Part shown: positions 1 to 64,000 of the stretch, in pieces
Position numbering within the stretch: the stretch's first letter is position 1
Layout: each line of letters begins with the position of its first letter
Assembly (NCBI RefSeq): GCF_000425045.1
Contig: NZ_AULA01000002.1
Location: forward strand, 62,001-126,000
DNA from: Acidaminococcus intestini DSM 21505
GTDB lineage: Bacteria > Bacillota > Negativicutes > Acidaminococcales > Acidaminococcaceae
DNA length: 64,000 nt
Direction of reading: 5' to 3'
Program-made: the position numbers and the translations under genes
Notes under the pieces: model-generated
Databases searched by the model: none
Told to the model about the DNA's origin: nothing
The model's input: the letters and a program-made list of their open reading frames with translations, nothing else

Positions 1-2329
1 GGTTCTTGTTGATGGGAATAACCTTACGGATTTCAACATGGCCAATGATCTTTTCCCGGAACTTCGGTGCCAGCATCCCCTTGATAGCCGCTTCAACATC
101 ATTGAGGGCATCATAGATGACGCGGTAGGTCCGGATATCGACCTGTTCGGTCTCGGCAGCTTTGCGCGCATTGGCATCAGGACGAACGTTGAAGCCAATG
201 ATGAGGGCATTGGAAGCACTGGCGAGCATGACGTCCGATTCGTTGATCGTACCGACACCGGAGTGCACAATCACAACCTTGACTTCCGTGTTCTTGATAT
301 TCGTAAGGGCCTGTTCAAGGGCCTGGATGGTTCCTTGGACATCGGCTTTGACAACGATGTTCAGGTCCTTCATTTCCCCTTCCTGGATACGGCTAAAGAT
401 ATCATCAAGGGAAACCTTGGCTTTCTTCTGCTCGTCCATCTTTTGCTTATCCAGCCGTTTTTCAGCAACAACGCGCGCCGTATGTTCATCCGTTGCATCA
501 AGGAAGTCACCGGCTTCTGGCACATCGTTGAGGCCCAGGACCTCAACCGGCGTAGAAGGGCCGGCCTTCTTTACTTTTTCACCCCGGTCGTTGACCATGG
601 CACGGACTTTGCCATAAGTTGTTCCAGCAAGGATGGAATCACCGATATGGAGCGTCCCGCGGTCAACAAGGACCGTTGCCACCGGTCCACGGCCCTTATC
701 CAGTTTAGCTTCAATGATGGTACCATGGGCGGGCAGGTCGGGGTTTGCTTTCAATTCGAGCATATCGGCTTCCAAGAGAATCATTTCAAGGATATCGGAA
801 ATCCCCGTCTTCTGGCGGGCCGAAACAGGAACCATGATGGTATCGCCGCCCCAAGCTTCCGGAATGAGACCGTGTTCGGACAGCTGCTGCATGACAAAGT
901 CAGGGTTGGCCCCTTCTTTATCGATTTTGTTGATGGCAACGATAACAGGCACATTGGCGGCCTTGGCATGGTTGATGGCTTCCAGTGTCTGGGGCATGAC
1001 GCCGTCGTCCGCGGCAACAACAAGGACAGCAATATCCGTGACCTGAGCCCCTCTGGCACGCATGGCCGTAAAGGCTTCATGGCCCGGCGTATCCAAAAAG
1101 ACAATGGGCCTGCCTTGGCAAATAACACGGTAGGCACCGATGTGCTGCGTAATCCCGCCAGCTTCACGGGCCGTCACATTGGTCTTACGGATAGCGTCAA
1201 GAAGGGACGTCTTCCCATGGTCAACGTGACCCATGACGGTAACAACAGGGGGACGGGGCTTGCGTTTGGCCGGATCATCTTCGACTTCCGGAAGTTCCGT
1301 CGGATCCTGTTCAGGAGGCGGTTCCTTGATTTCACAGTTGAAGTCCATACCTACGAGCTCGGCCGTTTCATGGTCAATTTCCTGATTGATGGTCACCATC
1401 TTCCCTAAGAGGAAGAGCTTCTTGATGACTTCATTGACATCGCGGCACAAAAGTTTGGCAAAGTCCTTGACACTGATGCTCTCGCCTACTTCAATGCTCG
1501 TCGGACGAACGACTTCAGCCTGCTTTTTCGGTGCGGCCTGGTTGTTGTTTTTGTGTTTATGGTTTTTCATCATATGATCTGCACTGCGTAAGGGGCGTGT
1601 ATCGCGGCTTGCGTACGATCCCTTGATTTTTTCCTTTTTCTCCTTATGTCCGAAGTTCTGGTTTCTTTTTCCCATATCCTTTCCGGCATGGGGGCTGTTC
1701 ATATTGAATCCGCTGTTTTGCGGACGGCCGCCGTTATTGCGGGGATTGTTCTGGCTGCGGCGGTTATTGCTGGTACCGCCGCGGTTATCCCGATTGTCAT
1801 TATGACGGGGGCCATTCCCATTTGCTCTGCCATGGTTCTGCTGGCTGCCGCGGCTGCGATCATTATGGTCATTATGGGCAGTGCTTGCTCCATTATGCTG
1901 AGTGCGCTGACCATTTTGCTGATTCATGCGGCCGCTGTTTTGACGGTCCCGATTGTCAGGGCGACGGCTCTCCCCGCCATGACCGTTATGGTCGCCATGT
2001 TGGCTTCCCTGCTGATTGTGGCCTTCCTTGCGGCGGTCTTCCCGCTGCTGGTCTTTCTGAGCAGGCTGCGCTGGATGAACAGGAGCAGCCTTGGGAGCAA
2101 CTCGTTCCTTCGGCTGGCCAGAAGATTGCTGAGGCGCCTGAACCTTTTGCGGGGCTTTGGGTCCATTTCCCTTGCGGCCCATTTCCTTGAGGACCGTTTG
2201 CCGGACCCCTTCATCGACGGAGCTCAGGTTACTCTTGACAGCAATGTTGCGGCCCTTCAGGAAGGACACGATTTCCTTGCTGTCCACATTGATTTCTTTG
2301 GCGATCTCATATATTCTAAATTTTGTCAT
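1..2329 (-). CDS. infB: Translation initiation factor IF-2, 3' end missing
   Basis: IF-2 is the GTPase that brings initiator tRNA to the 30S subunit and promotes 50S joining. The gene starts at ATG 2329 behind a GGAGGTGTGCGG ribosome site and runs off the left edge after about 776 residues, so the last C-terminal part is missing. The first 50 residues form the IF2_N helical domain ([13 protein letters not shown]). Residues about 70-265 are a low-complexity linker rich in Asn, Gln, Gly, His and Arg. The G domain carries GHVDHGKTS near residue 363, DTPGHE near 411 and NKID near 465, and domain II and III sequences follow. It is the last gene of the rimP-nusA-ylxR-ylxQ-infB operon. Identification is secure. 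Confidence 0.97.
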
Positions 2330-2351
2330 CCGCACACCTCCAGTAAAACGA

Positions 2352-2645
2352 CTATATCATCATTTTCATAAAGTTCTTATCTAATAACACGACAGCAGCG
2401 CGAGGGGCCTTCCCAAGGGCTTGGCCAAGCCTTGCGGCTGTAAGACGTTTGGTAAAAGGAACATGGGTCTCTTTGCAGAGAGCCACCACTTTTTCGACCG
2501 TCCGGGGTGCTGCGTCCTCGGCAAGGACAGCATAGCAACCCATTCCCTTTTTCAGGGCTTCGCTGACGGCCATATCGCCAGATGCGGTCTTTCCTGCCTT
2601 TTGGGCAAGGCCCAAAGCAAAATAGAGCTGTTCATCGGTCTTCAT
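2352..2645 (-). CDS. ylxQ: L7Ae/L30e-family ribosome-associated protein YlxQ
   Basis: A 97-residue protein of the L7Ae/L30e/S12e/Gadd45 fold, a family that binds kink-turn RNA; the exact role of the bacterial YlxQ type is not settled. The sequence shows the usual pattern of a helical N-terminus ([14 protein letters not shown]), the central strand ending in LAEDAA, and a C-terminal AAVVLLD segment. I start it at the ATG at 2645, which overlaps the ylxR stop as ATGA, rather than at the longer upstream start that would run into ylxR. The gene lies between ylxR and infB, its usual place in Firmicutes, and is probably translationally coupled to ylxR. Confidence 0.88.
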
Positions 2646-2908
2646 GATTTTTTCAGTTCCTCTAACAAGGCATCCTTGCATTCCTTGGATACAGGTATGT
2701 CAAAAGCCCGTTCCAAGCTCTTTGAAGCAAAGGCTTTTTGGATGCAGCTGGGATCATCACAGACATAGGCACCGCGGCCCGCCTTTTTTCCGGTCCGGTC
2801 AAGGACAATGTCCCCATCCGGTGTCCGAACGATGCGAATCAGATCCTTCTTGTCCTTTTTGGTGCCGCAGCCAATACAGCTCCGCTGCGGGATCTTCTTG
2901 ACCTTCAT
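2642..2908 (-). CDS. ylxR: YlxR / RnpM family RNA-binding protein (DUF448)
   Basis: An 88-residue basic protein of the DUF448 family, described in Bacillus as an RNA-binding modulator of RNase P (RnpM). The family signature is present at the N-terminus: PQRSCIGCGTKK with paired cysteines, then LIRIVR, and the GRGAYVC motif with a further cysteine pair around residues 46-55. The start overlaps the nusA stop by four bases and the end overlaps the ylxQ start by four bases, so all three are likely to be translationally coupled. Length and order are normal for the family. Confidence 0.92.
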   Translation of the reverse strand: MKVKKIPQRSCIGCGTKKDKKDLIRIVRTPDGDIVLDRTGKKAGRGAYVCDDPSCIQKAFASKSLERAFDIPVSKECKDALLEELKKS

Positions 2909-3984
2909 GCTTCATCCCCGTTTTCTTCACCAGCTGCGGCTTCCGCACTTTCACGAGCCTGGGTCTCACTCTTGATGTCGATTTTCCAGCCAGTGAGTTT
3001 AGCTGCAAGCCGAGCATTCTGGCCTTCCTTGCCAATAGCAAGGGAAAGCTGGAAGTCAGGTACGACGACACGGCAAATCTTGTGTTCGGCATCGGCTGCT
3101 GCCGATACGACCTTCGATGGGGAAAGGGCGCTGGCGACATATTCTTCCGGATTGTCACTGTATTTGACAATGTCAATCTTTTCGCCGCCCAATTCATCAA
3201 CAACGGTCTGGACACGCATTCCCTTAGGACCGACGCAGGCACCAACAGGGTCAACACTGGGATTGGTGCTGTGGACCGCAATTTTGCTGCGCATCCCCGG
3301 TTCACGGGCAACGCTGTCAATGATGACAGTTCCATCCTGGATTTCCGCCACTTCCAATTCAAAAAGACGTTTCAAAAGACCAGGATGGGTCCGTGACAGG
3401 ATAATTTGCGGCCCCTTGGTCGTCTTTTTGACTTCGACCACATAACATTTGATCCGCTGATGGTATTCATAGGTTTCCCCCGGAATCTGTTCGTTGGGAA
3501 GGAGCGTTCCCTCGGCCGTGCCCAGATCGACAAAGATGTTGCGGCCCTCGATGCGCTGGATAGTTCCGGTAACAATATCGTTTTCCCGATCGGAATACTT
3601 TTCGTAGACCATCCCTCGCTCTGCTTCGCGGATGCGTTGGACAATGACTTGTTTGGCATTTTGGGCAGCAATGCGGCCAAAGTTCTTGGGCGTCACTTCT
3701 TCTTCCACAACGTCCCCCGCCTGATAGCGCGGGTTCAGCTTGAACGCTTCGTCAAGGCTGATTTCGGTCAGGGGATTTTCCACTTCCGTTACGATATTTT
3801 TCTGCGCATAGACGTGGATTTCCCCATTTTCCTTGTTCATGGAAACCCTGACATTCTGAGTGGAGCCGAAATTCTTCTTATAGGCTGTGATGAGCGCCTC
3901 TTCCACCGCACTGTACAGTACGTCCGGAGAAATATGCTTCTCCTTGGCCAGCTGCGCAATGGCTCTTACAAAATCCGCATTCAC
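2905..3984 (-). CDS. nusA: Transcription termination/antitermination factor NusA
   Basis: NusA binds RNA polymerase and nascent RNA and controls pausing, termination and antitermination. The 359 residues contain the N-terminal polymerase-binding domain (about 1-125), an S1 domain (about 130-200), and two KH domains (for example VGACVGPKGMRVQ near 230 and LSLAIGKEGQNARLAAKLTGW near 310). It lacks the acidic repeats found at the end of the E. coli protein, as is normal in Firmicutes. It follows rimP after a 15-base gap and overlaps ylxR by four bases. Confidence 0.97.
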   Translation of the reverse strand: MNADFVRAIAQLAKEKHISPDVLYSAVEEALITAYKKNFGSTQNVRVSMNKENGEIHVYAQKNIVTEVENPLTEISLDEAFKLNPRYQAGDVVEEEVTPKNFGRIAAQNAKQVIVQRIREAERGMVYEKYSDRENDIVTGTIQRIEGRNIFVDLGTAEGTLLPNEQIPGETYEYHQRIKCYVVEVKKTTKGPQIILSRTHPGLLKRLFELEVAEIQDGTVIIDSVAREPGMRSKIAVHSTNPSVDPVGACVGPKGMRVQTVVDELGGEKIDIVKYSDNPEEYVASALSPSKVVSAAADAEHKICRVVVPDFQLSLAIGKEGQNARLAAKLTGWKIDIKSETQARESAEAAAGEENGDEA

Positions 3985-3999
3985 TTGTAAAATCCTCCC

Positions 4000-4461
4000 T
4001 TAAAAATCCAAATGTGGTCTGACAGATGAAATAAGCGACCGCTCCAGGGTCACTTTCTGTTTCTTGAAGTTTTTCACGACCAAATGGGCTTCATCGTGGC
4101 TGACGAGTTCATAGGTCTGCACCTTCTTGCCTTCAAACGGGGCATAAAAGGATACATCAATCTTTTTTCCATAGTGATCGACGTAATCACTGTCCTTTTT
4201 AAGCGGTCTGTCAATCCCGGGGGAAGAGACTTCCAGATAGTACTGTTCCTTGATGACGTCTTTTTCATCCAATACTTTTTCAAGGTCACCGCTTACAGCC
4301 GTGCAGTCATCGATATCGATACCCCCTTCTTTATCGATGTAGACCCGGAGATACCAGTCCCGTTCCCGGACATATTCCACATCGACAAGTTCTACGCCGC
4401 ACGCTTCACAAATGGGAAGGGCGAGCTCGCTGACCTGTTCCACGATTTTCTTTTTGTCCAT
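4000..4461 (-). CDS. rimP: Ribosome maturation factor RimP
   Basis: RimP assists assembly of the 30S subunit. The 153 residues show the family pattern: N-terminal alpha/beta domain with VELVDVEYVRERDWYLRVYID, then GGIDIDDCTAVS, the LEVSSPGIDRPLK signature near residue 80, and a small C-terminal Sm-like barrel. It is the first gene of the nusA-infB operon. A well-formed promoter and a leader of about 190 bases lie upstream and are described separately. Confidence 0.96.
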   Translation of the reverse strand: MDKKKIVEQVSELALPICEACGVELVDVEYVRERDWYLRVYIDKEGGIDIDDCTAVSGDLEKVLDEKDVIKEQYYLEVSSPGIDRPLKKDSDYVDHYGKKIDVSFYAPFEGKKVQTYELVSHDEAHLVVKNFKKQKVTLERSLISSVRPHLDF

Positions 4462-4608
4462 TTGGCACCTGCTTCTTTTTCATTCATGATTCCGGAGAGC
4501 ACCGGATATTGGAGCAAAACATCGGTCCGCACCTTGCTGCCCCCTCCCCACTTCCAGGGAGAAGGAAAATCGACTGGGAGCATGCTCCTTTTGCTCCTTG
4601 TAAACGAA

Positions 4609-4632
4609 AGAGCGGGTATAAATACCCACTCT
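4609..4632 (-). terminator. Stem-loop with U-rich tail in the rimP operon leader
   Basis: On the minus strand AGAGTGGGTA and TACCCGCTCT pair over ten positions (one G-U) around a four-base loop and are followed by TTCGTTT. It may terminate transcripts of the upstream secreted-protein gene, but it lies downstream of the predicted rimP promoter, at about +23 to +46 of that transcript, so it may also act as an attenuator or as a 5' stabilising hairpin. Confidence 0.55.
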
Positions 4633-4661
4633 CCAAGGTTTGCCTCAGTTTTCTATCGTTC

Positions 4662-4690
4662 ATTATAACACGTACGCCAAGGAAAGGCAA
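4662..4690 (-). promoter_or_regulatory. Promoter of the rimP-nusA-infB operon
   Basis: On the minus strand there is a -35 element TTGCCT (4685-4690), a 17-base spacer and a perfect -10 TATAAT (4662-4667). The predicted start near 4655 gives a leader of about 190 bases before rimP. The leader also contains the perfect palindrome GGAGCATGCTCC (4577-4588). Confidence 0.7.
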
Positions 4691-4720
4691 GGAACTGTGC
4701 GCTCTCTTCGGCTTCCCGCC

Positions 4721-5665
4721 TTATTGGTTGAGCAGATACGCGTTTAAGGCCTGGGATAACTCCATCCCCAGCGTATGAGGAGATAAGGGCGTCCAAGCGC
4801 TGTCACGGACGGTGGACTCGCTGATCATGGTGCCCTGCCGGCGGCTGTAATCCGCGCGGTACAGGTCCATATAGGTCTTGAGTCTCACATCGTAACGGGA
4901 ATAAAGAAAGGTCGTGTTACCTCCCCGGCGGACCCATTTGTTCCAGACCGTCAGTATGCCCGTCTCTTTATCATAGCTTAGGGAACGGGAATCAAAATAG
5001 ACTTCATAGTGGGAGTTCATGGCAGCCAGTTCCCAGGCAGCCTCCTTGTCACTCGGCACGGTGGGAAGAGATTCTTCCTCAAGGGTTGAAAGCTTGTTTC
5101 CTTTTTGGGAGGATGTTGCCGCTTCTTCCGTAGATTCCTGCCTCATTTTATTTTTTTCTTCCGCCCGTCTCAAATACTTTTTCCAGGAAGGCTCTTCCTG
5201 TTCCGCCACAGATTTTGCTTTGGCCTTTTCCGCGATAGGATCCGCCATTTTTTGGGGCACATCCATTTTCTTTGCTGGGACGGCTGCCATTTCTTTTCTC
5301 CCCGCCACGGATTGGGCCGATGTTTCAGGCTGCACGGTCTTTTTAGGTGCAGCCTCTTCTCCGGTTGAAGTTCCAAGGGCTTCTCCAGTCAGGCCTTTTC
5401 CCGCAAGCGCTTCTCGTGCCGCTTTGCCGCGGCTCGTATAGCGTTTCCACAGAGGCTCGTTGGAAAGGACTTCTTCTGCTTTTTGACGGGCAAGAGCCGC
5501 TTCTTTATCTTTTTCTTCCTTAGCAGCCGCTTCCTCGGCAGCTCTTTGTTTGGCCCTGGTTGTATATTTCCGCCACTGGGCACTTTCCGCGGCGCTTACC
5601 GCTGCCGAAAAGGGCATGGCTGCAATCGCGCCGAGGACCAGGACGGTGATGATTTGCTTTTTCAT
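4721..5665 (-). CDS. Secreted protein with W-K/R-Y repeats and a C-terminal adhesin-E-like domain
   Basis: A 314-residue exported protein of unknown function. Residues 1-26 form a signal peptide (MKKQIITVLVLGAIAAMPFS, cleavage near AVSAAES). The next 150 residues are Ala/Glu/Lys-rich and probably coiled or extended, with three copies of W-[RK]-[KR]-Y-x-x-R-[AG] at residues 31, 73 and 161. The C-terminal 105 residues are compact (WELAAMNSHYEVYFDSRSL, then ILTVWNKWV and a Tyr/Arg-rich stretch) and resemble the surface-adhesin-E-like beta domain seen in Negativicutes outer proteins; that match is from memory and tentative. The gene stands alone between the phosphatase gene and the rimP promoter. 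Confidence 0.7.
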   Translation of the reverse strand: MKKQIITVLVLGAIAAMPFSAAVSAAESAQWRKYTTRAKQRAAEEAAAKEEKDKEAALARQKAEEVLSNEPLWKRYTSRGKAAREALAGKGLTGEALGTSTGEEAAPKKTVQPETSAQSVAGRKEMAAVPAKKMDVPQKMADPIAEKAKAKSVAEQEEPSWKKYLRRAEEKNKMRQESTEEAATSSQKGNKLSTLEEESLPTVPSDKEAAWELAAMNSHYEVYFDSRSLSYDKETGILTVWNKWVRRGGNTTFLYSRYDVRLKTYMDLYRADYSRRQGTMISESTVRDSAWTPLSPHTLGMELSQALNAYLLNQ

Positions 5666-5762
5666 GGCTAAATTTCCTTTCCCCCAAAAACTTATTTTAA
5701 CCTTTTTATTTTACCATATTTTAAGCGCTCCGTCAGGCCAATTTATCCTCAAGGCAGCATAA

Positions 5763-5782
5763 GGAAAAGCGCGGCGCTTTCC
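5763..5782 (-). terminator. Possible terminator after the phosphatase gene
   Basis: The arms GGAAAGCGC and GCGCTTTTCC (minus strand) form a short G+C-rich hairpin about ten bases after the stop codon. The T-tract after it is poor (TTATGCT), so termination may be weak. Confidence 0.45.
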
Positions 5783-5792
5783 TTTCCTCCAG

Positions 5793-7091
5793 CTATTTTG
5801 TAACGGTTACGGCGTGCATCTTTCGTCCATTTTTGTCATAACAGATAAACTCCAAGGCCTCATTTGAAGCCCGAAGAAGCAGATAATTCCTATCCTCCGG
5901 TTGGGGTGCCACCATCTTGTCAAGGGCATGCTGCTTCCATAGCCCCGGGTACTGCACATCACCGGCAACCCCGGTCAAAAGGTAAAGGGGCCCTGTTTCA
6001 TCACGGCGGAACCCCTTGATATGCCCGCGGTCCCGGAAGGTATGGAGATGGGCCGTAAGCACGGCATCCACTTGAGCCTCGTCAAAAATGGGCATAAAAA
6101 AGCGTCCTGTATCAGAAAAACCTTCCTCCCGCGGGGTCGGTCTTGAGGCAAATCCATACTGCAGCACATCACGGTGCATAAGAACGACTTTCCATTTCTT
6201 TTTTGTTCCTGCCAGATCACGCCGCAGCCATTCCGCCTCATCCTTAAGAAGATTCGGTTCCCACGCCTTGAGTTCACTGTCCTGGGTATTGAGGACCGTG
6301 AAATGGACCTCCCCGACATCAAAGGAATAAAATTCCCCGGCATAGCGGGCATCGCCTGCAGGCAGCTGAAAAAGCTGGAGATAAGCCAGAGGTCGGCGCA
6401 CTTTCCAATCAAGGGTATAGGTCTCATGATTGCCGAGGAGGGGAGCCACGGGGATCCGTTCAATCACGCCTTGAAGGGCATCAAACCAGGCATCCCACTG
6501 GTAGGCATGCTCCCCGTTATCCACAAGGTCCCCCATATTCACAAAAAAGGACACGTCAGGATGGTCTTTAAAGGCCTTTTGAGCAAGGGCCTTCCAGCCG
6601 CTGTAATCAGCGGACTGGGAATCGGGAAAGATAAGCGCCGAAAAAGAGCCCTGTGCCGGCGTTTCAAGGGGCATCCAGGGGCTGCGTTTCCGGTCGTTGC
6701 CAACGCGGTATTCATAGCTTGTACCGGGCGTAAGGCCAGTCACCATGGCCGTATGGAGATGACGCGTGACTCCGTTATCAGTAAAGACGGAAGACGTGGC
6801 CGGGACAACTTGGCTTGCCTTCTCCCCTTTTTTCCGGATTTCGGCAAGCGCTCTATTGTCTTCATCCTGGGACTGCCACATCAAGGTCCGACTCGTGGAA
6901 GGATCTTGGGTCATGATCTGCCGGATTTCATAAGCATCAGCACGGCTTGTCAGATCATAGCGATGGAGAAGGGAACGAATCTTATTTTCGACTTGGAAGC
7001 GAGGTTCTGCCAGCTGAGGCAATGTGAAGCATATCACCAAGGCAGCTATGAGAAACATGACGGCCGTCAGTACGTATTTTCTTCTTTTCAT
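5793..7091 (-). CDS. Purple-acid-phosphatase-like metallophosphoesterase, membrane anchored or secreted
   Basis: A 432-residue phosphoesterase. It starts with a basic stretch and one hydrophobic segment (residues 7-24), so it is exported or anchored facing outward. Residues about 60-145 resemble the fibronectin-like N-terminal domain of purple acid phosphatases, ending in GLTPGTSYEYRVG. The catalytic domain has FPDSQS, NMGDLVDNG, LLGNHETY, VLMHRD and TAHLHTF, matching the five metallophosphatase blocks; the last block has AHLH where GHxH is usual. The substrate is unknown. The gene is a single unit between typA and the adhesin-like gene. Confidence 0.85.
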   Translation of the reverse strand: MKRRKYVLTAVMFLIAALVICFTLPQLAEPRFQVENKIRSLLHRYDLTSRADAYEIRQIMTQDPSTSRTLMWQSQDEDNRALAEIRKKGEKASQVVPATSSVFTDNGVTRHLHTAMVTGLTPGTSYEYRVGNDRKRSPWMPLETPAQGSFSALIFPDSQSADYSGWKALAQKAFKDHPDVSFFVNMGDLVDNGEHAYQWDAWFDALQGVIERIPVAPLLGNHETYTLDWKVRRPLAYLQLFQLPAGDARYAGEFYSFDVGEVHFTVLNTQDSELKAWEPNLLKDEAEWLRRDLAGTKKKWKVVLMHRDVLQYGFASRPTPREEGFSDTGRFFMPIFDEAQVDAVLTAHLHTFRDRGHIKGFRRDETGPLYLLTGVAGDVQYPGLWKQHALDKMVAPQPEDRNYLLLRASNEALEFICYDKNGRKMHAVTVTK

Positions 7092-7194
7092 GGGGAAAAA
7101 CCTTGTCCTTTCGTTTTACTGGCTCCTATCATACTGTAAAATCAGGCGGAAGAAAACTATTTCTTATGCATGACGGTCCATACCTCATAAGCAT

Positions 7195-7229
7195 AAAAAA
7201 GAAAGGGCCCACCGAAGCGGTACCCTTTC
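7195..7229 (-). terminator. Intrinsic terminator of typA
   Basis: On the minus strand the arms GAAAGGGTACC and GGTGGGCCCTTTC flank a short loop and are followed by seven T residues, 20 bases after the typA stop codon. Confidence 0.85.
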
Positions 7230-7247
7230 GATATATGGATATATGGA

Positions 7248-9068
7248 TTAAGCTTTTGCGTTGCGGGCTCTTTGACGGGCGCGTTCCAAACGGGAAAGGA
7301 TCTTCTTTCTCATCCTAATGCTCTTAGGCGTCACTTCCACCGTTTCATCTTCGTTGATATGTTCCAAAGCGCCTTCCAAAGAGAAGGTTTGCGGCGGAAT
7401 GAGCCGGACGGCATCATCACTGCCAGCGGCACGCATGTTGGAAACATGCTTCTTCTTGCAGGGATTGACATCCATATCATCCTCACGGCTGTTTTCCCCA
7501 ACAATCTGGCCTTCATAGACCTGTTCACCCGGATTGATATACATAGTGCCGCGAGCCTGGCACTTATCAATGCCATAAGCGGTCGTTTCACCAGCTTCAA
7601 AAGCAACAAGGCTGCCGCGCGTACGGCCGGGGATATCCCCCTTATAGGCACCCCAACCGGCAAAGACGTGATTCATGATGCCGTTGCCTTTGGTATCGGT
7701 GAGGAACTGGCTGCGGAAGCCAATGAGGCCGCGGGCCGGAATGATGAATTCCATGCGCAGATACCCGGACATTTCCGTCATGTTCTGGAGTTCGGCCTTA
7801 CGAATGCCCAGACCTTCCATGACAGGACCCATGAAGTCCTGCGGGACGTCAATGGTCAGAGCTTCCATTGGTTCCAGGAGCTTGCCGTTTTCGTCGCGGC
7901 GCATGATAACACTCGGTTTACCAACCTGCAGTTCAAACCCTTCACGGCGCATGGCTTCGATCAGGACGGACAGATGGAGTTCACCACGGCCGGAAACCTT
8001 GAAGGTATCTGGGGAATCCGTATCCTCAACACGCATGGACACGTTTGTTTCCACTTCTTTATACAGGCGTTCACGAATATGGCGGCTTGTGATGAAATCC
8101 CCTTCCTGACCGGCAAAAGGACTGTCGTTGACCGAAAAGGTCATGGACAGGGTCGGTTCGTCAACTTTGATGCCAGCGAGCTGTTCCGGATTTTCCGAAT
8201 CAGCAATGGTATCGCCGATTTCAACATCCTGCAGCCCTATGAGAGCAATGATTTCCCCGGCTTTGGCTTCCTGGGTCTCGACCCGTTTCAGGCCTTCATA
8301 GGTATACAGACGGCCAATTTTTTCATTGGTCCGCTGATCGTCGTGCATAAGACAGATCATCTGGCCATTCTTGATGGTCCCGCGGACAATACGGCCGACA
8401 ACGATGCGGCCGACATAGTCATCATAGTCGAGGGTATTGGCAAGCATCTGGAGCGGGCCGTCCACATCAACATCAGGAGCCGGGATGGTGTCCATGATGA
8501 CCTTAAAGAGCGGATCGAGGTTATCACTGTCATCATCCATGGAAAGTTTCGCAATGCCCTTCTTGGCAGAGCAATAGACAACAGGGAAATCAAGCTGATC
8601 ATCGGAGGCATTCAGTTCAATGAAAAGGTCAAGGACCTCATCAACAACTTCATCCACGCGCTGATCCGGACGGTCGATCTTGTTGATGACGACAACTGGT
8701 TTCAGATGATGTTCCAAAGCCTTACGGAGCACGTATTTGGTCTGGGGCATCGGGCCTTCATATGCATCTACGAGCAGTAATACACCGTCTACCATGTTGA
8801 GCACACGTTCCACTTCGCCGCCGAAGTCAGCGTGGCCCGGCGTATCCAAGATATTGATCTTGGTGCCTTCATGCATGACGGACGTGTTCTTGGCAAGGAT
8901 CGTAATGCCGCGTTCACGTTCCTGATCATTGGAGTCCATGACACGTTCCTGCACCTTTTCATTGGCACGGAAGACATGGCTCTGTTTCAGCATGGCATCG
9001 ACCAAAGTCGTCTTACCATGGTCAACGTGAGCGATGATGGCAATGTTACGCAAATCATTTCTAATCAT
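7248..9068 (-). CDS. typA: Ribosome-binding GTPase TypA/BipA
   Basis: TypA is an EF-G-like translational GTPase that binds 70S ribosomes and aids growth and 50S assembly under stress, including cold. The 606 residues show [10 protein letters not shown] at 14-23, the switch I region [37 protein letters not shown] and a C-terminal domain with [12 protein letters not shown]. Length is normal. It has its own strong promoter and terminator, and is flanked by a phosphatase and a beta-CASP hydrolase. Confidence 0.97.
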
Positions 9069-9112
9069 AAAAGCCTTATCCCCTCTACACTTGATTCAGA
9101 TAGATAAATCAA

Positions 9113-9137
9113 GAGGATGCTTATAGAAAGCATCCTC
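9113..9137 (-). other. Stem-loop in the typA leader
   Basis: GAGGATGCTT and AAGCATCCTC (minus strand) form a ten-base perfect stem with a five-base loop, followed by TTGATTT. Relative to the predicted typA start of transcription it lies at about +20 to +44, so it is part of the typA leader; it could also terminate read-through from the hydrolase gene upstream. Confidence 0.55.
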
Positions 9138-9163
9138 CTTAGACTACAAAATTCGACTTAACA

Positions 9164-9192
9164 ATTATATTCTTTTAAAGGAATACTGTCAA
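9164..9192 (-). promoter_or_regulatory. Promoter of typA
   Basis: Minus-strand -35 TTGACA (9187-9192), 17-base spacer, -10 TATAAT (9164-9169): a consensus sigma-70/sigma-A promoter. The predicted start is near 9157, giving an 89-base leader. Confidence 0.85.
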
Positions 9193-9286
9193 CAGAAAAT
9201 CCTTATTCCCTGATTTCCCGCCGTTCAGAAAGAGTCACGGGCAACGGAAAGAGGTAAAGGAAGCGCTTTTTAGGCGAAAAGACGGC

Positions 9287-10894
9287 TTACACATTTTTCA
9301 TGATGTCGTCGACGTATTTCTTGATCTTCATGAGGCGTCCCTTGATATCCGGGACAAGAGCCACATTGTGGACCACTTTCTGCATGATCCGCCCCTTGTA
9401 GACCAAGTAGGTCTTTTCGAGGCTGTGCATCAGGTCGCTCAATTCCTGGACAGCCGGTTCCATCTGGACAACCTCCGTCGGGATGATATGCCACTGCGTC
9501 CCATCGATGACAGCCGTATCGCCATAATTGGGGATATAGGCAGCTGTTCCCAATTCCGTCCGAAGCAATTCAGCAAAGGTGGCTGCAGAATCGTATTCAC
9601 CATGGACCACAAAGAATGCGTTGGGGCGCCGGATCATGCCCTTATAAAGGTCCATCATCTGATGTTTATCCGCATGGGCCGAAAAGCCGGTCATATTATA
9701 GATTTTGGCTCCGACGACGATTTCTTCGCCCATAATCTTGACTTTCTTGGCACCATCCACGAGCTGCCGTCCCAAACTGCCTTCTGCCTGATAGCCGGCA
9801 AATATGACGGAACTATCCTTACGCCACAGGTTGTGTTTCAAATGATGGAGCACACGGCCCGCGTCAGCCATGCCGCTGGCAGAAATGATGATCATTGGGC
9901 TTGGCATGTCATTGATGGCCCGCGATTCTTCCGGTGTTTCAGTATAATGGACGTTGGGCATGTCGATGAGGCGTCCCCCCTGTTTTTGATAGATGGACCG
10001 TGCCTCTTCATCATACTCATCCGGATTGAAGAGCATGACCTTGGTTGCTTTAATGGCCATAGGGCTATCAACCATAATGGGAACAGTTGGAAGCTTACCG
10101 CTTGACATGAGTTTCTGGAAATAGTAGAGCATGACCTGTGTACGGCCAACGGCAAAGGCCGGAATGATGATGTTGCCGCCGCGGGAAAGGGCATCCTTGA
10201 TGATTTCGAGAAGTTCTGCCTCGCGGTCTGCCGTTTCATGGACCCGGTTGCCATAAGTGGATTCCGTGATGATGAAATCCGCTCCGGAAAGCTGATGGGG
10301 ATCATCAAGGATAGGCACGTTTGGCTGGCCAATATCGCCCGTATAGATGAGCTTTGTTTCCTTGCCGTTTTCGCGTACAATGACATTTACGAGGGCACTT
10401 CCTAGGATATGACCGGCAACACGGAAGCGAATGGTCACCCCGTCACAAATTTCAAAATTTTCATCATAATCGTGGCAGACAAACTGTTTTAATGCCAGAT
10501 ACGCGTCGTCCACGGTATAAAGGGGCGTCACGGCTTCTTTGCCTTTACGCAGTCCTTTACGGGTCTCGATCTCCGCATCCTGTTCCTGGATATGGCCGCA
10601 GTCCGGCAAGAGGATCTCGCACAGCTCCTTTGTTACATGGGTACAGTAAATGGGGCCTTTAAAGCCTTCCTTGACGAGACGGGGCAAAAGCCCGCTGTGG
10701 TCGACATGGGCATGGCTGAGTACAACCGCGTCGATTTCACCAGGGTGAAAGGCAAATGGTTTGCGATTGAGGCTGCGGATCAGTTTGGGCCCTTGGAACA
10801 TGCCACAGTCAAGCAGGATTTTCTTGCTGCCCACTTCAAGCATGTGGCAGGAACCTGTTACGACCTTATCGGCACCGAGGAACCGGATCTTCAT
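9287..10894 (-). CDS. Metallo-beta-lactamase/beta-CASP family hydrolase with RNA-metabolism domain
   Basis: A 535-residue protein of the CPSF/YSH1-like group of beta-CASP hydrolases, whose members are usually Zn-dependent RNases. The lactamase core carries VLSHAHVDHSG near residue 65 (the HxHxDH metal motif); the beta-CASP part contains FAVGRTQVMLYY and PIMVDSPMA, followed by IIISASGM and a late GFSAHAD and HGE, and the RMMBL domain ends around residue 460. The roughly 60-residue tail is basic and may be helical. I start at ATG 10894, with AAGGAAGG eight bases upstream, rather than at the GTG three codons earlier. It is not the canonical RNase J form; the actual substrate is not known. Confidence 0.88.
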   Translation of the reverse strand: MKIRFLGADKVVTGSCHMLEVGSKKILLDCGMFQGPKLIRSLNRKPFAFHPGEIDAVVLSHAHVDHSGLLPRLVKEGFKGPIYCTHVTKELCEILLPDCGHIQEQDAEIETRKGLRKGKEAVTPLYTVDDAYLALKQFVCHDYDENFEICDGVTIRFRVAGHILGSALVNVIVRENGKETKLIYTGDIGQPNVPILDDPHQLSGADFIITESTYGNRVHETADREAELLEIIKDALSRGGNIIIPAFAVGRTQVMLYYFQKLMSSGKLPTVPIMVDSPMAIKATKVMLFNPDEYDEEARSIYQKQGGRLIDMPNVHYTETPEESRAINDMPSPMIIISASGMADAGRVLHHLKHNLWRKDSSVIFAGYQAEGSLGRQLVDGAKKVKIMGEEIVVGAKIYNMTGFSAHADKHQMMDLYKGMIRRPNAFFVVHGEYDSAATFAELLRTELGTAAYIPNYGDTAVIDGTQWHIIPTEVVQMEPAVQELSDLMHSLEKTYLVYKGRIMQKVVHNVALVPDIKGRLMKIKKYVDDIMKNV

Positions 10895-10995
10895 GATAGT
10901 CACCTTCCTTAGCGGAAATATTTTCTGATTATTGCCTATATTATACCATGTATATGTGACAAAAAGAGGAAAAAATTTCCCCCTTTTTTACCCAA

Positions 10996-11039
10996 AAAGA
11001 AAAACCCCTGCAGCAAGCCGTAGCGGCTCCTTGCAGGGG
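10996..11039 (-). terminator. Intrinsic terminator of polC
   Basis: On the minus strand the arms CCCCTGCA and TGCAGGGG enclose an inner stem (AGCCG/CGGCT) and are followed by TTTTTCTTTTT, directly after the polC stop codon. Confidence 0.88.
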
Positions 11040-11046
11040 AAATCCC

Positions 11047-14000
11047 TCAAAAAAGTTCAATCTGATCCGTCTCAGGCAGGCCTTCAAGGACTCCCAGGTC
11101 GGCCAGGACTTCTACAGCGGTATTGCTGATCTTGGCCCGGTTCCGCAAGTCTTCCCTTGAAATGAAGGGGCCTTTGCTGCGGGCTTTTACAATATTTTCA
11201 GCGGCGACACCGCCAATTCCGCCAATGGCACCCAAGGGCGGCAAAAGACCTTTATCGGTTACAATGAATTGATGAGCATCAGAACGGTACAGGTCCACGT
11301 CTTCAAATTCAAATCCCCGGGCGAGCATTTCCACGGCCAGTTCCATATAGGTGGCCGTTTCCTTGTCGTTGACAGAAGCCTTTGTTCCCTGCTGTCCTAC
11401 ATTCTTGATGAAGGAACGCATGAAATTGATGCCTTTATGGACTTCCACAAAGTCAAACTTCGGGGCCCGGATCGTAAAATAGGCCGAATAAAATTCCTTT
11501 GGATGATGGACCTTACAGTAGGCAATGCGGTAAGCCGACAGGACATACGCTACGGCATGGGCTTTAGGGAAAAGATACTGCAGCGTTTTGCAGCTCTTGA
11601 TATAGAATTCAGGAATATTGGCTTTCTTGAAAGCTTCTTCCTGCTCGGCCTTGAAGCCCTGTTTATGGGCTTTTCCTTTACGGGCCCATTCCATGATGCC
11701 AAAAGCCATGCTGGGCTCCATGCCTTTATTGATGAGCCAGTTCATGATATCGTCACGAGTTGAGATGGTATCTTCTGTTGGCGTCCCGTTCTTGATCAGG
11801 TCCTGAGCATTGTTGAGCCATACGTCGGTTCCGTGGGAGTACCCGGAAATACGCAGGAGGTCGGAAAAATTCTTTGGCTTAACGTCAGAAATCATCTGCC
11901 GTACAAAGCGGGTCCCACATTCCGGGACACCGTAGGTCGCAACGTCGGTCATGATGTCTTCAGGGGACACACCAATGGATTTGGTACTAAGGAAAAGCTC
12001 CATCGTATCAGGGTCGCCTACAGGAATATTCTTGCAGTAGCCCTCCCCCAGCATGTTATCAAGCATACGGATCATGGTCGGATCATCGTGGCCGAGGATA
12101 TCAAGCTTAACGATACGGTCATTGATGGAATAATAATCATAATGGGTCGTGATGGTGCCGCAGGTCGGATCGTCAGCTGGGTAGGAAACAGGCGTCAGAT
12201 AATGGACGTCAAGATCGCGCGGCACAACCATGATCCCGGCCGGATGCTGACCGGTGGTCCTTTTGACACCGACAAGCTTTGGGATGAGGCCTTCGATAAA
12301 AGCCGTCCGTTTGGGTTCGTTGCGGTTTTCATAGTACTTCTTAATGTAGCCATAAGCCGTCTTATCGGCAATGGTTCCCAGCGTGCCGGCGCGGAAGACA
12401 TTATCCCGACCAAAGAGGTCTTCTGTGTATTTATGGGCCCGCGGCTGGTATTCACCGGAGAAGTTCAGATCGATATCAGGAACTTTATCCCCGTGGAATC
12501 CCAGAAAGACGGCAAACGGGATATTGTGGCCATCCTTGACCATCATGGTCCCGCATTCCGGGCAAGCCTTGTCAGCAAGGTCAAAACCGGAGCCGACACT
12601 GCCATCGGTAAACCACTCCGTATGGTAGCAATGAGGACAGCGATAATGCGGCGGAAGGGGATTCACTTCCGTAATGTTCAGCATGGTTGCAACAAAAGAA
12701 GAACCTACACTGCCTCTGGACCCTACCATGTACCCGTCGTCATTGGATTTTTTGACGAGCAGGTGGGCAATGTAATACAAGACGGAAAAGCCATTGCCAA
12801 TAATGGATGACAGTTCGAGTTTAAGGCGGTCCTCCACGATTTTAGGCAGTTTTGGTCCATACCATTCATGGGCCCTGCCATAACTCATGGATTCCACTTT
12901 TTCCTTCGCCCCGGGAATCATCGGGGAATAGAGCTGATCTCGGTCTGGGACAGGTTTGAACTTTTCAATCATGTCGTTGATCTTATTGGTATTTTCGACA
13001 ACGACCTCATAGGCCCGTTCCTTCCCCAAATAGGAAAATTCTTCAAGCATCTCTTCCGTTGTCCGCAGGTACAAGGGCGGCTGCTCCTCATCAGGATAGC
13101 CCATACCGGCCTGCAGGATGCGGCGGGCAATGGCATCCTCAGGATTGAGGAAGTGGACGTCGCAAGTGGCTACGACGAGTTTTCCCAATTCATCCCCCAA
13201 GGCGAGAATCTTTTTATTGATGGTCTGCAGGTCTTCCCAAGTATTGATTTCCGGATAACGGTCATCGCGGAGCAGGTACTGGTTATTCCCGCAGGGCTGG
13301 ATTTCAAGGTAATCATAAAAATCGGCAATTTGAAGGAGCTCTTCGTGGCTTGCTCCCGAAAGGATTGCGCGGTAAACTTCACCGGCTGCACAGGCTGAAC
13401 CAATGATGATGTCGTCGCGGTACTGCTCAATGAGTCCCTTGGTCATACGGGGCCGCTTTGGCTTTCCCCCAAAATACTGCAAGTGGGAAAGGGACACAAG
13501 GCGGTATAGGTTCCGCAGGCCAGCAAAGCTTTTTGCCAGCAGGATGATGTGGTAATTTTTCTTATCTTCCTTACTGTGGCAAAGGTATCCTTCTACCCCA
13601 AAAATCAGCTTGAAGTCCTTGAACTTCACTGCCTCATCATAGGCAAAAGGATAAGCCTGGACCACACCATGGTCCGTAATGGCAAGGGCCTTGTGACCCC
13701 ATTTTGCCGCCGTATCGACAAGTTCTTCAATAGGCGTCAGGCCATCCATCTTGCTCATTTTGGTATGGCAGTGAAGCTCAATCCGCTTGACTTCCGACTT
13801 GTCTTCCCGTGCTTTTTTGGGCAGGAGCATGATGCCCTTGACGATGGTCATGACCAGTTCGCTGTTTTCATAGCGGTCCACTTCCACATTGCCCTGGATA
13901 AGGACATGGGATCCCTTGGGAATCTTTTTCTGGAGAGCTTCTGCCTCCTTCTTGTTCTTGACCAAATCATTTTCTTCCTTAAAGGACCCAAAACGGATCT

Positions 14001-14679
14001 TGGCCAAGAGTCCATTCGTCTCATCGCGCAGCAAAATAGAAAGGATAACAGCATTGGTCCGCAGTTCCCGTTCTTCAAAGCCAACAACGTCACCTTCAAC
14101 GACAACGCCGTTTTCCTCTTCGACAATTTCATCCATGGTCCGCGGTTTTTTCGTTATCTTACGGCCATAGACGACATCCTTGCCGCCGCTTTTTTGATTG
14201 CCCTGCTGCTGCAGGGCGCGCAGGGCATTTTGATAGGCCTTGCTTTGAAAGGTCATTTCCGCGGCCGCATCCATGGGTTCTTCATTCTCGTCCAGCAGTT
14301 CCGGCGGTTCTTCCGGAAGAGGAATGATTTCCATTTCCGGCATTTCGGGCAAAGAAAAAGCAACGTCCACGGAATCCCTCGGTTTATCTTCCTCACAGGG
14401 AGGATAGACATCCCTCGCCTTTTCATTGATGAAGGAGACCTCCTCAACGCAGCAGGCAGCGGCAATTTTCTTTGCCACTGCCATGAGGTTCTGTTCTTCC
14501 AGAGGATTGGTTTCTACGCCATAGGAGATCTTCCACGTATTGGTCCGCTCATTGATTTCAACATAGTCAAGCGGGATTTTCCTGATACAGGCATTCTGTT
14601 CCGGAGACAGTTCCAACGTTTGCAGGAAGGAAAGGAAGTTATGTCTGTCCGGAATGATCCGATAACTCTCAGAATGCAT
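11047..14679 (-). CDS. polC: DNA polymerase III alpha subunit, PolC type, lacking the internal exonuclease domain
   Basis: PolC is the main replicative polymerase of low-G+C Gram-positive lineages. The 1210 residues show the N-terminal domain, an OB-fold (about 180-290), the PHP domain (ELHCHTKMSKMDGL near 301; ITDHGVV near 334), the PolC zinc knuckle (CPHC...CPEC), the catalytic PDIDLNF, the HPAGIMVVP and VKLDILGHDDPT blocks, helix-hairpin-helix motifs and a terminal QIELF that fits a beta-clamp-binding site. Typical PolC is about 1440 residues because a DEDD 3'-5' exonuclease interrupts the PHP domain. Here FGVEGYL (about 360) passes almost directly into NYHIILLAKS (about 375) and no DVETTGL-like exonuclease motif exists. 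The frame is intact, so this is not a simple frameshift. Confidence 0.96.
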   Translation of the reverse strand: MHSESYRIIPDRHNFLSFLQTLELSPEQNACIRKIPLDYVEINERTNTWKISYGVETNPLEEQNLMAVAKKIAAACCVEEVSFINEKARDVYPPCEEDKPRDSVDVAFSLPEMPEMEIIPLPEEPPELLDENEEPMDAAAEMTFQSKAYQNALRALQQQGNQKSGGKDVVYGRKITKKPRTMDEIVEEENGVVVEGDVVGFEERELRTNAVILSILLRDETNGLLAKIRFGSFKEENDLVKNKKEAEALQKKIPKGSHVLIQGNVEVDRYENSELVMTIVKGIMLLPKKAREDKSEVKRIELHCHTKMSKMDGLTPIEELVDTAAKWGHKALAITDHGVVQAYPFAYDEAVKFKDFKLIFGVEGYLCHSKEDKKNYHIILLAKSFAGLRNLYRLVSLSHLQYFGGKPKRPRMTKGLIEQYRDDIIIGSACAAGEVYRAILSGASHEELLQIADFYDYLEIQPCGNNQYLLRDDRYPEINTWEDLQTINKKILALGDELGKLVVATCDVHFLNPEDAIARRILQAGMGYPDEEQPPLYLRTTEEMLEEFSYLGKERAYEVVVENTNKINDMIEKFKPVPDRDQLYSPMIPGAKEKVESMSYGRAHEWYGPKLPKIVEDRLKLELSSIIGNGFSVLYYIAHLLVKKSNDDGYMVGSRGSVGSSFVATMLNITEVNPLPPHYRCPHCYHTEWFTDGSVGSGFDLADKACPECGTMMVKDGHNIPFAVFLGFHGDKVPDIDLNFSGEYQPRAHKYTEDLFGRDNVFRAGTLGTIADKTAYGYIKKYYENRNEPKRTAFIEGLIPKLVGVKRTTGQHPAGIMVVPRDLDVHYLTPVSYPADDPTCGTITTHYDYYSINDRIVKLDILGHDDPTMIRMLDNMLGEGYCKNIPVGDPDTMELFLSTKSIGVSPEDIMTDVATYGVPECGTRFVRQMISDVKPKNFSDLLRISGYSHGTDVWLNNAQDLIKNGTPTEDTISTRDDIMNWLINKGMEPSMAFGIMEWARKGKAHKQGFKAEQEEAFKKANIPEFYIKSCKTLQYLFPKAHAVAYVLSAYRIAYCKVHHPKEFYSAYFTIRAPKFDFVEVHKGINFMRSFIKNVGQQGTKASVNDKETATYMELAVEMLARGFEFEDVDLYRSDAHQFIVTDKGLLPPLGAIGGIGGVAAENIVKARSKGPFISREDLRNRAKISNTAVEVLADLGVLEGLPETDQIELF

Positions 14680-14687
14680 GATGCCTC

Positions 14688-15374
14688 CTATTCTTCCATA
14701 TTCGACAGATTCTTTATTTTTTTGACGGCTCTCAGTTGGAGGAGTCCATCAAGGATTTCATTGGCATTTTCATATTTGCTGATCTTGGCATTGACAACGA
14801 TCCGTAAGGTTTGTTCTTCCGGCCGGCTTGCCATATCAAGGACGCGGGTCTTCACGTTATGACGGGAAAAGTAGTCCATGACATCCATCATACTGTCCGG
14901 ATTGCTCTCACAGACGATGGCGAGCTTTACTTTCACATTGCGTCCCGAAGGAAGGACTTTTTTTTCGATTCCCCGAATGGCCATCAAGGTAATGAGGGAC
15001 ACGATGGTAGCCACGACCCCCAGACCAAGCATACCGCAGCCAACGGTAAGCCCAATGGCAGAAACCATCCAGACGCTGGCCGCGGTTGTAAGCCCCTTGA
15101 CCGTAAGTCCCTCATGCAGGATGGTACCGGCGCCTAAGAAGCCGACACCGGTCACAACCTGGGAAGCAATCCGGGACGGGTCGCGGTTCAGAGGATGACC
15201 GTCAATGCCATAAATGGAAACAATCATCAAAAGGGCTGACCCCGTTGCCACCAGCACATGGGTCCTAAGGCCTGCCGGACGGTCTCCGGCGCTGCGCTCC
15301 AGACCAATGATCCCGCCGAGAAAAGCGGTTAGGAGAAGCCGGAGCACAAGATGCATGAACTGAGTGTCAAACAT
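14688..15374 (-). CDS. MgtC/SapB family membrane protein
   Basis: A 228-residue inner-membrane protein of the MgtC family, linked in other bacteria to growth at low Mg2+ and survival in macrophages, although many relatives have no known role. The N-terminal 140 residues contain four to five hydrophobic helices and the family blocks IIGLERSAGDRPAGLRTHVL, DPSRIASQVVTGVGFLGAG and LTTAASVW. The C-terminal part (KVKLAIVCESNPDSMMDV and following) looks like an ACT-like soluble domain. It sits eight bases before polC, between proS and polC, which is not part of the usual Firmicute order. Confidence 0.9.
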   Translation of the reverse strand: MFDTQFMHLVLRLLLTAFLGGIIGLERSAGDRPAGLRTHVLVATGSALLMIVSIYGIDGHPLNRDPSRIASQVVTGVGFLGAGTILHEGLTVKGLTTAASVWMVSAIGLTVGCGMLGLGVVATIVSLITLMAIRGIEKKVLPSGRNVKVKLAIVCESNPDSMMDVMDYFSRHNVKTRVLDMASRPEEQTLRIVVNAKISKYENANEILDGLLQLRAVKKIKNLSNMEE

Positions 15375-15399
15375 GGGTCAAACCTCCTTCACGATCAGC

Positions 15400-17115
15400 T
15401 TACAACGTCTTGGAAAGGATATCCTTCAAAGCGGACACGTAATCCCCGTCCAAGGGCAAATCGCACATTTCACCGGTATAGCGAACCTTGACTTCCATGG
15501 CGCCCCGCTGCAAAGTCTTGGGGCCAACCACGACGCGGACGGGATAACCGATGAGGTCGGCATCCTTGAATTTGACACCAGCCCGTTCATCACGGTCATC
15601 AAGGATGGCATCGATTCCCTGGGCATTGAGGGCCTGATAGATTTCCCCTGCCTTGGCAAAGCTTTCTTCATCCTTTACATTGACAGGCAAAACGATTACT
15701 TCATAAGGGGCGATGTTTTTGGGCATGATGGCTCCGTTTGCATCATGGTACTGTTCTATAACAGCTGCCAGGGTCCGGCCGACACCGATGCCATAGGAGC
15801 CCATGTAAAACGGCTTTTCCTTCCCTTCCGGGTCAAGGAACGTGGCATGGAGGGCTTCGGAGTATTTGGTATAGAGTTTGAAGACCTGCCCCACTTCAAT
15901 GCCTCGGGCTTCTTTCAAATGCCCTTTGCAGTGAGGGCACTGGTCCCCTTCATGGGCCGTGCGGATGTCAAGGACCTTGGTATAGACAAAGTCACGACAA
16001 GGTTCGGCGTCAACATAATGGGTATCCACTTCATTGGCACCACAGCAGACATTGTGCATATTCATGACCGTGGCGTCAATGAGGATGGTGCACTTATTAA
16101 GGTCGAGTCCAATAGGGCCCATAAAGCCCGGAACGGTTCCTGCCGCCCGGATCTGCTCGTCGGAAGCCATCATGACTTCATTGGCCCCAACCGCATTGGT
16201 GACCTTGATTTCGTTCACTTCATGGTCGCCGCGGACAAAACAAAGGATCAGACCGCCCTTATCGCTTGTCAGAGCAACGGCCTTGACGCTCTTTTCAATC
16301 GGTGCATGGAGATACTCACAGACCGCTTCAATGGTGTTGCAGCCCGGGGTACCTATGGTATGAAGCTCGCGCGGAGCTTCCTCTTGGCTGGGCAGGGCTT
16401 CACATTCAGCCTTTTCCACATCGGCTGCATAATCACACGTATCACAGTACACAATGCCAGCTTCGCCGCTTGCCGCGATTCCCATGAATTCATGGGATCC
16501 ATTGCCGCCAATGGCGCCGGGGTCTGCTTCAACCGGTCGGTAGTTGAGCCCGCAGCGGTCAAAGATGCGGGCGTAGGCATCATACATCTTCTGATAGGAC
16601 TCATCAAGGCCCGCTTCATCCGCATCGAAGGTATAGGCATCCTTCATGATGAATTCGCGGCTTCTCATGAGGCCGAAGCGGGGCCGCTTTTCATCACGGA
16701 ACTTGCTCTGGATCTGATAAAGGCTCGTCGGCAGCTGACGGTAGGAATGGAGCTCATTCTTAACGAGGGTGGTAATCATTTCTTCATGCGTTGGGCCCAG
16801 GCAGAATTCTCGGCCGTGGCGATCCCGCACACGGAACATTTCCGCCCCATAGACATCCCAACGGCCGCTTTCCTTCCAGATTTCGGAAGGCTGTACAATC
16901 GGCATCATGATTTCCTGCGAATCGATGGCGTCCATTTCCTCCCGGATGATGCGTTCAATCTTCTTGATGCTTTTCCACGCCAGTGGAAGGTAGGTATAAA
17001 GCCCGCCAGCAATCTTACGGATATAGCCAGCACGCAGCATCAATTTGTGGCTTTCAAGGACAGCTTCTGCCGGCACTTCACGAAGGGTCGGCGCATAGAG
17101 TTTTGAAACGAGCAT
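15400..17115 (-). CDS. proS: Prolyl-tRNA synthetase
   Basis: Class II aminoacyl-tRNA synthetase that attaches proline to tRNA-Pro. The 571 residues are the bacterial type with the cis-editing INS domain between motifs 2 and 3 (roughly residues 230-390). Visible blocks are the N-terminal SHKLMLRAGYIRKIAGGLY, FRDEKRPRFGLMRSREFIMKDAYTF (motif 2), the GSYGIGVGRTLAAVIEQ motif 3 and the anticodon-binding C-terminus with VGPKTLQRG. The start codon overlaps the ispG stop by one base (TAATG), which indicates coupling. A tRNA-Pro(CGG) gene is also in this window. Confidence 0.97.
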   Translation of the reverse strand: MLVSKLYAPTLREVPAEAVLESHKLMLRAGYIRKIAGGLYTYLPLAWKSIKKIERIIREEMDAIDSQEIMMPIVQPSEIWKESGRWDVYGAEMFRVRDRHGREFCLGPTHEEMITTLVKNELHSYRQLPTSLYQIQSKFRDEKRPRFGLMRSREFIMKDAYTFDADEAGLDESYQKMYDAYARIFDRCGLNYRPVEADPGAIGGNGSHEFMGIAASGEAGIVYCDTCDYAADVEKAECEALPSQEEAPRELHTIGTPGCNTIEAVCEYLHAPIEKSVKAVALTSDKGGLILCFVRGDHEVNEIKVTNAVGANEVMMASDEQIRAAGTVPGFMGPIGLDLNKCTILIDATVMNMHNVCCGANEVDTHYVDAEPCRDFVYTKVLDIRTAHEGDQCPHCKGHLKEARGIEVGQVFKLYTKYSEALHATFLDPEGKEKPFYMGSYGIGVGRTLAAVIEQYHDANGAIMPKNIAPYEVIVLPVNVKDEESFAKAGEIYQALNAQGIDAILDDRDERAGVKFKDADLIGYPVRVVVGPKTLQRGAMEVKVRYTGEMCDLPLDGDYVSALKDILSKTL

Positions 17116-18185
17116 TATGAGTTCTTCCTTTCCTCAATGATTTTATGGATTTCAACAAACAGCTGATCGACAAGTTCATCTTCTGGGACACGGCGAAGGA
17201 TCTCCCCTTTGCGGAATAAAAGACCCTCCCCTTTTCCGCCGGCAATCCCCACATCGGCTTCCCTGGCTTCACCAGGACCATTGACAGCGCATCCCATGAC
17301 AGCAATGGTCAAAGGATCGCGGAGACCGGAGAGTCGTTTTTCCACTTCCAAGGCAAGCTTTTCCAAGGGAACACAGGTTCTGCCGCAAGTTGGACAGGAA
17401 ACAAGGGTCGGCCCATAGGTACGGAGGCCCAAGGACTTGAGAATTTCATAGGCAGTTACGACTTCTGGGCGAGGATCCCCCGTAAGGGATACACGGACCG
17501 TATCCCCAATACCCTCAGCAAGGAGGGTACCAATGCCAACGGCAGATTTGACGATGCCCATATGATAGGTTCCCGCTTCCGTAATGCCTACATGAAGGGG
17601 GTAATCGCAGGCCGCCGCCATCTTTCGATAGGCCTCTACCGTAAGGGGTACATCATGGGCCTTCAAGGAAATGACGATATCATGAAAATCCATCTCCTCA
17701 AGGATGCGGATGTGCCGCCAAGCCGCTTCTGCCATAGCATGGGCCGTAGGATGACCGTAGGCCTCCAAAAGGTCCTTGGGAAGCGAGCCCGCATTGACAC
17801 CAATTCGGATAGGAATACGACGTTCCTTGGCCTTTTTGACAACGGCCTCTACCCGGTCCCGTCCCCCAATATTGCCCGGATTGAGACGCAAGGCCGAAAC
17901 TCCGGCATCAATAGCGGCAAGGGCCAAGCGATAATCAAAATGGATATCGGCAATGACGGGAATGGGGCTTTCCTTGGTAATGACGGAAAGGGCCTCTGCA
18001 GCCTCCATGGTAGGAACCGCACAGCGGATCACTTCACAGCCCAGTTCTTGCAGGTCACGGATCTGGGCAAGGGTGGCTGCCGCGTCTTCCGTCTTTGTAT
18101 TGGTCATGGATTGGACTACGACGGGATGGCCGCCGCCAATGGTGACAGAACCGACCTGTACTTCCCTCGTTTTTCTTCTTTCCAT
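17115..18185 (-). CDS. ispG: 4-hydroxy-3-methylbut-2-enyl diphosphate synthase IspG
   Basis: IspG (GcpE) reduces MEcPP to HMBPP in the MEP isoprenoid pathway using a [4Fe-4S] cluster. The 356-residue bacterial short form contains the TIM-barrel start (VQSMTNTKTED), RLNPGNIGG, and the cluster cysteines in SCPTCGRTC near residue 265 and in MGCAVNGPGEA near 305. With dxr and uppS in the same operon, three steps of isoprenoid and lipid-carrier synthesis are co-transcribed. A ferredoxin gene upstream in the same run could supply electrons, which is inference. Confidence 0.97.
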   Translation of the reverse strand: MERRKTREVQVGSVTIGGGHPVVVQSMTNTKTEDAAATLAQIRDLQELGCEVIRCAVPTMEAAEALSVITKESPIPVIADIHFDYRLALAAIDAGVSALRLNPGNIGGRDRVEAVVKKAKERRIPIRIGVNAGSLPKDLLEAYGHPTAHAMAEAAWRHIRILEEMDFHDIVISLKAHDVPLTVEAYRKMAAACDYPLHVGITEAGTYHMGIVKSAVGIGTLLAEGIGDTVRVSLTGDPRPEVVTAYEILKSLGLRTYGPTLVSCPTCGRTCVPLEKLALEVEKRLSGLRDPLTIAVMGCAVNGPGEAREADVGIAGGKGEGLLFRKGEILRRVPEDELVDQLFVEIHKIIEERKNS

Positions 18186-18196
18186 ATTACATCTCC

Positions 18197-19213
18197 TTAG
18201 CGCAGGATATCACTGATTGTTGCATAAATCGTGAGCCCCAGGATGAGAGCGACACCGACGAGCTGAACCCGTTCCTTGGCCTTAGGAGGAAGGGGATGCC
18301 GAAGGATACCCTCAACAGCGAGGATGAGGAACTGACCCCCATCAAGGGCCGGTATAGGAATGAGGTTCAAAATACCAAGGTTCAGACTCAAAAAGGCGAT
18401 AAAGGTCAAAAAGGGAATCATGCCTTCCTGGGCCACACTGCCCGCCATTTGCGCCACACCAATCGGGCCTGCCACATTGACTCCCGCTTTGCCGGTAAGG
18501 ATCTGACGCAGGCCATCCACCATTCCCTTCATGATACGGCCTTCCGTTAATACGGCGTAACGGACACTTTCCGAAAGACCTAGAGGCCGTTTTTCCAAAG
18601 TAGGCATGACCCCGATCAGATAGCGTCCCGCTTCCTGATCAAATTGAGGAATCAAGGTCTTTTCGAGGGTCTTCCCTCCTCGTTGGATAACAAGCGTGCT
18701 TTTCTTGCTGCCTGCTTCTTGGATCAGGGTAGACACATCCGTCCAGGCCGATAGTTTCGTTCCGTTGATGGAAATGATCCGGTCCCCCTTCATCAGTCCG
18801 GCATCGCTGGCAGGCTGATGATCCATAACGCGGCCCAAGACGGGTTCATTGACCGGGGTCTCTGTCCCATGGAAAAAGAAGATTCCGAAGAAAAGCAAAA
18901 GCGGCAGGAGAAAGTTCATGGTGACACCGGCAAGGATGACTACCATTCGGGCCCACAGGGGTTTTGTATGAAAGCCATTTTCCACGTTTTCCTCGCCAGG
19001 CTCCATGCCGGCAATACGGTTAAATCCCCCAAGCGGCAGGGCCCGCAGCGTATAGACCGTGCCCTTTTCCTCGGTTTGATAAAGTTTGGGACCAAAGCCA
19101 ATGGCAAATTCATCGACCTGCATCCCGACAAGTTTAGCCGCCGCAAAATGGCCCAGTTCATGCACTGTGATGAGCACGCCAAAGACAATAAGCGCGGCAA
19201 GAAGGGTCGTCAT
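18197..19213 (-). CDS. rseP: Site-2 intramembrane zinc protease RseP
   Basis: An M50-family intramembrane metalloprotease that cleaves membrane-bound anti-sigma factors or other single-span proteins. The 338 residues have the zinc motif HELGHF in the first helix, a central PDZ domain (about 110-200, with GDRIISINGTKLSAW), and the second active-site motif NLIPIPALDGGQ in the third membrane segment. It ends one base before the dxr stop region and precedes ispG, the standard order in this cluster. Confidence 0.95.
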   Translation of the reverse strand: MTTLLAALIVFGVLITVHELGHFAAAKLVGMQVDEFAIGFGPKLYQTEEKGTVYTLRALPLGGFNRIAGMEPGEENVENGFHTKPLWARMVVILAGVTMNFLLPLLLFFGIFFFHGTETPVNEPVLGRVMDHQPASDAGLMKGDRIISINGTKLSAWTDVSTLIQEAGSKKSTLVIQRGGKTLEKTLIPQFDQEAGRYLIGVMPTLEKRPLGLSESVRYAVLTEGRIMKGMVDGLRQILTGKAGVNVAGPIGVAQMAGSVAQEGMIPFLTFIAFLSLNLGILNLIPIPALDGGQFLILAVEGILRHPLPPKAKERVQLVGVALILGLTIYATISDILR

Positions 19214-20374
19214 TTAGACCTCCCCCATGGAGGACAGAAGGGTGCGGGCCACTTCCCGCGCTTTACGATCTGCTTCCACGATTGTTTCATAGGATAATGG
19301 GGAAACAGGTTCCACTTTGCTGAGGACGGCCTCAATGAGGTCGGCCATGGCAAGAAAAGGAATCTGTCCTTTGATAAAGGCATCGTCTGCCACTTCGTTT
19401 GCCGCATTGAAAACTGTCGGCATGATGCCGCCTGCCCTACCGGCTTCAATGGCAAGGGGCAGGGCGCGGAAGACCTCCCGGTCCGGTTCAAAGAACGTCA
19501 GGGGCCCACAGGAAAGAAGGTCCAAGGTTTCAAAGTGAACGGGCCAGCGCTCTGGATAGCTGAGCGCATACTGGATGGGCAGCCGCATATCGGGCGCGCC
19601 AAGCTGGGCAATGACAGCCCCGTCTTGATATTCCACGAGGGAATGAACAATGCTTTGGGGATGGATGATGGGCACAATTTGATCATAGGAAGCCTCAAAG
19701 AGCCAATGGGCTTCGATGACCTCAAGCCCCTTATTGGCAAGGGTCGATGAATCAAGCGTAACCTTCGTTCCCATGCTCCAAGTGGGATGGTTCATACATT
19801 CCTTGACGGTTACGTGCCTTAGTTCTTCCCGTTTCTTGCCACGGAAAGGACCTCCCGAAGCCGTAAGCAGGATGCGTTTCAAGGCCTTGTGGTCATTGCC
19901 TTCCAAGGATTGGAAGATGGCACTGTGCTCACTGTCGACAGGGGTCAGGCGCACGCCATTTTTTTTAACCGCGTCCATGACAAGGCTTCCGGCTGCAACA
20001 AGGGTTTCTTTATTGGCAAGGGCGATGTTCTTATGGGCTGCAATGGCGGCAAGGATTGGCTTCAAGCCTGCATAACCGACCATGGCTCCAAGAACTGTGT
20101 CCGCCTCTCCAACCGTCGCACAGGCAAGGATGCCTTCTTCACCGGAAAGGATTTCCGTAGGTCCGTCATAGCGGGCCCGCAGCCTTGCGGCAGCCTTTTC
20201 ATCGCTGAGGGCGGCCACGTGCGGCCGAAATTTCCGGATCTGCGCTTCCAAAAGCGCATCGTTGGTATGGGCAGCAAGGGCTGCAACACTGAGCCTTTCA
20301 GGGCTTGCCGCCACAACCTCAAGGGTCTGGGTTCCAATGGACCCGGTCGACCCTAAGATGGATAGACCTTTCAT
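19214..20374 (-). CDS. dxr: 1-deoxy-D-xylulose 5-phosphate reductoisomerase
   Basis: Dxr converts DXP to MEP with NADPH, the committed step of the MEP pathway. The 386 residues begin with the NADPH-binding GSTGSIGTQTLEV, and contain LANKETLVAAG, the metal/substrate block PVDSEHSAIFQ, LTASGGPF and WSMGTKVTLDSSTLANKGLEVIEA-type sequence, all in the expected order. Length is normal. It lies between cdsA and rseP. Confidence 0.97.
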   Translation of the reverse strand: MKGLSILGSTGSIGTQTLEVVAASPERLSVAALAAHTNDALLEAQIRKFRPHVAALSDEKAAARLRARYDGPTEILSGEEGILACATVGEADTVLGAMVGYAGLKPILAAIAAHKNIALANKETLVAAGSLVMDAVKKNGVRLTPVDSEHSAIFQSLEGNDHKALKRILLTASGGPFRGKKREELRHVTVKECMNHPTWSMGTKVTLDSSTLANKGLEVIEAHWLFEASYDQIVPIIHPQSIVHSLVEYQDGAVIAQLGAPDMRLPIQYALSYPERWPVHFETLDLLSCGPLTFFEPDREVFRALPLAIEAGRAGGIMPTVFNAANEVADDAFIKGQIPFLAMADLIEAVLSKVEPVSPLSYETIVEADRKAREVARTLLSSMGEV

Positions 20375-20408
20375 AGCGTCTCCTTATCGATAGATGGGGA
20401 TCCTTCCG

Positions 20409-21209
20409 TCAAAAAAGGAAGAACTCCACGAAGTAATAAGCAATTGGAATGGAAAAAATCAAGCTGTCACAGCGGTCAAGAACACCGCCATGACCGGGAA
20501 AGAAGGTGCCTGAATCCTTGATCTTACAGCAACGCTTCATAATGGATTCCACAAGATCGCCCAAAGGGGCAAAGAAACCGACCAAGAGCGCAAGGATGAG
20601 GACACGAACGCTTTGATAGCCAAGATAGGTATGCCCAATGAGATAGATAACGGCAAGGGTTCCCAAAAAACCGCAAAGAGCGCCTTCCCGAGTCTTTTTG
20701 GGGCTGACCGTCGGTGCCAGCGGCGTCTTTCCCCACATCCTGCCACCAAAATAGGCAAACGTATCACTGGCCCAGGTTCCTACCATGACTGTCCAGAGGA
20801 GACCTTCCCCCAGAGAGCGAAGAAAGATGAAATGGGCAAAAGGAAGCCCAATATAAAGCAGGGAAAGCGTGCTCAAAGCAGTTTTTTCAAGAAACTGGCC
20901 CTCCCCATGATGAAACAGACCATCCAGCATGATCAGAAGGGAAAAAAGGATGGTCACAGGCACAAGGAGTGCATGGGATAAGGAGCTATCCAAAAAAACA
21001 AGGGAAGCTGCTGCTACAAGGAGCACAATGCCTAAAAAGGCGGCCTTTCCATAAAGGTCATAACCTGCCGCGTGAATCATATCCCGATATTCCTTATATG
21101 CTACGGCAGCAAGCAACAAAGTCCCCAGTGAAAAAAACAGACCTCCCAGTTTGATCAAAAGGAGAGCAATTGGAATGGCAATGAGTGCCGTACGGATTCG
21201 TTGTCCCAT
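20409..21209 (-). CDS. cdsA: Phosphatidate cytidylyltransferase
   Basis: CdsA makes CDP-diacylglycerol from phosphatidate and CTP in the inner membrane. The 266-residue protein has about eight hydrophobic segments and the C-terminal family signature PKKTREGALCG followed by KDSGTFFPGHGGVLDRCDSL. It follows uppS after three bases and precedes dxr. Together with plsX and the fab operon it links this window strongly to membrane lipid synthesis. Confidence 0.95.
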   Translation of the reverse strand: MGQRIRTALIAIPIALLLIKLGGLFFSLGTLLLAAVAYKEYRDMIHAAGYDLYGKAAFLGIVLLVAAASLVFLDSSLSHALLVPVTILFSLLIMLDGLFHHGEGQFLEKTALSTLSLLYIGLPFAHFIFLRSLGEGLLWTVMVGTWASDTFAYFGGRMWGKTPLAPTVSPKKTREGALCGFLGTLAVIYLIGHTYLGYQSVRVLILALLVGFFAPLGDLVESIMKRCCKIKDSGTFFPGHGGVLDRCDSLIFSIPIAYYFVEFFLF

Positions 21210-21212
21210 GAG

Positions 21213-22001
21213 TTACGCCTTCTTTGTCAGGCCGCCGAAGCGGCGGTCCCGTTTTTGATAGCTGAGGAGCGCTTCCTTGAATCGTTCCGGCGTAAAATCG
21301 GGCCAGCAGACGTCTGTCGTCCACAGTTCCGAATAAGCAATCTGCCAGAGCAGGAAATTGCTCACCCTGAGGTCACCGCCCGTGCGGATCAAAAGATCCG
21401 GAGCAGGGATGCCCCGTGTATAGAGATGGTCCTCAAATAGAGCCTTTGTTATGTCATCCGGCTGCAGCGTACCAGCCTTCACCTGCCGGGCAATCTCCGT
21501 TGCCGCGTGAAGGATTTCCGCCTGTCCGCCGTAATTGATTGCGATGGTTAAGAGAATTCCTTGATTGTCCTTTGTTTCCTGCTCGGCTTCTTCCATCTTC
21601 TTGAGGACAAGGTCGGGCAGCTCCTTGCGGGAGCCAATGAAACGCATACGGACCTGGTATTTCTTGAATTCTTCAAGCTCATTGGTGAGATATTCAACAA
21701 GGAGCTTCATGATGAAACTGACTTCCGTCACGGGGCGCTTCCAATTTTCCGTGGAAAACGCGTAGGCTGTGAGGGCCTCTATCCCGATGGAATCAGCATA
21801 GCGCACAATTTCGCGCAGCGCTTTGGCCCCATAGGTATGACCAAAGGTTCTCGGTTTTCCCTGCCGTTTGGCCCAGCGGCCATTACCGTCCATGATCATG
21901 GCAACATGGCGGGGAATCTTTTTAAGGTCCAGTTCCTCACTGGCAGGATGGGTTTGTGCCGAAGGAGTGGACGGTTCGGAGCGAAAAAGATGAGTTAACA
22001 T
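21213..22001 (-). CDS. uppS: Undecaprenyl diphosphate synthase
   Basis: UppS condenses eight isopentenyl units on farnesyl diphosphate to give the C55 carrier lipid for peptidoglycan and polysaccharides. The 262 residues contain the catalytic block HVAMIMDGNGRWAKRQG, the TYGAKALREIVRY region, AFSTENWKRP and the C-terminal RTGGDLRVSNFLLWQIAYSEL. An N-terminal extension of about 30 residues is rich in Ser, Pro and Thr. The gene starts only 25 bases beyond a strong hairpin that ends the ferredoxin unit, so it may depend on read-through. Confidence 0.96.
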   Translation of the reverse strand: MLTHLFRSEPSTPSAQTHPASEELDLKKIPRHVAMIMDGNGRWAKRQGKPRTFGHTYGAKALREIVRYADSIGIEALTAYAFSTENWKRPVTEVSFIMKLLVEYLTNELEEFKKYQVRMRFIGSRKELPDLVLKKMEEAEQETKDNQGILLTIAINYGGQAEILHAATEIARQVKAGTLQPDDITKALFEDHLYTRGIPAPDLLIRTGGDLRVSNFLLWQIAYSELWTTDVCWPDFTPERFKEALLSYQKRDRRFGGLTKKA

Positions 22002-22012
22002 AAGCGTTCCCC

Positions 22013-22053
22013 TATAAAAAAATTAGCGCAGCCTGCATCATTGCAAGCTGCGC
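22013..22053 (-). terminator. Terminator-like hairpin between ferredoxin and uppS
   Basis: GCGCAGC and GCTGCGC arms (22026-22053) with an inner TGCA/TGCA pairing are followed on the minus strand by TAATTTTTTTTATAG. It has the form of an intrinsic terminator, yet uppS begins at 22001 with no room for a promoter, so partial read-through is implied. Confidence 0.75.
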
Positions 22054-22067
22054 AACGCGCCTCCTGC

Positions 22068-22241
22068 TTATTCAGCAGCGATAGCGCCAACCGGGCAAGC
22101 GCCGGTGCAAGCGTCGCAGTCGATGCAGCTAGCTTCATCAACCTTGTACTTGCCATTGTCTTCAGAGATAGCACCAACCGGGCAGGTACCAGCGCAGGAA
22201 CCACAACCGATGCATGCATCTTGATCAATCTTGTGTGCCAT
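22068..22241 (-). CDS. 2[4Fe-4S] ferredoxin
   Basis: A 57-residue clostridial-type ferredoxin that carries electrons at low potential in the cytoplasm. It has two complete cluster motifs, CIGCGSCAGTCP and CIDCDACTGACP, in a duplicated layout. The likely start is ATG 22241, preceded by GAAGGGAGGTGT; the longer reading from 22274 would lie mostly inside the neighbouring gene. In an Etf-based fermenter such a ferredoxin is a plausible acceptor of bifurcated electrons; it could also serve IspG. It overlaps the preceding small gene by 17 bases. Confidence 0.94.
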   Translation of the reverse strand: MAHKIDQDACIGCGSCAGTCPVGAISEDNGKYKVDEASCIDCDACTGACPVGAIAAE

Positions 22242-22473
22242 TATGTGTACACCTCCCTTCAAATTGACAACCAATAATCAATGTTACTTTATGGTCAAGC
22301 GCATTGATTTGCTTCAACACGTAAGCAAAATCATCGCGCCAGACTAGCGTATCACGATGGAAGGCCGGTTCAGCCTTCACAAGCGTCACCGAAAGTCCCG
22401 CCTCTTTGGCCATCAAGACGGCTTCTGCAAGGGGACGGGCGACCAGGTCGGGAACAATCATCTCACATTCCAT
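22225..22473 (-). CDS. Small protein of unknown function between frr and ferredoxin
   Basis: An 82-residue reading frame I do not recognise with certainty. It begins at ATG 22473, sharing one base with the frr stop (TAATG), and overlaps the ferredoxin start by 17 bases, so translation of all three is probably coupled. The first 35 residues (VPDLVARPLAEAVLMAKEAGL) resemble the start of a PASTA repeat, but no transmembrane segment or kinase context is present. The end carries IIGCQFEGRC with two cysteines. Its position argues that it is a real gene. Confidence 0.65.
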   Translation of the reverse strand: MECEMIVPDLVARPLAEAVLMAKEAGLSVTLVKAEPAFHRDTLVWRDDFAYVLKQINALDHKVTLIIGCQFEGRCTHNGTQD

Positions 22474-23035
22474 TAGATGGACATGACTTCCTTTTCCTTT
22501 TTCGCAAGGATGTCATCGATTTGCTTCATATACTGGTCAGTCAGTTTTTGGGAAGCATCCATAGCATCCTTGGAATCATCTTCCGTGATTTCCTTGCCTT
22601 TCAGCAGTTTCTTCACGGCATCATTGTATTCACGACGGATGTTGCGGACGGCAACACGGGCACTTTCACCCTTTTTATGAACAACCTTGACGAGTTCCTT
22701 ACGTCTTTCTTCGGTTAAAATAGGCAGGCTCAGACGAATGACAGTCCCATCATTATTGGGATTCAGACCAAGGTCGCTCGTCATGATTGCCTTTTCAATT
22801 TCTTTCATCAGGCTCTTGTCCCAAGGCTGGATCACAATCATGCGGGGTTCCGGAACGGAAACATTGGCAAGCTGGTTGACAGGGGTCGCCGTTCCGTAAT
22901 AATCTACTTTGACTTGATCTAGCAGGGACGGTGTTGCTCTTCCCGTGCGGATGGCAGCAAGTTCCGTATGCAGGGCCTTAAGGGCACTTGTCATCTTTCT
23001 TTCGCTGTCCGCTTTCAGTTCTTCAATCGTAGCCA

Positions 23036-23036
<1 letters not shown>
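22473..23036 (-). CDS. frr: Ribosome recycling factor
   Basis: RRF splits post-termination ribosomes together with EF-G. The 187 residues show the three-helix bundle pattern, [23 protein letters not shown], the hinge region with [20 protein letters not shown] and [19 protein letters not shown]. Start and stop overlap pyrH and the next small gene by one base each. Order pyrH-frr is conserved across bacteria. Confidence 0.97.
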
Positions 23037-23872
<836 letters not shown>

Positions 23873-23888
23873 TTATCCACTTTCATTC

Positions 23889-23917
23889 ATTATATGAAAA
23901 AAAAAGGGTACATGCAA
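23889..23917 (-). promoter_or_regulatory. Promoter of pyrH-frr
   Basis: Minus-strand -35 TTGCAT (23912-23917), 17-base spacer, -10 TATAAT (23889-23894). The predicted leader to pyrH is about 120 bases long. Confidence 0.7.
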
Positions 23918-23919
23918 GA

Positions 23920-23946
23920 CAGAATCCAAATTTGTCACGGATTCTG
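23920..23946 (-). terminator. Possible terminator or spacer hairpin after tsf
   Basis: CAGAATCC and GGATTCTG form an eight-base perfect stem with an 11-base loop in the tsf-pyrH gap. There is no immediate T-tract on the minus strand, so termination is uncertain. Confidence 0.35.
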
Positions 23947-24042
23947 CCTCCTACACCATTTCAGGCCGCAAAAAAGGAAGCTGCCCAAAAAACGCATGGC
24001 GCAATTTTCGGTACAGCCTCCTCCTTTTCCATACTTTATTTC

Positions 24043-24924
24043 TTATTTAATGAAGCTCTGGACTTCAGAAGCAAAATCTTCCTGCTTCTTTTCAATGCCT
24101 TCGCCAAGCTGATAGCGGACAAAGCGAATGGCTTTGGCATTCTTTTCTTTCAGGAGACCGCTGATGGTCTTATCAGGATCCATGACGAATTCCTGATCAA
24201 CCAAGCAGTTTTCCTTATAGAATTTTTGGATGCGGCCCATGACCATCTTTTCGATGATCTTTTCCGGTTTGCCTTCGTTGCGAGCCTGTTCAGCAAGAAC
24301 TTCCTTTTCATGGTCCAGAACATCAGCCGGCACAACAGTGCGATCCATGTAGCCAGGGTTAGCAGCTGCAATGTGCATGGCAACATGTTTGGCCAGTTCT
24401 TCATCGCCGCCTTCGAGTTCAACGAGGACGCCAATCTTGCCTGCGCCATGGATATAGTGACCCAGGGTATGGCTGCCATATTCATAGACAGAGAAACGGC
24501 GGATATCAACTTTTTCACCAATCTTAGCGATGGCTTCCGTCACGATTTCACTGACCTTCTTATCAGAACCAGTGAAAGTGGAATCGAGCAGGGCCTGCAT
24601 ATCAGCCGGTTTCGTCAGGGCAACATGTTTGGTAATGGAATGAACAAGGTTCTTGTAATCATCGGTGTTGGCGACAAAGTCAGTTTCGCAGTTGACTTCT
24701 ACGAGAGCAGCCACTTTGTTTGCTTCGTCCAGATAGATATCAACAAGACCTTCAGCAGCAACGCGGCTGGCTTTCTTAGCCGCCTTGGACAGGCCTTTTT
24801 CTCTCAGGTAGTCGATGGCTTTATCCATATCGCCGTCGGTAGCGGTCAGGGCTTTTTTGCAGTCCATCATGCCAGCGCCGGTGCGTTCACGCAGTTCCTT
24901 GACTTGACTTGCAGTAATTGCCAT
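24043..24924 (-). CDS. tsf: Elongation factor Ts
   Basis: EF-Ts is the nucleotide exchange factor for EF-Tu. The 293 residues contain the N-terminal UBA-like domain ([19 protein letters not shown]), the conserved [14 protein letters not shown] loop that contacts EF-Tu, and two core subdomains with [13 protein letters not shown]. It follows rpsB after a 39-base gap and is co-transcribed with it. Confidence 0.97.
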
Positions 24925-24963
24925 GTGTTTTTCCTCCTCAAGTGATGTTGCTAATGCTGATGA

Positions 24964-25695
24964 TTATTCAGCAGCGTCTTCTGCTTTTGCTTCAGCAGCT
25001 TCTTCGTCGACAGCACTGGCCTTGCCTTCGAGGATTGCATCAGCCATTTTGCTGGTGAGCAGTCTGACGGCACGGATAGCGTCGTCGTTAGCCGGCATCA
25101 GGTAATCCACTTCATCCGGATCGCAGTTGGTGTCAACCGTGGCAACAACAGGGATATGGAGCTTGCGGGCTTCCAGGATCGTGTTGTGTTCCTTGCGGGG
25201 ATCGATAACAAAGATGGCATCCGGAAGTTTCTTCATTTCCTTGATACCGCCGAGGTATTTTTCAAGTTTCGCCATTTCATGACGAAGCACAATGACTTCT
25301 TTCTTAGGAAGCAGGGCAAAGGTGCCGTCTTCTTCCATTTTTTCGAGTTCATGGAGCCGTTTGATACGGGTCTGGATGGTCTTGAAGTTGGTCAGCATAC
25401 CGCCGAGCCATCTTTCGTTGACATAGAACATGCCAGCACGGGTGGATTCTTCCTTGATTGCGCTCTGGGCCTGTTTCTTCGTTCCAACGAAGAGAACCTT
25501 ACCGCCCTGGGCCGCCAGTTCACGCAGGAAGTTGTAGCATTCTTCTACTTTCTTGACGGTCTTCTGCAGGTCAATGATATAGATTCCGTTGCGTTCCGTG
25601 AAGATGTAAGGAGCCATCTTAGGGTTCCAGCGGCGAGTCTGATGACCGAAGTGTACGCCTGCTTCAAGAAGTTGTTTCATCGATACAATAGCCAT
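24964..25695 (-). CDS. rpsB: 30S ribosomal protein S2
   Basis: A 243-residue S2 with the usual start ([23 protein letters not shown]), the FVGTKKQAQ block, [13 protein letters not shown], the coiled-coil hairpin around residues 100-150 and [18 protein letters not shown]. The final 15 residues are an acidic Ala/Glu tail. It is the first gene of rpsB-tsf, with a promoter about 110 bases upstream. Confidence 0.98.
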
Positions 25696-25783
25696 TTTTA
25701 TTTCCTCCTGTTTTTTCCTCCGCAGCTATTTTCCGAATCTCCTAAAAAGGACAGGTACGTCAAACGCTGCGTGTGTTGTTAGG

Positions 25784-25798
25784 GGTGCTGTGCGCACC
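25784..25798 (-). other. Short stem-loop at the start of the rpsB leader
   Basis: GGTGC-GCACA-GCACC (minus strand) lies within the first 16 bases of the predicted rpsB transcript. Whether it belongs to an S2-binding autoregulatory leader cannot be decided from the sequence alone. Confidence 0.35.
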
Positions 25799-25805
25799 GG
25801 ATAGC

Positions 25806-25835
25806 ATTATAGCATACCAAGGTCTGATTAAGCAA
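25806..25835 (-). promoter_or_regulatory. Promoter of rpsB-tsf
   Basis: Minus-strand -35 TTGCTT (25830-25835), 18-base spacer, and an extended -10 TATGCTATAAT whose TATAAT is at 25806-25811. It sits immediately after the stop codon of the upstream alanyl-tRNA editing gene. Confidence 0.72.
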
Positions 25836-25843
25836 GCTTTTTG

Positions 25844-27052
25844 TTATTTGCTGTTAAGCGCTTCCAGCATGGCCTTTTCAAGAGCCTTTGCCTGTGCCTT
25901 CCAATCAGACCCGGCTATACCCCCGCCTTGGCTCGATGTCGGGCTGCCCCCACCGCGGCCATGAAAGACGTTTCCTGCCATGGTACACAAGTCACGGCAG
26001 CGCTCTTCTGCCCCTTTTGTCGCGGCAAATTGGTACATGACCTTATCGCCATTTTTAAGGATAAGGGCCGCCAAGATCTTTTCCTTTCCTGTCAATAGTT
26101 TCATGAGGCTCTTCCCGTCCCTTGGGGTTCCTTCGGTCAGGACGAAGACAAAACGTGTACCTGACGCAAGAAGAGGTGCCTTTTCCAAAAGGGCAGGCAG
26201 CTCAGCCTGGAAAAGGTCCTGGGTCCTTTCCCGCAGGCTAGCCTTGAGGTCTAGGACTTCCTGATGGAGTTTTTCCACAGCTGGCAGGACTTCTTCACTT
26301 TTGACAGAAAGGAGATTGCTCGTTTCTTCCAGGATGCGACTGCGTTCATGGATGGCTTCCACGGCTCGTTTGCCGCAGAGGAACTCTATGCGGCTGCCGC
26401 CTTTATAGCGGTTGAAGCGGATGACCTTGATGAGCCCCACCATGCCCGTAAAGGGCGGATGGGTCCCGCAGCAGGTACAGGTATCGCCCTCTTTGATATC
26501 GACGAGGCGGACGATGCCCCGCAGCTTATCGTTTTTCTTACGAAGGCCATACTTTCCGAGTTCCGTGTAAGGAACATAATGAAGGGTAATGGGATGATTT
26601 TCCCAAACCGCGGCATTGGCTGAAAGTTCCGCTTCTTTGACGGTTTTTTCGTCTACTTCCTTATCAAGGTCAATGAACACGCTCTCTTCATTCATATGAA
26701 ACCCTACATTATTGGCGCCGCAGGTCTTCCAAAAAGCATAACTCAACATATGCTCTCCGCAGTGCTGCTGCATGCGGTCAAGCCTGACATCCCAATCGAG
26801 GCGAACGGTCACTTTTTCCCCCACCGGCAGGGCCTTGTGGGTAAAATGGCGCACGTCATCTCCTGATTCAGCCGCGTAATAGACGGGAATATCATCAATC
26901 CAGCCCTGGTCGGAAAGCTGCCCGCCCCCTTCGGGGAAGATCACGGTTCCATCGAGGACGATTTCAAAATGGTCCCCCACTTCCTTTGTCGACAGAACCG
27001 TCGCGCTGCACTCCTTGCGGAGTGAATCATTTTCATACCATTTTTTGGTCAT
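25844..27052 (-). CDS. Alanyl-tRNA editing protein, AlaX-L type with DHHA1 domain
   Basis: A free-standing trans-editing factor that hydrolyses mischarged Ser- or Gly-tRNA-Ala. The 402 residues begin with the AlaRS-like barrel (FPEGGGQLSDQGWI near residue 38), followed by the zinc site HCGEH near 97-101 and CTCCGTHPP near 190, then a coiled segment (about 235-280) and a C-terminal DHHA1 domain with GGGSPTSSQGG. The presence of DHHA1 marks the long AlaX form. Its start overlaps the upstream radical SAM gene by 20 bases. Confidence 0.9.
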   Translation of the reverse strand: MTKKWYENDSLRKECSATVLSTKEVGDHFEIVLDGTVIFPEGGGQLSDQGWIDDIPVYYAAESGDDVRHFTHKALPVGEKVTVRLDWDVRLDRMQQHCGEHMLSYAFWKTCGANNVGFHMNEESVFIDLDKEVDEKTVKEAELSANAAVWENHPITLHYVPYTELGKYGLRKKNDKLRGIVRLVDIKEGDTCTCCGTHPPFTGMVGLIKVIRFNRYKGGSRIEFLCGKRAVEAIHERSRILEETSNLLSVKSEEVLPAVEKLHQEVLDLKASLRERTQDLFQAELPALLEKAPLLASGTRFVFVLTEGTPRDGKSLMKLLTGKEKILAALILKNGDKVMYQFAATKGAEERCRDLCTMAGNVFHGRGGGSPTSSQGGGIAGSDWKAQAKALEKAMLEALNSK

Positions 27053-28031
27053 GGAAGGTCACCTCGAATTGGCACCCAGCTTCCACTTGGACCTTGATCC
27101 TTCCGGAAGCTTCCCAGTGCCGAATATTGGAACGATGCTGACCCCGTACAATAGAAGAAAGGCGGTCTGGCACCGTAATAACCATATTATAATTCCCGCT
27201 TTTCTGCTCTGCAATAAGGGCGTCAATCTTTTTTTGCCAGACATAGGAATGGACGAGTTCCCCAAAAGAGGGGTGGAAGGGACCGGCGAGAATCCTGCCC
27301 GGCGCCCTAAGATCCTCATCGGGCTGAAGCCCCATCCGGATGACGGGGATGCCAGCTGCTGTGAGCCCTTCGTAAAGATAGGCGCAGCGGCGAACCGTTT
27401 CAGCAAGGTCAAGGGGCGTATAACACCCCTTACGGTACCAATCGGCAAGTTTGGTTCCCTCAATCACAAGGAGCGGATAGATACGGCATCCCTCTGGATG
27501 CATGGCCGTAACACCGCGAAGGGTCTTTTTCAGGGTTTCTTCCGTTTCCCCAGGCAAATTGACCATAAGCTGATGGATGACAGCAAAGCCTGCTGCTTGA
27601 AGCTGTGCCGTGGCCTCATAGACGCAGTGCGCGTCATGTCCCCTGTCAAGAAGCGTCAACGTTACATCGTCAAGAGACTGGACGCCCAGTTCAACTGTGC
27701 GAACGCCGTAGTCTCTAAGCAGACTTAAGCTGGCTGGACTTATGGCATCAGGCCGGGTGGAAAGGCGTAGGTCCGTAAAATAGCCAGCCTTACGATAAGG
27801 CATGACAAGTTCCAGCAGGGCTTCCTGTTCCGCCAACGGAAGGGCTGTGAAGGAACCGCCATAAAAAGCAAGCTCATTGCGATGGTCCTTTCTGACCCAG
27901 CCGGCAAGGGTCCTGAGCTGACTCTTGACATCTTCCACGCCATGATAGGCAGTACCGTTGATGATGGGCTGATTGCAGAAAAGGCAGCGATGGGGACAGC
28001 CTTTAAAGGAAACAAAAAGGGGAATGATCAT
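27033..28031 (-). CDS. Radical SAM protein, Elp3/HemN-like
   Basis: A 332-residue radical SAM enzyme with the [4Fe-4S] motif GCPHRCLFCNQ at residues 11-21. Downstream, LAFYGGSFTALP, RLSTRPDAI, VELGVQSLDD and GHDAHCVYEA follow the Elp3/oxygen-independent coproporphyrinogen oxidase pattern; no acetyltransferase domain is present. This gene type is often found beside rnc in Firmicutes and is annotated only as Elp3-like; the substrate is unknown. It lies after the rnc terminator and overlaps the AlaX gene. Confidence 0.82.
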   Translation of the reverse strand: MIIPLFVSFKGCPHRCLFCNQPIINGTAYHGVEDVKSQLRTLAGWVRKDHRNELAFYGGSFTALPLAEQEALLELVMPYRKAGYFTDLRLSTRPDAISPASLSLLRDYGVRTVELGVQSLDDVTLTLLDRGHDAHCVYEATAQLQAAGFAVIHQLMVNLPGETEETLKKTLRGVTAMHPEGCRIYPLLVIEGTKLADWYRKGCYTPLDLAETVRRCAYLYEGLTAAGIPVIRMGLQPDEDLRAPGRILAGPFHPSFGELVHSYVWQKKIDALIAEQKSGNYNMVITVPDRLSSIVRGQHRSNIRHWEASGRIKVQVEAGCQFEVTFHDQKMV

Positions 28032-28046
28032 AGCCTCTCCTCGTAC

Positions 28047-28087
28047 AAGAAAAACCCGCCATAAGGAGAATCTCCTTGTGACAGGTT
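28047..28087 (-). terminator. Terminator after rnc
   Basis: On the minus strand a 16-base-pair stem with two G-U pairs and one mismatch runs from AACCTGTCA to TGGCGGGTT around an AAGGAG/CTCCTT core and is followed by TTTCTTG. It ends the fab-rnc operon 11 bases after the rnc stop. Confidence 0.8.
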
Positions 28088-28097
28088 TCTTACAGGG

Positions 28098-28814
28098 TCA
28101 CCCCTGCTTTTTCTTTACTAGGCGCAGTGCCTCACGGGCAGCGCGCTGCTCAGCAAGCTTCTTCGTCCTTCCCGAACCGGTTCCGTAGGTTTTTTCCCCT
28201 ACAATGACCTTCATAAAAAAGGTCCGGTTATGGGGCGGTCCGTCAAAGCCCGCTTCTTCATAATGGATATCCGTCTGTCCTTGTGCCTGGATGAGTTCCT
28301 GGAAGCGGGTCTTATAGTCCCGATCGATCCCATCCGCGGTCAGTTCCGGGATCTTGTCGATGAGGACCCTTGTAAGGAGATCCCTCACCTTTTCATATCC
28401 TGCATCAAGGTAGTACGCTCCCATAACGGATTCAAAGGCATCTGCCAGGATGGAAGGATTGTAACGGCCACCCATGTGACATTCCCCTCGGCCAAGGAGG
28501 AGATAGTCTCCAATGGCAAGGTCTTGAGCCAGTTCCGCCAAGGTCTCTTCGCAAACAAGGAATGCCCTAAACTTGGAAAGCGCTCCTTCATCCATCTCCG
28601 GGTAGGCAAGGTACAGATGGGTACTGACAACAAGGCTGAGAACGGAATCACCCAAAAACTCAAGGCGCTGGTTGAACTCCGGAACCACTTTTTCCTTGCA
28701 CTCATAGGCATAGGAAGAATGGGTCAGGGCCGTATCCATGAGGGACAGATCCTGCATCGTGACACCCAGACGGACAAGGAAGCTTTCCAGGGCCTCTTTA
28801 CGTTCCTTGCGCAT
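28098..28814 (-). CDS. rnc: Ribonuclease III
   Basis: RNase III cuts double-stranded RNA in rRNA maturation and mRNA turnover. The 238 residues have the RIIID domain with NQRLEFLGDSVLSLVVS (catalytic Glu/Asp) and ADAFESVMGAYYLDAGYEK, and a C-terminal double-stranded RNA-binding domain ending GSGRTKKLAEQRAAREAL. It is the last gene of the fatty-acid operon, six bases after fabF; fab-rnc linkage is common in Firmicutes. Confidence 0.97.
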   Translation of the reverse strand: MRKERKEALESFLVRLGVTMQDLSLMDTALTHSSYAYECKEKVVPEFNQRLEFLGDSVLSLVVSTHLYLAYPEMDEGALSKFRAFLVCEETLAELAQDLAIGDYLLLGRGECHMGGRYNPSILADAFESVMGAYYLDAGYEKVRDLLTRVLIDKIPELTADGIDRDYKTRFQELIQAQGQTDIHYEEAGFDGPPHNRTFFMKVIVGEKTYGTGSGRTKKLAEQRAAREALRLVKKKQG

Positions 28815-28820
28815 GTAAGG

Positions 28821-30077
28821 TCAGTCCTTGTATTTCCGGAAGGCGACACAGGCATTATGGCCGCCAAAGCCGAAATTATTGGAAAGGACAACGTCCACAT
28901 CTGCCTTGCGGGCAACATTGGGGACGTAGTCAAGATCCATTTCATCTTCTGTATCCGGATCTTCGTAATTGATGGTCGGAGGAATGATGCCGGTTTCAAT
29001 AGTGAGGACGGAAGCAACGGCTTCCATGCCGCCGGCAGCCCCAAGCAGATGACCCGTCATGGATTTATTGGAGCTGATGGGCACCTGTTTGGCACGATCC
29101 CCAAAAATCTTTTTGCAGGCCAGCGTTTCATTAAGGTCATTGCGATGGGTCGATGTCCCATGGGCATTGACATAGCTGACATCGTCCGGCGTGATTCCGC
29201 CGTCAGAAATGGCAGCAAGCATGCATTCTGCCGGCATCTCCCCGCTCGGATCCGGAGCCGTGATGTGATAGGCATCACTGTTATAGCCGTAGCCGATGAC
29301 TTCGGCATAGATATGGGCACCGCGTTTTTTGGCGTGTTCCAATTCTTCAAGGACAATGACACCCGCGCCTTCGCCCATAACAAAACCGCTTCTTTTTTTA
29401 TCAAAGGGGCAAGATGCCTTTTCCGGTTCCTCATTATTGCGGGACAATGCCTTCATGTTATCAAAGCCAGCGATGGCCATTTCAGTAATGGCAGCCTCAC
29501 TGCCCCCGGCAAGCATGACATCGGCATCACCGTATTGAATGGTGCGCAGGGCATCACCAATGCAGTTGGTCCCTGTTGCGCAAGCCGTAACGATGGCCGT
29601 ATTCGGTCCTTTAAGGCCAAGGGCAATGGCAATCTGGGCGGCCGGCATATTGGGAATTTCCATCGGGATGAAGAAAGGACTGATGCGGCTTGGACCCTTT
29701 TCAGCGTACTTCATGGCCACATCAACAAAAGTCTGCATACCGCCGATACCGGAGCCAACGCAGACACCGATGCGCTTGGGATTTTCGTCCTCGAGCTTGA
29801 GCCCTGAATCAGCAAATGCCATGTTGCCGCAGGCTACGGCAAACTGGGTCACGCGGTCCATCCGCTTGGCTTCTTTCTTATCCCCATACTGACCGAAATC
29901 AAAGTCCTTGACTTCCCCAGCAATCTGACAGTTCAGACGGGACGGATCAAACAGGGTAATGCGGCCAATACCGCTTTTACCTGCCGTCAGGTTCTTCCAA
30001 AATTCGTCTTTACCGATACCAATCGGGGTAATGGCACTGACGCCTGTTACGACGACTCTTCGTTTCAAAGGGATCAC
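28821..30077 (-). CDS. fabF: Beta-ketoacyl-ACP synthase II
   Basis: FabF performs the elongating condensation of malonyl-ACP with acyl-ACP in fatty acid synthesis. The 418 residues show the thiolase-fold active site: Cys in [17 protein letters not shown] near 168, His in [12 protein letters not shown] near 308 and His in [14 protein letters not shown] near 345. Length is typical. It follows the FabK-like gene by three bases. Confidence 0.97.
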
Positions 30078-30080
30078 CTC

Positions 30081-31034
30081 TTAGTAAGATTTGCTTAATT
30101 CTTCTTTCAGTCTCCTGAAAATTTCATGAACAGGTAATATTTCCTTGATTTTCCACATATTGGCGCCCGTAAAGACGAGACCTGTTTCAAGATCTCCCTG
30201 CTGGGCCCGTGTCAGGGCCTTGATGATGCAGAAGCTTCGAGAACAGTGCTTGAGGCAGCTGTCACAAGTAAGCGGCTTTGGCGGATGCCCTTCCAAGGCA
30301 GCCTTGGAAAACGGACTGAGGACGGCGCGACCCTTGAATCCCACGGGACTATCAATCTGGATCACATCATCTTTCGTCATCTTCAAGTAAAATTCCTTAA
30401 GCTGAGGTGCTCCATTGGATTCCTCGCTCGCAGCAAAACGGCTCCCCATCTGGACGCCGCTGGCACCCATATGAAGGAGATCGGCTACATCACTGCCCGT
30501 GATGGCGCCGCCGGCCGCAATGACCGGGATCTTAACAACCGAAAGGATTTCCGGCAGAATATCTTTAATCGAACGTTGGGTCCCCAGATGGCCACCGGCC
30601 TCTGTTCCTTCCACAACAATAGCGGAAGCGCCCAAGCGTTCAGCAATTTTCGCAAGTTTGGCATAGGAAACAATTGGAACAATGGGAACCCCATATTCCT
30701 TGCCGACGGAAAACATATCTCGGGAAAAGCCGGCGCCGGCCACTATCAAATCGACTTTTTCCTGTGCTGCCGTAGTAATGAGCCCCTTGAATTCACGAGC
30801 GGCTACCATAGCATTGATGCCAATCATACCCTTGCCATTGGAAAGTTTCCGGGCAAGGCGGATTTCTTTGCGCAGTTCATCAAACGGCAGGCCGGAAGCA
30901 GCAATGAGGCCTACACCGCCTTCATTGGCTACTGAAGCTGCCAGGCGGGCCGTTGAAAGACGGATCGCCATACCACCCTGCACAATCGGCACAGTGGCAA
31001 CTTTTTCACCAATCTTCAGTTCTGGCAATTTCAA
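30081..31034 (-). CDS. fabK: FMN-dependent enoyl-ACP reductase II (FabK-like) with a cysteine cluster
   Basis: A 317-residue TIM-barrel flavoprotein of the FabK/nitronate monooxygenase family. Its place between acpP and fabF, and the absence of fabI or fabL nearby, suggest it makes the last reduction of fatty acid elongation. Seen are VPIVQGGMAIRLS at the N-terminus, EGTEAGGHLG, VIAAGGAITGSDVADLLHMGASGVQMGSRF (FMN phosphate binding). Unusual for FabK as I know it, residues 257-269 hold four cysteines (C257, C260, C264, C269) in TCDSCLKHCSRSFC, which could bind Fe-S or Zn. It may therefore be a divergent reductase rather than classical FabK. Confidence 0.75.
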   Translation of the reverse strand: MKLPELKIGEKVATVPIVQGGMAIRLSTARLAASVANEGGVGLIAASGLPFDELRKEIRLARKLSNGKGMIGINAMVAAREFKGLITTAAQEKVDLIVAGAGFSRDMFSVGKEYGVPIVPIVSYAKLAKIAERLGASAIVVEGTEAGGHLGTQRSIKDILPEILSVVKIPVIAAGGAITGSDVADLLHMGASGVQMGSRFAASEESNGAPQLKEFYLKMTKDDVIQIDSPVGFKGRAVLSPFSKAALEGHPPKPLTCDSCLKHCSRSFCIIKALTRAQQGDLETGLVFTGANMWKIKEILPVHEIFRRLKEELSKSY

Positions 31035-31092
31035 CTAAAATCCCCCATTTCAGGATCATGGAAATCAAATCAATAAAAAATAGGATAAAGCT

Positions 31093-31119
31093 CGGAAAGT
31101 CCCGAAAAGGGACCTTCCG
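31093..31119 (-). other. Stem-loop between acpP and fabK
   Basis: CGGAAGGTCCC and GGGACTTTCCG (minus strand) form an 11-base stem with one G-U pair and a five-base loop, 17 bases after the acpP stop, with TATTTTTTATTG 17 bases further on. It looks like a processing or partial-termination element that separates highly expressed acpP from downstream genes. Confidence 0.6.
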
Positions 31120-31136
31120 ACTGGATGGATATCCGA

Positions 31137-31379
31137 TTATTTGTCAGCTTTATCCAGGAGTTCTACTGCATCTCTTACGGTGCGGATCTTTTCAGCAACA
31201 TCATCGGGGATTTCCGTGTTGAATTCCTCTTCAAATGCCATGATCAGCTCAACAATGTCGAGAGAGTCAGCTCCCAAGTCATCGATGAAAGTAGAGTCCA
31301 TCTTTACGTCTTCCGGAGCAACGCTCAGCTGGTCAACGGTGATTGCCTTTACTTTTTCGAAAGTGCTCTGTTCGCTCAT
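31137..31379 (-). CDS. acpP: Acyl carrier protein
   Basis: An 80-residue acidic carrier protein that holds growing acyl chains on phosphopantetheine. The attachment serine is in [15 protein letters not shown] near residue 39. Start is ATG 31379 behind AAGGAGGTGAAAGGT; the longer reading adds nine basic residues that lie over the ribosome site. It sits between fabG and the FabK-like gene. Confidence 0.97.
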
Positions 31380-31415
31380 ACCTTTCACCTCCTTCCCCTT
31401 CTTCATACAATCATA

Positions 31416-32159
31416 CTACATTACCATGCCACCGTCCACATTTAAAACTTGGCCGGTTATATAAGCAGCTTCTTCGCTGGCGAAGAATAAGACTGCATTG
31501 GCAACATCTTGCGGATCCCCAGGGCGTCCCAGAGGAATGGTCTTGAGCATTTCCTCCTGAACGGACTCTCCGAGGACTTTCGTCATGTCCGTAGCAATAA
31601 AGCCCGGTGCAATGACGTTTGCTGTAATGCCGCGAGAACTCACTTCCTTGGCAAGAGCCTTGGTAAAGCCAATGACGCCCGCTTTGGCAGCGGCATAGTT
31701 GGCCTGACCGGCATTGCCCGTCTCGCCCACCACGGAGGCCATATTGATGATTCGGCCTGCCTTTTGCTTCATCATGGTGCGCATAACGGCTTTGGAACAG
31801 TTATACATGCTCTTGAGATTCGTTGCAATAACGGCATCCCAATCTTCTTCCTTCATACGCATCAGAAGCCCATCACGGGTGATTCCGGCGTTGTTGACAA
31901 GGATATCGAGGCGTCCCAATTCAGCGACTGCCTGCTTGATCATGTCTTCGCAGACAGCTGTATCGGCAACATCCCCTTTAAGGACAATGGCCTTGCGGCC
32001 CATTGCCTTGACAGCTTCTGCGGTTTCTTCAGCGGCGGCTGTATTGCCGGCATAATTGATGGCCACGTCAGCCCCTGCTTTTGCCAGCGTCAGGACAATG
32101 GCACGGCCAATGCCGCGAGAACCGCCGGTTACAAGCGCTACCTTGCCGAATAACGTCAT
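31416..32159 (-). CDS. fabG: 3-oxoacyl-ACP reductase
   Basis: An NADPH-dependent short-chain dehydrogenase that reduces 3-oxoacyl-ACP. The 247 residues carry TGGSRGIGRAI at 12-22, NNAGITRDGLLMRM, the catalytic serine in NMASVVGETGNAGQ and YAAAKAGVIGF (Tyr/Lys), and the C-terminal GQVLNVDGGMVM. It follows fabD by one base. Confidence 0.97.
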   Translation of the reverse strand: MTLFGKVALVTGGSRGIGRAIVLTLAKAGADVAINYAGNTAAAEETAEAVKAMGRKAIVLKGDVADTAVCEDMIKQAVAELGRLDILVNNAGITRDGLLMRMKEEDWDAVIATNLKSMYNCSKAVMRTMMKQKAGRIINMASVVGETGNAGQANYAAAKAGVIGFTKALAKEVSSRGITANVIAPGFIATDMTKVLGESVQEEMLKTIPLGRPGDPQDVANAVLFFASEEAAYITGQVLNVDGGMVM

Positions 32160-32160
32160 T

Positions 32161-33108
32161 TTATCGAACCTCCTTTAAATAAGCAAGCGATTTTTCCAAA
32201 GATTCCATGTCTTCCACATTGAGCGGTGCATAGGAACGGTCCACTTTCTTGATGAAGCCGCAGAGAACTTTGCCAGGGCCAACTTCCACAAAGGTATCGA
32301 CGCCGTCATTCATCATACGGCGGACCGAATCTTCCCATAATACAGGGCTTGCGGCCTGCAGGACGAGCTGGGAGCGGATTTCATCCGCCTTTGTTTCCGG
32401 CTTGGCATTGACGTTTGCCACCACGGGAATCTTGGCATCCACGATCTCAACGCTGTCAAGGACTTCCTTCAGACGATCTGCAGCAGGCTGCATGAGCGTG
32501 CTGTGGAAGGGAGCACTGACAGGAAGGAGGATGGCGCGTTTGGCACCGGCTTCCTTCAGCCTGTCACAGGCTTTATGGACAGCTTCCGTCGCACCAGCGA
32601 TGACAATCTGGCCAGGGCAGTTGAAGTTGACTGCCTGGACACACTGATTCGTCATGTTTGCCGTTTCTGCACAGATTTCCTTGATTTTATCTGTATCAAG
32701 GCCAATGATGGCAGCCATGGCACCTTCCCCAACGGGGACGGCTTCCTGCATGAACTGGCCTCTCTTGCGGACCGTGCGGACCGCATCGGCAAAGCTCATG
32801 GCACCGGCACAGACAAGGGCAGAATATTCACCCAAGGAATGACCGGCTACAACGGAGGGAATAATTTCATTTTCTTCCAGGACTTTCATCGCAGCGACAC
32901 TGCACGTCAAAATTGCAGGCTGTGTATTATAGGTCAGGCGCAGCTGTTCTTCCGGGCCTTTGAAGCAAAGGTCCGTCATGGAAAAGCCAAGGGCTTCGTC
33001 AGCTTCCTTGAAAACGTCCTTTACGACACTGTAATTATCATAAAGGTCTTTCATCATCCCTACTTTCTGGGAACCCTGACCAGGGAACATGAACGCAATC
33101 TTACTCAT
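32161..33108 (-). CDS. fabD: Malonyl-CoA:ACP transacylase
   Basis: FabD loads malonyl groups on ACP. The 315 residues begin SKIAFMFPGQGSQKVGMM and contain the nucleophile motif AGHSLGEYSAL near residue 90, the QEAVPVGEGAMAAI region and PVSAPFHSTLMQPA with the catalytic histidine. I start at ATG 33108, which overlaps the fabH stop as ATGA, in preference to a start nine codons earlier inside fabH. Confidence 0.97.
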   Translation of the reverse strand: MSKIAFMFPGQGSQKVGMMKDLYDNYSVVKDVFKEADEALGFSMTDLCFKGPEEQLRLTYNTQPAILTCSVAAMKVLEENEIIPSVVAGHSLGEYSALVCAGAMSFADAVRTVRKRGQFMQEAVPVGEGAMAAIIGLDTDKIKEICAETANMTNQCVQAVNFNCPGQIVIAGATEAVHKACDRLKEAGAKRAILLPVSAPFHSTLMQPAADRLKEVLDSVEIVDAKIPVVANVNAKPETKADEIRSQLVLQAASPVLWEDSVRRMMNDGVDTFVEVGPGKVLCGFIKKVDRSYAPLNVEDMESLEKSLAYLKEVR

Positions 33109-34115
33109 TTTTTGGCCTCCTCTGTTTTCTGCCATTTGATGACAAGGGATCCATACGTGAGCCCAGCCCCAAAGCCGACAAGGACAACAATTTCATCCCG
33201 TTTCAAGCGGCCTTGGTCACGGGCGTCACACAGGGCAATTGGAATGGACGCGGCGGATGTATTGGCATACTGATCGACGTTGACCATGACTTTATTAAGC
33301 GGAAGGTCAAGCCGTTTGGCCGCAGAATCAATGATCCGTACGTTGGCCTGGTGCGGCACCAGAAGGTCGATATCATTTTTCGTCATGCCAATTTTGTCCA
33401 AGGCTTTCATGACACTGCGGCCGAGGACGCGAACAGCGAATTTAAAGACTTCTTTTCCATTCATGTGGATGAAGTGTTCATGGTGATCCACCGTTTCGTG
33501 GCTTGCTGGATGACGCGATCCCCCGCCGGGCATATTCAGGTATTTTCCACCGGAGCCGTCGGCTCCAAGATCTACGGAAAGGATGCCGTAACCGTCTTCT
33601 ACCGGTCCCAGAATAGCCGCACCGGCGCCATCACCAAAGAGGATGCACGTATTGCGGTCCGTAAAGTCAAGGATCCGGGAAAGGGTTTCTGCCCCTACAA
33701 CAAGCACATGCTTATAAAGGCCGGAGGCAATGGTCTGACTGACAATCCCGCAGGCATAGGCAAATCCCGTGCACCCCGCGCCCAGGTCAAAGGCCGCGGC
33801 ATGGCTGGCTCCCAACCGGTCCTGCAGCATGCAGGCCACAGAAGGAAACTTCATGTCCGGTGACTCGGAAGCAACTACAATAAGGTCCAAGTCTTCCGCT
33901 TTCAAGTTGGCATCATCCAGCGCGCGCTGGGCAGCGATAAAGGCAAGATCACTGGTTGCCTGTTCCGGAGCGGCAATATGGCGCTGCCGGATACCCGTGC
34001 GTTCCACGATCCATTCATTGCTCGTATCAACCAATTTTTCCAGGTCATAGTTTGTCATGATTTTTTCAGGGACATAGGAACCCATCCCCAAAAAACCCAC
34101 ACTGATTCCTGACAT
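33105..34115 (-). CDS. fabH: Beta-ketoacyl-ACP synthase III
   Basis: FabH starts fatty acid synthesis by condensing acetyl-CoA (or branched acyl-CoA) with malonyl-ACP. The 336 residues have active-site Cys in DLGAGCTGFAYA near 118, His in LVPHQANVRI near 260 and Asn in VDQYANTSAASIPIAL near 290. It lies between plsX and fabD with a three-base gap upstream and a four-base overlap downstream. Confidence 0.97.
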   Translation of the reverse strand: MSGISVGFLGMGSYVPEKIMTNYDLEKLVDTSNEWIVERTGIRQRHIAAPEQATSDLAFIAAQRALDDANLKAEDLDLIVVASESPDMKFPSVACMLQDRLGASHAAAFDLGAGCTGFAYACGIVSQTIASGLYKHVLVVGAETLSRILDFTDRNTCILFGDGAGAAILGPVEDGYGILSVDLGADGSGGKYLNMPGGGSRHPASHETVDHHEHFIHMNGKEVFKFAVRVLGRSVMKALDKIGMTKNDIDLLVPHQANVRIIDSAAKRLDLPLNKVMVNVDQYANTSAASIPIALCDARDQGRLKRDEIVVLVGFGAGLTYGSLVIKWQKTEEAKK

Positions 34116-34118
34116 AAG

Positions 34119-35135
34119 TTATAATTCCCCACTTTCTTCGTCCCGGAGGATTTCCCTGCCAATTTTTCCGACAATATCCTTTTCTGTCAGTTCAATGGCT
34201 ACCCTCACGGCGTTCTTGATGGCTTTTGCTTTGGAACTGCCATGGCAGATGATGAAGGGGGCACGTACGCCAAGAAGCAGGGCACCGCCATATTCGGAGG
34301 CATCCATTTTCCGCTTCACTTCCGTCAGGGCAGGTTTCATAAGAAGGGCCCCAAACTTGGAAAGGAAACCGCTGCCTTTAACTGCGGAACGAATGATTTC
34401 CAAGACAGCAGATCCAAGCCCCTCCATGGTCTTTAAGACAACGTTTCCCGTAAAACCGTCGCAGACAACAACATCGACGGTTCCTTTATTGATGTCCCGG
34501 CCTTCCACATTCCCGATGAAATGGATATGGGGATTGGCCTTAAGAAGTGGATACGTTGCAAGGCACTGCTCATTTCCCTTGGTCTCTTCCTCCCCAATAT
34601 TAAGGAGTCCGACCCGGGGATTTTTGATACCAAGCTGGGATTCAGCATAAACCGATCCCATGATGGCACTTTGGACAAGCTGCTCCGGTTTTGCGTCCAC
34701 CTTGGCACCAGAATCCAACAGGACCGTTGCCCCTGTGAGACTTGGAATAACCGTTGCAATAGCCGGCCGTTCAATGCCCTTGATACGGCCCAAGCCGAAC
34801 AGGGCAGAAGCAACAGCTGCCCCTGTACTTCCCGAAGAAACAAGGGCATCACATTCTTTTTGGCGCAAAAGATCGGTTGCAACAACGATGGAAGCATCCC
34901 GCTTCTTTTTGACGCTGATGCCAGGGTGATCCTTCATTTCAATGACCTCACTGGCATGGTGGATGGTCACATGGGGATTGTTTTCCTCGTGTTCCCTGCG
35001 AAGTTCAGCCTTAATGACGTCCTCGTCACCGACAAGGACGGCATCGCAGCCATATTCCTTGACAGCCTGAAGGACGCCTTTAATGATTTCAGCAGGACCG
35101 TAATCGGTTCCCATGACATCAACTGCGATTTTCAT
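34119..35135 (-). CDS. plsX: Phosphate acyltransferase PlsX
   Basis: PlsX makes acyl phosphate from acyl-ACP for phosphatidic acid synthesis. The 338 residues start MKIAVDVMGTDYGPAEIIKG, and include SSGSTGAAVASALFGLGRIKGIERPAIA, LDSGAKVDAKPEQLVQSA and VCDGFTGNVVLKTMEG. I prefer ATG 35135 over the start 11 codons earlier. It overlaps the end of fapR by 17 bases, suggesting coupled translation of regulator and enzyme. Confidence 0.96.
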   Translation of the reverse strand: MKIAVDVMGTDYGPAEIIKGVLQAVKEYGCDAVLVGDEDVIKAELRREHEENNPHVTIHHASEVIEMKDHPGISVKKKRDASIVVATDLLRQKECDALVSSGSTGAAVASALFGLGRIKGIERPAIATVIPSLTGATVLLDSGAKVDAKPEQLVQSAIMGSVYAESQLGIKNPRVGLLNIGEEETKGNEQCLATYPLLKANPHIHFIGNVEGRDINKGTVDVVVCDGFTGNVVLKTMEGLGSAVLEIIRSAVKGSGFLSKFGALLMKPALTEVKRKMDASEYGGALLLGVRAPFIICHGSSKAKAIKNAVRVAIELTEKDIVGKIGREILRDEESGEL

Positions 35136-35709
35136 TTTCTTGGTTCCTCTCTTCAGGTAAGGAAACAATCAGGAATTTGGCCCGAAAGACCTCTTTCCGA
35201 TTGTTTCTGATCTTGACCCAGATGGTATATTTGTCTTCCTGCTTTCTCACAACCTCGGCCCGCGCCACAAGGACGGCACCGCTGAGAACAGGAATCTTGT
35301 ATTTTACATTGGCCACGCCCGTCAGGGCTGCCGGTGCGTCAATAACGGCCAAAGCCAGGGAATTGGCCTGGGCAAACATATATTGCCCCCGGCATACACC
35401 GGTTTTTTGCAGGACCATTTCCTTATTGACGGTCATCATGGAAATGCCGCTCACCCCAATTTCAAGGTCAATGAGTTCACCCACAATGTCTTCACTGGTA
35501 ATCGCCTGGAGCTTCTTCTGGGCATTTTCCGCCATATGGCGCGTCCGTTCCCGAAGTTCTGGGATCCCAAGGGCCAGCCGATCGAGCCGAATGGTCTGGA
35601 TACTGACCTCAAACTGTTCTGCCAGGTGGGCATCAGTCAGGAAAGGATTCTTGATAAGAGCAGCTTCGAGGCGCTGCTGACGCACCTTTTTACTTTGCGC
35701 TGAGCCCAT
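35119..35709 (-). CDS. fapR: Fatty acid and phospholipid biosynthesis repressor FapR
   Basis: FapR represses lipid genes until released by malonyl-CoA. The 196 residues have an N-terminal helix-turn-helix (LIKNPFLTDAHLAEQFEVSI, about 18-42), a linker helix and a hotdog-fold effector domain (about 75-185; for example GVCRGQYMFAQANSLALAVID). It is the first gene of the fapR-plsX-fabHDG-acpP-fabK-fabF-rnc operon. A FapR-like operator lies between its promoter and start codon, which implies autoregulation of the whole operon. The start ATG 35709 has AGGTGAT upstream. Confidence 0.92.
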   Translation of the reverse strand: MGSAQSKKVRQQRLEAALIKNPFLTDAHLAEQFEVSIQTIRLDRLALGIPELRERTRHMAENAQKKLQAITSEDIVGELIDLEIGVSGISMMTVNKEMVLQKTGVCRGQYMFAQANSLALAVIDAPAALTGVANVKYKIPVLSGAVLVARAEVVRKQEDKYTIWVKIRNNRKEVFRAKFLIVSLPEERNQENENRS

Positions 35710-35734
35710 TCCATCACCTACTTTACACCTACTT

Positions 35735-35751
35735 TTAGTACCTAGTCATAA
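35735..35751 (-). promoter_or_regulatory. FapR operator candidate
   Basis: The plus-strand sequence TTAGTACCTAGTCATAA matches the known FapR half-site TTAGTACC perfectly in one half and is degenerate in the other (TTATGACT on the minus strand). It begins about five bases after the predicted start of transcription of fapR, where a bound repressor would block initiation or clearance. Confidence 0.7.
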
Positions 35752-35762
35752 CAGCTACACTC

Positions 35763-35791
35763 ATTATAAAGATAACGAGCCTAAAAAGCAA
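35763..35791 (-). promoter_or_regulatory. Promoter of the fapR-fab operon
   Basis: Minus-strand -35 TTGCTT (35786-35791), 17-base spacer, perfect -10 TATAAT (35763-35768). Predicted start near 35756, leader about 46 bases. Confidence 0.78.
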
Positions 35792-36015
35792 GTAAAAAGG
35801 GCCTATAAAAGGTGAAAGAACGGTGACATTCCCCTCTGGAAAGTGCTGCCGTCAAAACGAGGAAAACCTACCCGAAAAGCGCTTGGCATCAAAGACACTG
35901 CTCTACCCCAAACGACCCTGCGCTGAGCAAAAAGCCTATGAAGATCCTGTACAAAAGGCACTCAAGAATAGGCAGTGACTCTTCCTGCGCTCCAGGATCA
36001 GGCTGAAACGGAAAA
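35792..36015. other. Intergenic stretch with inverted repeats and no recognised gene
   Basis: About 220 bases between the rpmF terminator and the fapR promoter. I see no convincing coding frame. It contains GATCCTG (35943-35949) facing CAGGATC (35993-35999) with an inner CACT/AGTG pair, and an ACGG...CCGT hairpin near 35832-35873 with TTCC/GGAA inside. It does not match 6S, SRP, tmRNA or RNase P RNA as I know them. It could be a structured RNA or simply decayed sequence. Confidence 0.3.
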
Positions 36016-36048
36016 AAGGCCACCGCCCAAAAGCGATGGCCTTTTTTT
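36016..36048. terminator. Terminator after rpmF, probably bidirectional
   Basis: AGGCCATCGC and GCGGTGGCCT (minus strand) pair over ten positions with one G-U; there are T-tracts on both strands. It begins ten bases after the rpmF stop. Confidence 0.85.
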
Positions 36049-36057
36049 CTTGATGTC

Positions 36058-36240
36058 TTATTCCTCTTCGGTCTTGACGACTTCCTTACCATCGTAGTAA
36101 CCGCATTCAGGGCATACATGGTGAGGACGCATCTGCTCATGGCATTGCGGACATTCAACCAAGCCAGGAGCAGTCAGTTTCCAATTAGCGCGACGGGAAT
36201 CGCGACGAGCTTTAGACATTTTTCTCTTTGGTACTGCCAT
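36058..36240 (-). CDS. rpmF: 50S ribosomal protein L32
   Basis: A 60-residue L32 with the basic N-terminus MAVPKRKMSKARRDSRRANW and a zinc ribbon formed by CPQC near 35 and CPEC near 48. This is the cysteine-containing zinc form. It follows the DUF177 gene by 24 bases, a pairing found in most bacteria. Confidence 0.97.
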   Translation of the reverse strand: MAVPKRKMSKARRDSRRANWKLTAPGLVECPQCHEQMRPHHVCPECGYYDGKEVVKTEEE

Positions 36241-36264
36241 TACGAAACACCTCCTAAACTCAAC

Positions 36265-36768
36265 CTATTTCTCTAACAATGCCTCGAGAGCCTGTAATCG
36301 AGGATCGATGGTTCTTGTGTCACAATTGCATGGTGCCACGTTCCTATCAGCTCCACAGACCGGACAGATTCCCTTGCAGTCCGGTTTGCACAGCATACGT
36401 GCAGGAACAGTCAGCAGAAGGGACTCCCTCAAAGCATCCGTAACATCAACCACATCAAACTTATAAGTGAAAGCATCATCGGGAAGGTTCTCCGTTCCTT
36501 CCGGATAGTACCGTTCTTCCAAAGTGGAAACCAGGGGCTGCACCAAAGGTTTGAGACAGCGTCCACATTCTCCTTTGACAGAAAAGTGAAGGCTTCCATC
36601 AAGAAGGATCAACTCTCCCCCATTATGGAGCGTGAAGTCCGCCACCACCTGACCCTCAAGGGAAACATCGTCTTCCGTGAGGTCAAGGGCTTCCGGATCC
36701 AGTTCATAATGATAGGATGCCGAACCTATAAGCTGCTTTTTGATTTCTGCTACATTGATCTTTATCAT
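36265..36768 (-). CDS. DUF177 / YceD family protein
   Basis: A 167-residue protein of the YceD (DUF177) family, which is almost always encoded just before rpmF and is linked to 23S rRNA accumulation in plants and bacteria. The sequence shows VKGECGRCLKPL near residue 68, a typical EERYYPEG block, and a C-terminal cysteine group CKPDCKGICPVCG plus CNC that probably binds zinc. It is first in the transcript with rpmF, behind a consensus promoter. Confidence 0.9.
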   Translation of the reverse strand: MIKINVAEIKKQLIGSASYHYELDPEALDLTEDDVSLEGQVVADFTLHNGGELILLDGSLHFSVKGECGRCLKPLVQPLVSTLEERYYPEGTENLPDDAFTYKFDVVDVTDALRESLLLTVPARMLCKPDCKGICPVCGADRNVAPCNCDTRTIDPRLQALEALLEK

Positions 36769-36786
36769 AATAGTATCAACCGCTTT

Positions 36787-36815
36787 ATTATAACGGTGTC
36801 CCCTTTCTTTGTCAA
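36787..36815 (-). promoter_or_regulatory. Promoter of the DUF177-rpmF unit
   Basis: Minus-strand -35 TTGACA (36810-36815), 17-base spacer, -10 TATAAT (36787-36792); fully consensus, located between the ackA stop and the DUF177 start. Confidence 0.85.
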
Positions 36816-36833
36816 TACAAAGGAGGGAATTCC

Positions 36834-38030
36834 TTATTTACCGCAAAGGCGGTTCGTATCGCGGGCGATGACGAGTTCTTCGTTCGTCGGAATCAGGAAG
36901 ACTTTGACTTTGCTGTCAGCCTTGCTGATTTCCGTAACCTTGCCGCGAACATTGTTGCGTTCAGCGTCGAGTTCAACACCGAGGAATTCAAGCCCTTTGC
37001 AGACCTTGGCACGGGTTCCGATATCGTTTTCGCCGACGCCAGCCGTGAAGACAATGGCATCAACGCCACCCATGGCAGCTGCATAGGCACCAATGTAGCG
37101 TTTGACTTGATAGCAGAACATGTCAAGGGCAAGCTGTGCTTTTTCGTCCCCTTTATTGGCCGCATCTTCGAGGTCACGGAAGTCGCTGGAAATGCCGGAG
37201 ATGCCAAGAACGCCGCATTCCTTGTTCATATATTTGTCCATTCCTGCATTGTCCAGACCCTTTTTCTGCATCAAGATCGGAACGATTGCCGGATCGATGG
37301 AGCCGCAGCGGGTGCCCATGAGGACCCCATCAAGAGGCGTGAAGCCCATGGACGTATCCACGGATTTGCCGCCATCAACAGCGGTGATGGAAGACCCATT
37401 GCCCAAATGGCAAGTAATGATCTTGGTATCTTCCGGTTTCTTGCCGAGAAGCTCAGCGGCACAGGCAGCTACATAGCGATGGCTCGTACCATGGAAGCCG
37501 TATTTACGGATTCCGTACTTTTTGTATTCTTCATATTTGACGCCGTACATGAAGGCCACAGGAGGCATGGTCTGATGGAAAGCCGTATCAAAGACAGCCA
37601 CTTGCGGGGTGTTCGGCATCAGTTTCTGGCAAGCGCGGATACCAGCAACATTAGGCGGCTGATGAAGCGGAGCCATATCACTCAGGGCTTCAATCTGCTT
37701 CAGGTTTTCTTCCGTAACGAGAACGGATTCACTGAACACTTCGCCGCCATGGACAACACGGTGACCAACGGCATCGATTTCATCCATGGATTTGATGACA
37801 CCATGGTTGGGGTCAACAAGGACAGCAAGGACTTTCTTGATCCCATCTACATGATCGGGGATCTCGCTTTCCATGCGAACCTTATCCTTGCCTGCCGGCG
37901 TGTGGGTCAGGACAGAACCATCGATACCGATACGTTCTACCAGGCCTTTGGCGATGACGGATTCATCTTCCATGTTGATCAGCTGATACTTAATGGAAGA
38001 ACTGCCACAGTTAACAACAAAAATCTTCAT
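36834..38030 (-). CDS. ackA: Acetate kinase
   Basis: AckA interconverts acetyl phosphate plus ADP with acetate plus ATP, the energy-yielding last step of acetate fermentation. The 398 residues start [17 protein letters not shown] and contain [30 protein letters not shown] and [13 protein letters not shown], with the C-terminal FTAGVGEND. No pta gene is adjacent. It is divergent from tmcAL, an enzyme that consumes acetate and ATP. Confidence 0.97.
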
Positions 38031-38075
38031 TCCCTAGCCTCCTGATTGTTGCTGGTCAAAAAACCAGTTTCTTTT

Positions 38076-38088
38076 CTGATTGAATCAG
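38076..38088. promoter_or_regulatory. Palindrome between ackA and tmcAL
   Basis: CTGATTGAATCAG is a perfect 13-base palindrome in the 117-base divergent region, next to A+T-rich hexamers (TATAAT on plus, TATTAT/TATAGT on minus) that could be -10 elements. It may be an operator for one or both genes; no regulator family can be assigned. Confidence 0.35.
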
Positions 38089-38147
38089 CACTATAATAAT
38101 ATATCAAAGAATTGACGTCTTGTAAAACGATTTGAGGAAGGAATTTT

Positions 38148-39356
38148 ATGGAACTACAAACGGTCGCCGCCATAACGGCTGAATACAACCCCTTTCACAA
38201 GGGGCACGCCCACCAAATCAACGTGATTCGTAAGACCTTGGGTAACGTTCCCATCATTGCCGTCATGAGCGGCTCCGTCACCCAGCGTGGGGAACTGGCC
38301 CTATGGGATAAATGGGAACGGGCCCGACTTGCCCTGCGGGGCGGGGTCGACCTCGTTCTGGAACTTCCCGCCGCAAGCGTCCTGCGCTCAGCTGATCATT
38401 TTGCCGCCGGAGCCCTTTCGGTCATGCGCCACACAGGCCTCGTCACCCATATTTCTTTTGGCATGGAAGATCCGGATCGAGCAAAACTAACCATGCTGGC
38501 TGCTGAACCCCCGGACCACGAAGCTTTTGAAAGGGTCCTGAAAGCAGGAACTTCCTATGCTGAGAGCATGGCCCTAGCCTACACAAAAAAAGACCCCGCT
38601 TACGCCTCTTTTTTTAAGGGCTCCAACAACCTTCTTGCCCTTAGCTATGCAAAAATGGCAAGGCAGGTCTTCCCCTCGGCCGCACTTCTTCCCATCCTGA
38701 GAGAGGGAACTCCCTATAATGAAGAAAGTCTTACGGAAAAAGCGGCAAGCGCGGCTGCCCTGCGTCATTTTCTTGAGGAAGAAGGACCCTCAGCTACCGT
38801 TTTTGCAGCCATGGGGATCCAGGCTAAAGAGGAAGAGGCCCATCTGGCCTCCCTCCCCTCTCCCCTTTTCCATAAGCAGCGCCTTGATCTATTGATGGCT
38901 TACGCCCTTGAAAGCACCGATGCCGAGCATCTTTCCCGCCATATTGAAGCCACTGAAGGCCTTGAAAGAGCCCTTATAAAAGCCCGCCGAAAAGGTTCCT
39001 TTGACGCCATCGCGGCAGCCTGCAGCGGCAGACGCTATTCCCGTTCCCGTATCCGGCGGCTCATGCTCCAGCTGCTTTGTACCGGTGAAACAAAGGCCTT
39101 CACAGGGCTTAGTGACGAGGCCCCTTATCTGCGTGTCCTTGCTTTTTCAAAGCGAGGCAAAGAGCTTCTCCATCTGATGAAAGAAACAGCAACGCGCCCT
39201 CTTTTTTCGCTCGTCAATAAAGATACCGCCCGGCACCTTAACGAAGAAGCAAGGCGGAAACTCGAGCTTGACCTTGCGGCCACTTCACTCTGGGAACTTG
39301 TGGCAACAGGGACCGCTACCGGCCGTGACTATAAAGAGGCTCCCATCAAGGACTGA
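38148..39356 (+). CDS. tmcAL: tRNA(Met) cytidine acetate ligase TmcAL
   Basis: TmcAL (YlbM) activates acetate with ATP and acetylates C34 of elongator tRNA-Met. The 402 residues open with VAAITAEYNPFHKGHAHQI, the nucleotidyltransferase HxGH-type motif, followed by VMSGSVTQRGELALWDKWERA and FKGSNNLLALSYAK, matching the family. It is one of few plus-strand genes here and has its own terminator. Pairing with ackA suggests, but does not prove, a link to acetate metabolism. Confidence 0.93.
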   Translation: MELQTVAAITAEYNPFHKGHAHQINVIRKTLGNVPIIAVMSGSVTQRGELALWDKWERARLALRGGVDLVLELPAASVLRSADHFAAGALSVMRHTGLVTHISFGMEDPDRAKLTMLAAEPPDHEAFERVLKAGTSYAESMALAYTKKDPAYASFFKGSNNLLALSYAKMARQVFPSAALLPILREGTPYNEESLTEKAASAAALRHFLEEEGPSATVFAAMGIQAKEEEAHLASLPSPLFHKQRLDLLMAYALESTDAEHLSRHIEATEGLERALIKARRKGSFDAIAAACSGRRYSRSRIRRLMLQLLCTGETKAFTGLSDEAPYLRVLAFSKRGKELLHLMKETATRPLFSLVNKDTARHLNEEARRKLELDLAATSLWELVATGTATGRDYKEAPIKD

Positions 39357-39377
39357 CCGTATCCTTGTTAAAAGTCC

Positions 39378-39420
39378 ATCACCGTGATATAAAGGCTAAC
39401 CTTTGTCACGGTGATTTTCT
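39378..39420 (+). terminator. Terminator of tmcAL
   Basis: ATCACCGTGA...AAAGG and CCTTT...TCACGGTGAT form a long stem (39378-39415) with a CTAA loop region and a TTTTCT tail, just after the stop codon. Confidence 0.8.
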
Positions 39421-39440
39421 GCAGCCTGCTAATAAGGGGG

Positions 39441-40390
39441 TTACAATAGAACGCGGCCTTCCCGTCCCCGTTCAGGATGCGCCTGCTTCAGGGTTTCTGG
39501 GAAAGCGGCATAATGCCCATCGAGCTCCCTTACAAGTACCTTTTCATCGCGGGGATACTGCCTATTTATGGGAAGGACATTTGACATATGGAGGCCAAAA
39601 AATTCTATATCCTGAAGATTCAGTGCTTTCAAAAAGGCAAGCTTTTCTTCCATCTGTTCGCCAAGGATGTTTTCGGCAAACTGTCACGCCTGGATAAGGC
39701 GCCCCAAGGCACTGCCCCGATCAACATGAAGGGGTGAGCCAAAAATCAGCCGCGACTGGACCAAGTTCGCTAAAAGAGCGTTAGCTCTGGCACTTTCCAG
39801 TCCCTTTCCCCTGTCGCCTGCCCCCAGCATCAAATTGATGCTATAGCAGCAGCCGAGACGTTTTAAGCGCAAAAGCTGCTCTTTTGCCTCATGTAGGGGA
39901 AAGCCTTCATCAAAAAAAGCAAGGGCAGCCTCACTGCCAGAGTCAACCCCAATGTTGAAATCATTCAGCTTCAGGGCACGGAGCGCCAGAAGCTCTTCAT
40001 CGGTCTTGTCCTTGATGTTCCTGATAGAAGCATACATGGAAATGGTATCGATACGAGGGAAAATAGAAGCAATCAGTTTTCCTATGCCCTTAAGGTCCCT
40101 GGTAGGCAAGGCAAAAGCATCTCCGGTTACAAGAATAATCTGTTTGACCCCGTTCCCATAATAGGATCGTACCTCCAAGAGATCTTCCTGGATCTGGGAC
40201 AAAAAGACGGCGGAAAAAGGCTGTCCCCGCTACGTGGAGCAGAACGATTGGCATGATGACTGCAGCCAATCGTTGCTTCATTGAGGAGCACTCCAGCTTC
40301 ATAAGATGGTCGATAAACGGGCTCTGTATCGTGCTTGATGGCTCCTTTCCAGCGGAATAAGGCCTGGACAGCCTCATTCATCACGAGCAT
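39441..40390 (-). pseudogene. Decayed radical SAM protein gene
   Basis: Three pieces read as one former radical SAM enzyme. Piece 1 from 40390 (MNEAVQALFRWKGAIKHDTE, then RPSYEAGVLLNEATIGCSHH) breaks at the iron-sulfur motif, where the reading frame shifts and a TAG stop lies before RGQPFSAVFLSQIQEDL. Piece 2 (40202-39684) contains ILVTGDAFALP, ISMYASIRNI and NIGVDSGSEAALAFFDEG, typical of the SAM barrel, and ends at an in-frame TGA. Piece 3 continues in the same frame (QFAENILGEQMEEKLAFLKAL, then FFGLHMSNVLPI) to a TAA at 39441. The broken Cys motif makes a functional enzyme unlikely. Confidence 0.85.
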
Positions 40391-40453
40391 ATCTTATTAA
40401 TGTGCACGTTCAAGCAATTTATAATAATCGATGCCTGCTTTTCGTCAACAAAC

Positions 40454-40490
40454 AAAAAGGAACCACCGCTAACGCAGTGGTTCCTTTTTT
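40454..40490. terminator. Terminator after the coiled-coil gene
   Basis: GGAACCACTGC and GCGGTGGTTCC (minus strand) pair with one wobble around a TTA-type loop, flanked by T-tracts on both strands. It starts about seven bases after the stop at 40497. Confidence 0.85.
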
Positions 40491-40496
40491 GTTTGT

Positions 40497-41045
40497 TTAT
40501 TTCCGATCGCCCGATTCAATCTGGTTGTCTGACTCATAGGACGAGCGCAGGGCCTGACCATTATCACGGACTGCCGTCAAGGTCTTGTTGAGGTTTTCTT
40601 CCAGATAGTTGAAAACATCCATGGCATACTGCATGGATTCGCTGTGGAGCTTATCCGCATAGGCATCTGCGGCAGCACGCATATCGCGGTCATACTGCTG
40701 GGTCGTTGCAATGATGCTGTTGGCCTTATCTTCCGCCGCTTTCACAACTTCTTCCTGACGGACAAGCCGGTCGGCTTCGGCTTTGGCAAGGTCGACTATC
40801 CGGTCGGCTTCGGCCCGGGCCTGCTCGATGATCTGGTCAGCTTCCGCGTGGGCCTTTTCCTTGATATCCTTTTGCTCTTCCAACAGGTCATGGGCCCGTT
40901 TGATTTCAAGAGGTACAGCCCCGCGCAGTTTTTCAAGGATCATATCCACATCGCTTGCCTTGACAAGCTTGTAGTTCAAAACAGGAATCGATCCCGCAGA
41001 AGACAGCACATCATCCAATTCGTCTAAGATATTATCCAGTTCCAT
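40497..41045 (-). CDS. Coiled-coil protein of unknown function, DivIVA/ATPase-stalk-like
   Basis: A 182-residue soluble protein found in Firmicutes next to coaD and rsmD. The first 45 residues (MELDNILDELDDVLSSAG, then VDMILEKLRGAVPLEIKRA) resemble the amphipathic start of DivIVA-like proteins; residues about 50-110 are a heptad-rich helix with repeated [EQ]A.AEAD units (HAEADQIIEQARAEADRIVD), like an ATP synthase b/H stalk. No membrane segment or enzyme motif is visible. Automatic annotation often calls such proteins ATPase; I see no support for that. Confidence 0.78.
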   Translation of the reverse strand: MELDNILDELDDVLSSAGSIPVLNYKLVKASDVDMILEKLRGAVPLEIKRAHDLLEEQKDIKEKAHAEADQIIEQARAEADRIVDLAKAEADRLVRQEEVVKAAEDKANSIIATTQQYDRDMRAAADAYADKLHSESMQYAMDVFNYLEENLNKTLTAVRDNGQALRSSYESDNQIESGDRK

Positions 41046-41072
41046 AGTTATCCGTTCCTTCCTTTTCTTTTT

Positions 41073-41561
41073 TCACTGCGCCGATCGTGCGCGCTTCATG
41101 ATATCATCCTTGATCGAAGGGGGAACAAACCCCGTGATATCGCCGCCGAAATACAGCATCTCCCGGACACCGGAAGAACTGAGGCAGGAATATCTTTCGT
41201 CCGTCATGATGAAGACCGTCTCAATACTGTGATCGATTTTCTTCATCAAAAGCGCCCGCTGGAATTCATATTCAAAATCGGAAAACGCCCGAAGGCCCCG
41301 GACAATGAACGCGGCTTCTTCTTTCCTGCAGAACTCATTGAGGAGTCCCGAAAAACTTGTCACCCTGACATTGGGAAGGTGAGCCGTCGCTTTTTCAATG
41401 AGGGCAACCCGTTCCTCCATGGGAAAAAGGGCCTTGTCCTTCGTGGGATTGACGAATACACTGATAATGACTTCGTCAAACATATGGCTTGCTCGTTCAA
41501 AAATATCCAAGTGTCCCAAGGTCACAGGATCAAAACTTCCTGGACAGACTGCTCTGCGCAT
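41073..41561 (-). CDS. coaD: Phosphopantetheine adenylyltransferase
   Basis: CoaD catalyses the fourth step of coenzyme A synthesis. The 162 residues have the nucleotidyltransferase motif FDPVTLGHLDIFERA near residue 10-25, and the typical IVRGLRAFSDFEYEFQRALLMKK, TDERYSCLSSSGVREM blocks. It is 49 bases after rsmD, the usual pair. Confidence 0.97.
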   Translation of the reverse strand: MRRAVCPGSFDPVTLGHLDIFERASHMFDEVIISVFVNPTKDKALFPMEERVALIEKATAHLPNVRVTSFSGLLNEFCRKEEAAFIVRGLRAFSDFEYEFQRALLMKKIDHSIETVFIMTDERYSCLSSSGVREMLYFGGDITGFVPPSIKDDIMKRARSAQ

Positions 41562-41610
41562 GAAAAGTCCTCCATAACAGTCGAATTCTAACCATCATTA
41601 TATCAAATCC

Positions 41611-42168
41611 CTATAGAGATTTCCACTCAATTAGTGAGATTTTCGTATCGCCATATTTTTCGATCCTGATTTCCGTCCCTGCCTTCACATACTCCCGGGG
41701 ATCTTCAAGGAGGGAATGTTCAAGAACCAAAAGACCGCCGTCGCGAAGGATGCCGTGTTGGCAGAGCGCCTTGTACAGGGCCTCATTGAGTCCTTTATCA
41801 TAAGGGGGGTCGGAAAAAACAAGATCATAGATTTCCCCATTACCCTTGGCGTCGGCAATGCCCTTGATGGCATCGGTATGACGGATAATGGCGTCAGCCC
41901 CTGCCTTTGCCTTTTCTACATTAAAACGAATGAGCCGCAGGCTTTCGCGGTTCTTATCAAAGAGGACGACTTTCCTTGCCCCCCTGCTCCACGCTTCCAG
42001 AGCTAAGTTTCCCGTGCCGCCAAAGGCATCCAGAACCACAGCGCCGGCAATACGGTCCTTGATGATATTGAAGAGTGCTTCCTTGACACGGTCACTCGTG
42101 GGCCGTACGGCATAATCCTTGGGTGGAAGCAGTTTCATACCTCGGGCCCGTCCCGTAATGATTCGCAT
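41611..42168 (-). CDS. rsmD: 16S rRNA (guanine966-N2)-methyltransferase
   Basis: RsmD methylates G966 of 16S rRNA. Starting at ATG 42168 (MRIITGRARGMKLLPPKD) it has 185 residues; the ORF could extend six codons further but without homology. The SAM-binding VVLDAFGGTGNLALEAWSRGA and the catalytic SDPPYDKG are visible. It leads rsmD-coaD-coiled-coil and is divergent from the DUF4127 gene. Confidence 0.95.
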   Translation of the reverse strand: MRIITGRARGMKLLPPKDYAVRPTSDRVKEALFNIIKDRIAGAVVLDAFGGTGNLALEAWSRGARKVVLFDKNRESLRLIRFNVEKAKAGADAIIRHTDAIKGIADAKGNGEIYDLVFSDPPYDKGLNEALYKALCQHGILRDGGLLVLEHSLLEDPREYVKAGTEIRIEKYGDTKISLIEWKSL

Positions 42169-42239
42169 ACACAAATTGCCTCCCATCGTATATAATAAAT
42201 AGCAAACTCATTTGATTGTCAAAAGAAAGGAGCTCAGCC

Positions 42240-43892
42240 ATGAAGAAAGGACCCCTTTACCTATGTGGGGCCGCCGCAGCGGCAGTATGTGTATTGTACC
42301 ACACCTTGGCCCCAAAAGGCGTGCCCTTTTCTCCGGCCCCGGTGCCAATTTCTGAATCTTGGACCTTTGTTCCCCTTGATGACCGGCCCCCGTGCCGCCG
42401 CTTCACGGAAGAACTGGGGGCCCTTGCCGGCATCCACTTTGCAGCACCGCCCCATGAACTGATGGACTGGTATGAAGTGCCGGCCCATATTCCCCAGGTC
42501 TGGGACTATGTTGAAAAGGATCTTCCTGGGCGCAGGGGTGCCCTCCTATCTACTGACCTGCTTTTATTTGGCGGGCTCCTGCATTCCCGCCTTGTCCCTG
42601 CCGATGCCGCTTCAACAGCACAATTTTTCGATCGCCTGGAAGCGCTCATGGAGAAGAATCCTCAAAAGGAATATTCCCTTTTCACGGTCATTCCCCGCCT
42701 GCTCATCAGTGATCAAGTCCTTCCCGACCGATGGTACCAATGGCATCTTATGACCTGGGCCGTCAATATGGATAAAAAGATCCGCGGCCTGCCCTATGAT
42801 GAACCCCTTTATGAAAGCGTCAAGAAAGAAATCCCTATGGATCTCAAATGGAAATATATGACACTCTATCGGGATAATGACACATTTAACCAGATGCTCA
42901 TCGACTTTTCCACCAAGCATCCTGTCACGGATCTTGTGATTGGGCAGGATGATGCCCATCCCTTTGGGCTGCCCAATTACAATCGGCTCAATGTCAAAAG
43001 TTATGTAAAAAATTACGATGTCCACCCGCCCATCATGACAAGCCAGGGCGCAGATGAGCTTGGGGCCCTTGCTGCAAGCCGCATCTATCTTCAGGAAAGC
43101 GGACACCGGCCGCGTGTCAAGGTCCTTTATGGATCGGACGCCATGAAAGATTACACCTTGCCCTTTGTTCCATTGACCTTGCAGGAAATCGCCGAAGAAA
43201 AGATTGCCCTTTCTGGCGCCGTTGAAACAGCCAGTGACGAAGAAGCCGACTATTATCTCTTCATTCACTGCGGCACGGACCGCACGGAAAATTACCGTCC
43301 CGTGGCCCACCGGGTAAAGACACTCATGAAGGAAAAACCCCTGGCCCTCGTTGATCTATCCATGCATTTTGCGGGCGGTGAGTGCCTGCTTCCTACCCTT
43401 GTCAAGGAGGAGGTCCCCATTGGCCGCCTTCTTGCCTATTCAGGATGGAATACGGCATCAAACGCCATTGGTACAGCCGTTGCCCAGGGAAATATTGTTT
43501 CCATGCGGGCCCATGACCTGCCACAAAACGAGCTCCCCCGTCTTTATGCCCAGAATCTCACCTTCAATGCGGCCCGCTTCCTGGATGACTGGGCCTACCA
43601 AAAAGTTATTCGGCCCCACATGGCGGTCCTTGCGGGTCTAAATGGGTCACCCGAGGTCCCTGTTTCGGAGAAAAGTCTCGCAGGCGCCCAAGATTATCTG
43701 GGAAGGGAACTCTTCTTTTATAAGACCCTCCTTGTCTGGGCCCTGCGTCAGGAACCTTTTTACCAGGATCAGCATGACGCCTATTACCTTCAGGACCTTT
43801 CCTTTGAAAGTGCGTTTCCTTGGCAGCGGGCTTTTGAAATCGATTTGACAGTCCATCCAAAATTTGGGAAAAAAGAATTGACAAAAGAATAA
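42240..43892 (+). CDS. DUF4127 family protein, probably exported or membrane-anchored
   Basis: A 550-residue protein of the DUF4127 family, whose role is unknown. It opens with a hydrophobic segment (about 5-20) that may be a signal or anchor. Family blocks seen are [66 protein letters not shown] and [17 protein letters not shown], which suggest a metal-dependent hydrolase-like fold. I start at ATG 42240 with AAAGGAG upstream; the longer start (42216) lies over the ribosome site. The tRNA-Pro promoter overlaps its 3' end. Confidence 0.85.
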
Positions 43893-43906
43893 ATTTCGAT
43901 TATACT
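43878..43906 (+). promoter_or_regulatory. Promoter of tRNA-Pro
   Basis: -35 TTGACA (43878-43883), 17-base spacer, -10 TATACT (43901-43906). The -35 lies inside the last codons of the DUF4127 gene, and the predicted start is about ten bases before the tRNA. Confidence 0.8.
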
Positions 43907-43922
43907 CAAGAAGTTGATTGTT

Positions 43923-43999
43923 CGGGACGTAGCGCAGTTTGGTAGCGCGCCTGGTTCGGGACTAGGAGGCCGCAGGTTCGAATCCTGTCGTCCCGACCA
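43923..43999 (+). tRNA. tRNA-Pro, anticodon CGG
   Basis: A full cloverleaf is visible: acceptor CGGGACG/CGTCCCG, D arm with GTAGCGCAGTTTGGTAGCGC, anticodon stem CCTGG/CTAGG with loop TTCGGGA (anticodon CGG, reading CCG), T arm CAGG-TTCGAAT-CCTG, discriminator A and an encoded CCA. Confidence 0.96.
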
Positions 44000-44020
44000 T
44001 CTTTTTATTTGGATGGTCGA

Positions 44021-44044
44021 AAGGAGCGGTAGGCTCCTTTTTTA
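44021..44044 (+). terminator. Terminator of tRNA-Pro
   Basis: AAGGAGC-GGTAG-GCTCCTT followed by TTTTTT, about 20 bases after the tRNA. Confidence 0.75.
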
Positions 44045-44049
44045 TTACC

Positions 44050-44090
44050 TAAAAGCTGAGGAAATGACATTCATTTCCTCAGCTTTTTTT
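44050..44090. terminator. Bidirectional terminator between tRNA-Pro and the peroxiredoxin reductase gene
   Basis: AAAGCTGAGGAAATGA and TCATTTCCTCAGCTTT form a perfect 16-base stem with a CAT loop; T-tracts occur on both strands. It ends the convergent minus-strand reductase gene and backs up the tRNA terminator. Confidence 0.88.
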
Positions 44091-44111
44091 CGTGATGGAA
44101 CAGATCTTTTC

Positions 44112-45749
44112 TTATGCCAAGAGATCAAGGAGATCCTTCATGGTCTTTTTTCCAAACTGCACATCCCTTCCCCCATCAACGATAAGGCAGGGAACGCCCA
44201 TGATATGATAACGCGCCTTCCAGTGACCATGATGGACAAGATCACGGACACGGACCGTAATTTTGGGATTAAGGGCTGCAATATGCTGGGCGACCGTCAC
44301 CACATCAGGGCAGATCCTGCATGTAAGGGATACAATCAAATCAATTTCATGAGCTGGCAGGGCAAGGATAGCTGCTCTATCATGCTCTGATAAAGGCTGC
44401 CCAGGCCCTGCCGCATTATAAAGGCCCAAGAGGAAGGGAGTAAATTCATGACCGCCGGGAACGCCGTAATAAAGAAGGCCTGTAGGTTCCCCTTCTGCCC
44501 GAAGAACGGCCACAAAGGGTGCCGCTTCCGTACTGTTTGCCCCTTTTTGATAGGAAATCTTGTCTGTCAGGCTGCAGAGGTTTTTGATATATCTTTCCAG
44601 TTCCTTTGAAGCAGATGATTCGTTTTCATGGACTTCAAGGATCAAGGATGATGCCATGCGGTCAAAAAGACCCTTCATCTGCCTTTTCATATCTGCTGAA
44701 AAAAGAGGATTTTCCTCAGCATCTGTTTCTTTTATGTGCAAAGCGGGTACAGCTATTTCCGGACTTTTGGCAGGGTGAGGTGATTGCGGACGGAGACCCG
44801 TCTTTTTCTGCATCTTTGCTGCATAGCGTTCCAGTTCCGTTGCCGCAAGGGCACCATCCCCCACAGCGGTGACAACCTGACGCAGGGGCTTGATGCAGAC
44901 GTCACCTGCCGCATAGATTCCGTCCCGGCTTGTTTTTTGGGCTCGGTCCGTTACGATATATCCCTCCCGGTCAAGGTCGACGAGTCCTTTGACAAGGGCG
45001 GTTTCCGGTTCATATCCGACGAAGACGAAAACACCGAGGGGACCGCCGTCTTGGGCGGAAAGGGTCCTCTTTTTTCCAGTCACGTTATTTTTGACAACAA
45101 GCTGTTCCACCATGCCGTTTCCTTCGACACGGACCACTTCATGGTGCGGCAGAATCGTGATTTTATTGTGGTGAAGGGCCGGCTCGGCCACGCTTGCGGC
45201 GCATTTGAACCCATCACCGCGGATGAGGACTGTCACGTGGCGGGCGTACTTCGTAAGAAACACACTTTCTTCAGCCGCAGCAAAACCACCGCCCACAACA
45301 TAGACATCACGGTCCGTAAAAAATTCCCCATCGCATGTCGCACAATAGGCAACACCACGGCCTTGAAACGCGGCCTCGCCGTCAAATCCGATACGGCGCG
45401 GATGGGCACCCGTGGCAAGAAGAATTCCAAAACCCTTGAAATCACCCCTATCCGTATGAACAGTCTTTACCACACCGGTTCCTTCAAGACCGGTCACTTC
45501 GGCAAGGATAACCTCCGCGCCAAAGGATTCGGCCTGTCTGCGAATGGTTTCTGCCAAGGCCATTCCCGAAATGGAGGGAACGCCAGGATAATTGACGACC
45601 CGCTGCGTAATGGTAATCTGCCCGCCAAATTTTTCCTTTTCAAGGACCAGGACGCGATAGCGGGCCCGTGCCAAATAAAGGGCTGCCGTGAGACCAGCAG
45701 GGCCGCCGCCAATAATAAGAACATCATATAATGAGGCAACTTGCATCAT
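44112..45749 (-). CDS. Thioredoxin-reductase/AhpF-type peroxiredoxin reductase with C-terminal thioredoxin-fold domains
   Basis: A 545-residue flavoprotein that probably passes electrons from NAD(P)H to the adjacent AhpC. The N-terminal 310 residues are a thioredoxin-reductase module: FAD motif IIGGGPAGLTAALYLA, redox pair CATC at 136-139, NAD(P) site VVGGGFAAAEESVFLTKYA, and IYAAGDVC. Residues about 370-545 resemble the tandem thioredoxin-fold module normally at the N-terminus of AhpF, with CRIC at 477-480 and GVPCLIVDG. The domain order is thus reversed relative to E. coli AhpF. Start is the first of two ATGs at 45749 behind AAGGAG. Confidence 0.88.
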   Translation of the reverse strand: MMQVASLYDVLIIGGGPAGLTAALYLARARYRVLVLEKEKFGGQITITQRVVNYPGVPSISGMALAETIRRQAESFGAEVILAEVTGLEGTGVVKTVHTDRGDFKGFGILLATGAHPRRIGFDGEAAFQGRGVAYCATCDGEFFTDRDVYVVGGGFAAAEESVFLTKYARHVTVLIRGDGFKCAASVAEPALHHNKITILPHHEVVRVEGNGMVEQLVVKNNVTGKKRTLSAQDGGPLGVFVFVGYEPETALVKGLVDLDREGYIVTDRAQKTSRDGIYAAGDVCIKPLRQVVTAVGDGALAATELERYAAKMQKKTGLRPQSPHPAKSPEIAVPALHIKETDAEENPLFSADMKRQMKGLFDRMASSLILEVHENESSASKELERYIKNLCSLTDKISYQKGANSTEAAPFVAVLRAEGEPTGLLYYGVPGGHEFTPFLLGLYNAAGPGQPLSEHDRAAILALPAHEIDLIVSLTCRICPDVVTVAQHIAALNPKITVRVRDLVHHGHWKARYHIMGVPCLIVDGGRDVQFGKKTMKDLLDLLA

Positions 45750-45851
45750 AGAAAGCTCCTTTTTACTTGGAAAGAAGGCCTTCGCCATCCATCAGCAAAG
45801 GGGAGAATTGCTCACAGAAGGCAAAGGCCTATAAAAAGGGACACAAAGGAA

Positions 45852-46415
45852 TCAGAGCTGACCCACAAGGTCAAGACTCGGCTTCAGCGTTTTTTCGCCA
45901 GGCTGCCATTTAGCCGGGCAAACTTCATCACCGTGTTCATAGACAAACTGGCAGGCTTGAAGCTTACGGAAAAGTTCATCGGCATTGCGCCCGACATTAC
46001 CTGCTGTCACTTCATAAGAGACAATGCGTCCTTCAGGATTGACGATGAAAGCACCGCGTTCAGCAACACCGGCTTCCTCAATAAGGACATCAAAATCCTT
46101 GGCGAGAACATGGGTCGGGTCAGCAAGCATAGGATACTTGATCTTGGCAATCTTTTCCGATGCGTCATGCCAGGCTTTATGGACAAACGCGGTATCGCAG
46201 GAAACGGAATAGATTTCGCATTCCGCCTTTTGAAAGGCTTCATATTTGGAAGCAAGATCTTCCAGTTCCGTAGGGCAAACAAAGGTAAAGTCTGCCGGGT
46301 AGAAGAAAAAGAGGGACCATTTACCAAGAACGTCTTTCTTGCTCACGTCTGTGAGTTCATTATGGTGAAAGGCCTTGACGGAAAAATCACTGATTTCTTT
46401 GTTGATGAGACTCAT
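45852..46415 (-). CDS. ahpC: Alkyl hydroperoxide reductase AhpC (2-Cys peroxiredoxin)
   Basis: AhpC reduces H2O2 and organic peroxides. The 187 residues carry the peroxidatic Cys47 in FYPADFTFVCPTELEDL and the resolving Cys166 in DEVCPAKWQPG, with the C-terminal tail typical of AhpC-type enzymes. It precedes the AhpF-like reductase by about 100 bases and is the first gene of the pair, behind a consensus promoter with an overlapping palindrome. Confidence 0.97.
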   Translation of the reverse strand: MSLINKEISDFSVKAFHHNELTDVSKKDVLGKWSLFFFYPADFTFVCPTELEDLASKYEAFQKAECEIYSVSCDTAFVHKAWHDASEKIAKIKYPMLADPTHVLAKDFDVLIEEAGVAERGAFIVNPEGRIVSYEVTAGNVGRNADELFRKLQACQFVYEHGDEVCPAKWQPGEKTLKPSLDLVGQL

Positions 46416-46482
46416 AATGTAGAATCCTCCTTTGGTACTTGATTTCCCGCTTCATTTGCTGGGAAAGATGGATGGAAGCGAA

Positions 46483-46500
46483 AGTTAGTTTTGACTAACT
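46483..46500. promoter_or_regulatory. Inverted repeat at the ahpC transcription start
   Basis: AGTTAGTTTTGACTAACT has perfect seven-base arms and a four-base spacer. It begins six bases after the -10 element, so it covers about +1 to +18. It could be an operator for a peroxide-sensing repressor (MarR/OhrR-like sites look similar; it does not match the PerR box) or a 5' hairpin in the mRNA. Confidence 0.55.
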
Positions 46501-46506
46501 ACGTAC

Positions 46507-46535
46507 AGTATAACAGGATACTTTTTCTCTGTCAA
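46507..46535 (-). promoter_or_regulatory. Promoter of ahpC
   Basis: Minus-strand -35 TTGACA (46530-46535), 17-base spacer, -10 TATACT (46507-46512). Confidence 0.82.
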
Positions 46536-46578
46536 TAATAGATATTGATGGAAGCCTTTTCTTGGTTCTATAATTTAA

Positions 46579-47451
46579 TTTGGGGCGCTAACGTGACCGT
46601 CTGGGTGCGTGTCCTTTCAGCGCCTACTTTTTTTCAATAAAAAAAAGTCATATGCACTCAAATCCCTTACAATTAAAGTGATCAAACAATAAAGAAAGTG
46701 AGTTGAATACATATGCCTTCCCTAGATTATATCGAAAAATTAACAGGAATTAAAGAGGAATGGATTCAAAATTTAAAGGAAACGGAATCAGCCTTGGTTT
46801 TAGCGGTTCAGCTGCCGCCTCAAGAACACATCCGCCCTCATTGCAAGGCCACTACAAGACGCATAAAGGGCTACTATACGCGCCTCATCAAACATTCCCC
46901 ACTTCTCCATAAAAAGTTGCATCTCCTGTATCGCCAGAGACGCTATAGATGCAGCTGTGGTCACACAGTTAACGAGAAGAGCCCCTTTGCCTCTCCGTAT
47001 TTCCAAACCTCTTCCTCGCTTCAACAAGTCATGCTCCAGGAGCTGCGTCAACACCTTTCTTTCCAAGAAGCGGCCAGACGATGCCATGTCAGCACCAGCC
47101 AGGTCATTCGCGTCTTTAATGAAGTCCATATTCCTCGTCCCAGTCACCTTCCCCGCGTGCTTTCCATCGATGAATTTAAAGGAAATGCTGCCGGTCAGAA
47201 GTACCAAGTCATCATCACTGACTCTGAAGCCAAGCGGATAATGGTCATTCTTCCGGCACGAACCACCAACGGCTTTACTGAAGGCTGCAACAATAAAATC
47301 AAGGTGGTAAAACGGATCTCATTTGGTCTGCGCAATTTTGAGCGCTTTCGTCATAGGATCTTGTACATTAACACACGCAACGAAAAAGGACACGCACTAT
47401 CTTTCGTGCATGTCCTCTTCAGGAGAGCATAGACACTTTAGCACCCCAAAA
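46579..47451 (+). mobile_element. Internally deleted ISL3-family insertion sequence
   Basis: An element of about 870 bases bounded by imperfect inverted repeats: TTTGGGGCGCTAACGTG at 46579-46595 and, read on the minus strand, TTTGGGGTGCTAAAGTG ending at 47450. Between them is a shortened ISL3 transposase. An inverted pair GGACACGCAC/GTGCATGTCC lies inside the right end. I see no clear eight-base target duplication. The right end abuts a fragment of an IS256-type transposase. Confidence 0.8.
46713..47432 (+). pseudogene. ISL3 transposase with a large internal deletion
   Basis: The 239-residue frame begins like a complete ISL3 transposase: N-terminal region, basic zinc-finger-like CSCGHTVNEKSPF, helix-turn-helix SFQEAARRCHVSTSQVIRVF, and the first DDE block LSIDEFKGNAAGQKYQ. 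After MVILPAR (near residue 188) it jumps straight to TNGFTEGCNNKIKVVKR, which belongs at the C-terminus, so roughly 200 residues containing the remaining catalytic residues are gone. The deletion keeps the frame. It cannot encode an active transposase. Confidence 0.85.
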
Positions 47452-47778
47452 TTTGACAAAGAACCGAAAAAATGGACGCCCTATTATCCGGCGTCCATGA
47501 AGCGATGGTTTGACAATTGGGATGTCATCTCACCAATTTTTAAATTTTCAACAGAGGTTCGTACGGTCTTTTATACCACGAATGCGATAGAGAGTTTGAA
47601 TTCATCCTACCGCCGCTTGAATTGCCAGAGAAACGTTTTCCCGAGTGCGCAGGCATTGCTAAAAACGTTATATCTTGCAACGTTTGAAGCCACTAAGAAA
47701 TGGACTATGGCTATTAGAAACTGGGGCAAGGTCAGAGGCGAGCTGTCTATTATGTATCCAAATCGATTAATTCCGTAA
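47450..47778 (+). pseudogene. C-terminal fragment of an IS256-family transposase
   Basis: About 100 codons remain, including KRWFDNWDVISPIFKF, VRTVFYTTNAIESLNSSYRR and FPSAQALLKTLYLAT, the conserved end of mutator-type transposases. The N-terminal two thirds and catalytic aspartates are missing. The ISL3 element forms its left boundary, which suggests the ISL3 copy landed in it or that a deletion joined them. Confidence 0.85.
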
Positions 47779-47781
47779 GAT

Positions 47782-47806
47782 TAGCGTATACAATTAGCAT
47801 ACGCTA
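47782..47806. repeat. Hairpin after the IS256 remnant
   Basis: TAGCGTAT (47782-47789) faces ATACGCTA (47799-47806) with a nine-base spacer. It may be part of the old IS end or a weak terminator; no long T-tract follows. Confidence 0.4.
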
Positions 47807-47929
47807 CTATATATCATAGAAGACCTTATTTACAGACTTTTCTTCATACCCTCCAATAAAATGACCATAATTTTTGACGCATGCCTTAACACCCATGCAG
47901 ATACCAACCAAAATTCCATTAATTTATAT

Positions 47930-48928
47930 TTATCTGTTCATAAAACAATCAACTTTGTAAGCAACAGTATTCCAGAAATCAATAGTTGCTTTAGCATTTG
48001 GAACCGCTGCATCGAAACCATGGTAAACGCCCGGGATTACGTGCATTTCCGTATCAATCCCCTGAGAAATTAATTTATTGCCATAGCTGATGTCTTCATT
48101 TACAAAAAGATCTAAATCGCCAACATAAATCATGGCTGGCGGTAAGTCTTTTAAGTTTTTAGCAAAGGCAGGAGAATAATATTGACGCATTTTTTTAGGA
48201 ATCTTTTTGTAACCGGCCAACTTTTTCCATGCAAACGCGTTAGTTTCGCGATCCCAGCAAACTTGGCCTGTGTACGGAGCATTATAAATGTCATCCTTAC
48301 TGCCAGTACGGCTATCCAACATAGGATAAATCAAAATTTGTCCGTTGAGCTTTAGATTATCGTGATCGCGGTTGTAGAGAGCTAAAGCAGCCGTTAATCC
48401 ACCACCGGCACTATCGCCCATGATTATAATTTTATCAGTGTTCAAGCCGTAGTTAGCACCGCTAGTCTTAACAAATTTTAAGCCTTTGTACGCATCCTCA
48501 AGTGCTGCAGGGAACGAAGCTTCCATTGAAGTTCTGTATTTTGGTGTTACTACTGCAACATTCATTCGGTCAGCCATCATTTGGTATTTAGGCATATTGT
48601 TATAAGCGCCACGCAGCAAATATCCACCACCGTGAGAATAGTAAATAACAGGCAGGGCGGTACCGCTTTCTGTATTTTTAGGACGATAAATACGTAATTC
48701 AACATTGTCCGCATGTATTACTTCAGGAGTTATATTGGGGAAGGACTGAACAGGAGCTTTCATAAAAGCTTCTACATCTGCTTCATTTTCCATATGAAAG
48801 AGGAAGGTTGCAGCTTTTTCACGATATTCAGGTAAAATTTTATGCATGGAAGTGAGCTCAGCTGCAAAGCCTTGGGCTGTAATGATAAATCCGACAAAAA
48901 GAGGCAGTAATATTTTTGTCAATCTCAT
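47930..48928 (-). CDS. Secreted alpha/beta-hydrolase of the hormone-sensitive-lipase type
   Basis: A 332-residue esterase/lipase-like enzyme. Residues 1-22 are a signal peptide (MRLTKILLPLFVGFIITAQG). The HSL family signature is complete: oxyanion motif HGGGY near 98-102, nucleophile GDSAGGG near 171-177, acidic residue in YVGDLDLF near 268 and catalytic His in PGVYHGFDA near 305. The substrate is unknown. The gene is clearly more A+T-rich than its neighbours (many AAA, TTA and ATT codons) and lies between IS remnants, so horizontal acquisition is likely. Confidence 0.9.
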   Translation of the reverse strand: MRLTKILLPLFVGFIITAQGFAAELTSMHKILPEYREKAATFLFHMENEADVEAFMKAPVQSFPNITPEVIHADNVELRIYRPKNTESGTALPVIYYSHGGGYLLRGAYNNMPKYQMMADRMNVAVVTPKYRTSMEASFPAALEDAYKGLKFVKTSGANYGLNTDKIIIMGDSAGGGLTAALALYNRDHDNLKLNGQILIYPMLDSRTGSKDDIYNAPYTGQVCWDRETNAFAWKKLAGYKKIPKKMRQYYSPAFAKNLKDLPPAMIYVGDLDLFVNEDISYGNKLISQGIDTEMHVIPGVYHGFDAAVPNAKATIDFWNTVAYKVDCFMNR

Positions 48929-49129
48929 TTTTTACTCCTTTTAAATAGAAATAATTTTCACTTTATTTGTATTATACATAAATAACCATATATTATCAAG
49001 GTTCTTCACGGAAATTTGTGGAGTCATAGACAGATGGATATTGAAAAAGGACATCAAATTCTCCAAAATATAAGGTGACCAAACCAAAATAAAGGAGAAT
49101 TGAGATATCCTCTATTTAGTACATTATTC

Positions 49130-49723
49130 AAGCAGACCTTTTTTGTCAAGACCCCAATTACCTTGTTTTCTTCCCTGAAGATCCTTTGGATGATTCCACG
49201 GCATGGGTGGTCACCGGCCAGAAACATCATACCGATTTCCTCTGCCCTTGCTGCGGAGAGCCGATGCATGTCTATGGCACGTACCGAACCCGCCTAAGGA
49301 CGGTGCCTATGCAGCCAAATGCCAGGCGCACTGTCCTTTTCGAGGGGTACCGCTTCCTGTGCCCTTGCTGTCAGGAAACGATTACGGAACTCAATCCGTA
49401 CAGATGTCCTGGAACGAGAATCACCAAACGGGCCGCTGTGTAGATTAAATCACTGCTTTCCCAGGGCCTTACGATTGCCGGCGTGCAGAAGATAGCGGGC
49501 ATCCATTGGGACACCATTCGCCAAGCTGAAGGAAAAGCGAATCGACGGTCTGGCAACCCCCGCCAAATGCCCTATTAACACAGGCCGATTGGAAGGATGC
49601 AACAACAAAATCACGGTTGCCAAACGAAATGCGTATGGGTACAAGAACGACAGATACTTTTTTACCTTGATTCGGTACCTGTCTTTACCTACGTATGATT
49701 TGGCATCCCCCAAAAATGCGTGA
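49130..49723 (+). pseudogene. Remnant of a second ISL3-type transposase
   Basis: Pieces in different frames: near 49150-49440 a zinc-finger N-terminus (DFLCPCCGEPMHVYGTY, then GYRFLCPCCQETITELNPYR), then a stop at 49441-49443, a short helix-turn-helix-like stretch (GLTIAGVQKIAGIHWDTIR), and near 49565-49723 a C-terminal GRLEGCNNKITVAKRNAYGY. The catalytic middle is absent. The left boundary is approximate. It differs in sequence from the ISL3 copy at 46.6 kb, so it is an older, separate element. Confidence 0.75.
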
Positions 49724-49928
49724 GGAACCAAGTTATAGCATAATTTTATGAATTTTTCTCCTCTCTGGTCATTGGTTGGAAGATTTTTATTTTCTGCCGG
49801 AATGACCATCACTACATCCCCTTAGGAAGTTAAAAAGAATAAAAAAGAAGATGGGGAACAAACAAAAGCTCTCCCTGTCTAATCTTACGATGATTTTGAG
49901 GACTTTCCCAATGGCTGGTGAAAAACAA

Positions 49929-49965
49929 AAAACTCCGAATAGGCTCACCTATTCGGAGTTTTTTA
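49929..49965. terminator. Terminator after the YqeY gene, bidirectional
   Basis: AAACTCCGAATAGG and CCTATTCGGAGTTT form a perfect 14-base stem with a four-base loop; T-tracts on both strands; it touches the stop codon of the gene at 49966. Confidence 0.9.
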
Positions 49966-50415
49966 CTATTTGAGCAATTCCTTGACGAGGGCACTGACGC
50001 GCGAACCAGCTGCGCGGCCTTGGGTCTGGGCAAGTACCCGGCCCATGACCTTTCCCATGTCCTTCATGGACTTGGCGCCGGTTGTGGCAATGACATCTTG
50101 AATCACTTTTTTCAGTTCCTCATCACTGAGCGGTTCGGGGAGATACTTCTTAAGAATCTCGATTTCCTCTTCGTTCTTAGCGACAAGGTCAGGACGATTG
50201 GCATCCTTGATTTCCTTGATGGTGTCTTCGCGCTGCTTGACTTCTTTCATCAAGACGGCCATGACGGCATCATCCGTAAGTTCGGTCTTTTCATCAATCT
50301 CTTTGTTCCGGACAGCAGCCCAGACCATACGCAGGACGGAAAGGCGTTCCTTACCGCTTTCCCGTTCTTTCATGGCGGTCTTCATATCCGTCTGCAAGAG
50401 TTCTCGTAAAGACAT
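49966..50415 (-). CDS. yqeY: GatB/YqeY domain protein
   Basis: A 149-residue helical protein of the YqeY family, related to the tail of GatB and thought to bind tRNA or assist amidotransferase-like reactions; the physiological role is not settled. Seen are LRELLQTDMKTAMKERESGKER, LSVLRMVWAAVRNKEID, EIEILKKYLPEPLSDEEL and the C-terminal MGKVMGRVLAQTQGRAAGSRV. I start at ATG 50415. It follows rpsU, a pairing common in Firmicutes. Confidence 0.93.
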   Translation of the reverse strand: MSLRELLQTDMKTAMKERESGKERLSVLRMVWAAVRNKEIDEKTELTDDAVMAVLMKEVKQREDTIKEIKDANRPDLVAKNEEEIEILKKYLPEPLSDEELKKVIQDVIATTGAKSMKDMGKVMGRVLAQTQGRAAGSRVSALVKELLK

Positions 50416-50435
50416 CACTAAAGCCCCCAAACGAA

Positions 50436-50612
50436 TTATCTGGATTTGCGTTTTCTGGCAGCTTCAGACTTCTTTTTGCGTTTTACGCTGGGCTTCTCAT
50501 AGTGTTCGCGTTTTCTCACTTCGGAGAGGACGCCGGCCTTCTGAGTCGCACGCTTAAAACGACGAAGCGCACTGTCAATGGATTCAGTTTTGCCAACTCT
50601 GATCTCAGTCAT
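50436..50612 (-). CDS. rpsU: 30S ribosomal protein S21
   Basis: A 58-residue basic protein: [20 protein letters not shown] at the N-terminus, [17 protein letters not shown] in the middle and a Lys/Arg-rich tail ending RKRKSR. The ribosome site GGAGGGATATAG precedes ATG 50612. Its position next to yqeY and downstream of the prmA-rsmE-mtaB-HIT run is the classical one. Confidence 0.97.
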
Positions 50613-50671
50613 CTATATCCCTCCCTCCACGATCTCTTTCGGGAAGTGTAATTTAACATTAACACTCGGTT

Positions 50672-50701
50672 ATTATACCGTAAAAGAGGGGTACCTGTCA
50701 A
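50672..50701 (-). promoter_or_regulatory. Promoter of rpsU-yqeY
   Basis: Minus-strand -35 TTGACA (50696-50701), 18-base spacer, -10 TATAAT (50672-50677), so rpsU need not depend on the upstream genes. Confidence 0.78.
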
Positions 50702-50706
50702 CGATT

Positions 50707-51042
50707 TTAGAGCTTCGGCCAACCTAGTTCTTTACCGCCCAGGATATGGAAGTGCAAATGAGGAACTGTTTGGCCGCCTTCGGCGCCTGTATTGACAATG
50801 AGACGGAAGCCTTTTTCAGCAATTCCAAGTTTTTTTGTTACTTCCGGCAGGATTTTCTTTACATGAGCCACCAGTTCCACCGGCGCCGTAACGATATTTT
50901 CCGTGTGTTTCTTGGGAATGATGAGGACATGGATTGGTGCTATGGGACTAAGGTCATTGATGGCAATGACTTCATCATCTTCATAGACGCGGGGGCTTGG
51001 AATCTCACCGGAAACAATTTTACAAAATACACAATCACTCAT
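50707..51042 (-). CDS. HIT-family nucleotide hydrolase (HinT-like)
   Basis: A 111-residue histidine-triad protein that hydrolyses adenosine 5'-phosphoramidates or similar nucleotide conjugates. The sequence has the N-terminal CVFCKIVSGEIPSPRVYEDD, HVLIIPKKH and the triad VPHLHFHILGGKELGW. I start at ATG 51042 (MSDCVFCKI) after AAGAGGTG; the longer reading adds 18 residues not seen in the family. It follows mtaB. Confidence 0.94.
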   Translation of the reverse strand: MSDCVFCKIVSGEIPSPRVYEDDEVIAINDLSPIAPIHVLIIPKKHTENIVTAPVELVAHVKKILPEVTKKLGIAEKGFRLIVNTGAEGGQTVPHLHFHILGGKELGWPKL

Positions 51043-51102
51043 AAAAAACACCTCTTTCTCTTGACGGGCGACGCTTGAGTGCGTCCCCTTCATCACTGAC
51101 TG

Positions 51103-52410
51103 TCAGCAGGGTTCGGCAAGGACGCCATCATCAAAAAGGCCGGTTACGGCAACGGTCGTAAGGGTTCCCGTAAGGTCTTCTTCGGACTTAAGGTAGACCC
51201 GGACATAATTGGGTGTGAGACCTTCCCAAAGCCCTTTCCTGCCTATTTGTTCCCACAAGACGGGGTACTGGCGCCCAATGAGGGTCTTTCGGAAGATTTC
51301 ATTTCCTTTGCGGTCCACTGCCTCCAAACGATGGACCCTGTCTTCCTTTTCCTTATTGGAAAGCTGGTCCTTCCGTTCTGCTGCCGGCGTTCCCTTGCGT
51401 TTGGAATAAGGAAAGATATGGATCTTGGCAAAGCCGCAGGCCTCAGCAAAGGTCAGGGTTTGGGCAAAGTCAGCTTCCGTCTCCCCCGGGAATCCGACTA
51501 TGATATCCGTTGTAATGGCTACATCCGGAACAGCTGCACGGATCCTATCAATGAGCTCCTTGAAGCGGGCTGTGTCATAAGGCCGGTTCATCGCCTTTAG
51601 TATCTTATCGCAGCCAGATTGAAGAGGCAAATGAAGATGGCAGCAAAAACGCGGATCTTCCTGCATGAGCCGAAGGAGCTCCGGCTGGACTTCCACCGAT
51701 TCCAAGGAGCCTAAGCGCAGACGGCACAGGGCCGGTACAGAAAGGGCAGCGCTAACGGCATCGGAGAGACGCTCGCCATTTGCCGTCTCCTTACCATAAC
51801 AGCCAAGATGGATACCAAGGAGAACGACTTCCTTATACCCTTCTTCTGTAAGGTGCTCCACTTCGCGGCGGATACTTGATAGCGGTCGGGAACGCAGATG
51901 ACCTCTTGCATAGGGGATGATGCAGTACGAGCAGTACTGATCACAGCCTTCCTGAATCTTTAGGAAGGCCCGGTCACGGCTGTCATCGACAGAAGCCGCA
52001 AGATCTTCAAATTCACTGCCTACAGGCAGGTCAAGGACGTCATTGACGGGCGCCGCGTCCCGCTCACCGAGGCGCTCTTCCACAAGCTCAACGATGCGGG
52101 CCCGGTCACGGTTGCCGACAAGCAGGTCCACGCCCTCAAGGGCCGCAACCTCTTCCGGCGCCGTCTGGGGATAACACCCTGTAACGACTATGAGCGGTTT
52201 GGGATCACGTTTGATGGTACGGCGGATCATGCGCCGGGATTTCCCCTGCCCCATATTGGTGACGACGCAGGTATTGATGAGACAAATATCACTGGCTTCT
52301 CCAAAAGGAACGATTTCATAGCCAGCTTCACGGAAAAGTTTTTCCATGGAAGCCGTATCGGACTGGTTCACTTTGCAGCCCAGAGTATAAAAACTGATGC
52401 TGTGCTTCAC
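51103..52410 (-). CDS. mtaB: tRNA (t6A37) methylthiotransferase MtaB
   Basis: MtaB adds a methylthio group to t6A37 of tRNAs reading ANN codons. The 435 residues contain the N-terminal UPF0004 domain with cysteines in YTLGCKVNQSDT, CLINTCVV and VTGCYPQTAPEE for one cluster, the radical SAM CxxxCxxC in EGCDQYCSYCIIPYARG near 155, and a C-terminal TRAM domain (about 375-435). It lies two bases after rsmE. Confidence 0.95.
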   Translation of the reverse strand: MKHSISFYTLGCKVNQSDTASMEKLFREAGYEIVPFGEASDICLINTCVVTNMGQGKSRRMIRRTIKRDPKPLIVVTGCYPQTAPEEVAALEGVDLLVGNRDRARIVELVEERLGERDAAPVNDVLDLPVGSEFEDLAASVDDSRDRAFLKIQEGCDQYCSYCIIPYARGHLRSRPLSSIRREVEHLTEEGYKEVVLLGIHLGCYGKETANGERLSDAVSAALSVPALCRLRLGSLESVEVQPELLRLMQEDPRFCCHLHLPLQSGCDKILKAMNRPYDTARFKELIDRIRAAVPDVAITTDIIVGFPGETEADFAQTLTFAEACGFAKIHIFPYSKRKGTPAAERKDQLSNKEKEDRVHRLEAVDRKGNEIFRKTLIGRQYPVLWEQIGRKGLWEGLTPNYVRVYLKSEEDLTGTLTTVAVTGLFDDGVLAEPC

Positions 52411-52412
52411 AC

Positions 52413-53156
52413 TTAACCTCCCAGGTTTCCGGTTTCGTATTGGATAGCCGCAAGGGCCGCAAGAGCCGCGGTTTCCGTGCGCAGGATGCGTGGTCCAAGG
52501 CTGACAGACTGCCAGTCATGGGCAGCAGCAAGATCAAATTCATCCCCTGAAAAACCGCCTTCAGGCCCAATGAGAAGAGCAATGGATTTTGCATCAGGAG
52601 TCTTCTGAAGAGTCCTGCGCAGGCTGCCTTCTTCCTCGACTTCGTAGGCCATGAGCTTTAGGTCCGCTTCACAGGAAGTCAGGGCGAGCGCTACCGGCAG
52701 AGGGGCCTTGATAACAGGGACGATATCCCGCTTGCTTTGCTTGGCCGCTGCCTCAGCAATCTTTTGCCAGCGCTCCAGCTTTTTGGCAGTTTTCCCCTCA
52801 TCAAGGCGAACGACACAATGAGCCATACTGACAGGTTGGATCTCCGAAATACCCAGTTCAATGGCTTTTTGGATGATCCATTCCATCTTGTCCTGCTTGG
52901 GAAGCCCCTGATAGAGGGTGACCCTCACTGTCGGTTCGTGGTTTTCTTCAAGGATCCGTACTGTTTCAAGGGTGACGGCATCTTTGGAAAAGGCCGTAAT
53001 TTTCATAACGGCGGCAATCTGGTCAAGGCTTACGATTTGAACCTCGTCCCCTACTTTCATGCGCAGGACATGGCCCATGTGATGGGCATCCTGGCCTGTC
53101 ACTTCCAGGGTATCGGCAAAGGGTTTGCCTAAAAAGAAACGGTACACGTCAGGCAT
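52413..53156 (-). CDS. rsmE: 16S rRNA (uracil1498-N3)-methyltransferase
   Basis: RsmE methylates U1498 of 16S rRNA. The 247 residues have the N-terminal PUA-like domain with HHMGHVLRMKVGDEV and a SPOUT/knotted C-terminal domain with KQDKMEWIIQKAIELGISEIQPV, LLIGPEGGFSGDEFD and SLGPRILRTETAALAAL. It overlaps prmA by eight bases. Confidence 0.96.
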   Translation of the reverse strand: MPDVYRFFLGKPFADTLEVTGQDAHHMGHVLRMKVGDEVQIVSLDQIAAVMKITAFSKDAVTLETVRILEENHEPTVRVTLYQGLPKQDKMEWIIQKAIELGISEIQPVSMAHCVVRLDEGKTAKKLERWQKIAEAAAKQSKRDIVPVIKAPLPVALALTSCEADLKLMAYEVEEEGSLRRTLQKTPDAKSIALLIGPEGGFSGDEFDLAAAHDWQSVSLGPRILRTETAALAALAAIQYETGNLGG

Positions 53157-54090
53157 CCTTTCTCATGGTGATTGCGGTCCAACCAGCACGGTTTTTAACA
53201 TCAAGGACAGTAAAACCATGTTGCCGAGCCGCTTTTTCCACATCGCAAAGGCGCTCCTTGATGACGCCCGAGGCGAGGAAGAGCCCGCCTTGACGGAGCT
53301 TTTTGAATGCATCGGGAAGGAGCGTGATGATGATGTCAGCAATAATGTTTGCCACAATGAGATCGGCCTTTTCATCGGCATCATCGAGGAGATTGCCCTT
53401 TTTGACCGTAATCCGGTTGGAAAGGTGATTTTTGGCAATATTTTCCTTGGCCACTTCCACAGCCTTGCCGTCAATATCAATGGCATGAATGGAACGGGCG
53501 CCCATAAGCGCGGCCGTCATGGCAAGGATCCCGCTTCCTGTACCGACGTCATACACATCGATATTGGGCGTGACCAGTTCCTCAAGGCGTTCGATACACA
53601 TCCGCGTTGTAGCATGCGTTCCCGTACCAAAGGCCATACCGGGATCAAGTTCGATGACTTTTTCTTCCGCCGTCGGGGTATAGCTTTCCCAATCGGGTTT
53701 GATGACAATCTGACTGCCGATCTTCGTCGTATGGAAATACTGCTTCCATTCATTGGCCCAATCTTTTTCACTCACCTTACGGAAGCGGAGCTGACCAACC
53801 TGGAAGCTGCCAATTCTCTTTTCTATCTCTGACAAGCCTTCCTTAATGGTGGAAAGGCGTCCGGACAGTTCTTCATCTTCAGGATAATAGGCAGAAACGG
53901 TCACAATCTCCGTTTCTTCCGGCATGGGAAGGTCACACAGTTCCCACGTTGTATGTTCCTTGAGCTCCTTGAGGAGCAGGGGATCGTCTATTTCAACTCC
54001 GTTACGGGCGCCGGCTTCACAAAAAAGATTGGCTGTTGCTTCGACGGCTTCACGGGTTACACTGATGCTGACTTGCTGCCAAGTATCCAT
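53149..54090 (-). CDS. prmA: Ribosomal protein L11 methyltransferase
   Basis: PrmA methylates ribosomal protein L11. The 313 residues have the N-terminal substrate domain, then KVIELDPGMAFGTGTHATTRMC, VYDVGTGSGILAMTAALMGA (SAM site) and VANIIADIIITLLPD. I start at ATG 54090 (MDTWQQVSISV), with AAAGGA ten bases before; the ATG three codons earlier is too close to that site. It is the first gene of prmA-rsmE-mtaB-HIT. Confidence 0.95.
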   Translation of the reverse strand: MDTWQQVSISVTREAVEATANLFCEAGARNGVEIDDPLLLKELKEHTTWELCDLPMPEETEIVTVSAYYPEDEELSGRLSTIKEGLSEIEKRIGSFQVGQLRFRKVSEKDWANEWKQYFHTTKIGSQIVIKPDWESYTPTAEEKVIELDPGMAFGTGTHATTRMCIERLEELVTPNIDVYDVGTGSGILAMTAALMGARSIHAIDIDGKAVEVAKENIAKNHLSNRITVKKGNLLDDADEKADLIVANIIADIIITLLPDAFKKLRQGGLFLASGVIKERLCDVEKAARQHGFTVLDVKNRAGWTAITMRKDA

Positions 54091-54119
54091 TTGCTTCATC
54101 CTTTCTTTGTTATCAGCTC

Positions 54120-54128
54120 ATTATACCA
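54120..54128 (-). promoter_or_regulatory. Extended -10 promoter of prmA
   Basis: The minus-strand reading TGGTATAAT gives TATAAT at 54120-54125 with a TG extension; the -35 region (ATGACG, 17 bases upstream) is weak. Confidence 0.5.
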
Positions 54129-54157
54129 CAGGTAGGGCGCTCCGTCATACAGCCGAA

Positions 54158-54192
54158 AAAAAGACCAGGCCCTCAGTCCTGGTCTTTTTTGC
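54158..54192. terminator. Terminator overlapping the end of the small gene after trkH
   Basis: AAAGACCAGG and CCTGGTCTTT (minus strand) enclose ACTGAGGG and are flanked by T-tracts on both strands. The 5' arm encodes the last residues KKDQ of the upstream protein and the loop contains its TGA stop. Confidence 0.85.
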
Positions 54193-54466
54193 GGTCTCGA
54201 TTATACCACGCGTTCACTTTTTGGCTGTAATATTCAGCTTCCTTTTTACGGCGCCATGCGTCTCGTTCATCGCAGATGGCAAGCATTTCATCAGCAATGT
54301 CCTCAGCCGAAGCCGGCTGATTGTGCGCGACATAAAGGGCCAAACGGCGGATGCTTTTTTCAGAGCCCAAATTTGCAGCAAGCAGACGTCCAAATTCAGC
54401 AGGGTGACCCAGCAGGACAACTTCTTTTATAAGACGCTCCGTCCAGTATTCCACTTCATTTGTCAT
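54173..54466 (-). CDS. Small protein of unknown function after trkH
   Basis: A 97-residue soluble, charged protein I do not recognise. It starts at ATG 54466 (MTNEVEYWTERLIKEVVLLG) behind AAGGAGCC, ten bases after the trkH stop, so it is in the trk operon. The first 60 residues look helical; the end is very basic and acidic by turns (RDAWRRKKEAEYYSQKVNAW). Longer readings extend into trkH and lack support. Its stop codon is inside the operon terminator. Confidence 0.7.
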   Translation of the reverse strand: MTNEVEYWTERLIKEVVLLGHPAEFGRLLAANLGSEKSIRRLALYVAHNQPASAEDIADEMLAICDERDAWRRKKEAEYYSQKVNAWYNRDRKKDQD

Positions 54467-54476
54467 ATGAGGCTCC

Positions 54477-55922
54477 TTAGCATTTGCTGGACCAAGTCCG
54501 TGGGTAAAAAAGCAGCAGCATGGGGAGCAGTTCCAAACGGCCAGCGAGCATATCAAAGATCAGGACCAACTTGGAAAAGTCTCCATATACGCCAAAGTTA
54601 CGGCTCGGACCCACTTCTGCAAGTCCCGGTCCGATATTGTTGAGGGTGGCCGCAACAGCCGTAAAGTTGGTCGTAAAACTAAAGTTTTCGAGACTGATGG
54701 CAAGCACGGAAAGACCAAAGACAAAGAAATAACTCGTCAAATAGACATAAAGGGAACTGAGGACCTTGCGGTCCACGGTCTTCTTGTCCATCCGGACACA
54801 CTGTACACCATGGGGATGAATGATTTGGCGCAGTTCCTGCTTGATACTCTTCATGACAAGGACAACGCGGCTGACTTTGACGCCGCCCCCTGTTGATCCG
54901 GCACAGGCTCCGATGATCATGAGCATGACAAGGATGGTTTTGGAAAAGCTTGGCCATAGGTCAAAGTCCACCGTTGAAAACCCTGTCGTCGTAATGATGC
55001 TACCGACTTGAAAATAGGCCACGCGCAGGGCTTCCTCAAAATTGCCATACCGCGGTTCAATCTGCCAGGTAATGGCAAGGCCGGCACAAAGGATGATGGC
55101 AAGATACGCCCCCACTTCTTCCAGATGGAAGGCTTCATAGAAATTCTTTGTCAGAAGCAAGTAATAGAAACTGAAATTGACGCCAAAGGCAATCATAAAA
55201 ATGGTGATGATCCACTGCTGAAAGGGCGTATACTCAGCGCAGCTGCTGTTGAGGACCCCGAAGCCCCCCGTTCCCGCTGTGCCAAAAGTAATGCACAGGT
55301 TATGGAACCAGTTCATCCCAGAAAAAGCCAAGATGGCAATCATGAGAAGGGTCATACCAAGATAGATACGGTAAAGGACGATGGCCGTGTTCTTTACACG
55401 GGGCACGAACTTTGATACATCAGGACCGGGGCTTTCCGCTTTCATGAGATTGATCTGCGTACCACCGCTGCCTGAGGGGATCATCATGAGAATGAAGACC
55501 AAGACGCCCATCCCGCCAATCCAGTGGGAAAAGCTCCGCCAAAACAGGCTTGTATGAGAGAGCGCCTCCACATTGGCCAATATGGAAGAACCTGTCGTCG
55601 TAAACCCTGACACAATCTCAAAAAGGGCATCAAGAAAAACCGGAATCTCACCGGTAATGACAAAAGGAATTGCTCCATAAAGGGAAAGGACAACCCAAGA
55701 AAGCCCAACGGACACAAAGCCTTCGCGCTGATAGATGGCGGGATTGGCAATCTTTTTGCGGGAAAGGAGCCAGCCTGCCGCTATGGCCCCGACTCCCAGG
55801 GCAAGATAGACCAGGCCCTGCCACTCCCCATAAATGAGGGCAATGAGGCAGGGAAGCAGCATTAAGAGGCCTTCCGTACGAAGGACCCAGGAAAGGATCC
55901 TTCCAATCACAGCATAATTCAT
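54477..55922 (-). CDS. trkH: Trk-type K+ transporter membrane subunit TrkH
   Basis: TrkH is the ion-conducting subunit of a K+ uptake system gated by TrkA. The 481-residue protein has about ten to twelve membrane segments and four pore-loop repeats with selectivity-filter-like TTTGSSI near 110, GTAGTGGFG near 220, ITTTGFSTVDF near 315 and NNIGPGLAEVG near 430. It follows trkA after 12 bases. Confidence 0.95.
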   Translation of the reverse strand: MNYAVIGRILSWVLRTEGLLMLLPCLIALIYGEWQGLVYLALGVGAIAAGWLLSRKKIANPAIYQREGFVSVGLSWVVLSLYGAIPFVITGEIPVFLDALFEIVSGFTTTGSSILANVEALSHTSLFWRSFSHWIGGMGVLVFILMMIPSGSGGTQINLMKAESPGPDVSKFVPRVKNTAIVLYRIYLGMTLLMIAILAFSGMNWFHNLCITFGTAGTGGFGVLNSSCAEYTPFQQWIITIFMIAFGVNFSFYYLLLTKNFYEAFHLEEVGAYLAIILCAGLAITWQIEPRYGNFEEALRVAYFQVGSIITTTGFSTVDFDLWPSFSKTILVMLMIIGACAGSTGGGVKVSRVVLVMKSIKQELRQIIHPHGVQCVRMDKKTVDRKVLSSLYVYLTSYFFVFGLSVLAISLENFSFTTNFTAVAATLNNIGPGLAEVGPSRNFGVYGDFSKLVLIFDMLAGRLELLPMLLLFYPRTWSSKC

Positions 55923-55934
55923 GGCCTCACCCCA

Positions 55935-57293
55935 CTATTTTAAAATATTATAAATATCGTGGAACCCGATATGGGTTGTTACGACAATGACCGTATCCCC
56001 AATCCGGAATTCATCCTGACCGCCTGGGATAATCAGCCTGCCGCCGCGCAGGATTCCAGCAATGATGACACCGTCCTTGATTTTCATATCGACGAGCTTC
56101 TGCCCGGTCACCAAGGAATCCTTATCAATGAAAAATTCCATGGCTTCGACGCGCCCATTCATAAGGCGATAAAGGGTTTCCACATTGGACTCCATGCTGT
56201 TGCCGGCAGCCCGGACATACTGCACAATCTTTTGGGCCGTAATCTCCTTCAGATTGATGACGCTGTCCAGATGAAGGTTATCCAAAAGTTCCCCAAAATC
56301 GACATGATTCAGCTTTGTGACAACCTTTTTCTTCACACGGTTCATGACGTAAAGGGAAAGGATGGCGTTAACTTCATCGATGCCCGTGCAGGCCACAAAG
56401 CCGTCCATATTTTCCAGATGTTCCTCATCAAGCAGTTGGCGGTCCGTTCCATCCCCACAATCGACAGTTACATCGGGCAAGGCATCCACAAGCTCTTCGC
56501 AGCGTTTCATATCCTTTTCGATGATGGTCACGTGGATATTGCGGCTGGAAAGAAGCTTGGCCAAATAATAGCTTGTAGCTCCGCCGCCGACAATCATGAC
56601 GTTTTCCGCTTTGTTTGTCTTGACACCGATTTTGCGGAAAAATTCCTCGACATCGCTGGGCATAGCCATGATGGTCAGGATATCGCCGCTCATGATGACT
56701 GTATCCCCGTTAGGAACAATGATTTCACTATTGCGTTCAATGATGCAGATAAGCAGATTATTTGTCGTCAGCTGCGCCAACTGCTTTAAGGAAATCCCAA
56801 TGAGCATGGACCGCTGGGGAACGCGGAAGCGCAGCATATCGATTCGGTCCTTGGCAAAGCTGAAGATATCAATTGCCGTAGGAAAATTAAGGAGCCGCGT
56901 CATTTCCTTGGCAGCTTCCAGTTCCGGATTGATGGTCATGGAAAGATTCAGGCCCTTTTGCAGGAAATGGCTTTCCTCCGAATAATGCGGGCTCCGCACA
57001 CGGGCAATGGTGTGACAGCCGCTATTATTGAGTTTGGCAATGACGCAGGTCAAAAGATTGACTTCATCGCTTTCCGTCACGGCAATAAGCATATCCGCAT
57101 GCTTAAGATCGGCCTGCCGCAAGACGTTGAAACTTGAGCCGTTGCCTATGATACCCATGACGTCGTAGTTGGTCGAAATATGGTGGATGAGGTCCGCATT
57201 GGTATCAATGACGGTCACATTATTGTTTTCCTTGATAAGCTGCGTAACGATATTTCGTCCCACCTTACCGCAGCCGACAACGATAATTTGCAT
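55935..57293 (-). CDS. trkA: Trk system K+ uptake regulatory subunit TrkA
   Basis: TrkA is the cytoplasmic NAD(H)/nucleotide-binding ring that gates TrkH. The 452 residues contain two RCK units: Rossmann motif VVGCGKVGRNIVTQLI at the N-terminus and a second, IVGGGATSYYLAKLL near 230, each followed by a TrkA-C domain (around 140-215 and 370-450). I start at ATG 57293 (MQIIVVG), five codons inside the longest frame. Confidence 0.96.
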   Translation of the reverse strand: MQIIVVGCGKVGRNIVTQLIKENNNVTVIDTNADLIHHISTNYDVMGIIGNGSSFNVLRQADLKHADMLIAVTESDEVNLLTCVIAKLNNSGCHTIARVRSPHYSEESHFLQKGLNLSMTINPELEAAKEMTRLLNFPTAIDIFSFAKDRIDMLRFRVPQRSMLIGISLKQLAQLTTNNLLICIIERNSEIIVPNGDTVIMSGDILTIMAMPSDVEEFFRKIGVKTNKAENVMIVGGGATSYYLAKLLSSRNIHVTIIEKDMKRCEELVDALPDVTVDCGDGTDRQLLDEEHLENMDGFVACTGIDEVNAILSLYVMNRVKKKVVTKLNHVDFGELLDNLHLDSVINLKEITAQKIVQYVRAAGNSMESNVETLYRLMNGRVEAMEFFIDKDSLVTGQKLVDMKIKDGVIIAGILRGGRLIIPGGQDEFRIGDTVIVVTTHIGFHDIYNILK

Positions 57294-57333
57294 TTTGTTC
57301 TCCCCCACAGCAAATCTAAAAGCGTATCAATCT

Positions 57334-57362
57334 ATTATATAACGGGCCTTTCCAAAAAGCCA
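57334..57362 (-). promoter_or_regulatory. Promoter of trkA-trkH
   Basis: Minus-strand -35 TGGCTT (57357-57362), 17-base spacer, -10 TATAAT (57334-57339). Confidence 0.55.
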
Positions 57363-57377
57363 TATGATTGTACCATT

Positions 57378-57848
57378 TCATACACTTTCTTTTCCAGCAA
57401 GACGCCGAGCCACAAGTTCGAAAAAGAGGCAGCCTAAAAAGGAGGTCGCCCACTGCATGCTCCCATAGAACAGAAGAAACCGCCAGACGAGTTGAGGGCC
57501 GACCTGAAAGAGGGAGCTCACGGCAAAAAGCCCCGCTGTCATACAGGATGCCTTGAAAAGCGGGGCAATCAAGATACGAAGGCGCGCACGCTGCGCTTCT
57601 TTACAGAAAAAAGCGTAAGCCGCGTTTGAGAAAAAGACCACAGGAATCATGAAGGGAAGGGCCAGATGACCTTGCATAAAGGCCACTGCAGGCAGGGCCG
57701 CACTCATGGCCCAGATTACGGCAGGCGCCGTAAAGCGCCCCGCAAGGACCAGGGACAAATTGACAAGGCTCCCGATGATGAGCGTCATCACAAAAGGCGG
57801 CAAAGGCAGCAAAATACGCAGCTGCTGCACCATAAGAGCGAAAGCCAA
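57378..57848 (-). CDS. Small integral membrane protein, possible frameshift near its start
   Basis: A 156-residue hydrophobic protein with about four membrane segments; function not recognised. The open frame can start only at TTG 57848 or ATG 57833, neither with a good ribosome site. A much better start, ATG 57892 behind GGAGGGATCCCT, is in another frame and reads MNHHTMQAFARGSLF; adding one T to the six-T run (A run 57847-57852 on plus) would join it to this frame as SLFLAFALMVQQLRILL. The gene may be switched by slippage, frameshifted, or affected by a sequencing error. Confidence 0.65.
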   Translation of the reverse strand: MAFALMVQQLRILLPLPPFVMTLIIGSLVNLSLVLAGRFTAPAVIWAMSAALPAVAFMQGHLALPFMIPVVFFSNAAYAFFCKEAQRARLRILIAPLFKASCMTAGLFAVSSLFQVGPQLVWRFLLFYGSMQWATSFLGCLFFELVARRLAGKESV

Positions 57849-58026
57849 AAAAGGCTCCCCCGCGCAAAAGCCTGCATTGTATGATGGTTCATAGGGATCC
57901 CTCCTTTCTTATTTTCATTGTAGCAAGGCAAGGTCCATCTGACCAGTTGATTTTTTCGATGGCCTTTTCCCTTTGGGTATATTATAATTGATAAGTTAAG
58001 GAAACACCGTTTAGAGGAGCTCTTTT

Positions 58027-59145
58027 ATGAAAAAACGAAACATTATCTTTGACCATTTGCGCGCCCTTTCCATGCTGGGCGTCGTTGCCATCCACGTCGG
58101 TGACCTTGTCATGCAGTCCGGTACACCATGGAACTGGCTCTACCTTTTGTGTGAAGTGCTGAGCCGCTACAGCGTGCCCACCTTCTTTTTTATCTCCGGC
58201 TACGGACTTTTTTATTCCCATCCCTTGGAAAAGCCCTTGGAGTATAGGTCCTTTATCAAGAAAAGATTCAAGAGCATCGGGATTCCCTATGTAGTGACGA
58301 GCCTCTTTTATATGGGTGTCGCAAGTCTCATGGCCCGAAACCTTGCCATGTGGCATCCCAAATACGTGCTTTTCACCCTCTTTTTTGGACTGGGAAATTA
58401 TCACATCTATTTTCTCGTCATCCTCATGTGGTTCTATCTGCTCTTTCCCCTATGGAGAAGCCTCATGAAAAAGATGGAAGCCATGGGCCTTTATCTGAGC
58501 CTATCCATCCTGTTTATCTTAGAGCTTTTCTTATACCGGGTCAGTGCCCACTTCTGGGCCTATCCCCAATGGGTTGTCGATACGCCCCTTCTGTATGACC
58601 TGCTCCAATACAGGCTGAACTATTTTCCCTTCTTCTATCTCTTTGTCTTTATGATGGGCGGCGTCATTGCCCGTCATTATGAGGCCTTCCTTACCTTCAT
58701 CAGAAAATGGAAAAAAGTCTTGGGCGCGGCTTTTGTGCTATCTGCAAGCTGCAACACGCTGATCTTCTACCGCTGGATCCTCATCCATCACATGCCCCTT
58801 GAGGATACGACGAATGCACTGCAGCAGCTTTCCACACCGGGCCTGACCTATACAGTCATCTTCATCCTCTTTGCCAGTGCCGTTCTGGACCGCTATCCTG
58901 AAGGAAAACTGCCTTTATTGGAAAAAATATCGGATCGTTCCTTTTATATCTACCTCATCCATCCCTTCTTTCTCGACCAATTAAGCTACTGGATCGATCG
59001 AGCCATCGTTCCCTTTGACAGATTCCCCATGCCCGTCTTTTACGTGCTCCTTGTCACGGTCTCCTATGTTGCGGCCGGTCTTTTGCAACGCATCGTCCCG
59101 CCCCTTAAAAGAAACCTTCTGGCACGTTTACCCAATAAGGCATAA
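58027..59145 (+). CDS. Membrane acyltransferase, acyltransferase-3 family
   Basis: A 372-residue protein with ten or so membrane segments that probably transfers an acetyl or other acyl group to a cell-surface sugar. It opens with IIFDHLRALSMLGVVAIHVGD, containing the family Arg and His, and has FFISGYGLFYSHPL and a C-terminal FYIYLIHPFFL. The acceptor is unknown; no glycan gene cluster is nearby. The start has GAGGAGCTC upstream. Confidence 0.9.
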   Translation: MKKRNIIFDHLRALSMLGVVAIHVGDLVMQSGTPWNWLYLLCEVLSRYSVPTFFFISGYGLFYSHPLEKPLEYRSFIKKRFKSIGIPYVVTSLFYMGVASLMARNLAMWHPKYVLFTLFFGLGNYHIYFLVILMWFYLLFPLWRSLMKKMEAMGLYLSLSILFILELFLYRVSAHFWAYPQWVVDTPLLYDLLQYRLNYFPFFYLFVFMMGGVIARHYEAFLTFIRKWKKVLGAAFVLSASCNTLIFYRWILIHHMPLEDTTNALQQLSTPGLTYTVIFILFASAVLDRYPEGKLPLLEKISDRSFYIYLIHPFFLDQLSYWIDRAIVPFDRFPMPVFYVLLVTVSYVAAGLLQRIVPPLKRNLLARLPNKA

Positions 59146-59150
59146 AAAAT

Positions 59151-59194
59151 CTCCCAGCAACTTCCAATCATGGATTTGTTGGGAGTTCTTTTTT
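59151..59194. terminator. Bidirectional terminator between the convergent acyltransferase and AEC genes
   Basis: CTCCCAGCAA and TTGTTGGGAG pair (one wobble) around a 15-base loop, followed by TTCTTTTTT on plus; on minus, ATTTTTTATG follows. The T-tract overlaps the stop codon of the minus-strand permease gene. Confidence 0.8.
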
Positions 59195-60110
59195 AGAGGA
59201 AAAGAGCCAAAAAGGGCACCGTCACGAGACTTGTCACGGTTGACGTAAAGACACAGGCAGAAGCAAATTCCGCATTGGCCCCATATTTTGCAGCAAGGAT
59301 GGCCGTCGTAGACCCGATAGGCATTCCCGTAAGGATGGTTGCGACCGCCGTCAGAAGGGGATCGATGTGAAGGCCGTGAAGGCTAAGAAGGAGCACCAAC
59401 GGCATGAAAAGCTGACGGATAGCGGATAGAAGCAAAGCCTTGCTCGATAGGAAGTTCTTTAATGGAATCTCTGCCAAAATCATCCCCACAATGATCATGG
59501 CAAGGGGCGTCGTGCATTCACCCAAGGCGTGGATTGCACTCACGGCAACCAGCGGCAGGTCGGGTTCAAAGAGCATCCGCAGGAGCCCCAGTTCTACGGC
59601 AATGATGCCCGGGTTGAATAGGACCCTCTTTATACGCTCCCAGCGCGGTGCCGTCGTAAAAAGGCTGATGCCCGCACTCCACATGAGGATCCTTGTAGGG
59701 ATGATATAGAGGCTGGCATAAAAAAGACCGTCCAGCCCATACCCATTTTCAATAACCGGCAGACCGGCAAAACCGGAGTTACTGACCAGCGTCCCGTAGC
59801 GCATGATAGGAATCTCATCTTTTTTACAGAACCGAAAGGCTACGTTGCTGATTATGAGTGAAAGGACTTCCACAGAAGAGGCGACAAAAAGGCTCAGGAG
59901 CCCTTTTTGCAGCGTTTCAACTGTCAAGGTAATCTGGAAGGACTCAAAGATCATGCACGGCAGGGTAACAAGGATGACAAATTCCGTAAAAGCATCCCGC
60001 GCCTCCGCTTTGAGGATTTTCCCTTTACGCAGTCCATAGCCAATGGCCATATAGACAAAAAGCAGCATCTGGATGGAGAGCATCTGCCAAAAGCCTTCCA
60101 CATTCTTCAC
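59193..60110 (-). CDS. AEC-family transporter (auxin efflux carrier type permease)
   Basis: A 305-residue membrane protein with about ten predicted segments in two halves of five, typical of AEC permeases that export or exchange small organic acids such as malate or malonate. Visible blocks are GYGLRKGKILKAEARDAFTEFVI, the conserved VTLPCMIFESF in the first half, and TPLAMIIVGMILAE and MPIGSTTAILAAKYG in the second. The substrate is not predictable. It is a single gene between a convergent acyltransferase and pyk. Confidence 0.85.
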   Translation of the reverse strand: MKNVEGFWQMLSIQMLLFVYMAIGYGLRKGKILKAEARDAFTEFVILVTLPCMIFESFQITLTVETLQKGLLSLFVASSVEVLSLIISNVAFRFCKKDEIPIMRYGTLVSNSGFAGLPVIENGYGLDGLFYASLYIIPTRILMWSAGISLFTTAPRWERIKRVLFNPGIIAVELGLLRMLFEPDLPLVAVSAIHALGECTTPLAMIIVGMILAEIPLKNFLSSKALLLSAIRQLFMPLVLLLSLHGLHIDPLLTAVATILTGMPIGSTTAILAAKYGANAEFASACVFTSTVTSLVTVPFLALFL

Positions 60111-60223
60111 CTTCCTCCATTTTAATTCTATTGTAGCAGATTGGATTCCAAGAAAACGGGAAAAGCGGCCATTGCCTTCTTTTTAAATTCACGAAAGGGC
60201 CTTAGTATTTTTAAGAATAACCA

Positions 60224-60261
60224 AAACAGCGCCACGGAAAAAAGCCTCCGTGACGCTGTTT
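60224..60261 (-). terminator. Terminator of pyk
   Basis: AAACAGCGTCACGGA and TCCGTGGCGCTGTTT form a 15-base stem with one wobble around a GGCTTTTT loop, followed by TGGTTATT; the T-tract is moderate. Confidence 0.75.
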
Positions 60262-60292
60262 GTAAAGTTTTTTAGATCCATCAATGCGCTTT

Positions 60293-62041
60293 TTATTTGA
60301 CGTTGATTTTCCCGGCATAGACCGTACCGGACTCCACGTCAAGGGTCACCACATCGCCATCTTCCAGTTCCTTCATGGCTCCAGCGGCCCCAACAATCAC
60401 AGGGATTCCGAAATTGATGCCCACAATGGCCGCCGGCGAGGTAAAGCCCCCTTCTTCAGCAATGATGCCCGCTGATTGGGCCGCTTTGGCACCCATTTCG
60501 TTTTCAAGGGCGGAACAGACAAGAATGGAACCCTCTTTTATTTTATCGATATCACTGAGATGCTCCACGCGGGCCACTTCGCCCGTAACGGATTTACGGC
60601 CAATGCCCTGCCCTTTGACGACAATTTCACCGACATTGACAACCTGAATAAGGTTCGTACTTCCTACTTTCCCCACGTTCTTACCCGCCGTGACAATGAC
60701 CGAATCCCCTTTCCGGACAAGACCTGCATTTCTGGCTTCGTTGACGGCAAGGTCAATAAGGGCATCCGTATTGGGTTTATTGAGGCCTTTAAGGGGAACG
60801 ACGCCCCAATAAAGCGCCATGCGGCGCAGACTCTCTTCTTTCGGGGAAACACCGACTACCATGGCGTGGGGACGATATTTGGCAACCATGCGGGCCGTGT
60901 ATCCAGATTCCGTAATGGACAGGATCACGTTGGCATCAAGTTCCTGAGCAATCTGCACCGTGGCATGGGAAATAGCGTCCGTCATCTGGACCTGTGCCCC
61001 AATGCCTTTATGTTTAAAGACATTCACATAGTCAAGGGAAGCTTCAGTCCGTTTGGCAATCCGGCTCATGGTTTCCACGGCTTCGACAGGATAGGCACCG
61101 GAAGCGGTTTCACCGCTCAGCATGATGGCATCGGTCCCGTCATAGATGGCATTTGCCACATCACTTGCCTCAGCACGCGTGGCATGGTAATTTGTGATCA
61201 TGCTCTCAAGCATTTGGGTTGCCGTGACGGCAGGTTTGCCAGCTGCATTGCATTTTGCGATGATCTGCTTTTGGACAACAGGAACATCTTCCATAGGAAT
61301 CTCGACACCCAAATCACCACGGGCGACCATGACACCGTCGACAACTTTCAGGATTTCATCGATGTTATCGACGCCTTCCTGGTTTTCAATCTTGGCAATG
61401 ATGCCCATATTGGAGCCGAGGCTCTCCAGAAGGCGCCGGATCTGCATGGCATCATCGGCGCTGCGTACAAAGGAGGCTGCAATATAATCCATTCCCGCAT
61501 TTGCCGCAAAGGTAATATCGGACACGTCTGCTTCCGACATAAAGGGCAGCTTCAAGATAGCCCCTGGCACAGCGACACGCTTACGGGAAGAAATCTCCCC
61601 GCCGTTGGTGACCGTTGTATGGATTTCAGTATCCGTCGTTGATTCTACCCGAAGGGTCAGTTTCCCATCATTCAGAAGGATCGTATCACCTTTTTTCACC
61701 TCTTGGGGAAGACCGCTGTAGTTTACATGGGCTTTTTCCGCTGTGCCCTCGCAAGCTTCTGCAGTCAGTGTAAAGGCGTCCCCGTCCTTCAGTGTCACCT
61801 TGTCCCCCTTAAACAGGCCCAGGCGCATTTCCGGTCCCTTTGTATCGCCGATAAAACCGATGACACGGCCTGTTTCGGCAATGGCTTCCTTCAAAAGGGC
61901 CAATCGTTTGGCACATTCCTCATGGGATCCATGGGAAAAGTTGAAACGAGCCAAATCCATGCCGCTTTCAATCATCTTGACAAGGATCTCTTTTCTGTCC
62001 GTTGCCGGACCCAAAGTACAAATAATCTTCGTTTTTTTCAT
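60293..62041 (-). CDS. pyk: Pyruvate kinase with C-terminal PEP-utilising-type domain
   Basis: Pyk makes pyruvate and ATP from PEP and ADP. I start at ATG 62041 (MKKTKIICTLGPATDRKEI, ribosome site AGGAGTTCTTACC), giving 582 residues; the open frame extends 85 codons upstream, but that part lies over another small gene. Seen are FNFSHGSHEE, the K+/Mg2+ catalytic VARGDLGVEIP and KPAVTATQMLESM, the Pyk C-domain, and a final 90-residue PEP-mobile domain like that of Bacillus Pyk. Its usual TSHAAIV reads TSPAAIV, so the histidine is missing. Confidence 0.96.
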   Translation of the reverse strand: MKKTKIICTLGPATDRKEILVKMIESGMDLARFNFSHGSHEECAKRLALLKEAIAETGRVIGFIGDTKGPEMRLGLFKGDKVTLKDGDAFTLTAEACEGTAEKAHVNYSGLPQEVKKGDTILLNDGKLTLRVESTTDTEIHTTVTNGGEISSRKRVAVPGAILKLPFMSEADVSDITFAANAGMDYIAASFVRSADDAMQIRRLLESLGSNMGIIAKIENQEGVDNIDEILKVVDGVMVARGDLGVEIPMEDVPVVQKQIIAKCNAAGKPAVTATQMLESMITNYHATRAEASDVANAIYDGTDAIMLSGETASGAYPVEAVETMSRIAKRTEASLDYVNVFKHKGIGAQVQMTDAISHATVQIAQELDANVILSITESGYTARMVAKYRPHAMVVGVSPKEESLRRMALYWGVVPLKGLNKPNTDALIDLAVNEARNAGLVRKGDSVIVTAGKNVGKVGSTNLIQVVNVGEIVVKGQGIGRKSVTGEVARVEHLSDIDKIKEGSILVCSALENEMGAKAAQSAGIIAEEGGFTSPAAIVGINFGIPVIVGAAGAMKELEDGDVVTLDVESGTVYAGKINVK

Positions 62042-62054
62042 GGTAAGAACTCCT

Positions 62055-62264
62055 TTATCTTGACCTTTCTTCCCACCGGGGAGAGTCTTTGGTGTTGTAT
62101 TCATCCATCCCTGTAAAAAAGCCGTCATCCCAGGAAATAGATCGTATAGCCCACAAGCCGCGGTGCGCATGGATTGCCCTCGCAAGGAAGGGGAACTTTC
62201 CATCCAGAACAGGATCGGTACGGAACCAATCCAGGTAAAGAATGAGGACCTTCTCCTTAGCCAT
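62055..62264 (-). CDS. Small ORF of unknown function upstream of pyk
   Basis: A 69-codon frame, MAKEKVLILYLDWFRTDPVL at its start and WDDGFFTGMDEYNTK near its end, rich in Trp and Asp. I do not recognise it. In its favour: it is about 29 bases after a predicted promoter and 13 bases before pyk. Against: there is no good ribosome site before ATG 62264. It could be a leader gene or a chance frame. Confidence 0.4.
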   Translation of the reverse strand: MAKEKVLILYLDWFRTDPVLDGKFPFLARAIHAHRGLWAIRSISWDDGFFTGMDEYNTKDSPRWEERSR

Positions 62265-62299
62265 CCAGCAAGTGACATTTCCTGAAACCGGCTCATTTC

Positions 62300-62328
62300 A
62301 TTGTACTACAAAGAAAGTAGCGGGGCAA
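62300..62328 (-). promoter_or_regulatory. Promoter upstream of pyk
   Basis: Minus-strand -35 TTGCCC (62323-62328), 17-base spacer, -10 TACAAT (62300-62305); predicted start near 62293, about 250 bases before pyk, leaving room for the small frame at 62264-62055. Confidence 0.6.
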
Positions 62329-62387
62329 ATCCCTTTGACCAGAAAAGGGCAATCTCTTGACCTTCTTTTTTCGAGAGAAAACGCAAG

Positions 62388-62414
62388 AAGCCCGGGCCAA
62401 AAAGGCTCGGGCTT
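62388..62414 (-). terminator. Terminator of the etf operon
   Basis: AAGCCCGAGCC and GGCCCGGGCTT (minus strand) form an 11-base stem with one wobble and a five-T loop, 27 bases after the etfA stop; the tail TCTTGCGTTTTCT is T-rich. Confidence 0.7.
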
Positions 62415-62441
62415 TACGAAACTTCATAGGAGTGCCGCTAA

Positions 62442-63452
62442 TTAGGATTCCTTGAATTCCTTGATCTTCTGGGTGAGCAGAGGCAGGACTTTCAGGGCAT
62501 CGCCAACGATACCATAGCGGGAGATTTCAAACATCGGAGCATCCGGATCCTTGTTGATGCAGACGATGGTATCAGATTTACTCATACCTGCTTTGTGCTG
62601 AACAGAACCGGAAATACCGCAGGCGAAGTAAATCTTCGGCGTAACGGTCTTACCAGACTGGCCAACTTGGCGAGGATGTTCGATGAAACCTTCATCGACA
62701 GCAGCACGGGAACCGCCAACTGCACCGCCGAGCACATGGGCCAGATCCTGCAGGAGGGCAAAATTTTCTTTGGCTTTCATGCCGCGGCCGCCGGAGCAGA
62801 CGAACGGAGCATCATCGATGGCCATTTCACCTTCGGTGACGACCGGATCTCTTCTCAGGACTTCAACGCGGTCTTCAATCTGATGTTTCAGGGTATATTC
62901 AACAACTTCACCTTTATGGGAAGGATCAGCTTCCGGAGCCTTGAAGGTCTTCGGACGGCAGGTCCCCATCTGAGGACGGTCTTCTTTGCAGAGGATCGTG
63001 GCCATGATGTTACCGCCAGCAGCCGGACGGGTCCATTCAACAAGTCCGTCTTCTTCGACGTCCAGAATGGTGCAGTCTGCGCACAGACCGGTACGTTCAC
63101 GGGCAGCCACGCGAGGACCAAGGTCACGGCCATCATTCGTAGCGCCGATAAGGATGGCGTTAGGACGATATTCAGTAATCAATTCTGCGAAAGCGTTGGT
63201 GTAAAGTTCCGTGGAATAATGAGCAAACTTTGGATCACGGACAACGTAAACAACGTCAGCGCCATGAGCGATCAGGTCTTGAGGGATGTCTTTCGGATCA
63301 TCAATCAGGAGGACAGCCCCAACACGCTGATGGCACTTATCGGCCATTTTTCTAACTTCGCCGAGCAGTTCGTATACGACATGAACGGGTTTACCTTCGT
63401 AATGTTCGCAATAAACCCATAAATCTTTTTCGTTACCGGTTTTCTTAGCCAT
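62442..63452 (-). CDS. etfA: Electron transfer flavoprotein alpha subunit
   Basis: EtfA with EtfB forms an FAD-containing protein that, in Acidaminococcus, bifurcates electrons from NADH to crotonyl-CoA (through butyryl-CoA dehydrogenase) and to ferredoxin. The 336 residues have the N-terminal domain ([14 protein letters not shown]) and the C-terminal FAD domain with [52 protein letters not shown] and [13 protein letters not shown]. It follows etfB by 13 bases. Length and sequence fit the Acidaminococcus protein as I remember it. Confidence 0.95.
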
Positions 63453-63465
63453 TGTTATCCCTACC

Positions 63466-64000
63466 TCACTTCGTAATAATCTTGTCAGCGATCAGCTTGT
63501 TGACCAGCTTATCGACAGCAATTGCAGGATCTTCATCGTTGAAGATTTCGCCATGGACCTGCGTAACTTTCGGAGTGAAGCTCTTCATGACCTGAGTCGG
63601 GGAGCCGGCTTTACCGATGATGCTGTGGTCGATTTGGAGATCGTCAGCGCTGTAAACAGGAACCTGGGTCTTTCTGGCTTTCATCTTGCCTTTGATGCTG
63701 GCAAAACGAAGTTCAGGGCTGCGCATAACCGTAACGACGCAAGGCATCTTCATGGCCAGGGTCATGGACGTATTTTCGTTGTCGCGGTCAACAACGACTT
63801 TATCATCTTTGACCTGAACTTTCAGGGCAGCCGTAACCTGCGGCAGATCCAGATGTTCAGCAATTTCAGGACCAACCTGTGCCGTATCACCATCAATAGC
63901 CTGACGGCCGCACATAATGAGATCAGGAATCCCAAGATGTCTGATGGTTTCAGCCAGGGCAGCACTCGTAGCAAGCGTATCAGCGCCGCCGAAAGCTCTG
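63466..64000 (-). CDS. etfB: Electron transfer flavoprotein beta subunit, 5' end missing
   Basis: The frame enters from the right edge ([20 protein letters not shown]) and runs through [63 protein letters not shown] and [20 protein letters not shown] to KIITK. About 177 residues are present; the first 85 or so, with the start codon and promoter, are outside the window. The AMP/FAD-binding residues of the bifurcating type (GADT and DGDTAQVGP) are retained. Confidence 0.95.

Follow-up and report, generated by a model that had tools for sequence, protein, structure and literature searches.

In G. kaustophilus PolC, the DnaQ-like exonuclease domain (Exo) is inserted into a loop of the PHP domain (PMC5636811). 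The published G. kaustophilus structure 3f2b is that of an engineered ΔExo construct, and the S. aureus enzyme, with its Exo likewise removed by engineering, polymerises rapidly (PMC3656037), indicating that an Exo-free architecture is viable. PolCs that naturally lack the domain were reported in 2013 by Timinskas et al. in Clostridia and Negativicutes, where the survey's figures put them at 6% of PolCs and at 16% within the systems that combine PolC with DnaE1; in its account of these systems, no experimentally characterised example was known (PMC3919608). A different kind of proofreading is exemplified by M. tuberculosis DnaE1, in which the D226N substitution abolishes exonuclease activity (PMC5636811).

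The window analysed here, a stretch of 64,000 nucleotides from Acidaminococcus intestini, encodes a 1210-aa protein that scored above the cut-offs of both NCBIfam equivalog models for PolC (TIGR01405, 1275.6 bits versus 1043; NF001688, 1383.7 bits versus 873) and thus belongs to the PolC type. Pfam detected a single uninterrupted PHP domain (residues 301-455) together with Pol3, finger and HHH domains; the HHH_6 match (residues 1123-1202) is followed by the C-terminal clamp motif QIELF, and the zinc-region cysteines are also retained. The features of the locus are as follows.

11047-14679, reverse strand: polC, PolC-type DNA polymerase III alpha subunit without Exo (Pfam, NCBIfam, phmmer)
13549-13593, reverse strand: E363 to H377, the 13-residue loop replacing Exo, which has about 213 aa in other PolCs (alignment)
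13591-13593, reverse strand: PHP ligand E363
13549-13551, reverse strand: PHP ligand H377
12880-13812, reverse strand: PHP region, residues 290-600, a complete PHP fold in the AlphaFold model
13744-13773, reverse strand: PHP ligands H303, H305 and D312, invariant in alignment A1 and in all sampled PolCs
13669-13671, reverse strand: PHP ligand H337 (alignment)
13390-13392, reverse strand: PHP ligand C430 (alignment)
13153-13161, reverse strand: PHP ligands D507 and H509 (alignment)
11050-11064, reverse strand: QIELF, C-terminal clamp-binding motif (compare the consensus QL[S/D]LF given in PMC3919608)

Pfam returned no RNase_T/DEDDh match for this protein, and no exonuclease profile matched it. 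The segments FGVEGYL, CHSKEDKKN and YHIILLAKS are contiguous from residue 360, so that 13 residues separate the PHP metal ligands E363 and H377, whereas the same loop holds 206-220 residues, mostly 213, in exo-bearing PolCs. Consistent with this, phmmer aligned residues 179-1210 to 3f2b with no Exo-sized gap. The original prediction, which located the missing Exo near residues 360-377, was therefore correct in both coordinates and description. Because the DEDDh Exo is absent from its PHP domain, we filed the protein as an exo-less variant rather than a canonical PolC; since this kind was described in 2013, it adds a member to a known variant. Relocation of Exo elsewhere in the protein was rejected, as the Pfam and NCBIfam searches matched no such domain. 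A frameshift or a segment lost in assembly was likewise ruled out: the PolCs of all eight other species of the genus and all readable genes of the class share the gap, which is thus neither a chance event nor an assembly accident.

No second, exo-bearing PolC was found in the genome, which also encodes LpxC; the presence of LpxC alongside PolC suggests a Firmicute of the diderm kind, for example a Negativicute. A single DnaE1 with an intact PHP domain is encoded about 1 kb past the window (G000:C2:127114-130167), so that exo-less PolC and DnaE1 occur together as in the systems of the 2013 survey. The polC gene lies near proS, within an ispG/rseP/dxr cluster, and a gene of the MgtC/SapB family (14688-15374) separates the two. 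Adjoining polC is a β-CASP nuclease gene (9287-10903) whose best NCBIfam match, type VII Cas14, reached 431 bits against a cut-off of 800; it is probably an ordinary β-CASP RNase. Elsewhere in the window (60293-62296), a pyruvate kinase carries a PEP-utiliser domain at its C-terminus.

To place the gap in a wider context, we analyzed PolC across the class and the phylum. PolC was matched in all 61 class genomes searched (41 genera), with full-length ORFs of about 1160-1290 aa and some others that are contig-end fragments, and Exo was absent from each of the 48 sequences extracted (34 genera). From the phylum, 200 genomes were drawn evenly across species; 147 had a PolC match and 53 had none at the cut-off used. 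Among the 137 phylum genes read, 54 have a live Exo and 83 lack a working one. By family, 40 contained only exo-less PolCs, 30 only exo-bearing PolCs, and two were mixed; in one family (f75) both kinds were found (L193 and L098) and lie apart in the tree. Exo-less PolC is thus the norm in the class and the commoner state among the phylum genes read and, having been on record since 2013 (PMC3919608), is not the rarity that the original prediction implied. Its frequency under our species-even sampling is much higher than in the 2013 survey, the two values not being directly comparable because the sampling differs. What is new here is the breadth of the distribution, the dead intermediates, the genomes without a detectable DEDDh exonuclease and a candidate helper in one genus.

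When the Exo columns were left out of the PolC alignment, the resulting trees required the Exo state to change at least 8-9 times, and 5-6 of the changes are forced by well supported branches; as these are quick trees without a fixed root, the counts are firmer than the direction of change. A single clade of exo-less PolCs was rejected (p-AU 5.7e-6; 4e-4 without recent losses). The direction can be read in genus g134 of family f45, related genera of which carry a live Exo. Two species (L197 and L220, the latter being the same organism as L239, JAAYIC010000112.1) retain an in-frame Exo remnant of about 198 aa that has no DEDDh motif at all but whose homology to live Exo can still be recognised (BLASTP 7e-17); in a third (L195), a linker of 39 residues occupies the site. 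Within the genus, dN/dS was 0.38 for the remnant versus 0.10 for the PHP and polymerase region; live Exo gave about 0.1 and, in live-Exo pairs, only about 1.6 times the value of the core. These ratios indicate that the remnant evolves under relaxed constraint, and the sequences of g134 clearly point to loss, with the domain dead in two species and deleted in a sister species. At the Exo site of another PolC (L160, from genome G127) lies a low-complexity insert of 84 residues, which may be a final vestige of a lost Exo. We infer that the class-wide absence in the Negativicutes likewise reflects loss and not primitive absence.

The nine PHP ligands, HHDHEHCDH, were conserved throughout the exo-less (128/128) and dead-Exo (3/3) PolCs, 131/131 in all, the dead-Exo rows counting L220 and L239 separately. 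In the exo-bearing PolCs this pattern was found in 126 of 139, and in the remaining 13 the eighth ligand is N, the sole PHP ligand substitution seen among the sampled PolCs. The named members of these 13 are Bacilli, and the cases appear to represent one Bacilli-like lineage and not independent events, so that the contrast is suggestive and amounts to no test by independent events. Nor is PHP conservation specific to Exo loss, since the ligands are intact as a rule in exo-bearing Clostridia too. The window PolC has all nine, in the arrangement HHDHEH[C/H]DH of the M. tuberculosis DnaE1 type, and as aligned its D507 would be the counterpart of D226 in that enzyme. AlphaFold modelled its PHP region with a pLDDT of 92.1 and a pTM of 0.89, and the best PDB match of the model was PolC itself (3f2c/3f2b, TMq 0.84). 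The PHP domain of DnaE1 was intact in 14/14 readable exo-less genomes. Three exo-less genomes also encode an accessory DnaE (L373, L374, L375) with a D to N change at the eighth PHP ligand; DnaE1 and PolC of the same genomes both keep the Asp.

We consider the best explanation, to which as a whole we assign a probability of roughly 0.6, to be that the window encodes a bona fide replicative PolC, from a lineage without a DEDDh Exo in PolC, and that proofreading is carried out by the PHP zinc sites of PolC and DnaE1, with a genus-specific helper acting in trans. Exo, lying in the PHP loop between two metal ligands, has been lost repeatedly, and the PHP fold closes up in its absence. The PHP zinc site of PolC itself would then most likely remove wrongly inserted nucleotides in the manner of M. 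tuberculosis DnaE1, and that of the partner DnaE1 most likely does likewise. In the genus of the window, ε-like proofreading in trans probably comes in addition from a small DEDDh protein, encoded as a separate exonuclease and bearing a terminal peptide that resembles a clamp-binding motif. The suggestion in the original prediction that an intact PHP domain might substitute for Exo thus gains support from the nine retained ligands; against it, the role of PHP could be structural or that of a pyrophosphatase.

It has been suggested for PolC plus DnaE1 systems, in the discussion of them in PMC3919608, that PolC is an auxiliary polymerase while DnaE1 replicates the genome, which would make a PolC proofreader unneeded. 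The intact PHP domain of DnaE1 in the exo-less genomes examined fits this idea, as do the 53 of 200 phylum genomes without a PolC match at the cut-off used. However, PHP ligands are kept in PolC, the window protein also keeps its clamp motif and zinc-region cysteines, the PHP and polymerase region is strongly constrained in the one genus measured (the dN/dS of 0.10 in g134), and none of the 61 class genomes searched was without a PolC match. We therefore regard an auxiliary PolC as somewhat unlikely.

Another candidate is a separate DnaQ-like exonuclease, as raised in the original prediction; in a fuller form of this idea, it would act on PolC (and DnaE1) in trans via the clamp, leaving PHP with a structural role only. 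A search of the window's genome for such proteins did return three stand-alone DEDDh exonucleases. One of them (L001; G000:C19:8254-8928; PF00929, 129 bits) has the DEDDh domain expected of a DnaQ/ε protein, and its type was found in all nine species of the genus (L001, L041-L043, L045 and L047-L050), each with a clamp-like terminal peptide. In 4/9 this is an N-terminal MEPYSxSLF, the window's own protein having SLSLF, and in 5/9 a C-terminal QLSLW behind a variable tail. Neither peptide fits the clamp-binding consensus fully: the Q is missing from SxSLF, and in QLSLW a W takes the place of F. Only about one in 40 other stand-alone exonucleases, scanned via HMM, had a comparable terminal motif (one QSMLF). 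The L001 type was also the sole PF00929 match in six of the seven genus members censused. Judging by the conserved motifs, these proteins may bind the clamp, which would make the L001 type a possible ε-like helper; being related to one another, the nine sequences are not nine independent observations. We do not claim that it is the excised PolC Exo, as a DEDDh tree unites the stand-alone proteins and places them near no particular PolC Exo. A role as a class-wide substitute was rejected because strong matches were limited to the genus and a few others.

Beyond the genus, transfer of proofreading to a stand-alone exonuclease fares poorly. Among the 83 phylum genomes whose PolC is exo-less or has a dead Exo, 27 gave no PF00929 match (19 of the 27 being at least 95% complete and five single-contig), including the g134 genomes G196 and G161, and nor did nine of the 121 genomes of the class census; it is possible that a diverged exonuclease falls below detection in such genomes. 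Moreover, stand-alone DEDDh proteins were not enriched in the exo-less genomes of the phylum sample (1.25 vs 1.06, P = 0.34), and compensation by extra exonucleases across the phylum was rejected since copy numbers do not differ. Because 27 exo-less genomes are without a detectable DEDDh exonuclease, reliance on a separate DnaQ fails as a general explanation, so that this part of the original prediction may hold for the window's genus but not in general, and we consider it unlikely as a replacement for PHP proofreading. That PolC lacks replicative proofreading altogether, with mismatch repair bearing the burden and fidelity lowered, is very improbable: MutS-family domains were present in 15/15 exo-less genomes checked, but the PHP active-site ligands were never lost in the 131 exo-less and dead-Exo PolCs, by contrast with the accessory DnaE of three of the same genomes.

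The question of PHP proofreading matters beyond this locus, as many anaerobic Firmicutes of the gut and the environment use PolC plus DnaE1 as their replisome. A tentative extension, which we hold to be somewhat less than an even bet, is that much of the phylum can do without the DEDDh proofreader of PolC and has discarded it many times, leaving DEDDh-free lineages with two PHP-proofreading polymerases, and that one genus rebuilt proofreading in trans with a clamp-tethered exonuclease. Natural exo-less PolCs, dead-Exo intermediates and genomes in which no DEDDh exonuclease was detected make PHP proofreading in PolC testable.

With canonical PolC (B. subtilis, S. aureus and the G. kaustophilus enzyme of 3F2B), the window protein shares the OB, PHP and polymerase domains, the zinc region, HhH and the C-terminal clamp motif. 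In native canonical enzymes the PHP loop holds a DEDDh Exo that is missing from the window PolC, whose gap is that of the engineered 3F2B construct. M. tuberculosis DnaE1 (PMC5636811) resembles it in the nine-ligand PHP site with a conserved catalytic Asp, but is a polymerase of the DnaE form with a measured exonuclease, whereas the window protein is of the PolC form and its activity is predicted. E. coli DnaQ (ε) offers a parallel to the small stand-alone DEDDh protein of the genus and its putative clamp-binding peptide, from which it differs in the position of the terminal peptide and in family placement; binding of the genus exonuclease to α is putative. Closest are the exo-less PolCs of Timinskas et al. 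(PMC3919608), which have the same domain order minus the Exo insertion and the same DnaE1 partner. They formed 6% of the PolCs in that survey, against 83 of 137 in our species-even sample of the phylum and every PolC read from the class, and its description of them mentions neither dead remnants nor genomes lacking a DEDDh exonuclease; here dead remnants are present, as are genomes in which no such exonuclease was detected.
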